A stretch of DNA of 47,851 nucleotides from Campylobacteraceae bacterium (GTDB lineage Bacteria > Campylobacterota > Campylobacteria > Campylobacterales > Sulfurovaceae). A model generated the notes under the pieces. It ran no database searches. It worked only from the letters and a program-made list of their open reading frames with translations, and was not told the DNA's origin. Of the stretch, positions 1 through 47,851 are shown piece after piece (position 1 is the first letter of the stretch; each line of letters opens with the position of its first letter). The DNA lies in the NCBI GenBank assembly GCA_027080995.1, contig JALWNT010000053.1:1-47851 (forward strand). The letters run 5' to 3'. The translations under genes and the position numbers were made by a program.

Positions 1-280
1 AAAACATTGTAGTATTTAAAGCTATACGCATTTTAAATGTAACATTTAAAATATTTTTTTCATGCTCTTTATCTTTTATGATCTCTTGTAGATAATAGTT
101 TTCAAATCCCATATTGGCAAGTGTCTGTGCAAAACCCGTCACAATCATTGCCATTAATAAATATCCATAATCTTCAGGAAATAGAATTCTGGCCAGTACA
201 ATCGAACCGATAAAGGTTATAAGTTTAGAAAAAAGATTCCCTAAAAGGATATATTTCGCAGATTCTCTCGCTAGAGACAT
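1..280 (-). CDS. Wzx-type polysaccharide flippase, partial (N-terminal 93 residues)
   Basis: The minus strand reads from an ATG at 280 down to the window edge without a stop. It starts MSLARESAKYILLGNLF and continues with a hydrophobic helix, then an ARILFPEDYGYLLMA stretch typical of the first two helices of the oligosaccharide flippase (MATE/MOP superfamily, Wzx/RfbX) proteins. These move undecaprenyl-linked repeat units across the inner membrane. The adjacent UDP-sugar dehydrogenase, WecA-like transferase and Wza/Wzc-type proteins support a polysaccharide role. The segment is much more AT-rich than the rest of the window, as is common for Wzx genes. No convincing Shine-Dalgarno sequence precedes the ATG, so the exact start is uncertain. 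The C-terminal part lies outside the window. Confidence 0.72.
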   Translation of the reverse strand, partial: MSLARESAKYILLGNLFSKLITFIGSIVLARILFPEDYGYLLMAMIVTGFAQTLANMGFENYYLQEIIKDKEHEKNILNVTFKMRIALNTTMF

Positions 281-325
281 AGAACCGATTACTTAACTAT
301 TTTAAAATAATTGATGAGATATTTT

Positions 326-1645
326 TCACAATCTGGCATCTACTCTCTCTTTCTTCAGCGTCCCCTTGATATCAAAAACAACAGTTTTGTTTGAAGTATT
401 CAAATCTATTTTCTTGAATTCGTTGTGAGCCACGGCGATGACAACTGCGTCGTAATTGAGAATTGAGAATTGAGAATTGAGAATCAAATCAATACCATAT
501 TCTTCTTTGACCTCTTCGGGATCGGCCCAGGGGTCGTAGACGTCGACATTGCAGCCGAAGTCCTGCAGCTCACGGATGACATCAATGACGCGGCTGTTGC
601 GGATGTCGGGGCAGTTTTCTTTGAAGGTGATGCCCAGGACCAGTACTCTGGCCCCTTTGACGGTGTGGCCTTTGTGGATCATCAGTTTGACCACCTTGTT
701 GGCGACGTGGATGCCCATATTGTCGTTGATCCGACGGCCGGAGAGGATCACTTCGGGATGGTAGCCTACCTCTTTGGCTTTATACGTCAGGTAGTAGGGA
801 TCGACTCCGATGCAGTGGCCGCCTACAAGGCCGGGCTTGAAAGGCAGGAAGTTCCACTTGGTCCCTGAGGCGGCCAGGACGTCGTGGGTATCGATGTTTA
901 GCTTATCAAAGATAAGAGCCAACTCGTTGACGAAGGCGATGTTGATGTCGCGCTGGGCGTTTTCGATCACCTTGGCCGCTTCGGCGACCTTGATACTGGG
1001 GGCCAGGTGGGTACCGGCGGTGATGACACTGGCGTAGAGTGCATCGATCTCTTTGGCGATCTCGGGTGTGGAGCCGGAGGTGACTTTGAGGATTTTGGTG
1101 ACGGTGTGTTCTTTGTCGCCGGGGTTGATGCGTTCAGGGGAGTAGCCGCAGAAGAAACCAATGGTTTCTTCTGCGGATGTTGGATGTTGGATGTTGGATG
1201 TTGGATTATTTGATGATATATATTTGAGGCCACTGACCTTTTCGAGGATGGGGACGCAGACCTCTCCGTTGGCGCCGGGGTAGACGGTGGATTCATAGAT
1301 GACGATGTCGCCGGCTTTGAGAACTTTGCCGATCGATTCGCTGGCCTTTTTGAGCGGAGTGAGGTCCGGGGTCTTGTGCTCGTCGATGGGGGTGGGGACG
1401 GTGACGATGTAGACGTTACATTCTTTTATATCATCCAGCTCGTTGGTAAAAAGCATTCCGTTATCGATGGCTTCTTTGACCTGTTCGTCACTGAGCTCCA
1501 GGGTCCGGTCGTGTCCTTGTTGCAGTTCGTTGATGCGCCACTGAGCGATGTCGAAGCCGACGACCGGGTATCGGAAGCTGAAAGCATGGGCCAGGGGGAG
1601 GCCGACGTAGCCGAGGCCGATGACGGCAATCTTTTTTTTATCCAA
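326..1645 (-). CDS. UDP-N-acetyl-hexosamine / UDP-glucose-type 6-dehydrogenase, with two heptamer-repeat insertions
   Basis: This is a nucleotide-sugar dehydrogenase of 439 residues, close to the VipA/TviB/WecC group, which oxidises C6 of a UDP-aminosugar with two NAD+. Visible are the N-terminal Rossmann motif IAVIGLGYVGLPLA (6-19), YSPERINPGDKEH (168-180) and the catalytic Cys278 in GGHCIGVDPYYLT. The C-terminal domain has GITFKENCPDIRNSR. The start is TTG at 1645, preceded by a strong GGAGGAG at good spacing. Two stretches do not fit the family. Residues about 143-162 (SSNNPTSNIQHPTSAEETIG) are an extra loop before the FFCGYSPER motif, and residues about 389-397 (LNSQFSILN) lie before YDAVVIAVAH. 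Both are encoded by 7-bp tandem repeats and both keep frame, so the enzyme may still be active. The exact sugar substrate cannot be told. Confidence 0.88.
   Translation of the reverse strand: MDKKKIAVIGLGYVGLPLAHAFSFRYPVVGFDIAQWRINELQQGHDRTLELSDEQVKEAIDNGMLFTNELDDIKECNVYIVTVPTPIDEHKTPDLTPLKKASESIGKVLKAGDIVIYESTVYPGANGEVCVPILEKVSGLKYISSNNPTSNIQHPTSAEETIGFFCGYSPERINPGDKEHTVTKILKVTSGSTPEIAKEIDALYASVITAGTHLAPSIKVAEAAKVIENAQRDINIAFVNELALIFDKLNIDTHDVLAASGTKWNFLPFKPGLVGGHCIGVDPYYLTYKAKEVGYHPEVILSGRRINDNMGIHVANKVVKLMIHKGHTVKGARVLVLGITFKENCPDIRNSRVIDVIRELQDFGCNVDVYDPWADPEEVKEEYGIDLILNSQFSILNYDAVVIAVAHNEFKKIDLNTSNKTVVFDIKGTLKKERVDARL
454..484. repeat. Heptamer array, AATTGAG x4, in frame inside the UDP-sugar dehydrogenase
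   Basis: Four perfect tandem copies of AATTGAG (454-481) plus AAT. On the coding (minus) strand it encodes about LNSQFSILN, just before the conserved YDAVVIAVAH strand. The reading frame is kept. Confidence 0.9.
1147..1175. repeat. Perfect 14-bp inverted repeat with 1-nt centre, next to heptamer array
   Basis: CGCAGAAGAAACCA (1147-1160), one base, then TGGTTTCTTCTGCG (1162-1175). The left arm is the native coding sequence for GFFCG in the dehydrogenase. The right arm is an inverted copy of it and runs straight into the GGATGTT array. Confidence 0.9.
1175..1207. repeat. Heptamer array, GGATGTT x4, in frame inside the UDP-sugar dehydrogenase
   Basis: Four perfect copies of GGATGTT (1175-1202) followed by GGATT. 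The minus strand encodes NPTSNIQHPTS within an extra loop of the enzyme. It abuts the 14-bp inverted repeat at 1147-1175. Confidence 0.92.
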
Positions 1646-1790
1646 CTATGACTCCTCCGAAATCATTTTGATATTGTATATCTAGACAAATCCTGGCTCT
1701 AAGTCAGAATGGTATATACAGTTTTACCCTCTTTCTCAGATAGATAAATCTAAACAATTGTATCAAAAATCTGTCGTTTTACCGATAGTT

Positions 1791-2807
1791 TTACGCATGG
1801 GGGTAGCAGTCGATGCCTTCACTTCGAATCATCCAAAGTACCCATCGGTAACCGACCCAGAACATAACTAAAAAGAACAAAAGCGGTAGTGTCTGATCAA
1901 TATTTTTGGGGAGCAAAAGCCCTATTGCGGTGAATGGCATTTGCAAAAGAAGCATTGTAAAGACTGTTCTAGGGACACTGCCGCTACGAAGAAGCAAAAG
2001 ATGATGGAGATGACAGCGATCGGGTGCTGTGGCGGATCGGCCGTGGGTTTTACGTCGGAGCATCGCAATCAGGGTATCGAGGATAGGAACAGCTCCAAGG
2101 TAGAGGACTGAAATCGAGGGGAGGTACTCCAGGGCTTGAATCGACAAGATCGAAATCAAAAACCCTAGAGTCAGAGAACCACTGTCGCCCATGAAGATTG
2201 CTGCCGGATGCCTGTTGAAAAATAGAAAGGCCAAAAGAGCGGCCAGAAAAACGGTACTTAGTTCAGTAAGGAGCGGATCGTGGTGTCTCCACCCCAGAAG
2301 GAGGAAGGATCCGAGGATCAAAATCCCGAGACTTCCCGCCAATCCATCCAGGCCGTCAATGAGATTCATCGCGTTGGTAAACCCCGCCAAGGCAAAAAAA
2401 GTGAAAGGAATCGCCAGAAAACCAAAGTGTATCTCCACTCCAAAATAGCTCCCTACTGCGTCGATCAGCATTCCGTCATCCCAAAGAACGAGAGTGGCCA
2501 AAGCGATGACAAAGAATTTGAAACGCGGCGAAACATCGTGCCGATCGTCTAGGATCCCCACTGTGAGGATCAAAAATATCGAGAGAAGGATGGGAAGATG
2601 ATGCATCCAGAACATCGCATGGAAAATCAGTAGAGCCGAAAGTGCCGCCAGTGTAAAGGAGATACCAGCACCTCGAGGAATGGAGACATGGTGGACACTA
2701 CGAGAGTTGGGTGTGTCGATGAGGCGTAATGTGTGAGCGTATCGAATCAGGAGAATCGTCCCTGTCAGTGACGCAAGAAAGACATAGAGAGACTCGACAA
2801 ACAGCAT
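1791..2807 (-). CDS. WecA/TagO-type undecaprenyl-phosphate sugar-1-phosphate transferase
   Basis: This is an integral membrane glycosyltransferase family 4 protein of 338 residues in the MraY/WecA superfamily. Such enzymes transfer a sugar-1-phosphate from UDP-sugar to undecaprenyl phosphate and start glycan assembly. Characteristic motifs are AMNLIDGLDGLAGS (about 147-160), which carries the Mg-binding and catalytic aspartates, FMGDSGSLTLGF (about 205-216), and a cytoplasmic histidine motif HLHHLLLL near 269. About ten hydrophobic helices are present. It sits 20 bp after the Wza-like gene and before the dehydrogenase. The context and the HLHH motif favour the WecA-like branch over MraY, which is normally in a cell-wall cluster. 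The sugar specificity is unknown. Confidence 0.86.
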   Translation of the reverse strand: MLFVESLYVFLASLTGTILLIRYAHTLRLIDTPNSRSVHHVSIPRGAGISFTLAALSALLIFHAMFWMHHLPILLSIFLILTVGILDDRHDVSPRFKFFVIALATLVLWDDGMLIDAVGSYFGVEIHFGFLAIPFTFFALAGFTNAMNLIDGLDGLAGSLGILILGSFLLLGWRHHDPLLTELSTVFLAALLAFLFFNRHPAAIFMGDSGSLTLGFLISILSIQALEYLPSISVLYLGAVPILDTLIAMLRRKTHGRSATAPDRCHLHHLLLLRSGSVPRTVFTMLLLQMPFTAIGLLLPKNIDQTLPLLFFLVMFWVGYRWVLWMIRSEGIDCYPHA

Positions 2808-2827
2808 CGGAACAAACCGATCTCTGT

Positions 2828-3559
2828 TTAGTTGTCAAAGAGATATTTGAGCGTGACGAAAGGCGAAGCGATGTCGGCAATGGTTTTGAAAACCGACGTG
2901 AAATTTCCAGTGTTGATCCGGAACTCCTTCCATCCACTGGGCGGGATGTAGATGACATCGTCGGGCTTGATCAAAAGGTTGCTCGCCGCCAAGGTTGTGT
3001 AATTGCTCAGATCAATGCGACGGAGCTCGAGATTACCCGCTGCATCGTGTGTGAGGACCATTACCTGGTCACGCAGTGCATCGTCGGTCAGACCTTCACC
3101 CACCGCTATCGCTTCGAAGATAGTCGTACGCTCCCGATCGATTGGTACGACGCCGGGCTTCTTGACCTCACCCAGGATGTAAGCCCGTTTGTTGAGGACC
3201 TCGAGGTTCAGCGAAGGGTCCTTGAGATATTTCGCATACATATTTTCCAGTTTGCGGGCCGCTTCGGACTGGGTGCAGCCTGCGATGTGGACGCGATGGA
3301 TAAGCGGCAGGGAGATGTATCCGTTGGAATCGACAAGGATTCCCTTTTCACTCATGCTAGTCGGTGTCAGATCGGGATATTTATAGACCATGATGCCGAC
3401 ACGGTCGTTGGGTTTGATCCGGTAGTCGTAGTGAACCTTCCCTTTGGGCTTGATCACCACCTCCTGATTGGTCTGAAGCAGTGTACGGTCCCGTCCACAG
3501 CCATTCGAAACCAACGCGATCAGCACAATTATTAACGAAACAGATATCTTTTTAAACAT
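2828..3559 (-). CDS. Wza-like polysaccharide export lipoprotein
   Basis: The 243-residue protein begins MFKKISVSLIIVLIALVSNGC, a lipoprotein signal peptide with lipobox VSNGC (Cys21). The Poly_export motif YRIKPNDRVGIMVYKYPDLT follows at about 46-65. SLBB-type beta-grasp segments follow (GYISLPLIHRVHIAGCTQSE and YILGEVKKPGVVPI). This family forms the periplasmic/outer-membrane part of the capsule or exopolysaccharide export channel and works with a Wzc-type copolymerase, encoded three genes upstream in the same direction. At 243 residues it is shorter than E. coli Wza (about 380), so it may lack the C-terminal outer-membrane helix and one SLBB repeat, as in KpsD/VexA-like short forms. Confidence 0.87.
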   Translation of the reverse strand: MFKKISVSLIIVLIALVSNGCGRDRTLLQTNQEVVIKPKGKVHYDYRIKPNDRVGIMVYKYPDLTPTSMSEKGILVDSNGYISLPLIHRVHIAGCTQSEAARKLENMYAKYLKDPSLNLEVLNKRAYILGEVKKPGVVPIDRERTTIFEAIAVGEGLTDDALRDQVMVLTHDAAGNLELRRIDLSNYTTLAASNLLIKPDDVIYIPPSGWKEFRINTGNFTSVFKTIADIASPFVTLKYLFDN

Positions 3560-3608
3560 TCCCCACCCTTTTATGAAGTTATCTGTTAATATATTAACTA
3601 GTATAAAA

Positions 3609-4403
3609 TTAACTTTGGCTGAATTTTAGCTGATCATTAAGAATGTTGTTACGTTTAAGGACAGAATCGAGAAGACCGCTGTTTATGGTTTCACGTAAAA
3701 AGTCCGCTTGACGACGATGATGCAGATCACTACCGAGAATATCGATCCAGCCTTTTTCGGAAAGCCAGCGGGCTTTGCGTCGGGCATCTGAACCGTAATG
3801 CCCTCCGAAAGAGTTGATGTTGACTTGAAAAGAAACACCCTGCTCCCGTAGACGGCCATAAAACTCCTCGGGATCTCGAACGTAGCGATAGCGCTCCGGA
3901 TGTGCCAGAAGCGGCCGATACCCCGACGCGGCAATCTCGTAAATAGCCTCTTCGAGATTGAGCGGCGAAGCGTAATAGGATGTTTCGAAGAGCAGATACC
4001 CGTTTCCCACGCTGAGAATATCGTTGGTTTTGAGACGGCGGAGCAACTCTTCATCCAGGTAATATTCCGCTGCGGCATATAGTTCGATTTGGATTCCGAA
4101 AGTTTCGGCATATTTTCGAAGACTATAGAGTCCGGTCAATATACGTTCGCTGCTGTTACGGTAACTGTCGGCCATCACGTGAGGGGTGATGACGCAGCGT
4201 CGATAGCCGATCTTTTCCATGCGCTCTAAAAGATCAAGACTCTCTTTGACACTCTGTGCGCCGTCATCAATACGGGGAATCAGGTGGGAATGTAGATCCG
4301 TCCTGAAAGGCAGTTTTTCGGAGGATGTCTGAGGTACGGCATTTCCGCCCTCTTCCAAATCCTTTCGTTTCTTTTTTCCACCAAACCAGCGGCCGATAAT
4401 CAT
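3609..4403 (-). CDS. CpsB/YwqE-type PHP tyrosine phosphatase
   Basis: This is a 264-residue PHP-domain metallophosphatase. The first metal motif is TDLHSHLIPRIDDGAQS (about 35-51). Further metal ligands appear in CVITPHVMADSYR, LLAHPERYRYV and GSDLHHRRQ. CpsB/CapC/YwqE proteins remove phosphate from the tyrosine-rich tail of their partner kinase and so control polysaccharide chain length and export. The start ATG overlaps the stop of the Wzc-type kinase gene by 4 bp, so the two are translationally coupled. A phosphatase of the PHP type, rather than the low-molecular-weight Wzb type, is paired with the kinase here. Confidence 0.9.
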   Translation of the reverse strand: MIIGRWFGGKKKRKDLEEGGNAVPQTSSEKLPFRTDLHSHLIPRIDDGAQSVKESLDLLERMEKIGYRRCVITPHVMADSYRNSSERILTGLYSLRKYAETFGIQIELYAAAEYYLDEELLRRLKTNDILSVGNGYLLFETSYYASPLNLEEAIYEIAASGYRPLLAHPERYRYVRDPEEFYGRLREQGVSFQVNINSFGGHYGSDARRKARWLSEKGWIDILGSDLHHRRQADFLRETINSGLLDSVLKRNNILNDQLKFSQS

Positions 4404-6730
4404 CGGCTGTCTCCGTAGTACTCTCCATAACCGTATCCATAGTCGTATCCGTAGCCGTATCCATGCTTGGAGACATTGAAATCATTGAGAACAATCCCCA
4501 TTCCCTTATGATCGTTTTCCCGGTAATACTCGTCAATTTTTCGGAGAAAATGTTTGCGTGAATATCCTGCTCGAAGGATAAAGAGAGTGATGTCGGCTTC
4601 ACGCATCAAAAGACGTGCATCGGTTACTAGGCCGACCGGAGGTGTATCGAGAAAAACGACATCATAGTGGCGTCTGAGAATACGAAAAACCTGAGGAAGA
4701 ATCTCTCCACCGATCAGCTCACTGGGATTGGGAGGGATCGGCCCTGAGGAGATAATATCGATATTTTCGAATGGTGTGTGCTGAATCACTTCGGAGAGTT
4801 TGGCGTGTCCGGAGAGCAGATTGCTTATCCCTTTCTGGTTTTTCAGACCGAAACGCTTGTGAAGCGTCGGTTTGCGCATATCGAGATTGAGAATGACGAC
4901 CTTCTTGCCCGCCAGAGCCATGATCCCTCCGAGGTTGGTACAGATCGTTGTTTTGCCCTCTCCTCCGATTGTGGAAGTAACCGCCACAATCTGGCCCTGC
5001 TCCCGGGTGCTCATGAAAAGGAGATTGGTCCGGATATTCCGAAACGCTTCGGCCGCGATCGATTTGGGATTTTTAAAAACCAGGGGATTCTCGTTTTTAG
5101 CTATTTTGAAATGGGGAATGGTTCCCAGAATCGGAACATCGCACAACTCTTTGATCTCTTCTTCGTTTTTGATCCGATCGTCGATCAGCTCACGGCCAAA
5201 GGCATAGGCAACACCAAGAATCAACCCGAGAATCAATCCGACGAGAACGATAAGTTTGCGTTTTGGTTTTACCGGGGCACTCGGATAGAGGGCCGTATCT
5301 ACAATCCGGTTGGCGCTGACGGTGGATGCTTTTCGGATTTCGGTCTCCGTCTTTTTCTCCATCAGATAAGAGTAGAACTTTTCGTTGGAAGCAAAGCGAC
5401 GCTGAAGCGCGAGGAAATTTCTCTGGTCCTCGGGAAGTGAGCTGAGCTCCCGATGAAATTTACCCATTTGCAGACGGAGAAACTTCTCTTTTTCTTTAAC
5501 GCTTTTATAGAGATTGCTGACCGATTGAATAATGATCTGTCGTAACTGATTGATCCGTGTCTGGAGCTTCTGGATCTCCGGATAGGCGGAGGTATAATCG
5601 CGCAAAAGTTCTTTTTTCTTGAGAATCGCATCTCGCAGATCACTGATCAAACCGGCGAGAGCTTCGTCTTCGATCCCGATGCCCGCCAGAGTCAAGGTTT
5701 CGAGATCCTGTCCTTTTTTGACTTTGCGAACCAAAGAATTAAGGATATCCTCCTGTAGACGTAATGTGGCAAGTTTCGATTCGTACTCGCCAAGTTTTTC
5801 AGAAAGTCTCTCCACCTTTTTATCTACATTGATGGTTTTTGTCTTACGCTGGAATGCCTCCAGGTTGGCAGCGGAAACTTTAAGGTTTTCCGCCAGTGTC
5901 TTGAGCTGGGAATTGATAAACTCCAGCGTCTTTTCCGCCTCCTGGGTCCGACGTTCGATGTTCTGGCGGAGGTAAGCCTTCGTCAGGGCATTGACAAACT
6001 CCTGCGTACGCAAAGGGACCGTATCCTGAAAGGAGATTTTGATCAGTGTCGCCCGTTTGGAGACCGGTGCGGTATGGACACGGCCATGAATGGCAGCAGC
6101 CAAGCCTTTGGGATTGTCTATACGGAAGATATATTCACTTTCCGTCATTTTTATGCCGGGTTTGCGACGGACAACCAAAACGAAATCTTTGGTATGTATC
6201 TCTTTTCCGTAAAAATGTACACGGTTGTATGTCTTCTCTTTCCCTCTTTTTTTGTAAGTGGCTTTCAGGCGAAACTTTTCTGCATTGATGGGGTAGAGAT
6301 GAAATACGATCCCAAAGCCTTTGGTCATTTCGACACTGAAGGGAGAGTTTTTGTAAAGTTCGAGCTGTTTAAAGTTTTTTCGGATGAAATAGTGATGGCT
6401 AAAATCCACCATTTTCAGAGCTTTGGCTGTTACGAAGCGGGAACGGATGATCTCCATCTCCGTATCCAAGCTACTGGCCGATCCACCGGACAAGGCCGAA
6501 GAGACGGCATCCTGCCGCCCTCCCCAACCCCAGGGGTTTTTGACCTGAATCTCCACTGTCGATTGTGCTTGATAGATGTTGGGTTTGAAATAGGCCAATA
6601 CGGCGCTGATGAGAATCCCCAAAAGTGTAAATACCAGAATAGCCCAGCGATGGCGGTATAGAGTACCGATCACTTGCCGGAGATCGATCTCGTCTTCATC
6701 AATTTGCGGTCGAATCGTTTCTTTTGACAT
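4400..6730 (-). CDS. Wzc-type polysaccharide copolymerase / tyrosine autokinase
   Basis: The 776-residue inner-membrane BY-kinase regulates polysaccharide polymerisation and export. The order is: N-terminal Wzz domain with a first membrane helix (RWAILVFTLLGILISAVLAYF, about 29-49), a long periplasmic coiled-coil region (about 260-450), and a PVKPKRKL motif followed by a second helix (IVLVGLILGLILGVAYAFG). The cytoplasmic ATPase follows: Walker A GGEGKTT at 589, Walker A' LNLDMRK near 615 and Walker B VVFLDTPP near 691. The C-terminus (755-776) carries eight tyrosines, mostly in YG/GY alternation, which are the expected autophosphorylation sites. It is the first gene of a block running to the WecA-like gene. 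Its cognate phosphatase is encoded next, with a 4-bp overlap. Confidence 0.93.
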   Translation of the reverse strand: MSKETIRPQIDEDEIDLRQVIGTLYRHRWAILVFTLLGILISAVLAYFKPNIYQAQSTVEIQVKNPWGWGGRQDAVSSALSGGSASSLDTEMEIIRSRFVTAKALKMVDFSHHYFIRKNFKQLELYKNSPFSVEMTKGFGIVFHLYPINAEKFRLKATYKKRGKEKTYNRVHFYGKEIHTKDFVLVVRRKPGIKMTESEYIFRIDNPKGLAAAIHGRVHTAPVSKRATLIKISFQDTVPLRTQEFVNALTKAYLRQNIERRTQEAEKTLEFINSQLKTLAENLKVSAANLEAFQRKTKTINVDKKVERLSEKLGEYESKLATLRLQEDILNSLVRKVKKGQDLETLTLAGIGIEDEALAGLISDLRDAILKKKELLRDYTSAYPEIQKLQTRINQLRQIIIQSVSNLYKSVKEKEKFLRLQMGKFHRELSSLPEDQRNFLALQRRFASNEKFYSYLMEKKTETEIRKASTVSANRIVDTALYPSAPVKPKRKLIVLVGLILGLILGVAYAFGRELIDDRIKNEEEIKELCDVPILGTIPHFKIAKNENPLVFKNPKSIAAEAFRNIRTNLLFMSTREQGQIVAVTSTIGGEGKTTICTNLGGIMALAGKKVVILNLDMRKPTLHKRFGLKNQKGISNLLSGHAKLSEVIQHTPFENIDIISSGPIPPNPSELIGGEILPQVFRILRRHYDVVFLDTPPVGLVTDARLLMREADITLFILRAGYSRKHFLRKIDEYYRENDHKGMGIVLNDFNVSKHGYGYGYDYGYGYGEYYGDSR

Positions 6731-6797
6731 CAGTCTCTCTTCCCGGAGGTTTTTATTCTATTGATAGAGTATGGTTAGATACGCAATACTCTTTAAA

Positions 6798-6826
6798 TAG
6801 ATATAGATTTTGAAGATTTTTTACAA
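6798..6826 (-). promoter_or_regulatory. Possible sigma70-type promoter for the polysaccharide operon
   Basis: On the minus strand TTGTAA (6826-6821) and TATCTA (6803-6798) are separated by 17 bp in an AT-rich gap upstream of the Wzc-type gene. The -10 match is imperfect, so this is tentative. Confidence 0.35.
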
Positions 6827-6868
6827 GTGTACCTGTTGAAATAATCCGCATATTATAATAAAAGTATC

Positions 6869-7996
6869 TTAGCCTTCTTCGAAACCCCCTCTCAGCATCG
6901 CCACCAGCACCGTGGCGTAGCTCCCTTTGGGAAGTGTGAAGCTCAGCTCGTAGTGGGCCTTCTCCGGAACGTATCGGCGCCTGATCTCCTCGGGATAGAC
7001 CCAGGCGTAGCGGCGGCTCCCCTGCTCGGCGATCCGTTCGTCGTCGTAAGGTACTTCGACGATCCGGGCGGCCTCCAGGGCCCGCTTGACCTTCCGGCCC
7101 GGCAGCAGCCCCGTAGGGCAGCGGTCTTTGGCGGCGAATTTGGCCGCTTCGGAGGCCAGATCTTCGGCGACGAAGAGGCGGCCGTAGGGGTAGTGCATCA
7201 TCCAATCCCCCTCCAGGATCTTGAAAAAGTGCTCCTGCCCTTTCGTCCCCCTCAGCGTGCCGGCCGGGAGTTTTTCGATCCCTTCCACTTCTTTCTCTGC
7301 AAACTCTTCCAGCAGACGGCTGATACCGATGCGGCGGCTGAGCCAGTCGTTGAAAAGTTTGCTTTGATAAGCGCTGATGAGAAACTCCCGCATTTTGCGC
7401 TCCCGGATACGGAGTTTCCCCTCCACAATGGCCTTTCCCTCCTGCCAGTTGTTTCCCTCAAGCCCGAAACGCTGTTCGCCAAAATAGTTGGGCATCCCGT
7501 TCTTTTCGATCCAGTCCAGGACCCGATCGATCTTCTCTTTCTGGACTCCCAGCACCTTTTTGAAACGGAGACGAAAGCGGTTGCCTTTCAGGTGGCCGAC
7601 ACGGAGTTTGTTCTCGTGGCGGGTCAACTCCAGGATCTTGACCCCCTCGTGCTCGAATCTCTCCAGCTCTTTCTCCACCGACGCGGGCAGCGAGATATAC
7701 TGGGTCGTCAGGGCGTGTTTGTCCTTGAGCCCGGCGTAGCCGATCTGCCGCCTCGGGATCCCCAGACGGTTGCTCAGCAGATCGGTCAGTTCCCAGGTGC
7801 TTAGCCCCTTTTTGCGCACCTGCACGATCAGATGCTCTCCGCTGCCGGAAAACTCATAGAGCGGGATCTCCTCGACGGTGAAGTCCCTGGGAGAGGGATT
7901 GAAGACGAAGTCGTTTTTGACCGACAAAGGGAAAAGCCAGGAACTGGCAATGTTGGATTTTGGATTTTGGATTTTGGATTTATGGGTTTCGTTCAA
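6869..7996 (-). CDS. truD: tRNA pseudouridine(13) synthase TruD
   Basis: TruD converts U13 of certain tRNAs to pseudouridine. The signature GYAGLKDKHALTTQYISLP contains the catalytic Asp (D92 from the chosen start), and the TRHENKLRVGHLKGNRF and NYFGEQRFG motifs are present. The C-terminal half has the TRUD insertion. A longer reading frame starts at 8044, but it runs back into a hairpin element and has no ribosome site. TTG at 7996 has an AGGAG 7 nt upstream and gives 375 residues, so it is preferred. ATG at 8017 is an alternative. The N-terminus is odd: residues about 6-16 are encoded by a GGATTTT heptamer array and precede the conserved start of the family (about FVFNPSPRDFTVEEIPLY). Confidence 0.9.
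   Translation of the reverse strand: MNETHKSKIQNPKSNIASSWLFPLSVKNDFVFNPSPRDFTVEEIPLYEFSGSGEHLIVQVRKKGLSTWELTDLLSNRLGIPRRQIGYAGLKDKHALTTQYISLPASVEKELERFEHEGVKILELTRHENKLRVGHLKGNRFRLRFKKVLGVQKEKIDRVLDWIEKNGMPNYFGEQRFGLEGNNWQEGKAIVEGKLRIRERKMREFLISAYQSKLFNDWLSRRIGISRLLEEFAEKEVEGIEKLPAGTLRGTKGQEHFFKILEGDWMMHYPYGRLFVAEDLASEAAKFAAKDRCPTGLLPGRKVKRALEAARIVEVPYDDERIAEQGSRRYAWVYPEEIRRRYVPEKAHYELSFTLPKGSYATVLVAMLRGGFEEG
7936..7982. repeat. Heptamer array, GGATTTT x4, with short flanking palindrome, at the truD 5' end
   Basis: GGATTTT repeats three times with a fourth GGATTTA (7955-7982). On the gene-proximal side lies GCCAG-GAA-CTGGC (7936-7948), a 5-bp palindrome. The array is translated as the extra N-terminal residues of TruD. 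Confidence 0.85.
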
Positions 7997-8047
7997 AAAT
8001 TTTCTCCTCTTCCACATTTTATTAACCCGGCAGGTTTTTTCCAAATA

Positions 8048-8094
8048 GGAGGCGGGACTTCAGTCCCGCAATGCAGGGCTAAAGCCCTGCCTCC
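8048..8094. repeat. Double-hairpin (three-way junction) intergenic element
   Basis: Outer arms GGAG (8048-8051) and CTCC (8091-8094) enclose two hairpins. The first has arms GCGGGAC/GTCCCGC with a TTCA loop (8052-8069). The second has arms GCAGGGC/GCCCTGC with a TAAA loop (8073-8090). It lies between the GIY-YIG gene and truD. The paired-hairpin form is that of a small dispersed non-coding element. It is followed by no T-run on either strand, so it is not a classical terminator. Confidence 0.75.
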
Positions 8095-8139
8095 AATCTT
8101 GGAACAATGTCCGCCAGAGTAATATATTTTCAATTTTTT

Positions 8140-8487
8140 TCATGCGGTTTTAGTTCCTTTTTGAGATTTATACTTCGTTCCAGGAGGATGAATATATGGG
8201 AATGTCACAGTTGGGTTCGACCAAAATGCGATAGCATCCTTTTCTGCGTGTCGCCAGGAATCTTCCGGAGAGATTCTTTTCCAGACGAAGATTTCCGGCA
8301 CCATTCCCCTCTTAAGCAATTCTCTGATCCAAACATACACCGCTCTACTATCTCCCTTTTTGGCACATTCGATATGCTCGGCCAAACGGATCTCTCTGCG
8401 TTTATGCGTTTTGCCGATGTAGCGTAAGATCCGATTGCGTGGATCGACCAAACCGTAGATGAGATATCTTCCTACACGAACAGACAT
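8140..8487 (-). CDS. Small GIY-YIG nuclease-like protein
   Basis: This 115-residue protein starts at ATG 8487, just after the stop of the upstream gene (8495). The longer frame to 8520 would overlap that gene. It shows YLIYGLVDP (GIY element), RYIGKT (YIG element), a downstream RLAEH region and a Glu in WRHAEKDAIAFW, the order expected for a GIY-YIG endonuclease fold. No additional DNA-binding domain is visible. It may act as a stand-alone nuclease, as in small phage or homing-type members. Its GC content is lower than that of its neighbours, and it sits beside the double-hairpin element, so acquisition by transfer is possible. The target is unknown. Confidence 0.6.
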   Translation of the reverse strand: MSVRVGRYLIYGLVDPRNRILRYIGKTHKRREIRLAEHIECAKKGDSRAVYVWIRELLKRGMVPEIFVWKRISPEDSWRHAEKDAIAFWSNPTVTFPYIHPPGTKYKSQKGTKTA

Positions 8488-8494
8488 TTTCGAA

Positions 8495-8929
8495 TTAGGG
8501 CTGCCAGAAGGCACATACATCCCCCTCCTCCCGCTTGGGATCGAGCCACTGCTTTAAAAACTTGATCCGCTCCTCGGTCAGCGACGCTTTGAGATTGGCG
8601 AGGCACATGGGCAGGACCGAACCGTACTTTTCCGGGTGTTCCAGATACCCCGGATAGGCCATTTCGATCTCGGCATCCCGCATGGTGATCCAGGCCCTCT
8701 GGGCCTTTTTGAGCGCCCGGATGAAACGGGGATATTTTCGATACCGCTTGAGAAGCTCCCGATAGATCCGGTTGAGCTTGCGATCGGCTGACTGAAAATC
8801 CTGTGACGCACACGCGTTCATCGCCCCCTGAGTCATCGCCCGATCCCAGCAGGACGAAGCGTTTGGTTGAGCCGATTGAGCGGACAAAACGCCGACCGAA
8901 ACCAGTGCCACGATCACCATTCGTTTCAT
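8495..8929 (-). CDS. LprI/DUF1311-type secreted protein
   Basis: ATG 8929 is preceded by AGGAGAAGG at suitable distance and gives 144 residues. The N-terminus MKRMVIVALVSVGVLSAQSA is a signal peptide. The mature part has the DUF1311 pattern: SCWDRAMTQGAMNACA, then DRKLNRIYRELLKRY, AQRAWITMRDAEIEM and a final Cys-containing CLANLK segment. The family includes lysozyme-inhibitor LprI-like periplasmic proteins, but no activity can be assigned here. It is followed by the GIY-YIG gene after 7 bp. Reading frames starting further upstream (8998) would begin inside the heptamer array region and are less likely. Confidence 0.72.
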   Translation of the reverse strand: MKRMVIVALVSVGVLSAQSAQPNASSCWDRAMTQGAMNACASQDFQSADRKLNRIYRELLKRYRKYPRFIRALKKAQRAWITMRDAEIEMAYPGYLEHPEKYGSVLPMCLANLKASLTEERIKFLKQWLDPKREEGDVCAFWQP

Positions 8930-8986
8930 TCTTTTCCTTCTCCTCATTTCTTGGGTTTTCGTGAAATGGCAATCCCACGCTACACA

Positions 8987-9021
8987 ATTACTCCTCACTC
9001 CTCTCTCCTAACTCCTCACTC
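8987..9021. repeat. Degenerate heptamer array (CTCACTC family, 5 units) at the trmA 3' end
   Basis: Units ATTACTC, CTCACTC, CTCTCTC, CTAACTC and CTCACTC are perfectly phased at 7 bp. The trmA stop codon (9008) falls within the array, so the last codons and the stop of trmA are array sequence. Confidence 0.85.
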
Positions 9022-10126
9022 GAAGAAAGACTCCGCTTTCCATATGCCCCGTATGGGGAAACTGATCGAAAAGCGCCGCCCTCTGCACCTCGTGGCTAAT
9101 GTTCAGATGTTCCAGATCCCTCGCCAGGGTCTCGGGGTTGCAGGAGATGTAAATGATATTTTCGAAGGTAGAGATCAGCTCACGGGTCGCCTCATCCAGC
9201 CCAGCTCTGGGGGGATCGACCAGAACGCAACGAAAATCATATTCGTCAATATCAATTCCCTTCAGCCGATTGAAACTCCGCTCCTTGCGCAGGGCGGAGG
9301 TCATCTCCTCGGAGCTCAGCCGGACAAAGGCGATATTCTCCACCCCGTTGAGGGCGCAGTTCTCCTTGGCCGCTTTGATGGAGTTTTTGCTGATCTCGGT
9401 GGCCAGCACTTTGTCGAAACATTCCGCCGCCAGAGGGATCGTGAAGTTCCCCAGTCCACAGTAGGCCTCCAGCAGGTCCCCGCCGCCCGCTTCGGCGGCG
9501 TGGGCTTTGGCCCATTCGATCATCTTCATATTCACAAACGGATTGGGCTGAGTGAACCCTCCCTCGTAGTGGCGATATTGATATTTTTTACTATCAATCT
9601 CCAGGACCTCGGTGACAAAATCCCGGGAGAGGACTAGCCGCTGCTTGCGGGCCCGGCCGATAATGGAGGCGCTCAGCTGTTCTTCAAGCGCCCGGGCCTC
9701 CCGTTGCCATGCTTCATCGAGCTGCCGGTGGTAGAGCATCGTGATCAGGCACTCCCCCGTCGTCGCCGCCAGAAACTCCACGGCAAAAAGTTTCCGGGAG
9801 AGAACCTCCGATCCGTTGATAGCCTCCAGCAGCGGCTCCATCCGCTCCTCGATGGGCCGGATCACCTTGGGACACTCTTCGATCACTACGCTGCCGTCTT
9901 TGCTCATATTCCCCATGGCGTAGTCGCAGCGCTCCCCATCGTGCCAGATCCGAAACTCGGCCCGGGCCCGGTAGTGCGTATCGGGCGAAGAATAGGTTTC
10001 GATCTCCCCTTCATAAAAAGGTGCGAGCAGTCCCGCCAATCTGCGGTGTTTCTCCTCCAATTGTGTCTCGTAGTCGATCGCATAAAGTGTGCAGCTCCCG
10101 CACTCCCCGAAATGTCGGCATTTCAC
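9008..10126 (-). CDS. trmA: tRNA (uracil-5-)-methyltransferase TrmA
   Basis: TrmA makes m5U54 in the T-loop of tRNA from S-adenosylmethionine. The chosen start is GTG at 10126, with AAGGG 7 nt upstream. It places KCRHFGECGSC at the very N-terminus, as in other Campylobacterota, and gives 372 residues. The longer frame to 10174 would run into the glmU leader. Motifs seen are GGDLLEAYCGLGNFTIPLA (SAM binding), CVLVDPPRAGL, IIYISCNPETL with the nucleophilic Cys, and HTGHMESGVFLRV with the general-base Glu at the C-terminus. The last codons and the stop come from a 7-bp repeat array, so the natural C-terminus may have been slightly different. It is divergent from glmU with 59 bp between start codons. 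Confidence 0.92.
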   Translation of the reverse strand: MKCRHFGECGSCTLYAIDYETQLEEKHRRLAGLLAPFYEGEIETYSSPDTHYRARAEFRIWHDGERCDYAMGNMSKDGSVVIEECPKVIRPIEERMEPLLEAINGSEVLSRKLFAVEFLAATTGECLITMLYHRQLDEAWQREARALEEQLSASIIGRARKQRLVLSRDFVTEVLEIDSKKYQYRHYEGGFTQPNPFVNMKMIEWAKAHAAEAGGGDLLEAYCGLGNFTIPLAAECFDKVLATEISKNSIKAAKENCALNGVENIAFVRLSSEEMTSALRKERSFNRLKGIDIDEYDFRCVLVDPPRAGLDEATRELISTFENIIYISCNPETLARDLEHLNISHEVQRAALFDQFPHTGHMESGVFLRVRS

Positions 10127-10142
10127 CTTAAAACCCTTTGGA

Positions 10143-10148
10143 TATAAT
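10143..10148 (+). promoter_or_regulatory. -10 element (TATAAT) upstream of glmU
   Basis: GGATATAATTGC contains a perfect TATAAT 37 bp before the glmU ATG, in the narrow gap shared with the divergent trmA. No good -35 is visible. Confidence 0.5.
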
Positions 10149-10185
10149 TGCTTTATTTTCAAGATTTTACCCAAAGGAAGTTTCG

Positions 10186-11484
10186 ATGTCCGTATCCGTC
10201 GTGATCCTCGCCGCCGGGAAAGGGACCCGGATGAAGTCCAAAACCCCCAAGGTCCTCCATACCATCAGCGGCAAACCGATGCTCTTTCACGCCCTAGACG
10301 CCGCGACGAAAATCAGCGACGATGTCACCGTGGTGCTCCACCATCAGTTCGACCGGGTCAAAGAGGCTGTCGAGAACGAATACAAGCGGGTACATATCCA
10401 CCGTCAGGATGCCGAGAACTACCCGGGCACCGGCGGGGCCCTGCGGGGGATCGATTTCCGCCACGATCGGGTGCTGATCCTCAACGGCGACATGCCCCTG
10501 GTGACCACCTCCTCCCTGCTGCGATTGACGGATGCCGGCGGCGACGTGGCCATGAGCGTCATCGATCTGGAGGATCCCAGCGGCTACGGACGGGTCGTCA
10601 TCGAAGGGGGCGAGGTCAAAGAGATCGTCGAAGAGAAGGACTGCACCCCCGAACAGCGCCTCATCCACACTGTCAACGCCGGGGTCTACTGCGTGCGGCG
10701 TGAACTGCTGGAGCGCTACATCCCCCAACTCTCCAACGACAACGCCCAACAGGAGTATTACCTCACCGACATCGTCAAGATGGCCGTCGACGAAGGGCGC
10801 CACGTCAAACCGGTCTTCGTCGAAGAGGAAGAGTTCAAAGGGGTCAACTCCCGCGTCGACCTGGCCCACGCCGAGGAGATCATGCAGCGGCGGATCCGCC
10901 GCTACTGGATGATGGAGGGGGTCACCATGCGGCTGCCCGAGACGATCTACATCGACTGCCGGGCCGAGTTCATCGGAGAGTGCGAGATCGAGAGCGGCGT
11001 GCAGATCCACGGCCGCAGCCGGATCGAAAACGCCCACATCAAGGCCCACTCGGTGATCGAAGATGCCGTCATCCGCGATAGCAGCGTCGGCCCCATGGCC
11101 CGCATCCGCCCCGGATCGAACCTCTCTCATACCCAGATCGGCAACTTCGTCGAAGTGAAAAAATCGATCCTCAAAGGGGTCAAAGCGGGCCATCTGAGCT
11201 ACCTGGGCGACAGCGAGATCGGCGAGGGGACCAACATCGGAGCCGGCACCATCACCTGCAACTACGACGGCAAGGCCAAATACAAAACGATCATCGGCAA
11301 AAACGTCTTCGTCGGCAGCGACACCCAGCTCGTCGCCCCCGTGACGATCGAGGACGAAACGATCATCGCCGCGGGGAGCACCGTCACCCGGGACGTCCCC
11401 ACGGGCGCACTGGCCATCAGCCGCGCCCCGCTCAAGATCGTCGAAGGGTTCTACCGGAAATTTTTCAACAAAGGACGCCAATGA
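10186..11484 (+). CDS. glmU: Bifunctional UDP-GlcNAc pyrophosphorylase / GlcN-1-P acetyltransferase GlmU
   Basis: GlmU makes UDP-N-acetylglucosamine for peptidoglycan and LPS. It has 432 residues from ATG 10186, which follows AAAGGAAG. The N-terminal uridyltransferase shows LAAGKGTRMKSKTPKVLH and ILNGDMPL. The C-terminal left-handed beta-helix has RIRPGS, NFVEVKKS, HLSYLGDSEIGEGTNIGAGT and CNYDGKAKYKT, with the catalytic His and the acetyl-CoA site residues. It is the first gene of a tightly packed run, and its stop overlaps the coaBC start by 4 bp. Earlier in-frame start codons would enter the divergent trmA gene. Confidence 0.96.
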   Translation: MSVSVVILAAGKGTRMKSKTPKVLHTISGKPMLFHALDAATKISDDVTVVLHHQFDRVKEAVENEYKRVHIHRQDAENYPGTGGALRGIDFRHDRVLILNGDMPLVTTSSLLRLTDAGGDVAMSVIDLEDPSGYGRVVIEGGEVKEIVEEKDCTPEQRLIHTVNAGVYCVRRELLERYIPQLSNDNAQQEYYLTDIVKMAVDEGRHVKPVFVEEEEFKGVNSRVDLAHAEEIMQRRIRRYWMMEGVTMRLPETIYIDCRAEFIGECEIESGVQIHGRSRIENAHIKAHSVIEDAVIRDSSVGPMARIRPGSNLSHTQIGNFVEVKKSILKGVKAGHLSYLGDSEIGEGTNIGAGTITCNYDGKAKYKTIIGKNVFVGSDTQLVAPVTIEDETIIAAGSTVTRDVPTGALAISRAPLKIVEGFYRKFFNKGRQ

Positions 11485-12755
11485 CACCCCCCGTCGATCT
11501 GAGCGGACGCCGGATCCTGCTCGGGGTCACCGGCTCCATCGCCGCCTACAAGTCCTGCGAGATCGCCCGTCTCTTCGTCAAGGCCGGCGCCGAGGTGCGG
11601 GTGGTGATGACCCCCGCCGCCGAACGCTTCGTCTCTCCACTGACCTTCGAAGCCCTCACCCGTCAGCCTGTCCTGACCGAAAGCGGCGAGAGCTGGAGCG
11701 ATGATCGCAACCACATCGACACCGCCAAATGGGCCGAAGCCTTCGTGATCGCCCCCGCCACCGCCAACACCCTCAACAAACTCTCCAAAGGAATCGCCGA
11801 CAATCTGCTGCTGCAGACCGCCCTGGCCTACGCCGGTCCGTTGCTGGTCGCCCCTGCGGCCAATACGCAGATGCTGCGCAACCACTACACCGAAGGGTCC
11901 CTGAAAATGCTCAAGGTCAACGACGTCACCGTCGTCGAGCCGGTGGAGAAGCTCCTGGCCTGCGGCGACGAAGGGAGCGGCGCCCTGGCCGACCCTCTGG
12001 AGATCTTCTACCAGACCGCTAGAGCCCTCCTGATCGATGAGTTTTGGAAAGACCGCAAAGCGGTGGTCACCGGCGGGGGCACCCGGGAGGCCATCGACGC
12101 GGTGCGCTTCATCGGCAACCGCTCCAGCGGCAAAATGGCCGATGCCCTGGCCACGGCACTCTGGCTCCGGGGCGCCGATATCTGCTATCTGCGCACCATG
12201 GCCAACCCGGGACTCCCGGCTCAGATCTACACCATCGAGGTCGAGAGTGCCGAGGAGATGGGCGAATATCTCATCGACTGCATCCGCGTCGCCAAAAAAG
12301 GGGTCATGAGTCGCCCCAGCATGAACAATCCCAACCCCGTCGGGATGATCCAGAAGCCCCCCTACCTCTTCATGGCGGCGGCGGTGAGCGATTACCGCCC
12401 CCGCTACCCCCAGGAGGGCAAGCTCAAAAAGAGCGCCCTGGGCGAGCACTGGACCTTGGAACTGATCCAAAATCCCGATCTGCTAAGCTCCCTGGACAAA
12501 ACGGGCATCGTCACCGTCGCCTTCAAGGCCGAGACCGATCCCGAGAAGGGCCGGGAAAATGCCCGACAGCTCCTGGATGCGAAAGGGGTCGACGCGGTCT
12601 GCTACAACCATGTCGGCGAGGGCAAAGGTTTCGGCAGCGAAGAAAATGCCGTCACCTTCATCACTCCCGACCGGGAAGCGGAGCTGGCCACCGCGCCCAA
12701 AGCGGAACTGGCCTACGCCATTCTCGACGAAGCGAAGAAACTAAGTAATGAGTAA
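11481..12755 (+). CDS. coaBC: Phosphopantothenoylcysteine decarboxylase / phosphopantothenate-cysteine ligase
   Basis: CoaBC carries out two steps of coenzyme A synthesis. The 424-residue protein has the N-terminal FMN-dependent CoaC domain: GVTGSIAAYKSCEIAR, the active-site His in NHIDTAKWAEAFVIAPATANT, PAANTQM, and the Cys in ACGDEGSGAL. The C-terminal CTP-dependent CoaB domain starts at VVTGGGTREAIDAVRFIGNRSSGKM, and FMAAAVSDYRP is present. The ACGDEGSGAL segment differs a little from the usual CGxxGxGRM, but the key Cys is there. It overlaps glmU by 4 bp and uppS by 8 bp, indicating translational coupling. Confidence 0.94.
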   Translation: MTPPVDLSGRRILLGVTGSIAAYKSCEIARLFVKAGAEVRVVMTPAAERFVSPLTFEALTRQPVLTESGESWSDDRNHIDTAKWAEAFVIAPATANTLNKLSKGIADNLLLQTALAYAGPLLVAPAANTQMLRNHYTEGSLKMLKVNDVTVVEPVEKLLACGDEGSGALADPLEIFYQTARALLIDEFWKDRKAVVTGGGTREAIDAVRFIGNRSSGKMADALATALWLRGADICYLRTMANPGLPAQIYTIEVESAEEMGEYLIDCIRVAKKGVMSRPSMNNPNPVGMIQKPPYLFMAAAVSDYRPRYPQEGKLKKSALGEHWTLELIQNPDLLSSLDKTGIVTVAFKAETDPEKGRENARQLLDAKGVDAVCYNHVGEGKGFGSEENAVTFITPDREAELATAPKAELAYAILDEAKKLSNE

Positions 12756-13428
12756 CACGCTGCAGCATCTGGCCATCATCATGGACGGCAACGGCCGCTG
12801 GGCCAAAGAGCGGGGCCTGCGCCGGACCAAAGGCCACGAGGCCGGCGTGGAGACGGTGCGCCGGGTGACCGAGTACTGTGCTGAAGATCCCGAGATCGAG
12901 ACCCTCACCCTCTACGCCTTCAGCACCGAGAATTGGAAACGGCCCAGGATGGAGGTGGACTATCTGATGCATCTGCTTGAGAAGTACATCCGCTTGGAGC
13001 AGGAGCGCTATATGGAGCACGGGATCCGTTTCGAGACCATCGGGGACCTTAGCCCCTTCAGCGACAAGCTGCGCCGGACCCTGAAAGCGACCCGGGAACT
13101 GACCCGCAACAACCGGCAGCTGACCCAGATCCTGGCCCTCAACTACGGAGCGCGGGACGAGATCGTCCGAAGCGTCCGGCGGGTGCTCGAAGCGGGCGAA
13201 GAGATCAGCGAAGCGAGCATCGGCCGCCACCTGGACACCCCCTACACCGATGCGGACCTGCTGATCCGCACCAGCGGGGAGCAGCGTCTGAGCAACTTCC
13301 TGCTCTGGCAGCTGAGCTATACGGAGCTGGCCTTTACCGACACCTATTGGCCCGATTTCAGTGTCGAAGAGCTGCGAAGCATCATCGACGATTTCAAAGC
13401 GCGTCAGCGCAAATTCGGAGGGATATGA
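12748..13428 (+). CDS. uppS: Undecaprenyl diphosphate synthase
   Basis: UppS is a cis-prenyltransferase that condenses isopentenyl diphosphates onto farnesyl diphosphate to make the C55 carrier for cell-wall and polysaccharide synthesis. The 226-residue sequence has HLAIIMDGNGRWAKERGL with the catalytic Asp, LYAFSTENWKRP, and DLLIRTSGEQRLSNFLLWQ with the RxSGExR signature. It overlaps coaBC by 8 bp. Its product would also serve the WecA-like and Wzx pathway at the left end of the window. Confidence 0.95.
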   Translation: MSNTLQHLAIIMDGNGRWAKERGLRRTKGHEAGVETVRRVTEYCAEDPEIETLTLYAFSTENWKRPRMEVDYLMHLLEKYIRLEQERYMEHGIRFETIGDLSPFSDKLRRTLKATRELTRNNRQLTQILALNYGARDEIVRSVRRVLEAGEEISEASIGRHLDTPYTDADLLIRTSGEQRLSNFLLWQLSYTELAFTDTYWPDFSVEELRSIIDDFKARQRKFGGI

Positions 13429-13429
13429 G

Positions 13430-14233
13430 ATGGCAGAGACACTGATCTGGACACTGGGGGTCTTCCTGCTGGGGCTCATGGTGGGCTCGTTTCTCAATGT
13501 GGTGATCCACCGCACTCCCCGAGGGGAGAACATCGCCTGGCCGGGATCGCACTGTCCCAAATGCGGTGAGAATCTCCGCTGGTATCACAACGTCCCTCTC
13601 CTCTCCTGGCTTGCCCTTCGGGGACGCTGTGCCTTCTGCCGCGAGCCGATCTCGTTCCGCTATCCCTTGGTGGAGTTGCTCAACGGTCTTCTCTGGGCGG
13701 CACTTTATCTGAAGCTTGCTCCCCAGCTGCAGAACCATATCGACGTGGCGGGGATCCTCTATTTTCTGCTGATCGCCGCCACCTTCTCCGCACTGCTGGC
13801 GCTTAGCATGATCGACTTTGAATTTTTTGCCGTACCTGATTCGATCAACCTTTTTGCTTTGCTGACAGCCCTGCTGGCCGCCGTATCCCACGCCTGGCAG
13901 GTCGGAGACTGGAACCTCGCCCTGCACGCCTTGCGGGATGCCGTCATCGCCGCCGGCGGCCTCTGGCTTCTGGCCTGGCTCATCGGCAAGGCGACCGGCA
14001 AGGAGGCCATGGGAGGCGCCGACGTGATCGTGGCCGGGACCATGGCGGCTCTGTTGGGTTTTCCGGGCTTTTTCCTCGCTCTTTTTGCCGCGGCGATTCT
14101 GGCCATCGTCCCCTCCCTTTTGGCCAAGGATACGATGGTTCCTTTCGTCCCTTTTCTCTCACTGGGGACTTTGATCGTCTTCCTCTTTGATCATCCTCTC
14201 ATCGATTGGCTGGAGCAATATCTCTATGGCTAA
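13430..14233 (+). CDS. Type IV prepilin peptidase (PilD/GspO family)
   Basis: This integral membrane aspartyl protease has 267 residues from ATG 13430, with GGAGGG upstream. It would cleave and N-methylate type IV pilin-like proteins. The N-terminal domain has two zinc-type pairs (CPKCG and CAFCREP) after the first helix. The catalytic aspartates are in SMIDFEFFAVPD and in GGADVIVAGTMAALLGFPG. Several hydrophobic helices follow. It starts 2 bp after uppS, and lptF/G begins inside its end (8-bp overlap). No pilin or pilus assembly gene is visible nearby, so its substrates are encoded elsewhere. Confidence 0.9.
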   Translation: MAETLIWTLGVFLLGLMVGSFLNVVIHRTPRGENIAWPGSHCPKCGENLRWYHNVPLLSWLALRGRCAFCREPISFRYPLVELLNGLLWAALYLKLAPQLQNHIDVAGILYFLLIAATFSALLALSMIDFEFFAVPDSINLFALLTALLAAVSHAWQVGDWNLALHALRDAVIAAGGLWLLAWLIGKATGKEAMGGADVIVAGTMAALLGFPGFFLALFAAAILAIVPSLLAKDTMVPFVPFLSLGTLIVFLFDHPLIDWLEQYLYG

Positions 14234-15245
14234 GACGCGGCATTTTTTGCTTCAGGCTTTTGTTCGAAAGTTTCTGATCGTCTTTCTCCCTTTTCTTTTG
14301 ATCGTTTCTCTCGTTTTTCTCATTCAGATCTCGATACTTTCCGCTCGAATCAACCTGGAAAGCGGTGAACTTTTGCGCTTTTTCAGTTATCTGATTCCGG
14401 AAATACTTCTCTACACCATTCCTTTCGCTCTTATTGCCGCTTTGGCCAATCTGTTTACCTCGCTCTCCGAAGAGAACGAACTCATCGCCCTTTTTGCCCT
14501 TGGCCATCGGCCGATCGACTTACTCAAACAGTACCTCCCCGCCACAATTCTTCTCTCCGCTCTACTGGCGGTTCTCTCCTTGATGCTTTACCCCCAAATG
14601 AAGCAAAAGATCCAAATCTTCAAAGAACGGAAACTGGCGGAAGCGACTCTAAAAATTTCTCCCAATAAACTGAGCCAAAGCTTTGGGGATTACCACGTAT
14701 ACGTCGCTGCCCGGGATGAGAAAGGGTATCGGGATATCGTCCTATTCGACAATCACGACCGTACTCGGCAGCGTCTCTTTCTCGCCAAACGCGCCACGGC
14801 CCGAAACGACGGAAAACGTTTGGCATTGACCCTTTACGACGGAACCGGAGAGAGTGAAGAGCGTGGTAAAATCGAATCGTTGCGTTATCGCAAACTCACC
14901 GTCTATCAATATCCTCGATTTTCCGAACGCTCCTATCTCAATTTTCGCCGCTTCTGGGAGCGTGCCGCAACGGATCGCCATCAACGCGGGAAATTGCTCT
15001 ATTTTATTTTTATTTCGATCTCTCCTCTCTTTATTCTTCCACTCAGCGCCGCGCTCGGGATTTTCAATCCCCGCTACGAAAGAAACCGTGCAGCAGCCGT
15101 GATCTTTTTCAACGCACTGCTCATCTACGTTCCGGCGGTCCTGATCCAGAAGTCCGGAAGTCTCGCGCTATTTGCTCTGCTCTTCGCTGCGGAAGTGCTC
15201 ATCGTCACTCTTTTGCTTCAACGCAAAGTGCTCAAACGTTTCTAG
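14226..15245 (+). CDS. LptF/LptG-family permease
   Basis: YjgP/YjgQ-family membrane proteins form the transmembrane part of the LptB2FG complex that extracts lipopolysaccharide from the inner membrane. The 339-residue protein has three N-terminal helices (about 13-36, 55-75, 97-118), a periplasmic beta-jellyroll region (about 130-245) and three C-terminal helices. The motifs EENELIALFALGHRP and SPLFILPLSAALGIFNPRY are typical. ATG 14226 lies 8 bp before the end of the prepilin peptidase gene. It is noticeably less GC-rich than the flanking uppS and truA. Whether it is LptF or LptG cannot be decided from the sequence. Confidence 0.87.
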   Translation: MAKTRHFLLQAFVRKFLIVFLPFLLIVSLVFLIQISILSARINLESGELLRFFSYLIPEILLYTIPFALIAALANLFTSLSEENELIALFALGHRPIDLLKQYLPATILLSALLAVLSLMLYPQMKQKIQIFKERKLAEATLKISPNKLSQSFGDYHVYVAARDEKGYRDIVLFDNHDRTRQRLFLAKRATARNDGKRLALTLYDGTGESEERGKIESLRYRKLTVYQYPRFSERSYLNFRRFWERAATDRHQRGKLLYFIFISISPLFILPLSAALGIFNPRYERNRAAAVIFFNALLIYVPAVLIQKSGSLALFALLFAAEVLIVTLLLQRKVLKRF

Positions 15246-15253
15246 GAGAGTTC

Positions 15254-16024
15254 ATGCGGATCAAAGCCATCATCGCCTACGACGGTTCCGCCTTCGAGGG
15301 CTTCCAGCGCCAGAAGCGTACTCCCCGCACGGTCCAAGGGGAGCTGGAGCGGGCTCTGCACTCCCTGGGGGTCGAAAGCCAAATCATCGGCAGCGGCCGC
15401 ACCGACGCCGGCGTCCACGCCACGGGCCAGGTGGTCCATTTCGATCTGCCCGAACACTGGGCCGCCCAGCCGCTGAAAAAACTCCAGACCCACCTCAACA
15501 ACCGCTTCGACGCCATCCGCATCAAACACCTCAGCTCGGCCAAAAACGACTTTCACGCCCGCTACGACGCCAGAGAGCGGATCTATCGCTACATTTTCCG
15601 CCCGGAACCTTCCATCTTCGAACGCCGCTACGTCGCCCGGCTCTCTATCGGTGATTGGAAGCTGCTGACTCGGGCGCTGGAGTCTTTCGTCGGCCGCCAC
15701 GATTTCGGCTACTTCCTCAAAACCGGCTCCCAAACCGCCCACAACGTCCGCACGATCACCCGCGCCTATGCCCTGCAGCGCGGCCCCTACGGCTACATCT
15801 ACTTTCATGCCGACGGCTTCCTCAGAGCCCAGGTGCGAATGATGGTCCACGCCGCCTCCGCCGTCGCCAACGGAGAACTCAGCCTCGAGCAACTCAGAGA
15901 ACAGCTAAAACTCCAAACCCGCCACACCACCCGACTGGCACCCCCGGAGGGGCTCTATCTGGCCAGAGTAATTTATGATGATCGGCTCTGCGAAGCCGGG
16001 CAACACTCTCTCAAAGGACAATGA
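15254..16024 (+). CDS. truA: tRNA pseudouridine(38-40) synthase TruA
   Basis: TruA modifies U38-U40 in the anticodon stem-loop. The 256-residue sequence has IAYDGSAFEGFQRQ, the catalytic Asp in SGRTDAGVHATGQVVHF, a conserved FHARYDARERIYRYIF region and HADGFLRAQVRMMV. ATG 15254 has AGGAG upstream. The 3' end overlaps the convergent nth gene by 52 bp, so part of both C-termini is encoded by the same DNA. Confidence 0.95.
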   Translation: MRIKAIIAYDGSAFEGFQRQKRTPRTVQGELERALHSLGVESQIIGSGRTDAGVHATGQVVHFDLPEHWAAQPLKKLQTHLNNRFDAIRIKHLSSAKNDFHARYDARERIYRYIFRPEPSIFERRYVARLSIGDWKLLTRALESFVGRHDFGYFLKTGSQTAHNVRTITRAYALQRGPYGYIYFHADGFLRAQVRMMVHAASAVANGELSLEQLREQLKLQTRHTTRLAPPEGLYLARVIYDDRLCEAGQHSLKGQ

Positions 16025-16626
16025 TCACAATCCGGATGACGGGGACGGCAGATGACTTGACCGAAACTGACGAGCAGCCGATTGAGCCCCTTGCGCTCCT
16101 GCGGCAGAAGTGCTCTCTCCAAGATACGATCCGTTTCTTCGGGGCTTTTACTCCTCACGAAACCCAGAAGATTCACGAGACGGTGCACATGCGTATCCAC
16201 GGCGGCGACTTCCGCCCCAAAGGCGTTTTCCAGGACGATTTTCGCGGTCTTCGGGCCCACCCCTTTGAGCGCAGTGAGTTCCTGAAGCGTCGAAGGGACT
16301 TCACCTCCGTGGCGTTCGAGAAGTTCACGGCTTACGTGCCGAATCGAAGCGGCCTTTTTGCGCCAGAATCCGACCGGATAGATCGTCTCCGCGATCCACT
16401 CTTCCGAGAGCCTGAGCATCGCCTCCGGAGTATCGGCCAGGGTGAAGAGTCGCTTGCCCGCTTCCAGGGTCGTTTCGTCACGGGTTTGAAAACTCAGTAG
16501 AGTGGAAATGAGAATTGTATAGGGAGTCCGCCGATAGGCGTTTTCGAAGCGTTTGGCGGGAGCGTCCCATTTGGGATACTCCGCTCTAAGCAGCTTCAGG
16601 CAGTGAAGAAAAGTCTCTTTGGTCAC
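15973..16626 (-). CDS. nth: Endonuclease III
   Basis: Nth is a bifunctional DNA glycosylase/AP lyase acting on oxidised pyrimidines in base-excision repair. The 217-residue sequence has the helix-hairpin-helix LKGVGPKTAKIVLENAFG with the catalytic Lys, the catalytic Asp in VAAVDTHVHRL, and a [4Fe-4S] cluster motif C-x6-C-x2-C-x5-C near the C-terminus (CRPRHPDCDHCPLRECC). The ATG overlaps the stop of the upstream DUF3365-type gene by 4 bp. The 3' end overlaps truA on the other strand. Confidence 0.94.
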   Translation of the reverse strand: MTKETFLHCLKLLRAEYPKWDAPAKRFENAYRRTPYTILISTLLSFQTRDETTLEAGKRLFTLADTPEAMLRLSEEWIAETIYPVGFWRKKAASIRHVSRELLERHGGEVPSTLQELTALKGVGPKTAKIVLENAFGAEVAAVDTHVHRLVNLLGFVRSKSPEETDRILERALLPQERKGLNRLLVSFGQVICRPRHPDCDHCPLRECCPASQSRSS

Positions 16627-17204
16627 TTTTCGACCGGGATTTCCGCGACGACAACACCGCGCAGATCACCCTTTTTGAAGCCGACCGCCTGATCGTGCGG
16701 ATATTTTTCGGCCAGGAGTTTGCGGACCTTCGGATCGATCCGATCGACCGGTCCGTGGCACTTCAGGCAACCCTTTTCTACGAAGAGAGGAACATAGACA
16801 CGGTTGACTCCGTCGGCTTGCACCACCACAGGCTTTTTCTTCAAGGTTCCCTCTTTCGACTCCGCTTCCATCTTTTTCAGCACCTTCAGATCGGTAGCGT
16901 CGGGGGCATTTTTTGGATTGCGGATCTTCAGCGCGGTACGGCGGACGCGAATGCCCTCAGGAAACTTCGCATTGATCTCCTTTGTGATGCGTTCGGCACT
17001 TTTGGAGCAGAAGTAAGCCGACTGCAGGCCGCTGGGATCATCTTTCATTCTTTTCATAACATTGCTTTTGAGCTCTTTGCCGAGCATCTTGATATAACGG
17101 ACCCCCTCCATGGCGATCGCTTTCTGATCGGCGGGAGCTTCCGCCGACGCTGTGATCGTTGCGGCGATCACCGCTAGACTGAGAGTAAGTGTCAGTTTTT
17201 TCAT
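16623..17204 (-). CDS. Periplasmic DUF3365 (Tll0287-like) haem-binding protein
   Basis: The 193-residue protein starts with a cleavable signal peptide (MKKLTLTLSLAVIAATITASA). The mature part matches the DUF3365/Tll0287-like pattern: CSKSAERITKEINAKFPEGIRVRRTALKIRNPKNAPD, then VYVPLFVEKGCLKCHG with a single c-type haem motif CLKCH at about 144-148. Such proteins occur as free periplasmic haem proteins or sensor domains. No sensor kinase or cyclase is fused here. A redox or gas-sensing role is possible but not shown. It is coupled to nth by a 4-bp overlap. Confidence 0.83.
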   Translation of the reverse strand: MKKLTLTLSLAVIAATITASAEAPADQKAIAMEGVRYIKMLGKELKSNVMKRMKDDPSGLQSAYFCSKSAERITKEINAKFPEGIRVRRTALKIRNPKNAPDATDLKVLKKMEAESKEGTLKKKPVVVQADGVNRVYVPLFVEKGCLKCHGPVDRIDPKVRKLLAEKYPHDQAVGFKKGDLRGVVVAEIPVEK

Positions 17205-17268
17205 CGTTCGTCCTTCATATTTTTTGAAGCGATTATAAACAAGAACCCTTAACCAATGATAAAAATTA

Positions 17269-18051
17269 TCATAATCGACGCTGAAGACGATACATCAAAA
17301 TCGACGCAGCCATCGCCACATTGAAACTCCTGACATCGGGTTCCATCTCGATCTGCAGCACGGTATCCGCTGCGTTTAGGATCTCTTCGGGCACCCCCTC
17401 CTCTTCGTTGCCCAGGATCAGCACCCACTTTTCCGGCACCGGGGAGAAATCCGCCAGCGGGATCGCCCGCTCCGTCACCTCGGCGGCCAGGATCCGGTAT
17501 CCCCGCGCTTTGAAGGCCCGGATCGTCTCCAGAGGATCCTCGTAGATATGAGTCGCCAGCCGGGTGATGTGGCCGGTGCTCACCCGAATCGCCCGGCGCC
17601 CGTAGGGGTGAGGCCCTCCGGCGGGCACCGCATAGCCATATACTCCCAGGGCTGCGGCGGAACGGGCGATGGCGCCCACATTTTCCATGTTGTTGAGGCG
17701 GCTTAGCATCAACACTTGATCGGGCAGCTGCTCCAACGCAACGCTGGGAGGACGGCGCAGATGAGCCATCACATTGTGGTGGATCCGGTGGCCTACAATC
17801 GTCTCTAGAAGCTTGCGCTCACCCAGATAGACCCGGGGAACCCCCGCCGCTTCGATCAGGGAACGCCGCGTCTGCAGATATTCGGGGGTGCACAGCAGAC
17901 TGAGAAACTCCAAGCCGCTATCAAGGAGCTGATCCACCACTCGGGGCGAGTCGGCCACGAAACCGCCGTCGGCGTCAAAGCGATTCCCTCGCAAGGTCCG
18001 ATAAGGGCGCAATTCCGGAAGCTCCAGAGAGTCAAGCTCCACAACCTTCAT
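17269..18051 (-). CDS. SpoU/TrmH-family RNA 2'-O-methyltransferase
   Basis: ATG 18051 with AAAGGA 5-6 nt upstream gives 260 residues. The open frame continues far upstream, but that part is the antisense of nadE and is not protein-like. The SPOUT (knotted) methyltransferase motifs are NNMENVGAIARSAAALGV (motif 1), LILGNEEEGVPEEIL (motif 2) and EPDVRSFNVAMAASILMYRL (motif 3). The family 2'-O-methylates rRNA or tRNA. The N-terminal half (1-100) is a substrate-binding type region. The substrate cannot be named from sequence. It is divergent from nadE. Confidence 0.9.
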   Translation of the reverse strand: MKVVELDSLELPELRPYRTLRGNRFDADGGFVADSPRVVDQLLDSGLEFLSLLCTPEYLQTRRSLIEAAGVPRVYLGERKLLETIVGHRIHHNVMAHLRRPPSVALEQLPDQVLMLSRLNNMENVGAIARSAAALGVYGYAVPAGGPHPYGRRAIRVSTGHITRLATHIYEDPLETIRAFKARGYRILAAEVTERAIPLADFSPVPEKWVLILGNEEEGVPEEILNAADTVLQIEMEPDVRSFNVAMAASILMYRLQRRL

Positions 18052-18177
18052 GCCGTTCCTTTGGTTTATCTTTGAGCTTGTCATACTACCAAAAGTTGCC
18101 CGGGCCGCCCCTGTGATAAAATAAACATAAAACCCGCAGTATGCGGAAGGTATCTCTCCAGTGAAAAAAGGATCTTT

Positions 18178-20082
18178 ATGTTCGGATTTTACCGTGTGGC
18201 CGCCGCCGTTCCCCGTCTCTACCTGACCGATCCGGCCCGCAACGCCGAGGAGGTTTCGGCTCTGTGGCGAGAGGCCGAGGCGGATCATGCCGCCGTCGTG
18301 CTCTTTCCCGAGTTGACGCTGACCGGGTATACGGCCGGGGATCTCTTTTTTCAAGAGCGGCTCTACCGGGCCCAAAACGAGGCGCTTGAGCGCCTCTTGC
18401 ACGAGACCCGTTCCCTGGAGAGTACGGCGATACTGGGCCTCATGCTCCGTCATAGCGATCGCCTCTACAACGTCGCGGCGGTGATCCGCCGGGGTGAGCT
18501 TTTGGGGATCGTCCCAAAAAGCTATCTGCCCAACAAGCGGGAGTTTTACGAAAAGCGTCACTTCCAATCCGGCCGGGAGATTCGCGGAGAGGAGATCGCG
18601 TTCCTCGGAAAACCCGTCCCCTTCGGTACCGATCTGCTCTTTGAGGATAGACAGGAGCTCTGCATGGGAGTCGAACTCTGCGAGGATCTCTGGGCTCTCA
18701 CGCCTCCCAGCAACGCCATGGCCGAAAGCGGCGCCACCCTCATCTGCAACCTCAGCGCCAGCAACGAACTGGTCGGCAAAGCCGACTATCGGGCCGAACT
18801 GGTCCGCACCCAAAGCGCCCGGCTGGTCTGCGCCTATGCCTACGCCTCCAGCGGCGTGGGAGAGAGCAGCACCGATACCGTCTACGGCGGGGACGCCATG
18901 ATCGCCGAATACGGCACGCTCCTGAGCCGGGCGGAACGCTTCCGGCGCGAATCGACCCTGATCTTTGCCGAGATCGATTTGCAAAAACTCCGGGGCCTGC
19001 GGCTGGCCGAAACCGCCTATGCCGATGCCCCGCGTCACCCTTTCCGACGAATCGCCCTGGGGGAACTGCCCCGGCCTTCGGAGCTGCGGCGCTCTGTCGA
19101 TCCTCATCCCTTCGTCCCCGCTGATCCCGCTCGACGAGTAGAGCGCTGCCGGGAAATCACCCTGATTCAGGCTCACGGTCTGATCCGACGGATGGAGCAA
19201 GCCCGTTCCCAACGGGCGATATTGGGGATCTCGGGAGGTCTCGATTCGACCCTGGCGTTGCTCTCGACGTGGGAAGCCCACAGGATTCTAGAGCGTGATC
19301 CCTCCCGAATTTTGTCCGTGACCATGCCCGGTTTCGGTACCAGCGAACGAACCCGTCGCAATGCCGTGGCCCTCTGCCGAATCCTGGGGGTGGAGTTGCG
19401 CCAGATTCCCATCCGGGATTTGGCCGCCTTGGAGATGGACGCCGTGGGCCATGACCCCTCCGTGCATGACGTCACTTACGAAAACATTCAGGCGAGAGCC
19501 CGCACCGAGATTTTGATGAACCTGGCCAACGAAGAAAAAGGTTTGGTCATCGGCACGGGGGATCTGAGCGAAATCGCCCTGGGCTGGAGCACCTACAACG
19601 GGGATCATATGAGCATGTACGCGCTCAACGCCGGGATTCCCAAAACACTGGTGCGCTATCTGGTGGAGTATTACGCCCGAAGCCATCCAGAGCTGAGCGA
19701 AGTGCTCCACGACATCCTCGCCACTCCCGTCAGCCCCGAGCTGCTTCCGACCAAAGAGGGAGAAATCGCCCAAAAGACCGAAGAGATCGTCGGTCCCTAC
19801 GAGCTGCACGACTTTTTCCTCTACCATTTCGTCAAATACGGCGCCCAACCGAGCAAAATCCTCTATCTGGCTTCACACGCCTTCGAGAATCGCTACGATG
19901 AAGCGACGATCCGCCGATGGCTGGGCGTTTTCCTGCGCCGCTTTTTCACCCAGCAATTCAAACGCTCCTGCATGCCCGACGGCCCCAAGGTGGGCACGAT
20001 CAGCCTCAGCCCTCGCGCCGACTGGCGGATGCCCAGCGACGCGGAGTTTGCCGCATGGATCGAAGCGATAGAGACTCAATGA
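18178..20082 (+). CDS. nadE: Glutamine-dependent NAD+ synthetase
   Basis: The 634-residue two-domain enzyme amidates nicotinic acid adenine dinucleotide to NAD+ using glutamine. The N-terminal nitrilase-type glutaminase domain (1 to about 270) has the triad Glu in LFPELTLTGY, Lys in VPKSYLPNKREFY and Cys in GVELCEDLWAL. The C-terminal synthetase domain has the ATP pyrophosphatase loop GISGGLDSTLAL (about 350-361), GTGDLSEIALGWSTYNGD, and NAGIPKTLVRYL. ATG 18178 follows AAAGGAT. The length fits the large glutamine-dependent class. A possible -10 (GATAAAAT, near 18114) lies upstream. Confidence 0.95.
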   Translation: MFGFYRVAAAVPRLYLTDPARNAEEVSALWREAEADHAAVVLFPELTLTGYTAGDLFFQERLYRAQNEALERLLHETRSLESTAILGLMLRHSDRLYNVAAVIRRGELLGIVPKSYLPNKREFYEKRHFQSGREIRGEEIAFLGKPVPFGTDLLFEDRQELCMGVELCEDLWALTPPSNAMAESGATLICNLSASNELVGKADYRAELVRTQSARLVCAYAYASSGVGESSTDTVYGGDAMIAEYGTLLSRAERFRRESTLIFAEIDLQKLRGLRLAETAYADAPRHPFRRIALGELPRPSELRRSVDPHPFVPADPARRVERCREITLIQAHGLIRRMEQARSQRAILGISGGLDSTLALLSTWEAHRILERDPSRILSVTMPGFGTSERTRRNAVALCRILGVELRQIPIRDLAALEMDAVGHDPSVHDVTYENIQARARTEILMNLANEEKGLVIGTGDLSEIALGWSTYNGDHMSMYALNAGIPKTLVRYLVEYYARSHPELSEVLHDILATPVSPELLPTKEGEIAQKTEEIVGPYELHDFFLYHFVKYGAQPSKILYLASHAFENRYDEATIRRWLGVFLRRFFTQQFKRSCMPDGPKVGTISLSPRADWRMPSDAEFAAWIEAIETQ

Positions 20083-20097
20083 AAGAGTTTCGTGTTA

Positions 20098-20137
20098 TGG
20101 ATTTTTCCTCGGTCATACCAAGAAAAATCCAAAACCC
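20098..20137. repeat. 10-bp inverted repeat joined to a two-unit heptamer fragment
   Basis: TGGATTTTTC (20098-20107) and GAAAAATCCA (20122-20131) are perfect inverted arms with a 14-nt loop. The right arm overlaps AAAATCC-AAAACCC (20124-20137), two 7-bp units like those of other arrays. It lies between nadE and the permease. There is no T-run, so a terminator is not indicated. Confidence 0.6.
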
Positions 20138-20187
20138 AATCATCTCAGTAAAATTTGCTACGCAAAACATTGAAAAAGGAACGCTGC

Positions 20188-21558
20188 ATGCAAGAGAATA
20201 AAACCGACAAGAACCCCAAAGCGTTCGGCCTCTGGAGTGCCGTCTTTCTCGGGATCGGCTCCATGGTCGGCGCGGGAATCTTCATCGTCATCGGCCAGGC
20301 GGGAGCCATTGCCGGAAACATCGTCTGGCTCTCCTTCGTCGTCGGAGGAATCGTCGCGCTGCTAAGCGGTTACTCCCTGGCGAAACTCGCCCTGCGCTAC
20401 CCTTCACGCGGCGGTATCATCGAATATTTGGTTCAGTGTTATTCAGAGGGGGTCTTTTCGGGATCGGCGGGGGTGCTCTTTTATCTGGCCGGACTGATCG
20501 CGATCGCCGCCGTGGCCAAATCTTTCGGGGAGTATCTCGCCGTTCTGGTAGGCCACCACACCTCCTATTGGGTCAATCTCTTCGCCCTTGGAATTTTGGG
20601 CTTTTTTACCCTGATCAATCTTCTCGGGGCCAGCCTGGTGGCCAAATCCGAAAATGCCATCGTTTTGATCAAATTGACGGTTTTGGTACTTTTCACCGGA
20701 GCGGCACTGCTCTACATTCATCCTCAACTGTTGGCCGCATCCAAAATGCCTCCGATCATCGATATGCTCTATGCCGTGGGATTGACCTTTTTCGCCTATC
20801 AGGGCTTTAGCGTTATCACCAACACCGTCGAAGATATGCAAAATCCGGCACGTAATATGCTGCGCTCGATGCTGTTGGCCATCGGGCTTGTCGCCCTACT
20901 CTACATCGCTACAAGCATCGCGGTCCTGGGCAATCTTCCCCTTCCCGAGATCATCAAAGCCAAGGATTACGCTTTGGCCGAAGCGGCTCGTCCAGCTTTC
21001 GGAGAGTGGGGCTTTCGTATCATGGCGGTAACCGCTCTCATCGCCACCGCCTCCGCCATCAACGCTTCACTCTACGCTACCACACAGATCAGTTATACCC
21101 TTGCCAAAGAGGGAAATCTTCCCAAAGTGTACGAGTACAACGTTTTTCGCTCCAACGAGGGGTTGATCGTCAGTGCGCTATTGATCGTCCCGATGATCCT
21201 TTTTATGAATCTCAGTCAAATCACCACCGTCGCCGCGCTGGTCGTTCTTATCGTTCAGGGACTTACGCATCTGGGGCATCTGCTCAAGATCCGAGAGACC
21301 GGAGCCAACACTTGGCTGGTTGCTTTGGCTGCTTTTAGTATGTTCGCCGTCACGGTCCTGACTCTGATCTACACCCGTCATCAAATGCCCGATATTCCCT
21401 ATTACATCCTCGGCTCCTTCGCGTTCGCTTTCTTTATCGAGATCGCTTTACGGGCTTTTTCGGGTCGGTCCATCCAAAAGCAGTTTGATGAAGAGGAGTC
21501 GAAGCTTCTGCATACCGTTTCACTGATCGAAAAGATGTTGAAGGGGAAAAAGCATTGA
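20188..21558 (+). CDS. APC-superfamily amino-acid permease
   Basis: The 456-residue protein has about twelve membrane helices and begins with the APC motif LWSAVFLGIGSMVGAGIFIVIG (about 15-36). The conserved AYQGFSVITNTVEDMQNPARNM loop is near 208-230. It would be an inner-membrane amino-acid or amine transporter. ATG 20188 has AAAAGGA at good spacing. Its C-terminus is a short charged cytoplasmic tail (KQFDEEESKLLHTVSLIEKM). The substrate cannot be named. It is separated from nadE by a 105-bp gap that holds an inverted repeat. Confidence 0.87.
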   Translation: MQENKTDKNPKAFGLWSAVFLGIGSMVGAGIFIVIGQAGAIAGNIVWLSFVVGGIVALLSGYSLAKLALRYPSRGGIIEYLVQCYSEGVFSGSAGVLFYLAGLIAIAAVAKSFGEYLAVLVGHHTSYWVNLFALGILGFFTLINLLGASLVAKSENAIVLIKLTVLVLFTGAALLYIHPQLLAASKMPPIIDMLYAVGLTFFAYQGFSVITNTVEDMQNPARNMLRSMLLAIGLVALLYIATSIAVLGNLPLPEIIKAKDYALAEAARPAFGEWGFRIMAVTALIATASAINASLYATTQISYTLAKEGNLPKVYEYNVFRSNEGLIVSALLIVPMILFMNLSQITTVAALVVLIVQGLTHLGHLLKIRETGANTWLVALAAFSMFAVTVLTLIYTRHQMPDIPYYILGSFAFAFFIEIALRAFSGRSIQKQFDEEESKLLHTVSLIEKMLKGKKH

Positions 21559-21585
21559 CACTTGGATAAAACACGCTTTGCATTC

Positions 21586-21617
21586 ACCCAAATTTTGGGT
21601 TTAGGATTTCAGGTTCT
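21586..21617. repeat. Degenerate heptamer array with adjoining 7-bp palindrome, permease-minE gap
   Basis: ACCCAAA-T-TTTGGGT (21586-21600) is a palindrome with a 1-nt centre. It runs into GGGTTTA, GGATTTC, AGGTTCT (21597-21617), three diverged 7-bp units. The nearby TTTGCATT also resembles the end of the dispersed repeat seen at 42.65 and 47.47 kb. Confidence 0.5.
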
Positions 21618-21674
21618 GAAAAAAGGAGCTACGGGAGTCGAATTGGCAAATGACAAAGCTGTTAGAAAGCCGTC

Positions 21675-21692
21675 TTCAGCACTCCCGCTGAA
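21675..21692. terminator. Stem-loop downstream of minE
   Basis: TTCAGC (21675-21680) and GCTGAA (21687-21692) form a 6-bp stem with a 6-nt loop 17 bp after the minE stop. An outer CGTCT/AGACG pairing can extend it. No T-run follows, so terminator function is uncertain. Confidence 0.3.
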
Positions 21693-21708
21693 AAGGGAGA
21701 CGAGAGAT

Positions 21709-21948
21709 TCACTTCTGTTCTTCGAGCTCCACTTCAATGGCGATCGCGTCGGTCTCTTGGTGGGAGACTTTGCGGATTTCGATGTTGGAGACCTCTTTGT
21801 ACTTTTTGATCACCTCGATGATGTCCCGCTTGAGATCCTCCATAAAGGGAAGATCGTGACCGGTCCGATCGGACATGATGGCGATCTTGAGCCTATCTTT
21901 GGCTACCGAAGCGCTTTTCTTTTTCTTTTTATTCAACCAGGGAAACAT
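21709..21948 (-). CDS. minE: Cell division topological specificity factor MinE
   Basis: The 79-residue MinE stimulates MinD ATPase activity and drives the Min system that places the division septum. It has the N-terminal amphipathic MFPWLNKKKKKSA and the MinD-binding/topology region (VAKDRLKIAIMSDRTGHDLPFMEDLKRDI begins at about 15). A C-terminal beta-rich half follows (VSNIEIRKVSHQETDAIAIEVEL). Its ATG overlaps the minD stop by one base. It is the last gene of minC-minD-minE. Confidence 0.95.
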   Translation of the reverse strand: MFPWLNKKKKKSASVAKDRLKIAIMSDRTGHDLPFMEDLKRDIIEVIKKYKEVSNIEIRKVSHQETDAIAIEVELEEQK

Positions 21949-22760
21949 CAGCGGAACAATCCTTTCAGCTTGCCGACCAGGCTCTCTTTTTTGACCTGGG
22001 GTTCGACCAGCGGAATACGCTCGCCGCAGAGACGTTTGGCGATACGACGATAGGCGGCACCGGCTTCGGATTCATCATCAAGAACCACCGGATGCCCCTG
22101 GTTGGAGGCGTCGATCACCCCTTTGTCTTCGGGGACGATCCCCAGCAGATCGACACTGAGGATCTCCAGGATATCGTCGGTGGCCAGCATTTCACCGCGC
22201 TCCACCATCCCCGGATCGACGCGGTTGATGATCAAATGCTTTTTGACCTCTCCGCCCTCTTTGCCCTTACGGGATTTGGAGTCGAGGATACCGATGGCAC
22301 GGTCTGAGTCTCTGATGGAGCTTACCTCGGGGTTGACGACGATGATCGCTTCGTCGGCAAATTCGATCGTGTGCTCGAAACCGCTCTCGATACCTGCAGG
22401 AGCGTCAAGGATCACATACTCGAAACGTTTGCGAAGATCTTTCAGTAGCTTTTCGATCTTTTCAGACTCGAGGACGCTTTTGTCTTTGGTCTGGGACGCG
22501 GGGAGGAAGTAGAGATTGCTGTTGGCCTTGGAGCGGATGAGCGCCTGGTCGAGTCGGGCCTCTTCGTCCATCACCTGGACCATGTCGTAAACGACCCGGT
22601 TTTCCAGCCCGAGGATCATGTCCAAATTGCGCTGGCCAATGTCGAAATCGACCACGACACACTGCCGCCCGTTGCGGGCGATTCCCAGGCCGACGTTGGC
22701 GGTGGTGGTCGTTTTTCCGACCCCGCCCTTCCCGCTGATGACTGCGATGACTTTGCTCAA
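21948..22760 (-). CDS. minD: Septum site-determining ATPase MinD
   Basis: This membrane-associated ParA-type ATPase has 270 residues. It has the deviant Walker A SGKGGVGKTTTTANVG (9-24), the switch region VVDFDIGQRNLDMILGLENR, and Walker B-type YVILDAPAGIESGF. The C-terminal amphipathic membrane-targeting helix ends VGKLKGLFR. It overlaps minC by 4 bp and minE by 1 bp. It would recruit MinC and be released by MinE. Confidence 0.97.
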   Translation of the reverse strand: MSKVIAVISGKGGVGKTTTTANVGLGIARNGRQCVVVDFDIGQRNLDMILGLENRVVYDMVQVMDEEARLDQALIRSKANSNLYFLPASQTKDKSVLESEKIEKLLKDLRKRFEYVILDAPAGIESGFEHTIEFADEAIIVVNPEVSSIRDSDRAIGILDSKSRKGKEGGEVKKHLIINRVDPGMVERGEMLATDDILEILSVDLLGIVPEDKGVIDASNQGHPVVLDDESEAGAAYRRIAKRLCGERIPLVEPQVKKESLVGKLKGLFR

Positions 22761-23530
22761 TGAAACTCCTTTTTGTTAATGGGTTGAATGACGACTTGAT
22801 CGTCGACAAAAGTGATTTTGTTGAGAGGATGGATCAATGCATCGTTTTCGATCGTTCGTCCGTGAAAGAGCAGCGTCCCCCGACGGATCGGGGGTACGAT
22901 GACACACTCTCCTGTCGAGCTGATGTTGCCTTCGACCGGTCCGAGGGCGATGACGCTGCCGAGTGCCGCCACCTGTGCACCGCTGTTGATTCGCTCGGTC
23001 AGCAGGAGGCTCCCGTCGTAGCGGACGCTTTGGCCGCTGCGCAGTGCCTGCTTGACGATCTTCAGTGGCGGCGCTTTCGGAAACTCTTCATCGCTCGCAG
23101 ACAACGCTTCTTCCGAAGTTTCTGTTTCCTTCTTTTGGGCCTCTTTTTCAGGACTCTTTCCACGTTTTTTCCGCAGCCAATCCCGCACTTCGGCCAACTC
23201 TTTGGGCAAAGAAGGCGTCTCTTCCTTAGCGACGGTATCGCTGCTATGCTCTGCCGATGTCGATCTCTCTTCGAGCGCTTTCTCTTCCTCTTCGGAGCGA
23301 AGCATCCGAAAACGCTGCACACCACGTTTCGCCTGGGGAAGCGTCATATTCAATACATAATGCAGACTGTTGCTTTCGAGGAAATCGTAGATCTCCTCCG
23401 TCATCTCTCCGTGGATCGAGAGCAGATGCTGCCCCAGCAGTGCCCGGTTCGCCTCGAGAAATTTCAAAAAGGTCTCGGGATCCTCGATCCCGATTTCAAA
23501 GACCTTTACATTATATTGGCTGCATTTCAA
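22757..23530 (-). CDS. minC: Septum site-determining protein MinC (TTG start proposed)
   Basis: MinC inhibits FtsZ polymerisation. The C-terminal beta-helix domain (about 160-257) has GQSVRYDGSLLLTERINSGAQ, GSVIALGPVEG and GTLLFHGRTIENDALIHPL. The N-terminal domain is short (VKVFEIGIEDPETFLKFLEA), and an acidic/basic low-complexity linker joins them. The open frame reaches 23653, but there is no ATG before the conserved region. TTG at 23530, with GGAG 7 nt upstream, gives MKCSQYNVKVFEI and 257 residues. This fits the family better than the GTG at 23653, which would run into the gyrA upstream region. Confidence 0.88.
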   Translation of the reverse strand: MKCSQYNVKVFEIGIEDPETFLKFLEANRALLGQHLLSIHGEMTEEIYDFLESNSLHYVLNMTLPQAKRGVQRFRMLRSEEEEKALEERSTSAEHSSDTVAKEETPSLPKELAEVRDWLRKKRGKSPEKEAQKKETETSEEALSASDEEFPKAPPLKIVKQALRSGQSVRYDGSLLLTERINSGAQVAALGSVIALGPVEGNISSTGECVIVPPIRRGTLLFHGRTIENDALIHPLNKITFVDDQVVIQPINKKEFH

Positions 23531-23671
23531 GGCATTTCTCCCGGATATGGACCGTTCTTCGGAACGTCCTCGTTTTTTCTGGTCGAATTCTACCAAAAAA
23601 TTCTCCGCTTTCAGTCCAGAGAAGCTCTGCGAAAATTTTGGTATAAAATTCACAATCTCAAGTTGCCGAAT

Positions 23672-23704
23672 CTTTGGTTTCGCAATCTTCCACCGAAACC
23701 AAAG
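23672..23704. promoter_or_regulatory. 11-bp inverted repeat upstream of the gyrA promoter
   Basis: CTTTGGTTTCG (23672-23682) and CGAAACCAAAG (23694-23704) are perfect inverted arms with an 11-nt spacer. The right arm covers the expected -35 zone of the TATAAT at 23716. It could be an operator or a transcript hairpin. It lies in the divergent minC-gyrA gap. Confidence 0.5.
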
Positions 23705-23715
23705 CCCCCATTGGA

Positions 23716-23721
23716 TATAAT
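23716..23721 (+). promoter_or_regulatory. -10 element (TATAAT) upstream of gyrA
   Basis: GGATATAATCT contains a perfect TATAAT 54 bp before the gyrA ATG, with the same GGATATAAT context as the glmU promoter. Confidence 0.5.
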
Positions 23722-23775
23722 CTACTCATTTCAATCTGCCCGTACTTCGGGCATTGTAACGAGTCAAGGAGAGTT

Positions 23776-26289
23776 ATGAACGATCTGTTTGAAAACAGTG
23801 AAGAGATAGAACAGGTTCGGATCGAGCAGAGTATCCAGGGAAGTTATCTGGACTATTCGATGAGTGTCATCATCGGCCGGGCCCTGCCCGACGCCCGTGA
23901 CGGGCTCAAGCCGGTCCATCGCCGGATCCTCTACGCGATGAACGAACTGGGGCTGACCCACCGTGCCGCCTACAAAAAATCGGCCCGTATCGTCGGGGAT
24001 GTCATCGGTAAGTATCACCCCCACGGCGATACCGCCGTCTACGACGCGCTGGTGCGGATGGCGCAGGACTTCAGTATGCGGATCCCCCTCGTCGACGGCC
24101 AGGGGAACTTCGGCTCCATCGACGGCGACAACGCCGCGGCGATGCGGTACACCGAAGCGCGCATGACCAAGCTGGCCGAAGAGCTCCTGCGCGACATCGA
24201 CAAGGATACCGTCGACTTCGTCCCCAACTACGACGACAGCCTCAAAGAGCCCGACGTCCTCCCCAGCCGTGTGCCCAACCTCCTGCTCAACGGCTCCGCG
24301 GGAATCGCCGTCGGGATGGCGACCAACATCCCGCCGCACCATCTGGGAGAGCTCATCGACGCCCATCTGCTGCGCCTCGACAACCCCGATGCCGGCGTGG
24401 AGCAACTGATTCAGATCCTCAAAGGGCCCGACTTCCCCACCGGAGGCGTGATCTTCGGCAAAAAGGGGATCCTCGACGCCTACAGTACCGGCAGGGGACG
24501 GATCAAAGTCCGTGCCAAGACGCACATCGAGCAGCACAAGAGCCGCGAAGCGATCGTCATCGACGAACTCCCCTTCCAGGTCAACAAAGCCAAGCTGATC
24601 GAGACCATCGCCCAGTTGGTCCGCGACAAGCAGATCGACGGCATAAGCGAGATCCGGGACGAATCGGACCGCGAGGGGATCCGTGTCGTCATCGAGCTCA
24701 AGCGCGACGCGATGAGTGAGATCGTCCTCAACAATCTCTTCAAATCGACGCAGATGCAGACCACTTTCGGGATCATTATGCTGGCCATCGTCAACAAAGA
24801 GCCCAAGGTCTTCACCCTGCCCGAGCTGCTGGATCTCTTTATCAACCACCGCAAGACGGTCATCATCCGGCGCACCATCTTCGACCTGGAAAAGGCCCGC
24901 GCCCGCGCTCATATTCTCGAAGGTCTCAAGATCGCCGTCGACAACATTGACGAAGTGATCCGCATCATCCGCTCCAGCGCCGACGACAGCGAAGCCCGCA
25001 GCCGACTGATGGAGCGTTTCAGCCTCAGTGAAATCCAAGCGCGCGCGATCCTGGAGATGCGGCTGCGCCGCCTGACTGGCCTGGAGATCGAAAAGATCGA
25101 AAACGAACTGGCCGAGCTGCGCAAAACCATCGACTATCTGGAGAGTATCCTCAAGAGCGAAGAGATGATCGAAGGGATCATCCGCGACGAACTACTGGAG
25201 ATCAAGGAGATGTTCGCCGACGAGCGCCGCACCGAGATCGTCGATGACTACGACGACATCGACATCGAAGATCTGATCCCCAACGAGCCGATGGTCGTCA
25301 CCATTACCCACCGGGGTTACATCAAGCGGGTCCCCGTCAAACAGTACGAAAAGCAGCGCCGCGGCGGCAAGGGCAAAACCGCCGTCACAACCTACGAAGA
25401 CGACTTCATCGAGCGTTTCTTCATTTCGCACACCCACGATACGCTGATGTTCGTCACCGACCGCGGGCAGCTCTACTGGCTCAAAGTCTACCGCATCCCC
25501 GAGGGCTCCCGTGCCGCCAAGGGCAAGGCGGTGGTCAACCTGATCAACCTGGAGAAAGACGAGAAGATCAAAGCGATCATCCCGACCCAGGATTTCAACG
25601 ACGACAAGAGCCTCGTCTTCTTCACCCGCAACGGCATCGTCAAGCGGACCAACCTGAGCGAATACTCCAACATCCGCAACGTGGGCATCCGGGCCATCAA
25701 TCTGGACGAAGAGGACGAGCTCATCGACGCCAAAATCATCCGCCCCGACACCAAGTGGCTCTTTGTCGTCACCAAAAAGGGAATGTGCATTCGCTTCCCC
25801 GTCAGTGATGTGCGCGAGATCGGCCGGGTCGCCCGCGGGGTCACGGCGATCAAGTTCAAGATCGAGGGCGACTACGTCTGCGGAGCGACCACCATCGAGC
25901 ACGAAGAGGACGAGATCCTCATCGTCAGCGAAAAGGGACTGGGCAAGCGCACCCCCGCCAGCGAATATCGCGAGCAGAGCCGCGCCGGCAAGGGAGTGAT
26001 CGCGATGAAGCTCACCCCCCGTACCGGCGACGTCGTCGGTGTCGTCTTCGTCGAAGAGGACAAAGACCTGATGTGCCTGACCAGTGCGGGCAAAATGATT
26101 CGCGTCGATATGCAGAGCATCCGCCGCGCGGGCCGGGCCACCTCCGGCGTCAAAATCGTCAACGTCGAGGGCAAGGACCGGGTCGTCAGCATCGCCAAAT
26201 GCCCGAAAGAGGAGTCCGAAGAGGAACTTCTCGAGAGCCAAACCGAAGAGAATGAAGCAAACAATAACGAAAAAGGAACCCTGATATGA
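23776..26289 (+). CDS. gyrA: DNA gyrase subunit A
   Basis: GyrA is the breakage-rejoining subunit of DNA gyrase. ATG 23776 follows AAGGAGAGTT and gives 837 residues. The longer frame from 23674 is the leader. Seen are [21 protein letters not shown] near the N-terminus, the active-site Tyr in [10 protein letters not shown], and the six-bladed C-terminal domain with the GyrA box region QRRGGKGKT, which defines a true gyrase. The quinolone-resistance region reads [19 protein letters not shown], with Thr and Asp at the two usual resistance positions, the normal susceptible form. The stop overlaps asd by 4 bp. Confidence 0.97.
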
Positions 26290-27326
26290 GTCGAGCCTAC
26301 AACATCGCCGTCGTCGGTGCCACCGGTGCCGTCGGCGAAGAGATCTTCCGTATCCTTGAGGAACACAACTTCCCTGTGGGAGAGATCCTACCTCTCTCCA
26401 GCGCCCGCAGCGCCGGCAGCGAAATCGAATGCTGCGGACGGAAATTCAAAGTCGAAGAGTTGACCGAAACCGTCTTCGATGGACGCGATATCGACATCGC
26501 CTTTTTCAGCGCCGGGGGGAGTGTCTCGGCACGCTTCGCCAAATACGCCGTCGAAGCGGGTGCCGTCGTCATCGACAACACCTCCCATTTTCGGATGGAT
26601 CCCGACGTCCCTCTCGTCGTTCCTGAGATCAATCCCGAAGATATTGGCCTCTGGCGGGAAACCGGCATCATCGCCAACCCCAACTGCTCCACGATCCAGA
26701 TGGTCCTGGCTCTCAAGCCGCTTTATGATCTCTACGGAGACATCAAGCGTGTAGATGTCTCCACCTACCAAGCTACGAGTGGAGCGGGTAAATCCGGAAT
26801 GGAAGAGCTGGTCAGGCAGATGCAGGATTTCTTCGCTTTCAAGCTGGACGAGAGCAAGCATGAAGCTTTCTTGCATCAGATCGCGCTCAACGTCATCCCC
26901 CAGATCGACGCGCCCCAGCCCAACGGCTACACCAAAGAAGAGATGAAAATGGTCAACGAGACCAACAAGATCATGCACTCCGACATCGCCGTCAGCGCCA
27001 CCTGCGTGCGTGTCCCGGTGCTGCGCAGCCACAGCGAAGCGGTCACCGTGACCTTCCCTGAGGGGGTCGAGGTCGACGTGGACAAGTGCCGCCTGGCGCT
27101 GAGCGAATTTCCCGACGTGGAAGTGCAAGACGACCTCGAGCACGGCATCTATCCGATGCCCATCACCGCCACCGACAGCGACATCACCTACGTGGGACGG
27201 ATCCGGCGGGATCTCTTCGCTCCCAATATCCTGCATATGTGGGTTGTCGCCGATCAGCTTCGCGTCGGTGCAGCCACCAACGCCGTGCGCATCGCCGAAA
27301 AATGGATCGATCTGGAGGAGGTATAA
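26286..27326 (+). CDS. asd: Aspartate-semialdehyde dehydrogenase
   Basis: Asd makes aspartate semialdehyde for diaminopimelate, lysine, threonine and methionine synthesis. The 346-residue sequence has the NADP-binding [18 protein letters not shown], the active-site Cys in [29 protein letters not shown] and the His-containing [14 protein letters not shown]. It overlaps the end of gyrA by 4 bp, so the two are probably co-translated. Confidence 0.96.
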
Positions 27327-27893
27327 ATGAAAGAGACGCACACCGAAGCGGAACATCTCGCGATGGACAAAGCCCACCAATCCTGGATCGAAGTCATTTT
27401 CGAAAATACCCTGTGGGGGACGCGCTTTTTCGTACTGCTGGCGGTGATCTTCAGTATGATCGGCGGGATCGCCCTCTTCATCGTCGCCAGCGTCGACGTC
27501 TGGCATGTGGCGGTTTCGGTCTTTCACAACTATTTCGGCGGTGTACACCCCGCCAATTTCCACGAAAAGATCGTGGCCGAACTCATCGGGGCGGTGGACC
27601 TCTATCTGATCGCCATCGTCCTTTTCATCTTCGGCTTCGGGCTCTATGAGCTCTTCATCTCCAAGATCGACGTCGCCGAGCGCAGCGCCGCGAGCCAAAT
27701 CCTCGAGATCCACTCCCTCGACGAGCTCAAGGACAAACTGGCCAAAGTCATTATCATGGTCCTGATCGTCGGCTTCTTCAAGCGCGCGATGCACACCACC
27801 TACGGCGGACCGCTCGATATGCTCTACCTCGCCGGCGCCATCCTCGCCCTGGCCCTGGCTTTCTATTTTATGCACAAGGGAGACTCCCACTGA
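27327..27893 (+). CDS. YqhA (UPF0114) family membrane protein
   Basis: The 188-residue protein has about four membrane helices ([48 protein letters not shown], a helix near [11 protein letters not shown], and [17 protein letters not shown]). The conserved UPF0114 stretch [12 protein letters not shown] followed by [12 protein letters not shown] is present. No biochemical function is established for the family. The ATG follows the asd stop directly, with GGAGG upstream. The hemE start overlaps its stop by one base. Confidence 0.84.
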
Positions 27894-28936
27894 TGAGCGA
27901 CAAAATCTTCGTCGACGCCTGTTTCGGGCGCCCTACCCCCTACACTCCCGTCTGGATGATGCGCCAGGCGGGCCGCTATCTGCCCGAGTATATGGCCGTC
28001 CGCCAAAAAGCCGGCAACTTCCTCAATCTCTGCCACAATCCCGAACTTGCTGCGGAGGTGACTCTGCAGCCCGTCGATATCGTCGGCGTGGATGCGGCGA
28101 TCCTCTTCAGCGACATCCTGGTCGTCCCCAACGAAATGGGGATGAAGCTCGACTTCGTTAAGGGCGAAGGCCCGGTCTTCGCCGATCCGATCCGCAGCCG
28201 CGAGGATCTTGACGCCCTCATCGGCGGCGAAGAGGCGGCCGACAAACTGACCTACGTCTACGAGACGATCCGCCTCGTCCGGGAGCGCCTGGCCGATGAC
28301 AAAGCCTTCATCGGCTTCGCCGGAGCCCCCTGGACCCTGGCGACCTATATGATCGAAGGCCAGGGGACCAAGACCTACACCCTGTGCAAAAAGATGATGT
28401 ACACCGACCCCGAACTGCTGCATGCGATCTTGCGCAAAGTGACCGATGTGGTCAAACTCTACCTGGAAAAACAGATCCAAGCCGGTGTTGACGTGGTGCA
28501 GATCTTCGACAGTTGGGCCGCGGCTATCGAGCCGAGCAAATACGACGAATTCTCCTGGAAATATATGGTCGAAATCGCCGAATACCTCAAAGAGAAATAC
28601 CCCCACATCCCCGTCATTATGTTTCCCAAAGGGATCGCCTCTTTCGTCGAACGAGGGTGGGTCTACGGCAACTTCGACGTCTTCGGCGTCGACTGGGGGA
28701 CCCCGATGGCCCTGGCCAAAGAGAAGCTGGGCGAGCGCTACGTGCTCCAGGGCAATATGGAGCCCTGCCGCCTCTACTCCAAAGAAGCGACCAAAGAGTG
28801 CGTCAGTGCCCTTGCCGAACTGATGAAAGACGGCCGCCACATCTTCAACCTCGGCCACGGCATCCTCCCCGACGTCCCCGTCGAAAACGCCAAATATTTC
28901 GTCAGCCTCTGCAAGGAACTGAGCCGACGGGATTGA
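27893..28936 (+). CDS. hemE: Uroporphyrinogen decarboxylase
   Basis: HemE decarboxylates uroporphyrinogen III to coproporphyrinogen III in haem synthesis. The 347-residue sequence has the N-terminal signature [16 protein letters not shown], the conserved [15 protein letters not shown] with the catalytic Asp, [16 protein letters not shown], and [12 protein letters not shown] near the C-terminus. It follows the YqhA gene with a 1-bp overlap. Confidence 0.97.
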
Positions 28937-28965
28937 ATCGCTCAGTCTGAGGAGAGAAAAATCCC

Positions 28966-30027
28966 ATGAAGATCGCCAAGTTGTCTGAAATCCTCGATCA
29001 ACTCGACAAAGAAAGCTACTATTGGCAGATCGGTTTTTACGGTCTTGTGACCGCCATGACTTCTCACGCTTTTTTTATGATGATCTTTATGCTGCTGGAT
29101 ATTCCCATCTTGGCGGCAGTCAATCTTGTCAGTGTCGGCATCTATCTTTATTGCATCTTTGTTTTGGGTCTTCCCACACTCAAAGACAAAGACGACTCCA
29201 TGATCGGATGGCTTGTCTACGGAGAACTCATCGGAAGCAACCTTATGGCTACCTGGTTGCTCGGTAAAGAAGCGGGTTTCCAATTCTATCTCTACATTCC
29301 CGCCATGCTTCCTTTTTTTATCAACAGTTATTCTCGAATTGTCTATTTTCTACGTCTTTCCTTCATCATTATTCTCGCTATATGGGTGGAGACAAGCCCT
29401 CTTTTCAGCTATACCCGTATTTCTATCGATCCCGTATGGTTGCAGCGTTTTCACTGGTTGAATCTGCTAATTTTTCTTCTGATAATCAGTGCACTCTCCT
29501 ACCTCTATGCACTGAAAGAACAAGCCTACAGTCGCCGATTGATTCATGATTTGAGCAGAGATCCCCTCACCGGTCTATACAATCGACGAATCCTGGACGA
29601 GATTCTTCAAGAATCCCAACAAAACTCCTTCTCCACCGGGTTACTTCTGTTGGATGTTGATCACTTCAAACAAATCAATGACAGATACGGCCATGAGTGT
29701 GGGGATCTGGTTTTGAAAAAACTTGCCGAAGAACTGAGGACACTTTGCTTCGACGAAAAGATATTACGATGGGGAGGTGAAGAGTTTCTGATTGTCGCGC
29801 CCGGAAGTGATTCCGAACATATCTATACTACTGCGGAACGTATACGTGCTCGGATCGAATCTCTAACCGTACCGTGCGGGGAGGATTTGCTGGCTTTTTC
29901 CGTTACCGTGGGAGCCACTCTTTTCAGAGGCAAAAGTGAAAGTTTTCGCGATGCTTTAGTCCGAACGGATGAAGCACTCTATCACGGGAAAAAAGAGGGA
30001 AGAAACTGCTGTATTATTTTGTTGTGA
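28966..30027 (+). CDS. Membrane-bound diguanylate cyclase (GGDEF)
   Basis: The 353-residue protein has about six hydrophobic helices in its first 185 residues with no recognised sensory domain name. A GGDEF domain follows (about 195-353): RDPLTGLYNRRILDEIL, LLLDVDHFKQINDRYGHECGD and RWGGEEFLIV near 269. The active-site GGEEF is intact, so c-di-GMP synthesis is expected. The usual RxxD inhibitory site before it is not present (the position reads CFDE). Lower GC than hemE upstream suggests a separate origin. It is followed by a copy of the dispersed repeat. Confidence 0.9.
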   Translation: MKIAKLSEILDQLDKESYYWQIGFYGLVTAMTSHAFFMMIFMLLDIPILAAVNLVSVGIYLYCIFVLGLPTLKDKDDSMIGWLVYGELIGSNLMATWLLGKEAGFQFYLYIPAMLPFFINSYSRIVYFLRLSFIIILAIWVETSPLFSYTRISIDPVWLQRFHWLNLLIFLLIISALSYLYALKEQAYSRRLIHDLSRDPLTGLYNRRILDEILQESQQNSFSTGLLLLDVDHFKQINDRYGHECGDLVLKKLAEELRTLCFDEKILRWGGEEFLIVAPGSDSEHIYTTAERIRARIESLTVPCGEDLLAFSVTVGATLFRGKSESFRDALVRTDEALYHGKKEGRNCCIILL

Positions 30028-30098
30028 GGGGTGTCATCTCTTCACACGTGCGGCACGATCAATTTACTGGGTGCGCCCATAAGTATCTTGTATCTTTG

Positions 30099-30197
30099 CC
30101 GTAGGCATCGCGGACCCTCGAAAAAGGCTTTGGCGGATCGGCCATGTCGCCGACACTCGGTGCAGATATCATGGAACCTGATGCATGATTTTGGGTT
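30099..30197. repeat. Dispersed intergenic repeat, copy 1
   Basis: This segment aligns with 47392-47480: GTAGG-ATCG-CGG, GGCTTTGG-CG-ATCG-CCATGTC-CCGA, TCGGTGCAGAT, and ATGCA-nn-ATTTTGGGT in the same order and spacing. It runs to the stop codon of the DUF255 gene. Confidence 0.7.
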
Positions 30198-32122
30198 CAT
30201 AGACTCTCCACGATCTTTCGAATCTCTTCGAAACTCTCCTCTTCGGCGAAGCAGCTTCGGTTGTTGCAAAGCTGATAGTTGTCGTTGAGCGCGGTGCGGA
30301 AATAGAGCCAGGGGTAGTCCAGGTCGAGGCGCTCGGCGAGGTGGGACCGGAGCCGTTCTTCCCGGGCTTTGAGGAGGAGATCGTCGCGCAGGTAGCGCAG
30401 CGCGGCCCCGGCGAGCGTCGGGCGGGAGATGGGCTGGCGCATCAGGTCGTAGGAGTGTACCTCCAGCGTCCGGTAGAGGAACTTTTCATAAATCGGCTCG
30501 ACGAGAGAGCGCAGGCTCTGGAGGTTGTGGGCCATCACCCCTACCGAGGAGGGGTAACTGCTGTCGGTATCGTCGGCGAATTGGCGGAATTCTCCGTCGT
30601 CGATCCTCCAGCGGCCGTCGGCGTAAAATCGCCGGACCGCTTCGTTGAGCAGCTCCGTCGCCCGGATCAGATAGCGCTCGTCCAGCGTCGCCTGATACCC
30701 CTCGCCCAAGGCCGAAATCCACCAAGCGTAATCTTCGAGAAATCCCGGCACCTTGGGCGGATGGCCCATCAGGGCCGAATGGTAGAGGCTTACCCCGGCA
30801 GCCATCTTCGCCTCCAGCGCCTCCAGAGAACAGATCGCCTGCGCACGGTAGCGCTCTTCGTAGACGCCTGCGACGAAAAGCGTGCGGATCATCATCGCGT
30901 TCCAGGAGCTTTGCACTTTTCGGTCGATGAAGGGATACGCTCTTTTCTTTCTAATATTCTTTAATATCTCAAGAGCTTTTCGAAGGATGGGATCCCTCCG
31001 ATCCTCAGGGTTTTGGAAGCGGACGATGGAGTGCCCCTCGAAGTTCCCTACGGGGGTAATGGAGAGTCGTCGCGCCACCGCCTCTGGCTCAGGGATGCCG
31101 CCCTCCCGGAAGGCCGTGACCGCCTCGTCATATTCGTAAATAAAATACTTCCCCTCCTCCGCTTCGGTATCGGCGTCGCTGGCGGAAAAGAAGAGATCCT
31201 CCCGCATCATCCTCTCCAGCATAAAGTCGAGCGTTTCGTAGGCGAGTTCACCGTAGCGCTCTTCGCCCGTCAGCCGCCAGGCTCGCAGCAGCACTTCGGC
31301 CATCAGGGCGTTGTCGTAGGTCATCTTCTCGAAATGGGGGACGAGCCACGCCTCGTCGGTACTGTAGCGGCAGAAGCCTCCGTCGACAGGGTCGTAGAGC
31401 CCTCCCAGCGTCATCGTATCGAGGGTATGGGTCAGGATCCCTCGCAGCTCCTCTTTGCCCGTCAACTCCCACAGATCCATCACCAGCAGCAGCGTCGAAG
31501 CGTGGGGAAACTTGGGCGCTCCTCCGAAACCGCCGTAGCGCGCTTCGTAGACCGTCTCGATCTGCTTGAGTAGCGTCGCCTCCAGACGCTCCTGCTCGAT
31601 CTTTGTCGCTTGGATCTTTCGTTTCGGGCGGATGAACTCCAGCACCTCTTTCCCTTTCTCGATCAGGGTTTCGCGCTCTTTGGCGTATTTCTCCGCGATG
31701 ACGTCGAGGAGTTCGACGAAGCCCATCATCCCGTAGCGGGGCTCGGGCGGGATATAGGTGGCGGAGTAGAAGGGGATCTTCTCCGGCGTCATAAAGACAC
31801 TCAGGGGCCACCCCCCCGCCCGGCCGTTCATCGTCACGAAAATCTCCTGAAAATGTTTGTCGATGTCGGGGCGCTCTTCCCGGTCGACCTTGATGGAGAC
31901 GAAACGCTCGTTGAGTTTGGCGGCGATCGCTTCGTCTTCGAAGGATTCCCGCTCCATCACGTGGCACCAGTGGCAGCTGCTGTAGCCGATGCTTAGGAAG
32001 ATCGCTTTCTCCTCCCGGCGGGCTTTTTCGAAAGCCTCCTCTTCCCAGGGATACCACTCCACGGGATTGTGGGCGTGCTGCTGAAGGTAGGGGGATTGTT
32101 CGTCGATGAGTCGGTTGGGCAT
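30197..32122 (-). CDS. DUF255 thioredoxin-fold protein (YyaL/SPATA20 family)
   Basis: The 641-residue protein has an N-terminal thioredoxin-like domain with [24 protein letters not shown] (from residue 3) and a redox-type CxxC in [16 protein letters not shown]. After it come YPEEKAPF-type region, and an (alpha/alpha)6-barrel domain resembling N-acylglucosamine 2-epimerase/cellulase folds ([20 protein letters not shown]). The family is widespread but its function is not established. ATG 32122 follows AAAAAAAGGAAAAC. The longer frame to 32170 lacks a better site. It is divergent from dsbD. Confidence 0.85.
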
Positions 32123-32424
32123 AGTTTTCCTTTTTTTATATTGCGTTTTCTTCCAAATCGCCGCTTTCACTTGATGACTCCGGCACTCGCAAACACCTGC
32201 GGTGCCCCTACGGGATTGAGTGCTCCTTTGTCGCCATCAAGCGAAAGCTCCGGGTAAGATTGTTCCAAAGGATCCGTTAGCGAACAGTTAGTCTATCTGA
32301 GCTATAGTTATAACAAATTTTTATTCTGACAAATAGTCCGAAATTGCGAGTATGCAATTTTGCGTACCCGGAGGATATACAATAGCGGCCTTGAACGGTA
32401 GCTGAAACGAAGGAGAATAACTGA
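32123..32424. other. Divergent intergenic region with nested inverted repeat and dsbD promoter region
   Basis: No gene is seen. It holds a nested inverted repeat: CTTGATG (32169-32175) pairs with CATCAAG (32236-32242), and GCACTC pairs with GAGTGC inside it. Within lies CCTGCGGTGCCCCTACG, which is also found inverted at about 44528-44544 with one mismatch. Further right are a 7-bp inverted repeat (32341-32360) and a -10 candidate TACAAT (32378-32383) for dsbD. Confidence 0.6.
32341..32383 (+). promoter_or_regulatory. Inverted repeat and -10 candidate upstream of dsbD
   Basis: AAATTGC (32341-32347) and GCAATTT (32354-32360) are perfect inverted arms with a 6-nt spacer. A TATACAAT -10-like element lies at 32376-32383. 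The inverted repeat overlaps the -35 zone, so an operator role is possible. Confidence 0.4.
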
Positions 32425-34335
32425 ATGAAACGAACGATTCGAACGATAGTGGGCTTCCTGCTGGTCTGGGGCACCCTCCACGCCGGTTTCGGCGGTATCC
32501 AGCGCAAATTTCTCTCGCCCGAGGAGGCGTTCAACGTCCAGGCCAAGCTGGCGGGTGAGCGCATCGAGACGACCATCAAACTGGGAGAGAAGATCCACAT
32601 CTACGCCAAAGACCTGCACTTCAAAGTCGTCAAACCCGAAAAATTCGAGCTTCAGGTCAAAAAACCCAAACCGATAGTCTACGAAGGGGACAAAGTCTAC
32701 TACGGCACCTTGAAAATCTCCATCCCTCTTTCGCAGATCCGTCAGAAGGTGAAAGGACCCTTCACCCTCGAAGTGGATCTGGCCGGCTGTTCCGACGCCG
32801 GCATCTGCTATCAACCGCAGAAGTACACATTTGATTTCGACGCAACGGCGACGAAATCGAGTGAGGAACGAGGAGTGAAGAGTGAGGAACCGAAAGAGAA
32901 AGTTTCGGTTCCCGCTGGGAAAGTAGAAAAGAATCTGACATCCTCGTCGGCAAACGCCGGCGAGAAGGGCTTTTTCGAAAAGATCTCCCAACTCTCCGGC
33001 GAAGGGAACAGCGGCAAAATCGCCAAGGCGCTGGCGGACGAGGGGGTGGTCTTTATCCTGCTTCTCTTCTTCGTGGCGGGACTGCTTCTGGCGTTGACTC
33101 CCTGCATTCTGCCGATGATTCCGATCCTCTCCTCGATCATCGTCAAACAGGCGGGCAAGGAGGGGCAGGTGAGCCGCTCCACCTCTTTCCTGATCTCCCT
33201 CGTCTACGTCGTCTCGATGGCGGCCACCTACGCGCTGATCGGGATTGTGGCGGGACTGCTGGGCTTCGACCTGCAGGCGCATCTCAACAATCCCTGGGTC
33301 ATTATCCCGATGGCGGGGCTCTTCGTCGCCCTGGCCTTTTCGCTCTTCGGCTATTTCGAGCTCGCCCTGCCCGCCTCCTGGCAGAGCCGCCTCAGCCGCG
33401 TCAGTGACGACGCCCAGGGCAAGGGGCTCATCGGCACGGCCGTGATGGGGTCGCTCTCGGCTCTCATCGTCGGCACCTGCACCGCCCCCGTCATCAGCGG
33501 GGCGATCATCTTCATCTCCCAGACCGGTGACGCCCTGCTCGGCGGGATCAGCCTCTTCGTGATGGGGATCGGCGCGGGGATGCCGCTGCTGCTGGTCGGC
33601 GCCGGAGCCGACAAGCTGGTCCCCAAGCCGGGCGGATGGATGACACGCGTAAGCCAAATCTTCGGCGTCATTATGCTGGCGATGGCGCTCTACGTGATGC
33701 GCGGGATCCTCAGCCCCTTCTGGTTCCTCACCCTCTCGGCTCTGCTGCTGATGGGCTCGGCGATCTATATGGGCGTCTTCGACGACAGCGACAAACGCAA
33801 GGGCGCCGCCAAACTCTTCCAACTCTTCGCCTTCGTCCTGCTGCTTTATGGCTCGCTGATCTTCGTCGGGGCGCTGGCGGGAGCCCGGTCGCTTCTCGAT
33901 CCGCTCAGCCCCTTCAAAGGCAGCGCGTCCGTCGCCGTTATCGAGGGAGCCGGCGGCGGCAGTATCCTCGTCCCGATGGAGAAACGCCAGGGCTATTCGC
34001 TCGAAAAACTCCAGGCGGAAATCGCCGCAGCCACCCAGGAGGGCAAACCGGTCGTCGTCGACATCGGCAAGGAGAACTGCGCCGCCTGCAGCGAGCTTGA
34101 ACACATCACCTTCCCCGATCCCAGAGTACGCCAAGCGATGAAACGCTTCAAATTCATCCAGATCGACATCACCAAAGACACCCCCCAGGAGCGGGCGATC
34201 CTCAAACACTACGGCCTCTTCGGCGCCCCCAATATCCTCTTTTTCGACAGCAAGGGGCATCCTCTTTCCGACAAATTCCTCGTCGGCTTCGTCAAGCCCG
34301 AAGCCTTCATTAAACATCTCCAAAGCATTCGGTGA
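32425..34335 (+). CDS. dsbD: Thiol:disulfide interchange protein DsbD, with heptamer array in the linker
   Basis: The 636-residue inner-membrane protein carries electrons from cytoplasmic thioredoxin to periplasmic thiol proteins. It has a signal peptide (1-20), an N-terminal immunoglobulin-like DsbD-alpha domain with the redox pair in GCSDAGICYQPQK, an eight-helix domain with TPCILPMIPIL and GTCTAPVISGAII, and a C-terminal thioredoxin-fold domain with ENCAACSELEHITF. All three Cys pairs are present. The linker between the alpha domain and the membrane domain (about 144-160) is encoded by a 7-bp repeat array plus a 10-bp inverted repeat, in frame. The linker should tolerate this. Confidence 0.95.
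   Translation: MKRTIRTIVGFLLVWGTLHAGFGGIQRKFLSPEEAFNVQAKLAGERIETTIKLGEKIHIYAKDLHFKVVKPEKFELQVKKPKPIVYEGDKVYYGTLKISIPLSQIRQKVKGPFTLEVDLAGCSDAGICYQPQKYTFDFDATATKSSEERGVKSEEPKEKVSVPAGKVEKNLTSSSANAGEKGFFEKISQLSGEGNSGKIAKALADEGVVFILLLFFVAGLLLALTPCILPMIPILSSIIVKQAGKEGQVSRSTSFLISLVYVVSMAATYALIGIVAGLLGFDLQAHLNNPWVIIPMAGLFVALAFSLFGYFELALPASWQSRLSRVSDDAQGKGLIGTAVMGSLSALIVGTCTAPVISGAIIFISQTGDALLGGISLFVMGIGAGMPLLLVGAGADKLVPKPGGWMTRVSQIFGVIMLAMALYVMRGILSPFWFLTLSALLLMGSAIYMGVFDDSDKRKGAAKLFQLFAFVLLLYGSLIFVGALAGARSLLDPLSPFKGSASVAVIEGAGGGSILVPMEKRQGYSLEKLQAEIAAATQEGKPVVVDIGKENCAACSELEHITFPDPRVRQAMKRFKFIQIDITKDTPQERAILKHYGLFGAPNILFFDSKGHPLSDKFLVGFVKPEAFIKHLQSIR
32859..32890. repeat. Degenerate heptamer array (GAGTGAG family), in frame in dsbD
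   Basis: Units GAGTGAG, GAACGAG, GAGTGAA, GAGTGAG and a partial GAACC are phased at 7 bp. They encode SEERGVKSEE in the DsbD linker. Confidence 0.85.
32886..32912. repeat. 10-bp inverted repeat at the edge of the dsbD heptamer array
   Basis: GGAACCGAAA (32886-32895) and TTTCGGTTCC (32903-32912) are perfect inverted arms with a 7-nt spacer. The left arm overlaps the last array unit. The right arm is coding sequence for VSVPAGK. Confidence 0.85.
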
Positions 34336-34642
34336 GGGACTCTGCCGGCAACATGCCTGGAAAGAGTGCTCAGAAAAACCAAGACAGCCGTTACTTTTGT
34401 GGATTTAGCTTTTCGCCATAATGACGAATATCGCACCTCCGATTTCATTGGATAAGAATCCTACATAACGAAACTCTCTGCATTAGACTCCCAACGGGAA
34501 TGTTCAGAATAGAGGAGACTTATCCCCAAAACCCAGAACCTAAAACCCAACACTTCAAGTCCTCACAAGCAAATTCACCATCCAATCAGCACTCTGCTAC
34601 GATTTTTGGAGATAATACGAAAAAAGAACGGGAGCGATGCAG
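34336..34642. other. Intergenic region between dsbD and rodA
   Basis: About 300 bp without a supported gene. It contains a heptamer array (34525-34552), a distant 7-bp inverted pair GGATAAG (34450) and CTTATCC (34519), and near its end GATAAT (34611-34616), a weak -10 candidate for rodA. Confidence 0.6.
34525..34552. repeat. Degenerate heptamer array (CCCAAAA family, 4 units)
   Basis: Units CCCAAAA, CCCAGAA, CCTAAAA and CCCAACA are phased at 7 bp in the dsbD-rodA gap. Confidence 0.8.
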
Positions 34643-35860
34643 ATGCGAATTGATTGGAAGGAGGTTTCGGATTATTTCAGGATTCTCCCCCAAAAAGTCG
34701 ATTATCTTCTTATCATCCAGATTCTGCCCCTGCTTTTCATCTCTTCGTTGCTGGTCAAAGAGATCAATCCCGCCCTCTTTCATAAACAGTTGATCTACTA
34801 CACAGTCGGGGCGATCGGATTTTTCCTGGCGCTTCTGCTCCCCTGGAAAAAGATCCTCTGGTGGTTTGCACCGCTAAGCTACCTCATCAACCTCCTGCTC
34901 CTTCTGGCCGTCGACGTCTCGGGAAAATCGATCCTCGGCGCACGCCGGTGGCTCGTGATCCCGGGGACAGGGATGACCATCCAGCCTTCGGAATTCATCA
35001 AAATCAGCGTCATTCTCATGCTTGCCTACCTGATCCACCGCAAACCGCCTCCGGAAGAGGGATACGGTTTTATCGATTTTTTCAAACTCTCCCTCGTCAT
35101 TATTATCCCCTTTCTTCTGATCACCAAAGAGCCGGATCTCGGGACGGCGATGGTGCTGCTTCTGACCGGTTTCGGGGTTCTTTTTTTCGTGGGAGTCCGC
35201 TGGCGGGTATGGCTGACGATGGTGCTTCTGCTCACCGTTTCGGCACCGATTCTCTACAACCATCTGCACGACTATCAGAAAAAACGCATCATGGATTTTC
35301 TCGGCAAACCGAGTTATCACGTCCAGCAATCCCTCATCGCCATCGGTTCGGGAGGCCTGGAGGGCAAAAGCAAAGACGAAGCCACACAGACACAGCTGAA
35401 GTTTCTTCCCATCGCCTCCAGCGATTTCATCTTCGCCTACCTGGGTGAACGTTTCGGCTACAAAGGGATGGTGACGGTCATCGTACTCTACATTCTTCTG
35501 ATCGTCCATCTTCTTATCCTTTCCCGGATTTATAGCCAGGATTATCTGATCAAGACGGTCGCCGCAGGCTTGGCGTTTTTGATCTTTATCTATATGGACG
35601 TCAACATGTACATGATTATCGGTATGGCCCCGGTGGTGGGGGTTCCTCTGCCGATGTTCAGCCACGGCGGCACCTCTTTCATCATCTTCGCGGTCTTCTT
35701 CGGCATTCTTCTCAATCTCATTGCCTTCAAAAACTATTTTCAGTATAATGCCGACGCGAAAATCACGATGCTTGAGAAAGATGCGCTGAAGAGAAACGAA
35801 GAGTTGCAGCGACGAAAACGCAATCTGGAAGCGCTGAAAAAACGCAAAAACAACTTCTAA
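34643..35860 (+). CDS. rodA: Rod-shape determining SEDS protein RodA
   Basis: The 405-residue SEDS-family peptidoglycan glycosyltransferase drives lateral wall synthesis with a class B PBP. It has about ten membrane helices. Motifs include ILGARRWLVIPGTGMTIQPS, ITKEPDLGTAMVLLLTGF with the conserved Asp, YHVQQSLIAIGSGGL, DFIFAYLGERFGY and GVPLPMFSHGGTS. The second of two close ATGs (34643) is preferred because GGGAG is 8 nt upstream. The first (34637) is too close to it. RodA rather than FtsW is suggested by QPSEFIKISVIL and the context without division genes. The C-terminus is a basic coiled tail. Confidence 0.9.
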   Translation: MRIDWKEVSDYFRILPQKVDYLLIIQILPLLFISSLLVKEINPALFHKQLIYYTVGAIGFFLALLLPWKKILWWFAPLSYLINLLLLLAVDVSGKSILGARRWLVIPGTGMTIQPSEFIKISVILMLAYLIHRKPPPEEGYGFIDFFKLSLVIIIPFLLITKEPDLGTAMVLLLTGFGVLFFVGVRWRVWLTMVLLLTVSAPILYNHLHDYQKKRIMDFLGKPSYHVQQSLIAIGSGGLEGKSKDEATQTQLKFLPIASSDFIFAYLGERFGYKGMVTVIVLYILLIVHLLILSRIYSQDYLIKTVAAGLAFLIFIYMDVNMYMIIGMAPVVGVPLPMFSHGGTSFIIFAVFFGILLNLIAFKNYFQYNADAKITMLEKDALKRNEELQRRKRNLEALKKRKNNF

Positions 35861-35864
35861 AGAT

Positions 35865-35941
35865 GGGTCTTTAGCTCAGTTGGTTAGAGCTCCCGGCTCA
35901 TAACCGGGCGGTCCCGAGTTCGAGTCTCGGAGGACCCACCA
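35865..35941 (+). tRNA. tRNA with CAT anticodon (Ile2 favoured, elongator Met possible)
   Basis: A 77-nt cloverleaf with encoded CCA: acceptor GGGTCTT/AGGACCC, D stem GCTC/GAGC, anticodon stem CCCGG/CCGGG around loop CTCATAA, T stem CCGAG/CTCGG. The anticodon is CAT at 35899-35901. Pair 1-72 is G-C and the anticodon stem lacks three stacked G-C pairs next to the loop in initiator orientation, so it is not the initiator. The arm GGCTCATAACC with GGTC variable loop resembles lysidine-modified tRNA-Ile2. It begins 4 nt after the rodA stop. Confidence 0.93.
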
Positions 35942-35999
35942 CCTACCCTTTTCGCCTTTTTGAATACAAATTGAAAAGCTCAACCTCTTTCAGATATGT

Positions 36000-36005
36000 T
36001 ACAAT
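36000..36005 (+). promoter_or_regulatory. Extended -10 candidate upstream of the M3 oligopeptidase
   Basis: TGtTACAAT (TG at 35997-35998, TACAAT 36000-36005) lies 69 bp before the proposed ATG. No -35 is at the correct spacing. Confidence 0.35.
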
Positions 36006-36073
36006 CCCGCCCAAAATCTTTGGAAGAAGATCTCTACAATAATTATCAACCATTGTTTCAAAAAGTGATTAAA

Positions 36074-38026
36074 ATGTTTCAAAATTTCTATACGATAGAT
36101 TTCGATAATTTCCCCAAGGAGCTCGACGCGCTGCTGACGCGGCAAAAGGCGGCCATCAACGATCTGGCCAGTAGCGAGAGCGACGACTACGACGCGATCG
36201 TCAAGCCTCTCGAAGAGATGGACGAGGAGCGCAGCCTCTTTTTCACTCCCCTTTCGCACCTCAACAGCGTCTTGAACTCCGAGGCGACACAGAAAGCCTA
36301 CGAGCAGAGCCTGCCGCTGCTGAGCCGCTTTCACAGTGAGATCTCCCAGAACACGGCGCTCTTCGAGAAGCTCAAGCGTATCAAAACCGACAATCTTCAG
36401 CGGCGCAAGGTACTGGAGAACGAGATCCGCGATTTTCGCCTCAGCGGAGCGGAGCTGCCCGAGGCGCAGAAGAAGGAGCTCGAAGCGATCGATCTGGAAC
36501 TGAGCGAACTCTCCAACCGCTTCAGCCAAAACCTCCTCGACGCCACCAACGCCTACGAACTGATCGTCGACAACGAGGAGGATGTCGCCGGCCTGCCCGA
36601 GAGCGACCTGGCCGCCGCCTGTTTCGAAGAGGAAGGGAGGGTCAAATACCGCTTCACCCTCCAGATCCCCAGCTATCTGGCCTATATGACCTACGGCCCC
36701 AACCGCGAACTGCGCGAAGAGCTCTACCGCGCCTACACCACCCGCGCCCCCGAAAACGCCGCCGTCATCGACCGGATCCTGGAACTGCGGCTGAAGAAAG
36801 CCAGACTCCTAGGCTTTTCCAACTACGCGGAATACGCTTTGCAGACCCGAGACGCCGACTACGAAGAGGAGGTTCTTGAGTTTCTGGAGACCCTGACGAA
36901 AATGAGCCGCAAACAGGCGGAAGCGGAGCTGGAGGAGCTGCGCGATTTCGCCCGACGCAGCGACGGCCTGGAGGATTTCGCCAGCTACGACGTCGCCTAC
37001 TACGCCGAAAAGCTCAAAAAACACCTCTTCGACTTCGACGAAAACGACACCAAGCCCTATTTCGAACGCCAAAAGGTCCTCGACGGACTGCTGGCGATCG
37101 TCAGCGAACTCTTCGGCATGCGCTTCAGCCCCGTCGACGTCCCCGTCTGGCATCCGACGGTCCGCCCCTACGACATTTACCGGGGCGATGAGCTCGCGGG
37201 CCGGATCTACTTCGACCTCGAAGCCCGCAAAGAAAAGCGCGGCGGGGCCTGGATGCACGACTGGGAGACCCGCTTCGTCGACACGCAGGGAGCGACCCAT
37301 CTGCCCAGCGCCTTCGTCGTGGGCAACTTCGCCCCCGCCACCGAAGAGACCCCCAGCCTGCTGCGCCACGACGACGTCGTCACCCTCTTCCACGAAATGG
37401 GCCATGCGATCCACCACCTTTTCAGTACCGTGGACGAGCGCTCCGTCAGTGGGATCAACGGCGTCGCCTGGGACGTGGTGGAGTTCCCCAGTCAGTTCTT
37501 GGAAAACTTCGCCTACGAAGCGGCAATCCTTCGGCGCTTCGCCTTTCACTACGAAAACGGCACACCGATCCCTGACGACCTGCTGCAGCGTATCAAAGCA
37601 GCCAAAAACTTCCAGGCCGCTCTGGGGATGCTGAGACAACTGGAGTTCGCCACTTTCGACTTCCGCCTCCACCAAAAACTTTATCAGGGCGAGGAAGTCC
37701 AGCAGCTCCTGGACGAAGTGCGTAAGCAGACCTCTCCACTCAAGCCCCCCGCCTACAACCGCTTCCAGCACGGCTTCGCCCACATCTTCGCCGGCGGCTA
37801 CGCGGCGGGCTACTACAGCTACAAGTGGGCCGAAGTCCTCAGCGCCGATGCCTTCTTCGCCTGCGTCGACGAGGAGGGAAATTTCGTCAAAGAGAAAGCC
37901 GAAGGCTACGAGCGACACATCCTCTCCCGGGGCGGCAGCGAAGAGATGAGCCGCCTCTACCAGGAGTGGCTGGGCCGCAAACCGCGACTGCAGTCGTTGG
38001 TGAAACTGTATGGGATCGGAGAGTAA
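36074..38026 (+). CDS. M3-family oligopeptidase (OpdA/PrlC-like)
   Basis: This is a 650-residue cytoplasmic zinc metallopeptidase that degrades short peptides, including signal-peptide fragments. The zinc motif is VVTLFHEMGHAIHHLF (HEMGH from about 440), with the third ligand Glu in VVEFPSQFLENFAYE about 25-30 residues later. NRFQHGFAHIFAGGYAAGYYSYKWAEV is the conserved C-terminal region of the thimet/OpdA group. ATG 36074 begins MFQNFYTIDFDNFP. A frame from 35996 is possible but runs through the -10 candidate. The ribosome site is weak. A heptamer array starts immediately after the stop. Confidence 0.9.
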   Translation: MFQNFYTIDFDNFPKELDALLTRQKAAINDLASSESDDYDAIVKPLEEMDEERSLFFTPLSHLNSVLNSEATQKAYEQSLPLLSRFHSEISQNTALFEKLKRIKTDNLQRRKVLENEIRDFRLSGAELPEAQKKELEAIDLELSELSNRFSQNLLDATNAYELIVDNEEDVAGLPESDLAAACFEEEGRVKYRFTLQIPSYLAYMTYGPNRELREELYRAYTTRAPENAAVIDRILELRLKKARLLGFSNYAEYALQTRDADYEEEVLEFLETLTKMSRKQAEAELEELRDFARRSDGLEDFASYDVAYYAEKLKKHLFDFDENDTKPYFERQKVLDGLLAIVSELFGMRFSPVDVPVWHPTVRPYDIYRGDELAGRIYFDLEARKEKRGGAWMHDWETRFVDTQGATHLPSAFVVGNFAPATEETPSLLRHDDVVTLFHEMGHAIHHLFSTVDERSVSGINGVAWDVVEFPSQFLENFAYEAAILRRFAFHYENGTPIPDDLLQRIKAAKNFQAALGMLRQLEFATFDFRLHQKLYQGEEVQQLLDEVRKQTSPLKPPAYNRFQHGFAHIFAGGYAAGYYSYKWAEVLSADAFFACVDEEGNFVKEKAEGYERHILSRGGSEEMSRLYQEWLGRKPRLQSLVKLYGIGE

Positions 38027-38061
38027 ATTGGTGTATTGGTTATTGGTTATTGGTCATTGGG
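38027..38061. repeat. Heptamer array H1, TATTGGT family
   Basis: TATTGGT three times (38034-38054) then CATTGGG, preceded by an ATTGGTG unit that directly follows the peptidase stop codon. Confidence 0.88.
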
Positions 38062-38080
38062 AGCGCCTACGGAGCTTTGC

Positions 38081-38101
38081 GTCGTTTGTCGTTCGTCGTT
38101 T
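38081..38101. repeat. Heptamer array H2, GTCGTTT family (3 units)
   Basis: GTCGTTT, GTCGTTC, GTCGTTT in phase. Confidence 0.8.
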
Positions 38102-38106
38102 GAGTT

Positions 38107-38131
38107 CAGTCGGCAGTCGGCAGTCGGCAGT
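38107..38131. repeat. Heptamer array H3, CAGTCGG x3.5
   Basis: Three perfect CAGTCGG copies followed by CAGT. Confidence 0.9.
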
Positions 38132-38135
38132 AATA

Positions 38136-38156
38136 AAGTCGCAATTCGCAAGTTGT
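38136..38156. repeat. Heptamer array H4, AAGTCGC family (3 units)
   Basis: AAGTCGC, AATTCGC, AAGTTGT in phase. Confidence 0.65.
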
Positions 38157-38173
38157 GTCGCCTTTGACGACGG

Positions 38174-38201
38174 CATTGGGCATTGGGCATTGGGCATGGG
38201 G
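38174..38201. repeat. Heptamer array H5, CATTGGG x3 plus CATGGGG
   Basis: CATTGGG three times, then CATGGGG. The unit is one found as the last unit of array H1. Confidence 0.9.
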
Positions 38202-38228
38202 AAGGTCTACAGCACTCATACCGAAATC

Positions 38229-38256
38229 ATTCACCATTCATCCTTCATCATTCATC
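38229..38256. repeat. Heptamer array H6, ATTCATC family (4 units)
   Basis: ATTCACC, ATTCATC, CTTCATC, ATTCATC in phase. Confidence 0.85.
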
Positions 38257-38284
38257 ATCCGAAAGTGAAGCTTTTACCTCGGTT

Positions 38285-38305
38285 CTTCACGCTTCACTCC
38301 TCACT
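38285..38305. repeat. Heptamer array H7, CTTCACT family (3 units)
   Basis: CTTCACG, CTTCACT, CCTCACT in phase, 6 bp before the inverted repeat at 38311. Confidence 0.7.
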
Positions 38306-38310
38306 CTTTT

Positions 38311-38329
38311 CATCGGAGCATCTCCGATG
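38311..38329 (+). promoter_or_regulatory. Perfect 8-bp inverted repeat that contains the ribosome site and start codon
   Basis: CATCGGAG (38311-38318), loop CAT, CTCCGATG (38322-38329). The left arm contains the GGAG Shine-Dalgarno and the right arm ends with the ATG of the next gene. In mRNA it could form a hairpin that blocks initiation. Confidence 0.7.
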
Positions 38330-38851
38330 AAACGCGATCATCTTCTCTTTATCGCCAGCGTCGTCGCTGTCTTTCTCCTCCTGATCGCCGGAGCGTGGAG
38401 CAGCCCGACTTTTACCGAAAAGCGGAGCTACGTCGAGGCGATCGTGATGTTCGGGGCGCTGCTTTTCGTCTTTTCGGTCGTGGTGATCGTCGCGGCGATG
38501 GGCTTTCGATCCTTTGCGCTTTTTATGGCCCTCTTCATCGCGATGGCGGTCTCTCTCTACGGCGTGGAGGCGGGAGTCATCGTCATCGTCGCCACCTACC
38601 TCGTCTGGGGGCTGGTCTTTGCGATCCAGCTGCTGCTGGTGCATCACCGCGTCGAGGGGGCGATCCGCTGGTTCCGCGAGCGCTACACCTTCAAGACGTT
38701 CTCCCTGGAGTACAAAGTCTTCTATCCGATGGTCTGGGCGTTCTACTTCTTTTTCGAATATCTCCCCAATCTGGTAACCAAGGAGCATCTCCTCGACTTC
38801 GACCCCCGGAAAGTCTACGAGCAGATGCGCGGATACCTTCGTCCGAGATGA
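38327..38851 (+). CDS. Small hypothetical integral membrane protein
   Basis: The 174-residue protein is not recognised. ATG 38327 has GGAG 8 nt upstream, within an inverted repeat. There are four to five hydrophobic helices: HLLFIASVVAVFLLLIAGAW, AIVMFGALLFVFSVVVIVAAMG, FALFMALFIAMAVSLYGVEAG, VIVIVATYLVWGLVFAIQLLL, and possibly one near YPMVWAFYFFFEYLPN. The C-terminus is a charged segment of about 20 residues. Frames beginning further upstream would read through heptamer arrays and are rejected. A possible small lipoprotein gene follows in the same direction. Confidence 0.7.
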   Translation: MKRDHLLFIASVVAVFLLLIAGAWSSPTFTEKRSYVEAIVMFGALLFVFSVVVIVAAMGFRSFALFMALFIAMAVSLYGVEAGVIVIVATYLVWGLVFAIQLLLVHHRVEGAIRWFRERYTFKTFSLEYKVFYPMVWAFYFFFEYLPNLVTKEHLLDFDPRKVYEQMRGYLRPR

Positions 38852-38882
38852 GAACGATTATCCCAAAAAAACGGAGTGAATG

Positions 38883-39083
38883 ATGCGTCCTGAAAAAAGA
38901 GTCTTCCTCTGCGGTATTTTCTTTATTGCCGTGCTTTTCCTCGGCGGCTGTACCTCCATCGTGACCGCCCCCATTGAAGTCGCCGGTTCCGTGGCAAGTG
39001 CCGGAATCAGTATGGTCGGAGCGGCCGGGGGAGCCGTCGTCGATATCGCGACGGGTGGAGGAGACGATGAGAAAGATGATTAG
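38883..39083 (+). CDS. Small lipoprotein of unknown function
   Basis: The 66-residue product has a lipoprotein signal peptide: basic MRPEKR, a hydrophobic core and lipobox FLGGC (Cys at about 22). The mature part is Ala/Gly/Val-rich (IEVAGSVASAGISMVGAAGGAVVDIATG) and ends in acidic residues. Of two adjacent ATGs the second (38883) is better spaced from GGAG. It resembles other short lipoproteins of Gram-negative bacteria, but no family can be named with certainty. Confidence 0.68.
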   Translation: MRPEKRVFLCGIFFIAVLFLGGCTSIVTAPIEVAGSVASAGISMVGAAGGAVVDIATGGGDDEKDD

Positions 39084-39108
39084 GTGATAGTGCTCGTTGC
39101 GTATCTGC

Positions 39109-39114
39109 TATAAT
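39109..39114 (+). promoter_or_regulatory. -10 element (TATAAT) upstream of the GluRS-like gene
   Basis: GCTATAATCCC contains a perfect TATAAT 81 bp before the ATG of the GluRS-like gene. No clear -35. Confidence 0.45.
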
Positions 39115-39194
39115 CCCTTTTTATCCGCGTGGCCGGCACCTTCTGTGCAAGGCATACAAACGCTATCAATTCTGAAAAAGAGTACGGAGGTATG

Positions 39195-40502
39195 ATGTTA
39201 CGTTTCGTCTACTCTCCCCGTTTCGATCTGAATGTCGCCGATCTACGTCTTGCTTTGATCAACTATCTTCTCTCCCGCCAACGGGAGGAAGATTTTCTTC
39301 TCGTAGTCGACGATCGAAGCGAGATGACGGATCGGGAGGCCACTCGTGCGGCAGAGGCGAAGGAGCTTCTCGACAAATTCGTTCTCCACTCCGAGCGACA
39401 ACTCTACCGTAGTGAAGCACGCAACCGCTATCAACAATTGGCTCTGCATCTGTTGGAGAGCGGCAAAGCCTTTCTCTGCACCTGCGAAGAGAAGTCGGAG
39501 CATTCAGAAGAAAGCGACGAAGAAGATCCCCGGCGATACGGCGGACGCTGCCTTCGGCTCTCTTCCGAAGAGCTACGAAAGATCCGGGATGAAAATCTCC
39601 CTTTTACGATTCGCATCCGCAAACCGGCCGAGACGATCGTCTGGCGGGATCTTCTCCAAGGAGAGTTTCACGCCGCCCCCGAAGAGGTGGATCATTTCGT
39701 CCTCCGGCTCTCCGACGGCAGCCCATCACGCACCTTCGCCGACGCCGTCGACGAGATGAGCAACGGTATCTCTCTCGTGGTCGAAGAGGAGCGGCACCTA
39801 GGAGAGGTCCCCCGACAGATTCATCTGCGTCGCTCTTTGGGATACGAAGAGGAGATCACCTACGCCCACATTCCCCCTCTTCTGGATGAAACAGGCAGAA
39901 AGTTTTCCCCGCACGGAGCTCCGAGCGTCAAAGCTCTTCTTGCGGAAGGTTTCCTTCCCGATGCCCTCATCAACTATCTTCTTCGACTGGGCAACGAGAG
40001 CCTCGAAGGGGTCTTCACCCTCCCCGAAGCGGTAGAGTCCTTCGAGCTTGGAGGTCTCTCTCCCCTCCCCGTTCGTTTCGATCTTGACGAGTTACGTGCT
40101 CTGAATCGTGAGCATCTGCGACGAATGGACGATCGAACTCTCTCTCTGATCTTCGGATTTGCCGACGCTTCGATCGGTCGACTGGCCAAGCTCTATCTCG
40201 AAGAGGCTCCTACGATCCGAGGGTTGGAAGAGAAGATTCGAAAGATTTTCTCCCCGAAAAATTGTAAAGGTCTGCAGGGCGAGTCGTTGCGGCTCCTCAG
40301 CGAGGCGATCCTCTCCGCCCCCTATTTCCCGGATTTCGACGCTTTCGAAAACGATCTCGGCTCACGAACCGGTCTACAGAGAGAAACGCTTCGCTCGTCC
40401 CTCTACCGCCTTCTCACCGGATCCGATGAGGGACCGGCCCTACCCGAACTCTACACCCATATCAAATCCTACATTACGGAGGTCGCACGATGTCAGCACT
40501 GA
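39195..40502 (+). CDS. Degenerate GluRS paralogue (GltX2-like; HIGH and KMSKS signatures replaced)
   Basis: The 435-residue protein aligns end to end with class I glutamyl-tRNA synthetases of the Campylobacterota GltX2 type: LRLALINYLLSR, a CTC...YGGRC zinc-type cluster (95-119), PRQIHLRRSLGYEEEITYAHIPP, and GFADASIGRLAKLYLEEA in the anticodon-binding part. The catalytic signatures are changed. The expected TGxxHIGN reads RFDLNVAD (9-16), RIEDTD reads VVDDRS (37-42), RGEDH is replaced by VEEER (196-200) and KMSKR reads KFSPH (236-240). The frame is intact, so the gene appears maintained. It may bind tRNA or Glu-AMP without aminoacylating, or have lost synthetase function altogether. The start is the second ATG after GGAGG. 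It overlaps yggT by 13 bp. Confidence 0.85.
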   Translation: MLRFVYSPRFDLNVADLRLALINYLLSRQREEDFLLVVDDRSEMTDREATRAAEAKELLDKFVLHSERQLYRSEARNRYQQLALHLLESGKAFLCTCEEKSEHSEESDEEDPRRYGGRCLRLSSEELRKIRDENLPFTIRIRKPAETIVWRDLLQGEFHAAPEEVDHFVLRLSDGSPSRTFADAVDEMSNGISLVVEEERHLGEVPRQIHLRRSLGYEEEITYAHIPPLLDETGRKFSPHGAPSVKALLAEGFLPDALINYLLRLGNESLEGVFTLPEAVESFELGGLSPLPVRFDLDELRALNREHLRRMDDRTLSLIFGFADASIGRLAKLYLEEAPTIRGLEEKIRKIFSPKNCKGLQGESLRLLSEAILSAPYFPDFDAFENDLGSRTGLQRETLRSSLYRLLTGSDEGPALPELYTHIKSYITEVARCQH

Positions 40503-40777
40503 TCTACGCTCTGGTCCAACTGATTCATACCGTCATCAATCTCTACATTTGGATGATCATCATCGCCGCTGTTTTGAGCTTTGTCCAGCCCAATCCGTCC
40601 AATCCGACGGTCCGTTCCATGATCTTCGGTCTCTACCGACTCACCGAGCCGGCCTTTGCCTGGGTCCGACGCAAAATGCCTTTCGTCGTCATGGGAGGTA
40701 TCGATCTCTCTCCCATCGTCATTCTGTTGGGATTGCAGTTTATCGATACCTTCTTGATACGGCTCGTTTTCGGATGA
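40490..40777 (+). CDS. YggT-family membrane protein
   Basis: The 95-residue protein has two membrane segments (IYALVQLIHTVINLYIWMII and LSPIVILLGLQFIDTFLI) around the conserved QPNPSNPTVRSMIFGLYRLTEPAFAWVRR region with R residues near the second helix. YggT proteins are small inner-membrane proteins linked in other bacteria with cell division or osmotic responses, but the molecular role is not firmly known. The ATG overlaps the GluRS-like gene by 13 bp, with GGAGG 7 nt upstream. The lytic transglycosylase starts 4 bp before its end. Confidence 0.85.
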   Translation: MSALIYALVQLIHTVINLYIWMIIIAAVLSFVQPNPSNPTVRSMIFGLYRLTEPAFAWVRRKMPFVVMGGIDLSPIVILLGLQFIDTFLIRLVFG

Positions 40778-42318
40778 GAAGACTCCGGGCGCTTTTTGGC
40801 CTGCTTCTGCTGATTCCCCTCGGTGCCGAAACTTTCAGTTACACCTGGATCCACTCCCTCCCCAAAGGGGTGGAGAAGGATTACTACATCTGGCGCTATC
40901 TGCGTCAAAAAAGTACGAGCAAAGCCCAAGCCCGACGCATCATCCGCGAAGCCTCCGCGCTCAACCCCAGCCTCAAAAAAGCCTACCGCAAAAAAACGGG
41001 CCTGCGTCCGCCCGCTCCGCCCCGACGAACCCTCCGGCGACTCAGCCCGGCACAAAAGAGAGAACTAGCCCGCAAAAAGGCGCTGGTCCGAAAAATCCTC
41101 GCATCCCCGAATCCCCGGGTCGCCTGGCTCAAACTCGATCCGAAAATGCAGCTCTTTGTCTTCAAACATGCCGGAACGAAAGGACGCAAGCAACTCGACT
41201 ACGCGATCAGCGAAACACAGTGGCAACGCCTCAGCCGCTACCGGGATGCCAATCTGATGATCCATTATGTCCGTCGCGACCGCCTTCCCGGACTCTCTCG
41301 GATCCTTCGTTTCAAGCCGGCCAAAGCCAACGCTCTACGCTACGACTATCTGATGCGTATGGGTTTCGAAGCCCTCGATCGGGGGCAAACGGATCTGGCC
41401 GAATACGATTTCGCCCGGGCCGTCTCCAAAGCTTCCAGCCGCGAATTGGCCGATCGAGCACTCTTTTGGGCGTGGAAAGCCGAAGACGACCGCGACTATC
41501 TCAAAAAGTTGGTCAAGAGCTACGACATCAATCTCTACACCCTGGCGGCCAGGGATGCCTTGAAGCTCCCCTACGATTTGGGGATCACCCCCGATCTCCC
41601 CCCGGGAAAAGTCCCCGGATTCGATATCCGAAACCCCATCCAATGGCACCGACTCAAAGCGAAGATCTTCAATCCTCATACCGATTTGAATACATTGGCG
41701 AGGAAATTTCACCACGCACAAACCGTCGGACATTGGACCTATATCAAGACAAAAGCCGGCAAAGATATTCCCCAGTACTTTCCGATGCCCTACCGCGATT
41801 ATTTGGCCAAATTTCCCGTCAAACGTCAGGCGATCCTCTACGCCATCGCCCGCCAGGAGAGCCGCTTTATCCCCGCTTCCGTCTCCGGCTCTTTCGCGCT
41901 GGGGATGATGCAGATCATGCCCTTTTTGGTGGACCATCTTCGAAAAGTCCGTCACGAACGGATCGACTACGACGATCTCTTCGATCCGATCACCGCCCTC
42001 AAATACGCCAACACCCATTTGGATTATCTGACCAAATGGCTTCATCACCCTCTCTTTGTCGCCTACGCCTACAATGCCGGTATCGGATACACCAAACGGC
42101 TGATCCGCCGCAAAGATCTCTTCGAAAACAATCAAAAATACGATCCGTGGATCAGTCTGGAACGTGTCGCCAACTACCAGGCCAACGACTACGGCAAAAA
42201 GGTCCTAGCCAACTACGTCATTTACATGAACAAACTGGGACATCCACTACGGATCACTGATCTGCTCTCCGTCGTTCACCGACCCGAATTCACCGACGAG
42301 TTTCGGAAAAAACAGTGA
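40774..42318 (+). CDS. Lytic murein transglycosylase (SLT domain)
   Basis: The 514-residue protein has an N-terminal hydrophobic segment (RALFGLLLLIPLGAETFSY), likely a signal peptide or anchor. A helical, super-helix-like region follows (about 40-340). The C-terminal SLT domain has the catalytic Glu in AIARQESRFIPASVSGSFALGMMQIMP near 360-380, and VAYAYNAGIGYTKRLI. It would cleave peptidoglycan to anhydro-muropeptides in the periplasm. It resembles the Slt70-type soluble lytic transglycosylases. The ATG overlaps the yggT stop by 4 bp, and the following small gene overlaps its stop by 4 bp. Confidence 0.88.
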   Translation: MRRLRALFGLLLLIPLGAETFSYTWIHSLPKGVEKDYYIWRYLRQKSTSKAQARRIIREASALNPSLKKAYRKKTGLRPPAPPRRTLRRLSPAQKRELARKKALVRKILASPNPRVAWLKLDPKMQLFVFKHAGTKGRKQLDYAISETQWQRLSRYRDANLMIHYVRRDRLPGLSRILRFKPAKANALRYDYLMRMGFEALDRGQTDLAEYDFARAVSKASSRELADRALFWAWKAEDDRDYLKKLVKSYDINLYTLAARDALKLPYDLGITPDLPPGKVPGFDIRNPIQWHRLKAKIFNPHTDLNTLARKFHHAQTVGHWTYIKTKAGKDIPQYFPMPYRDYLAKFPVKRQAILYAIARQESRFIPASVSGSFALGMMQIMPFLVDHLRKVRHERIDYDDLFDPITALKYANTHLDYLTKWLHHPLFVAYAYNAGIGYTKRLIRRKDLFENNQKYDPWISLERVANYQANDYGKKVLANYVIYMNKLGHPLRITDLLSVVHRPEFTDEFRKKQ

Positions 42319-42647
42319 TCCGTTCCGTCAAAGACAAAACTCTCTCCCGGGCAATCGCCCTCGCCGTCAATACCAAAATAAGGAAATTCGGAACCATGCT
42401 CGACTTCAAACTCGACAGCCGCACGAAAACGATCGAACTCGAAATCATGCTCAAGGGGGAGACAGAGCCTCTCTTCGTCAAAGTTCAGCGCTATGAAATC
42501 CTCGAAGAGAACGGCCGATATTTCCTTCTGGCCGAACGAATCGTAACCTCCAGAGAGTGGATCAACGTCGTTGCCGAGAGCTATCTTCAGGGACAGCGCA
42601 TCGAGATAGCTCCACGCTACGCCCGGCTTCTTCAACTTGTTGTGTAA
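42315..42647 (+). CDS. Conserved small protein of unknown function
   Basis: The 110-residue product starts with GTG at 42315, overlapping the transglycosylase stop by 4 bp. It is not recognised. It is soluble, beta-rich by pattern (MLDFKLDSRTKTIELEIMLKGE, LFVKVQRYEILEENGRYFLL) and lacks a signal peptide. A start at a downstream Met (MLDFKL) is less likely given the overlap. Translational coupling suggests a role connected to the cell-wall genes upstream. Its stop is followed within 6 bp by a copy of the dispersed repeat. Confidence 0.65.
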   Translation: MIRSVKDKTLSRAIALAVNTKIRKFGTMLDFKLDSRTKTIELEIMLKGETEPLFVKVQRYEILEENGRYFLLAERIVTSREWINVVAESYLQGQRIEIAPRYARLLQLVV

Positions 42648-42652
42648 ATCCA

Positions 42653-42696
42653 AAATTTGCATTAGCCGGCACGCCATCTGCATCGATCATTCCGGA
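42653..42696. repeat. Dispersed intergenic repeat, partial copy 3 (inverted)
   Basis: On the minus strand this reads GATCGATGCAGAT...CTAATGCAAATTTTGG. It matches the right part of the copy at 47438-47480 with few changes. Confidence 0.65.
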
Positions 42697-42711
42697 AAAA
42701 ACTTCACCGTT

Positions 42712-42746
42712 GCGGAATACGGAGCACAGAACGCGGAACACGAAGC
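42712..42746. repeat. Degenerate heptamer array (GCGGAAC family, 5 units)
   Basis: Units GCGGAAT, ACGGAGC, ACAGAAC, GCGGAAC and ACGAAGC are in 7-bp phase between the small gene and the convergent membrane-protein gene. Confidence 0.8.
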
Positions 42747-42757
42747 AAAACAAAAGG

Positions 42758-42782
42758 TTCATCCCGCCTAAACAGGGATGAA
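42758..42782. repeat. 8-bp inverted repeat at the 3' end of the membrane-protein gene
   Basis: TTCATCCC (42758-42765) and GGGATGAA (42775-42782), 9-nt loop. The right arm is the last codons of the minus-strand gene (FIP). The left arm is an inverted copy close to the heptamer array. It could also act as a bidirectional terminator, but there is no T-run. Confidence 0.6.
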
Positions 42783-44021
42783 ATCCTCCCGGCGCCCGTC
42801 ATACTCCAGATAGAGATCACCCTTTTCGTAATCGATCGGACGATCGCATTCGATCATTTTCAGGGATTGAGCTTCGATCTCCGTCGGAGGGACAATACCG
42901 CTGCGTGAGCGGAGGGCGGCAGGATAGACGGAGGTATTGAGTATCCAAAAGTCGGTGGCGTCCGGACGTCCATCGAGCTCTTTGTGCACCCCGTGTTTGT
43001 GGGAACTGGCGAGCCCCTCCAATAGAAAGACATCGTTATAGAAACTATCGTCGGCATCGACGGGGAGCAGTTCACCCCGATCGTTACGGGAGACAAAAGC
43101 GACGATTTCGATCCCGTCGTCGGTTTTTCGGTTGATCAGGCGGTAAAGCTCACGTTTGTCCTTGACCTTCTCCATCCCCGGAAAACTGTGGTAGGCATCG
43201 ATGTGGGCACCGAGCAGAGTCTCTTCGAGCCGGTCGAACTGCTCCAGCTCGTAGGCGACCTTTTTGTCCTGAATATATTCGGCGGCCCGTTCGGCGATGC
43301 GCCGGGTATGCCGCCGGACCCGCTCATTGAGTAGCGGATCGAGCGTGCGACGGATCCAGAGCAGCACCCGGGCAAAGATCCTGCCGAAAAATCGACCCAC
43401 GGCCGAAAGAAAGCGGTTGACGGGATGCTCCGGCCCCAACGTACGCTCAAGCCAAGCGAAGAGCCAGCTGAAAGCCAGTACCTCGAAGATCGGAGTGAGC
43501 CAGGAATTGAAAAGCAGACCGAGCACTTTGCCGCTGATCAGCAGTACCGTTTTGGAGAGGCTGATGACGATGACTTTGAGCTCCGTGAAGAGAAAGAGAT
43601 GGCTTAGGTAGCCGCTCGAGTAGAGCAGCCACAGCGAAAGTCCCGTTACCCCGAAGGCCAAAAGAAAGTTACGCACTTTGGCTTTCAGGTTGAGTCCCAG
43701 GTAATACTCCCGAGCTTCACGAATCACGTGGGAGATTTGATCAAAGACGTTGCGCTTGAGCCATCGAGAGAAGACGTTGTCGAGAAACCATCGCTTGATC
43801 AGCAGCAAGCTTCCCTGCAAAAAGGTCAATCCCTTGAAAAAGGCGATCAGCTTGAGTTTGGATGCACTGTAGAAAGAGAGAATCGCTCCCTTGAAAGCGA
43901 GGGATGCGGCCAGCATATACCCCAGCAGCAGATCCCAGCTCTCGGGAAAGAAACGGTAAATCACTATGCCGATCAACAGTGGGATAAAAAGTAAAAGAGC
44001 GGCCAGGTCGCGTCGACGCAC
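42768..44021 (-). CDS. Multi-helix membrane protein of unknown function
   Basis: The 417-residue protein is not recognised. The N-terminal 200 residues have about six hydrophobic segments (for example DLAALLLFIPLLIGIVIYRF, LLLGYMLAASLAFKGAILSF, NFLLAFGVTGLSLWLLYSSG and VLLISGKVLGLLFNSWL). The C-terminal half (about 230-417) is soluble and mixed, with a basic helix (RRHTRRIAERAAEYIQ) and VYPAALRSRSGIVPPTEIEAQS. It follows the DUF6524-like gene after 8 bp on the same strand. Both genes are divergent from the MotA/MotB-like pair, which raises the possibility of a shared function, but nothing in the sequence proves it. Confidence 0.65.
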   Translation of the reverse strand: MRRRDLAALLLFIPLLIGIVIYRFFPESWDLLLGYMLAASLAFKGAILSFYSASKLKLIAFFKGLTFLQGSLLLIKRWFLDNVFSRWLKRNVFDQISHVIREAREYYLGLNLKAKVRNFLLAFGVTGLSLWLLYSSGYLSHLFLFTELKVIVISLSKTVLLISGKVLGLLFNSWLTPIFEVLAFSWLFAWLERTLGPEHPVNRFLSAVGRFFGRIFARVLLWIRRTLDPLLNERVRRHTRRIAERAAEYIQDKKVAYELEQFDRLEETLLGAHIDAYHSFPGMEKVKDKRELYRLINRKTDDGIEIVAFVSRNDRGELLPVDADDSFYNDVFLLEGLASSHKHGVHKELDGRPDATDFWILNTSVYPAALRSRSGIVPPTEIEAQSLKMIECDRPIDYEKGDLYLEYDGRREDFIPV

Positions 44022-44028
44022 GGAGAGA

Positions 44029-44484
44029 TTACTCCTCGTCGGTTACTTCGGTAGTGTAGACACCGGTCATCGTCTTCCAGATGATCGAAGCGTTGAGCCC
44101 CACCCAGATGATCAATCCCATTCCGACGGTACCGATCCATCCCAGCGTATTCCAATTGCTCAGATCTACGAGTTTGTACTGATGAAGGCCGTAGACGAAA
44201 GCGATGATGATGGCGGCGGTGATCAACGCTCCGTACCAACGCAAACTTTGATAGATCGCTCGTAACGCCATGATCCAGAAGGCGAACATAATGAGAATGT
44301 AAAAGGGCTTGAAGCCTTCCAGCGGATTGCCCCGGATCATGTAATGGACAAAATCGTGTCCCGTGGGATTCCACGTTCCCAACGCCAGAGCCATCGAGAG
44401 AATCAGTGAAACCCACCAACGAAGATGCCGAACCTCTTTGCCGTTTTTGGTATGAGCTTTCTGTATGAGAAAATCGGGAAGCAT
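44029..44484 (-). CDS. DUF6524-like small membrane protein
   Basis: ATG 44484 is preferred over GTG 44490 because AAGG is 7 nt upstream of it, giving 151 residues. Four membrane helices are visible. The segment LGTWNPTGHDFVHYMI after the first helix resembles the NPTG motif I associate with the DUF6524 family. This assignment comes from memory of the motif and is tentative. The C-terminus is acidic. A divergent TATAAT element lies just upstream. Confidence 0.6.
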   Translation of the reverse strand: MLPDFLIQKAHTKNGKEVRHLRWWVSLILSMALALGTWNPTGHDFVHYMIRGNPLEGFKPFYILIMFAFWIMALRAIYQSLRWYGALITAAIIIAFVYGLHQYKLVDLSNWNTLGWIGTVGMGLIIWVGLNASIIWKTMTGVYTTEVTDEE

Positions 44485-44505
44485 CGTCACGCCTTTTTTT
44501 GCGTA

Positions 44506-44511
44506 ATTATA
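44506..44511 (-). promoter_or_regulatory. -10 element (TATAAT, minus strand) for the DUF6524-like gene
   Basis: Minus-strand GATATAATTAC is placed 21 bp before the ATG at 44484. Confidence 0.45.
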
Positions 44512-44551
44512 TCAGGATGCAACAGCGTTGGGGCACCGCAGGCACTTTCGA

Positions 44552-44557
44552 TATAAT
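44552..44557 (+). promoter_or_regulatory. -10 element (TATAAT, plus strand) for the MotA-like gene
   Basis: CGATATAATTATC, 33 bp before the ATG at 44591, so the gap contains two divergent promoters of similar sequence. Confidence 0.45.
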
Positions 44558-44590
44558 TATCTAAAATCATAAGAGCGAGGTTGGAAAGGG

Positions 44591-45706
44591 ATGGAAAACC
44601 GATTTAAAAAAGGCGGGGGAATCTGCTTCGGAGTCTATCTGGCGATCATGAGTCTGCCGGCGCTTTTCGTCGGAGCGTTGGTCGCAGGTTATCTGGGATA
44701 TCTTCCCTTCGAAGTCGGGATCCATACTCTCGTGACTCTGGTCGCGATCTTTGTGATTTTTCTCTTTTTCATTCCCCACAACGCCAGCTACGCCGCCTGT
44801 CGAATCTCCCGCAACTTCGAACTGATGGAGCAGGATCTCCAAGAAGCTCTCAAACGCAACGCCCTGACCATCATGGGCAAAACCAAATCGACGCTGACGG
44901 TACGGGATTTCATCGACGAATACTTCAAAGATGTCCGCGACGACAACTACGCCCGGGGAGCGGCGACGATCTTTCCGATGCTGGGAATCCTGGGGACCTT
45001 CGTCGCCATCGCTATCTCGATGCCGGACTTCACCGTCAGCAGCGGTGAAAAACTCGACCGTGAAATTTCGATCCTGCTTTCGGGAATCGGTACCGCTTTC
45101 TACGCCTCGATCTACGGGATTTTTCTTTCGCTATGGTGGATCTTTTTTGAACGCAGAGGCCTGGCGAAGATCGAACGGCAGGTCATTGCCCTGGAGGATC
45201 TCTACGGCAGTCGCATCTGGAGCCGCAGTGAACTCGTCAAACACGAGCATATGCAGAGCGAGCTCAAAGACCAAAAAATCGTCCAAACCCTACGCGAGAC
45301 CTTCAACCTGGACTTCATCAAAGATATGAACGCCCAGTATATGCGCAATTATCAGCGCATCGTCGACGACACCAACCGAAGCTTCGCTCTGATGGCCGAG
45401 AAACTCCAGGAGGCTTCCGAAGATTTGCGCGAGACTCTCGGGCAGTTGGGAGACCGGCGGGAGTCGGTACGGGCCGAGGAGGCGATGCGGCGCAACATGG
45501 AGAGCTTCGCCCGTTCCGCCGACGAGTTGCGTGAGGGTCTGGAGCGCTTCGACGAGAGCATGGAGCGCAACCTCGAGAAGGTCGACTACGCTCTCGCCTC
45601 CGCGATCGACCGCCTCGGACGGATGACGGAGCTCATCGCCCGCGAACATGAGCGTCTGCGCCAACGCAACTCTTTCAATTTCGATGACGGAGAAGAGAAG
45701 CGATGA
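44591..45706 (+). CDS. MotA/TolQ/ExbB-family proton channel protein
   Basis: The 371-residue protein has two N-terminal helices (about 10-33 and 44-62), then the conserved channel region ATIFPMLGILGTFVAIAIS (about 127-146) and ISILLSGIGTAFYASIYGIFLSLWW. These are typical of the five-subunit stator ring of the MotA/ExbB/TolQ superfamily. A helical, charged cytoplasmic tail of about 140 residues follows (230-371). The next gene, a MotB-like protein, overlaps its stop by 4 bp. The pair probably makes a proton-driven inner-membrane motor or force transducer. It is not the flagellar motor type, because no flagellar gene is near. ZorA of Zorya systems is a distant analogue, but the usual effector genes are absent. 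Confidence 0.85.
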   Translation: MENRFKKGGGICFGVYLAIMSLPALFVGALVAGYLGYLPFEVGIHTLVTLVAIFVIFLFFIPHNASYAACRISRNFELMEQDLQEALKRNALTIMGKTKSTLTVRDFIDEYFKDVRDDNYARGAATIFPMLGILGTFVAIAISMPDFTVSSGEKLDREISILLSGIGTAFYASIYGIFLSLWWIFFERRGLAKIERQVIALEDLYGSRIWSRSELVKHEHMQSELKDQKIVQTLRETFNLDFIKDMNAQYMRNYQRIVDDTNRSFALMAEKLQEASEDLRETLGQLGDRRESVRAEEAMRRNMESFARSADELREGLERFDESMERNLEKVDYALASAIDRLGRMTELIAREHERLRQRNSFNFDDGEEKR

Positions 45707-47151
45707 TTTTCCGCCGGGACCGACGCCCCGAAGAGAGTAACAACTTCTGGGTCTCCTACGCCGATCTGATGGCCGGCTTGCTCTTCGTCTTCATCCTGCT
45801 CATCGGTGCCATCGTCTCCAAGTCCGTTCTCCTTCGCAGCGATCTGCACGAAAAAGAGAAGCGCCTCGAAACGACCGTCGCTACTCTCGAGAAACGCGAA
45901 GCGAGCCTCCGAAAGGCCCAAAAAGAGTTGAAGGAGAAGGAGGCACGCCTACGGCGCAATAAAGAGGCGCTGATGAAGATGCAAAAAGAGCTCAAAATCC
46001 AAGAAGCGGCGATCCTCAGCGGCAAAGGCACCATCGCCAAACAGTCGAAGACGATCGAAAAGCAGCGAAAAAACCTCGAGACTGCCCGGGAAAAGATCCG
46101 CCTGCAAGAAGGCGAAGTCCGCAAACTGCACCTCCTTCTCGAAGAGCTAAAATTGCGACTTGCCAAAGAGCGCAACGCCACCCGATTCTACCGCCTCGCC
46201 GCCGAAGATCTCAACCGAAGTGTCGCCGCCAAAGAAAAGAAGATCCGAAACCTCGATTCGGCGCTTGAAAAGAGCAAATCCCTCATCACCCTCAACGACA
46301 AAGCCCTCAAACTGCGCCAAAAAGAGCTGGAAAAGCTCAACCGCCTTCTCCTGGCCCGCAATGCCAAGATCGACGAACTCAACCGAAAGATCATCCTCCT
46401 GCAAAATCTGGAAAGAGAGAGCAACGCCACTCTGGCGGACAAACAAAAGACCCTGCAAAAATATGTCAACCGCGTCATTATCCTCTCCAACAAATTGACG
46501 GCACTAGAAGATGAGCTGCATCTCAAGGACAAAAAGCTCACGGAGCTTCTAGAAGCACTCGACCGACGCAAGACCGAATACGAGGCACTCGTCGCACGTC
46601 TGCGTAAACAACGGGCTCGGATCAAAACCCTCACGGGAATCCGCCTCAAAGTCATCGCCGAACTCAAGCAAACCCTGGGCAACCGTATCGCCATCGACAA
46701 AAAGACCGGGGCTTTGCGCCTCTCCTCCAAGATTCTTTTTGATCGAGGTAGCGCCGAGCTCAAAGAGGCTGCCAAACAGGAGTTGCGCGAGACCTTCGAG
46801 AAGTACATCGCCGCACTGATGAGCAACCGCGCGATCCGTCCCCATCTCGACCGTATCGTCATCGAAGGACACACCGACAGTGACGGAGGATACCTCTACA
46901 ACCTCAAACTCTCCCAAAAACGTGCCCTGGCGGTGATGAACTACCTCTTGAGCCTGCCCATCGCCAAAAAGTACGATCTCAAAAAGTATCTGGTCGCCAG
47001 CGGCAGGGCCTACATGGATCCGATCCTGCGCAACGGCGTCGAAGACAAAGAGGCCTCCCGACGTATCGAAATCAAGTTCCGTCTGAAAAACCGTGAAGCG
47101 ATGTACGAGATCGAAAGGATTCTGGATGCGGATCAAAAGCGCCTCTTTTGA
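45703..47151 (+). CDS. MotB/OmpA-type partner with long coiled coil
   Basis: The 482-residue protein has a single N-terminal helix with the stator-type SYADLMAGLLFVFILLIG (Asp about 21) that would conduct protons against the MotA-like ring. About 280 residues of continuous heptad-like, Lys/Glu-rich coiled coil follow (about 45-330). A C-terminal OmpA-type peptidoglycan-binding domain is present: ILFDRGSAELKEAAKQEL, IVIEGHTDSDGGYLYNLKLS and a final RRIEIKF. Family MotB proteins have only a short linker here, so the long coiled coil would place the wall-binding domain far from the membrane. It overlaps the MotA-like gene by 4 bp. Confidence 0.88.
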   Translation: MIFRRDRRPEESNNFWVSYADLMAGLLFVFILLIGAIVSKSVLLRSDLHEKEKRLETTVATLEKREASLRKAQKELKEKEARLRRNKEALMKMQKELKIQEAAILSGKGTIAKQSKTIEKQRKNLETAREKIRLQEGEVRKLHLLLEELKLRLAKERNATRFYRLAAEDLNRSVAAKEKKIRNLDSALEKSKSLITLNDKALKLRQKELEKLNRLLLARNAKIDELNRKIILLQNLERESNATLADKQKTLQKYVNRVIILSNKLTALEDELHLKDKKLTELLEALDRRKTEYEALVARLRKQRARIKTLTGIRLKVIAELKQTLGNRIAIDKKTGALRLSSKILFDRGSAELKEAAKQELRETFEKYIAALMSNRAIRPHLDRIVIEGHTDSDGGYLYNLKLSQKRALAVMNYLLSLPIAKKYDLKKYLVASGRAYMDPILRNGVEDKEASRRIEIKFRLKNREAMYEIERILDADQKRLF

Positions 47152-47299
47152 ACCCCGTCAAATGCGCAAAGCGCTAAAAAGGCTGAAGGATCTCGAAAAG
47201 GAGATAGATCCCGACCACTTGCCGCAAAGAGAGCAATCATCCAAAAAGCAAGCGGCTGCCTTTTGGGTTCACTGGTGGCATTGGCTTTTCAAAGCGTAA
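47126..47299 (+). CDS. Possible small basic protein
   Basis: A 57-residue frame starts at ATG 47126, with AAGGA 6 nt upstream, and overlaps the MotB-like gene end by 26 bp. It is helical and charged (MRKALKRLKDLEKEIDP) with a Trp-rich C-terminal tail (FWVHWWHWLF). No family is recognised. The good ribosome site and the overlap make it plausible as a small operon member, but there is no homology support. Confidence 0.4.
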   Translation: MRIKSASFEPRQMRKALKRLKDLEKEIDPDHLPQREQSSKKQAAAFWVHWWHWLFKA

Positions 47300-47311
47300 G
47301 AAAATTTATAA

Positions 47312-47480
47312 ACCCGAATTTTGCAGCAGAATTTGTGATAGATATGCCGATGCTCGCTCGGCAGAGGTGTTCGACCCAAACGTTGTCGCACCCGTAGGAT
47401 TCGTCGGGGCTTTGGACGAATCGCCCATGTCACCGATGATCGGTGCAGATTGCGCGAAGTCTAATGCAAATTTTGGGTCG
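47312..47480. repeat. Dispersed intergenic repeat, copy 2, with possible terminal inverted repeats
   Basis: The part 47392-47480 aligns with the copy at 30099. At the left ACCCGAATTTTGCA (47312-47325) and at the right TGCAAATTTTGGGT (47465-47478) are inverted copies with 12 of 14 matches. That suggests an element of about 167 bp. Inside is CACCGA-TGA-TCGGTG and a GCCGA/TCGGC hairpin. Confidence 0.55.
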
Positions 47481-47501
47481 AATTGTTATTTTGACAAACC
47501 G

Positions 47502-47527
47502 TTCTGAAACCGGTGGGGTTTTCAGAA
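47502..47527 (-). terminator. Stem-loop at the end of the glutaminase gene
   Basis: TTCTGAAA (47502-47509) and TTTCAGAA (47520-47527) form an 8-bp stem extended by CC/GG. The right arm overlaps the last codons and stop of the gene. No T-run follows, so it is weak as an intrinsic terminator. Confidence 0.35.
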
Positions 47528-47851
47528 AATAGACACCCCGGTTTTGGTCGTAAACTTCTCTAGAGCGATGGTTCCCGCGTGGGAGTTGCCGTAGCGGTTA
47601 AGCGCCGGCGACCAGACGGCGATGGACATCTTCCCGGGGACCACGGCGGCGATGCCTCCGCCCACGCCGCTTTTGGCCGGCAGACCCACATGGTAGGCGA
47701 ACTCGCCACTGGCGTCGTAGTGCCCGCAGGTGAGCATCACGGCATTGATCCGTTTGGCCTTGCTCGCACTGACAAACGCCGTGCCGCTGACGGGATCGGT
47801 CCCCCCGAAGGCCAGATAGAGAAAGGCCCGGGAGAGCTCTTCGGTGCTCAT
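47522..47851 (-). CDS. glsA: Glutaminase, partial (C-terminal part)
   Basis: The frame is open at the window edge and the Met at 47851 is internal to the family fold. Glutaminase A proteins are about 310 residues, and only the last 109 are here. The motifs are VMLTCGHYDASGEFAYHVGLPAKSGVGGGI and VVPGKMSIAVWSPALNRYGNSHAG, with the conserved Tyr and Ser-rich pocket region of the beta-lactamase-like serine hydrolase fold. The enzyme converts glutamine to glutamate and ammonia. The 5' part is outside the window. Confidence 0.88.
   Translation of the reverse strand: MSTEELSRAFLYLAFGGTDPVSGTAFVSASKAKRINAVMLTCGHYDASGEFAYHVGLPAKSGVGGGIAAVVPGKMSIAVWSPALNRYGNSHAGTIALEKFTTKTGVSIF

Follow-up and report, generated by a model that had tools for sequence, protein, structure and literature searches.

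In organisms that lack glutaminyl-tRNA synthetase (GlnRS), a second glutamyl-tRNA synthetase, GluRS2 (GltX2), puts glutamate on tRNA-Gln, and GatCAB then amidates it. The synthetase fold also serves other purposes: GluQRS (YadB) is a GluRS-derived, glutamyl-adenylating protein that has no anticodon domain and does not charge a tRNA acceptor end, while catalytically dead paralogues of the HisZ type reuse a synthetase fold without aminoacylation (duplication review: PMC9437257). For Helicobacter pylori, a passage of PMC9976931, citing Salazar 2003 and Chang and Hendrickson 2009, describes GluRS2 as mischarging only tRNA-Gln. In the accessible portion of PMC3927822, Dasgupta and Basu 2014 report six epsilonproteobacteria that possess both GluRS2 and a YqeY-tailed GlnRS, record a HIGN-type motif for epsilon GluRS2, make no mention of motif loss, and guess that GlnRS is non-functional in these species since GluRS2 is obligatory. 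The same portion mentions an inactive GluRS2 of Thermotoga maritima, which charges neither tRNA and reportedly originated by duplication of GluRS1. Beyond PMC3927822, no inactive Campylobacterota GluRS2, nor its erosion, was found in the literature available without subscription.

The gene analysed here lies in a window of 47,851 nucleotides (the whole stretch of DNA analysed), from a genus whose named relatives are Nitratifractor. It occupies exactly positions 39195-40502 of the plus strand, opens with ATG, and encodes 435 amino acids plus stop with zero internal stops, as the first-pass annotation had read it. A putative ribosome-binding site, GGAGG (39186-39190, +), stands 4 nt before the ATG at 39195, and a small lipoprotein-like ORF (38883-39083) lies directly upstream. 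The fold, previously called recognisable, was recovered in two ways: Pfam tRNA-synt_1c (PF00749), the class I Glu/Gln catalytic fold, matches residues 3-300 with E=1.2e-32, and an AlphaFold2 model (pLDDT 90.4, pTM 0.86) resembles bacterial GluRS structures in the PDB over its full length by Foldseek, for example 1j09 (TM 0.83/0.77). The zinc-type cluster noted earlier is present as Cys95, Cys97 and Cys119 (39477-39551, +), conserved at 0.93, 0.91 and 0.89 in eroded copies. The best match is to the GluRS2 group of Campylobacterales, and the gltX2-yggT-slt position is conserved; the protein, termed ex-GluRS here, is the Campylobacterales GltX2/GluRS2 orthologue in its gltX2-yggT-slt operon. It is orthologous by sequence and fold to the tRNA-Gln-specific, misacylating GluRS2 of H. 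pylori.

It differs from that enzyme in that all four catalytic signatures are replaced and its host has GlnRS. Alignment with intact orthologues, which carry the HIGN-type motif, shows NVAD in place of HIGN (the HIGH motif; residues 13-16, 39231-39242, +), VVDDRS in place of RIEDTD (residues 37-42, 39303-39320, +), and KFSPH, aligned as KFSP-H, in place of KMSKR (KMSKRD with the next residue; residues 236-240, 39900-39914, +), the last in a loop that is deleted in many relatives. These three replacements agree with the first-pass annotation; RGEDH is likewise lost, but the aligned residues are EEERH (residues 197-201, 39783-39797, +), so the earlier reading, VEEER, was off by one. Chance and a sequencing artefact are ruled out by a congener (G002) at 88% identity, whose motifs are replaced in almost the same way. 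On the curated GltX equivalog model of NCBIfam (TIGR00464), ex-GluRS scores 212.8 bits against a cut-off of 289.95, whereas intact orthologues reach 436-455 bits, and the HIGH and KMSKS ATP-binding motifs expected of GltX are NVAD and KFSP-H instead. Nor is it a GluQRS: TIGR03838 gives 102 bits against a cut-off of 276.7, the C-terminal domain is kept, and the catalytic motifs are missing. Judged from the motifs, glutamylation of tRNA-Gln by ex-GluRS would be absent, and we take the protein neither to aminoacylate nor to bind ATP.

The window genome contains three Glu/Gln synthetase genes. Besides ex-GluRS, there is GluRS1 (contig C84), the canonical GltX for which a genome search had been proposed, with all motifs intact (HIGG/RIEDTD/GDDH/KLSKR), and a GlnRS of 763 residues (contig C46) that ends in a YqeY/GatB-like tail and whose HIGH and VLSKR motifs are intact. 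Each of the 13 genomes in the genus yielded GltX2, whole or, where the assembly is least complete, as a fragment. No genome of the genus has an AsnRS above the cut-off, which leaves tRNA-Asn dependent on GatCAB. Its gene gatB is present in all genomes checked, including those without GltX2 (the matches of G239 and G457 contain one in-frame TAG each); GatCAB as a cause of GltX2 retention was dismissed, since gatB is equally present where GltX2 is lost. GlnRS itself is patchy, scoring above the cut-off in 117 of 175 genomes of the family and 136 of 399 in the order. Its presence in the window genome, the likely cause of the replaced motifs, and the recurrence of erosion across the order go beyond what had been noted at first.

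GluRS2 was extracted from 172 genomes of the order and scored at 15 catalytic positions, copies with at least 13 counting as intact-like. Among GlnRS-negative genomes, 36 of 40 copies keep at least 13 of the 15 residues and 34 of 40 keep all of them; among GlnRS-positive genomes, only 14 of 132 copies keep at least 13, and more than half are gapped at the KMSKS loop. Seven GlnRS-positive copies retain all 15 residues, which fits recent gains of GlnRS. Eroded copies occur in four GlnRS-negative genomes with assemblies 72-93% complete, from which GlnRS may simply be missing. On a tree of GluRS2 computed with the motif columns removed, the GlnRS state changes 23 times, and in 14 phylogenetically independent pairs erosion runs with GlnRS in 8.3 and against it in 0 (median p 0.008). 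Taking erosion as irreversible, one counts 36 all-eroded clades on the best tree, each a separate erosion; this count is sensitive to weak branches and to the cut at 13. Both motif states occur within a single genus in several cases, such as g1, g4, g8, g9, g11, g14 and g18. Frames are open in all 172 copies examined, some of them shortened. Many independent losses of the active site have occurred in the order, and they track the presence of GlnRS. A diverged but active GluRS of an unknown type was also considered, and was ruled out by the KMSKS-loop deletions in many relatives together with the one-way link to GlnRS.

Several genomes depart from the common arrangement. GlnRS lies in three separate pieces on contig C28 of G141, whose GluRS2 is half eroded (11 of 15), and the GlnRS match on contig C171 of G417 contains 15 stops; both are possible pseudogenes. 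In G187 and G204 (f14) and in G190 and G207 (f17), neither GluRS2 nor GlnRS was detected and GatB is present, so a non-discriminating type is predicted for the single GluRS of these genomes; an additional match of GluQRS size occurs in f14. In the near-complete, GlnRS-positive genomes G182 and G240 (f9), the GluRS2 profile found no GluRS, not even GluRS1, which may reflect an assembly gap or a limit of the search.

Despite the loss of its catalytic residues, ex-GluRS is not in free decay and evolves under purifying selection, as expected of a synthetase-derived pseudoenzyme. Against the 88% identical congener, dN/dS ranges from 0.17 (NG86) to 0.31 (YN00), and across 34 eroded pairs it is 0.194 [0.171-0.217], far from the value near 1 that the first-pass annotation had named as the sign of decay. 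In the same congener pair, GluRS1 stands at about 0.02, yggT at 0.08 and slt at 0.11. A pseudogene or an assembly error is ruled out by dN/dS well below 1 and by open frames throughout the family. Silent-site divergence is even along the gene and suppressed only near its two ends, which places the constraint on the protein; an overlapping RNA element or a promoter within the ORF was rejected on the same grounds, and no plus-strand promoter-like site was found within 38700-42700.

The constraint is unevenly distributed. In eroded copies, HIGH, RIED, RGEDH, KMSKS and the C-terminal LKGK element are relaxed 4- to 15-fold, and the CP domain as well as residues 207-233 and 266-295 about 1.5- to 2.2-fold. 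Residues 48-90, which form helices (39336-39464, +), show dN/dS of 0.105 in eroded and 0.118 in intact copies (ratio 0.89 [0.59-1.53]), so that no relaxation is detectable after the loss of catalysis. The same applies to residues 296-338 (LRALNREHLRRMDD...FGFADASIGRLAKLYLEE; 40080-40208, +), with a ratio of 1.13 [0.81-1.75], and to residues 361-392, with a ratio of 1.10. Divergence-matched pairs give a similar regional pattern, with ratios of 1.06 for residues 48-90 and 1.52 [0.80-4.73] for residues 296-338, the intervals being wide because only 6 intact pairs qualify.

Downstream, the first 13 nt of yggT (40490-40777, +) overlap the gltX2 frame. The GGAGG that serves yggT as ribosome-binding site (40478-40482, +) falls within the 3' end of gltX2, in codons for ..TEV.., an arrangement that bears out the tight coupling reported at first. 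A slt-type lytic transglycosylase gene, named from its sequence and conserved synteny, follows in the same operon (40774-42318, +) with an ATGA overlap. Throughout most of the order gltX2 is followed by yggT and slt. The spacing to yggT lies between -15 and +6 nt in almost every copy, and the yggT ribosome-binding site is present at 115 of 121 eroded loci and at 47 of the 49 that are intact or near-intact. With this site and the start codon within its last codons, translation of gltX2 would feed yggT. G313 (L181) has lost the anticodon domain by deletion but retains the final 12 codons, which carry the ribosome-binding site of yggT and the ATGA overlap, so part of gltX2 is held by yggT. In G209 (L179), whose anticodon domain is also deleted, a free-standing yggT site and start lie about 47 nt downstream. 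GltX2 is missing from 10 of 73 GlnRS-positive genomes outside the family, most of which keep yggT; f9 and a number of f6 and f20 genomes have lost the gene and kept yggT. Coupling therefore does not force retention, and some genomes do without both the protein and the coupling. At many loci, glnS adjoins gltX2: it is divergent and about 100-220 bp from the eroded gene in f1-g9 and f16, and in most f20 genomes it precedes gltX2 on the same strand at a distance of 2-5 bp (L136, L143 and L172 are examples from these three groups), as if GlnRS had repeatedly landed at, or stayed by, the gltX2 locus.

This anatomy would suit a protein that is useless in itself, whose frame stays open since translation of yggT needs ribosomes to finish the upstream ORF, and which need only fold and stay soluble while it shrinks in-frame and is finally lost. 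The near-universal spacing and the internal ribosome-binding site agree with such a relic, as do the reduction of the G313 C-terminal domain to its 3' codons, the shortened forms of 278-396 amino acids, the survival of yggT where f9 and parts of both f6 and f20 have lost gltX2, and an acidic, solubility-like shift: mean net charge falls from -4.3 in intact to -16.2 in eroded copies, with -19 in ex-GluRS. However, a useless protein should relax everywhere, and the constraint on residues 48-90, 296-338 and 361-392 is not detectably below that of active enzymes. GltX2 is also retained across deep divergence, in 63 of 73 GlnRS-positive genomes outside the family and in nearly all within it, and the survival of yggT without gltX2 shows that the coupling is no strict trap. 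A translated relic is a serious candidate that we consider somewhat improbable, whereas a catalysis-independent role of the protein, suggested by the pattern of constraint, has close to an even chance; a demand to fold and not aggregate could account for part of the constraint.

What the eroded copies have lost bears on the nature of such a role. The first-pass annotation had favoured tRNA or amino-acid binding, and a catalysis-free regulator, for instance one that chaperones tRNA-Gln for GlnRS or acts as a scaffold of GatCAB, could draw on the adjoining glnS of many genomes, on retained GatCAB, and on residues 311-380, where 86% of the Lys/Arg conserved in intact copies survive. Only 42-49% survive in the CP/acceptor-side and stem-contact parts, though, and G198, the KMSKS residues and K395, G396, K397 and F400 of the C-terminal element are gone. 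Also lost are the residues at positions 179 and 197, which align with Tyr and Arg of the glutamate site (presumably Tyr187 and Arg205 of the Thermus enzyme). Together with the acidic shift, these losses argue against tRNA binding or amino-acid sensing, GatB occurs just as regularly in genomes that have lost gltX2, and we regard this role as unlikely; ex-GluRS probably does not bind tRNA. Regulation as such, also raised in the first-pass annotation, may be a role of the protein. A new active site on the old fold is very improbable: the fold and zinc site are kept, but eroded lineages share a new residue at two positions only (D298E and K397E), and their active-site positions diverge in every direction. 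With the hydrophobic core and the zinc-type cysteines surviving, the pattern of losses points to a folded body that makes contact with something other than these substrates.

The reading that we favour, and hold to be highly probable, is that GluRS2 became redundant through GlnRS, was disarmed many times, and was retained both as a folded pseudoenzyme and as a leader to which yggT translation is coupled. Since the window genome has a YqeY-tailed GlnRS, glutamylation of tRNA-Gln by GluRS2 is redundant there. GlnRS would have been gained first, after which the ATP, glutamate and tRNA acceptor and anticodon elements of the redundant GluRS2 would have eroded. Two reasons for keeping the frame are proposed. 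Its last codons hold the yggT ribosome-binding site and overlapping start, through which it would influence yggT, and the folded protein is under purifying selection outside its substrate sites, presumably on account of a role of its own. GluRS2 most likely had a second, catalysis-independent task, which would probably be binding to a protein partner. A more specific proposal, to which we give slightly less than even weight, is that dozens of independent GlnRS takeovers have exposed a hidden GluRS2 function that needs no ATP, glutamate or tRNA; the eroded copies would then be natural separation-of-function mutants, and the unrelaxed residues 48-90 and 296-338 an interaction surface.

The locus shares with the species of PMC3927822, as that source presents them, the coexistence of GluRS2 and GlnRS; here GlnRS is intact, and GluRS2 is the disarmed partner. 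The motif data oppose the guess of 2014: where GlnRS is present, GluRS2 loses its active site, which indicates that GlnRS works. The T. maritima protein, as described in the same text, is likewise a second, non-charging GluRS (non-charging by inference in the present case), whereas here the loss follows GlnRS gain in a separate GluRS2 lineage. Non-charging synthetase-derived proteins, such as those of the HisZ type, are usually single old paralogues; ex-GluRS is an orthologue at its own original locus, repeatedly disarmed and usually kept. Lying below the curated GltX cut-off, it could still easily be annotated from homology as a glutamate-tRNA ligase, a name by which metabolic models would be misled. 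In the set of eroded GluRS2 genes, the change from the indirect to the direct route to Gln-tRNA-Gln is replicated many times, and through these copies the question of whether GluRS2 does more than charging becomes directly testable.
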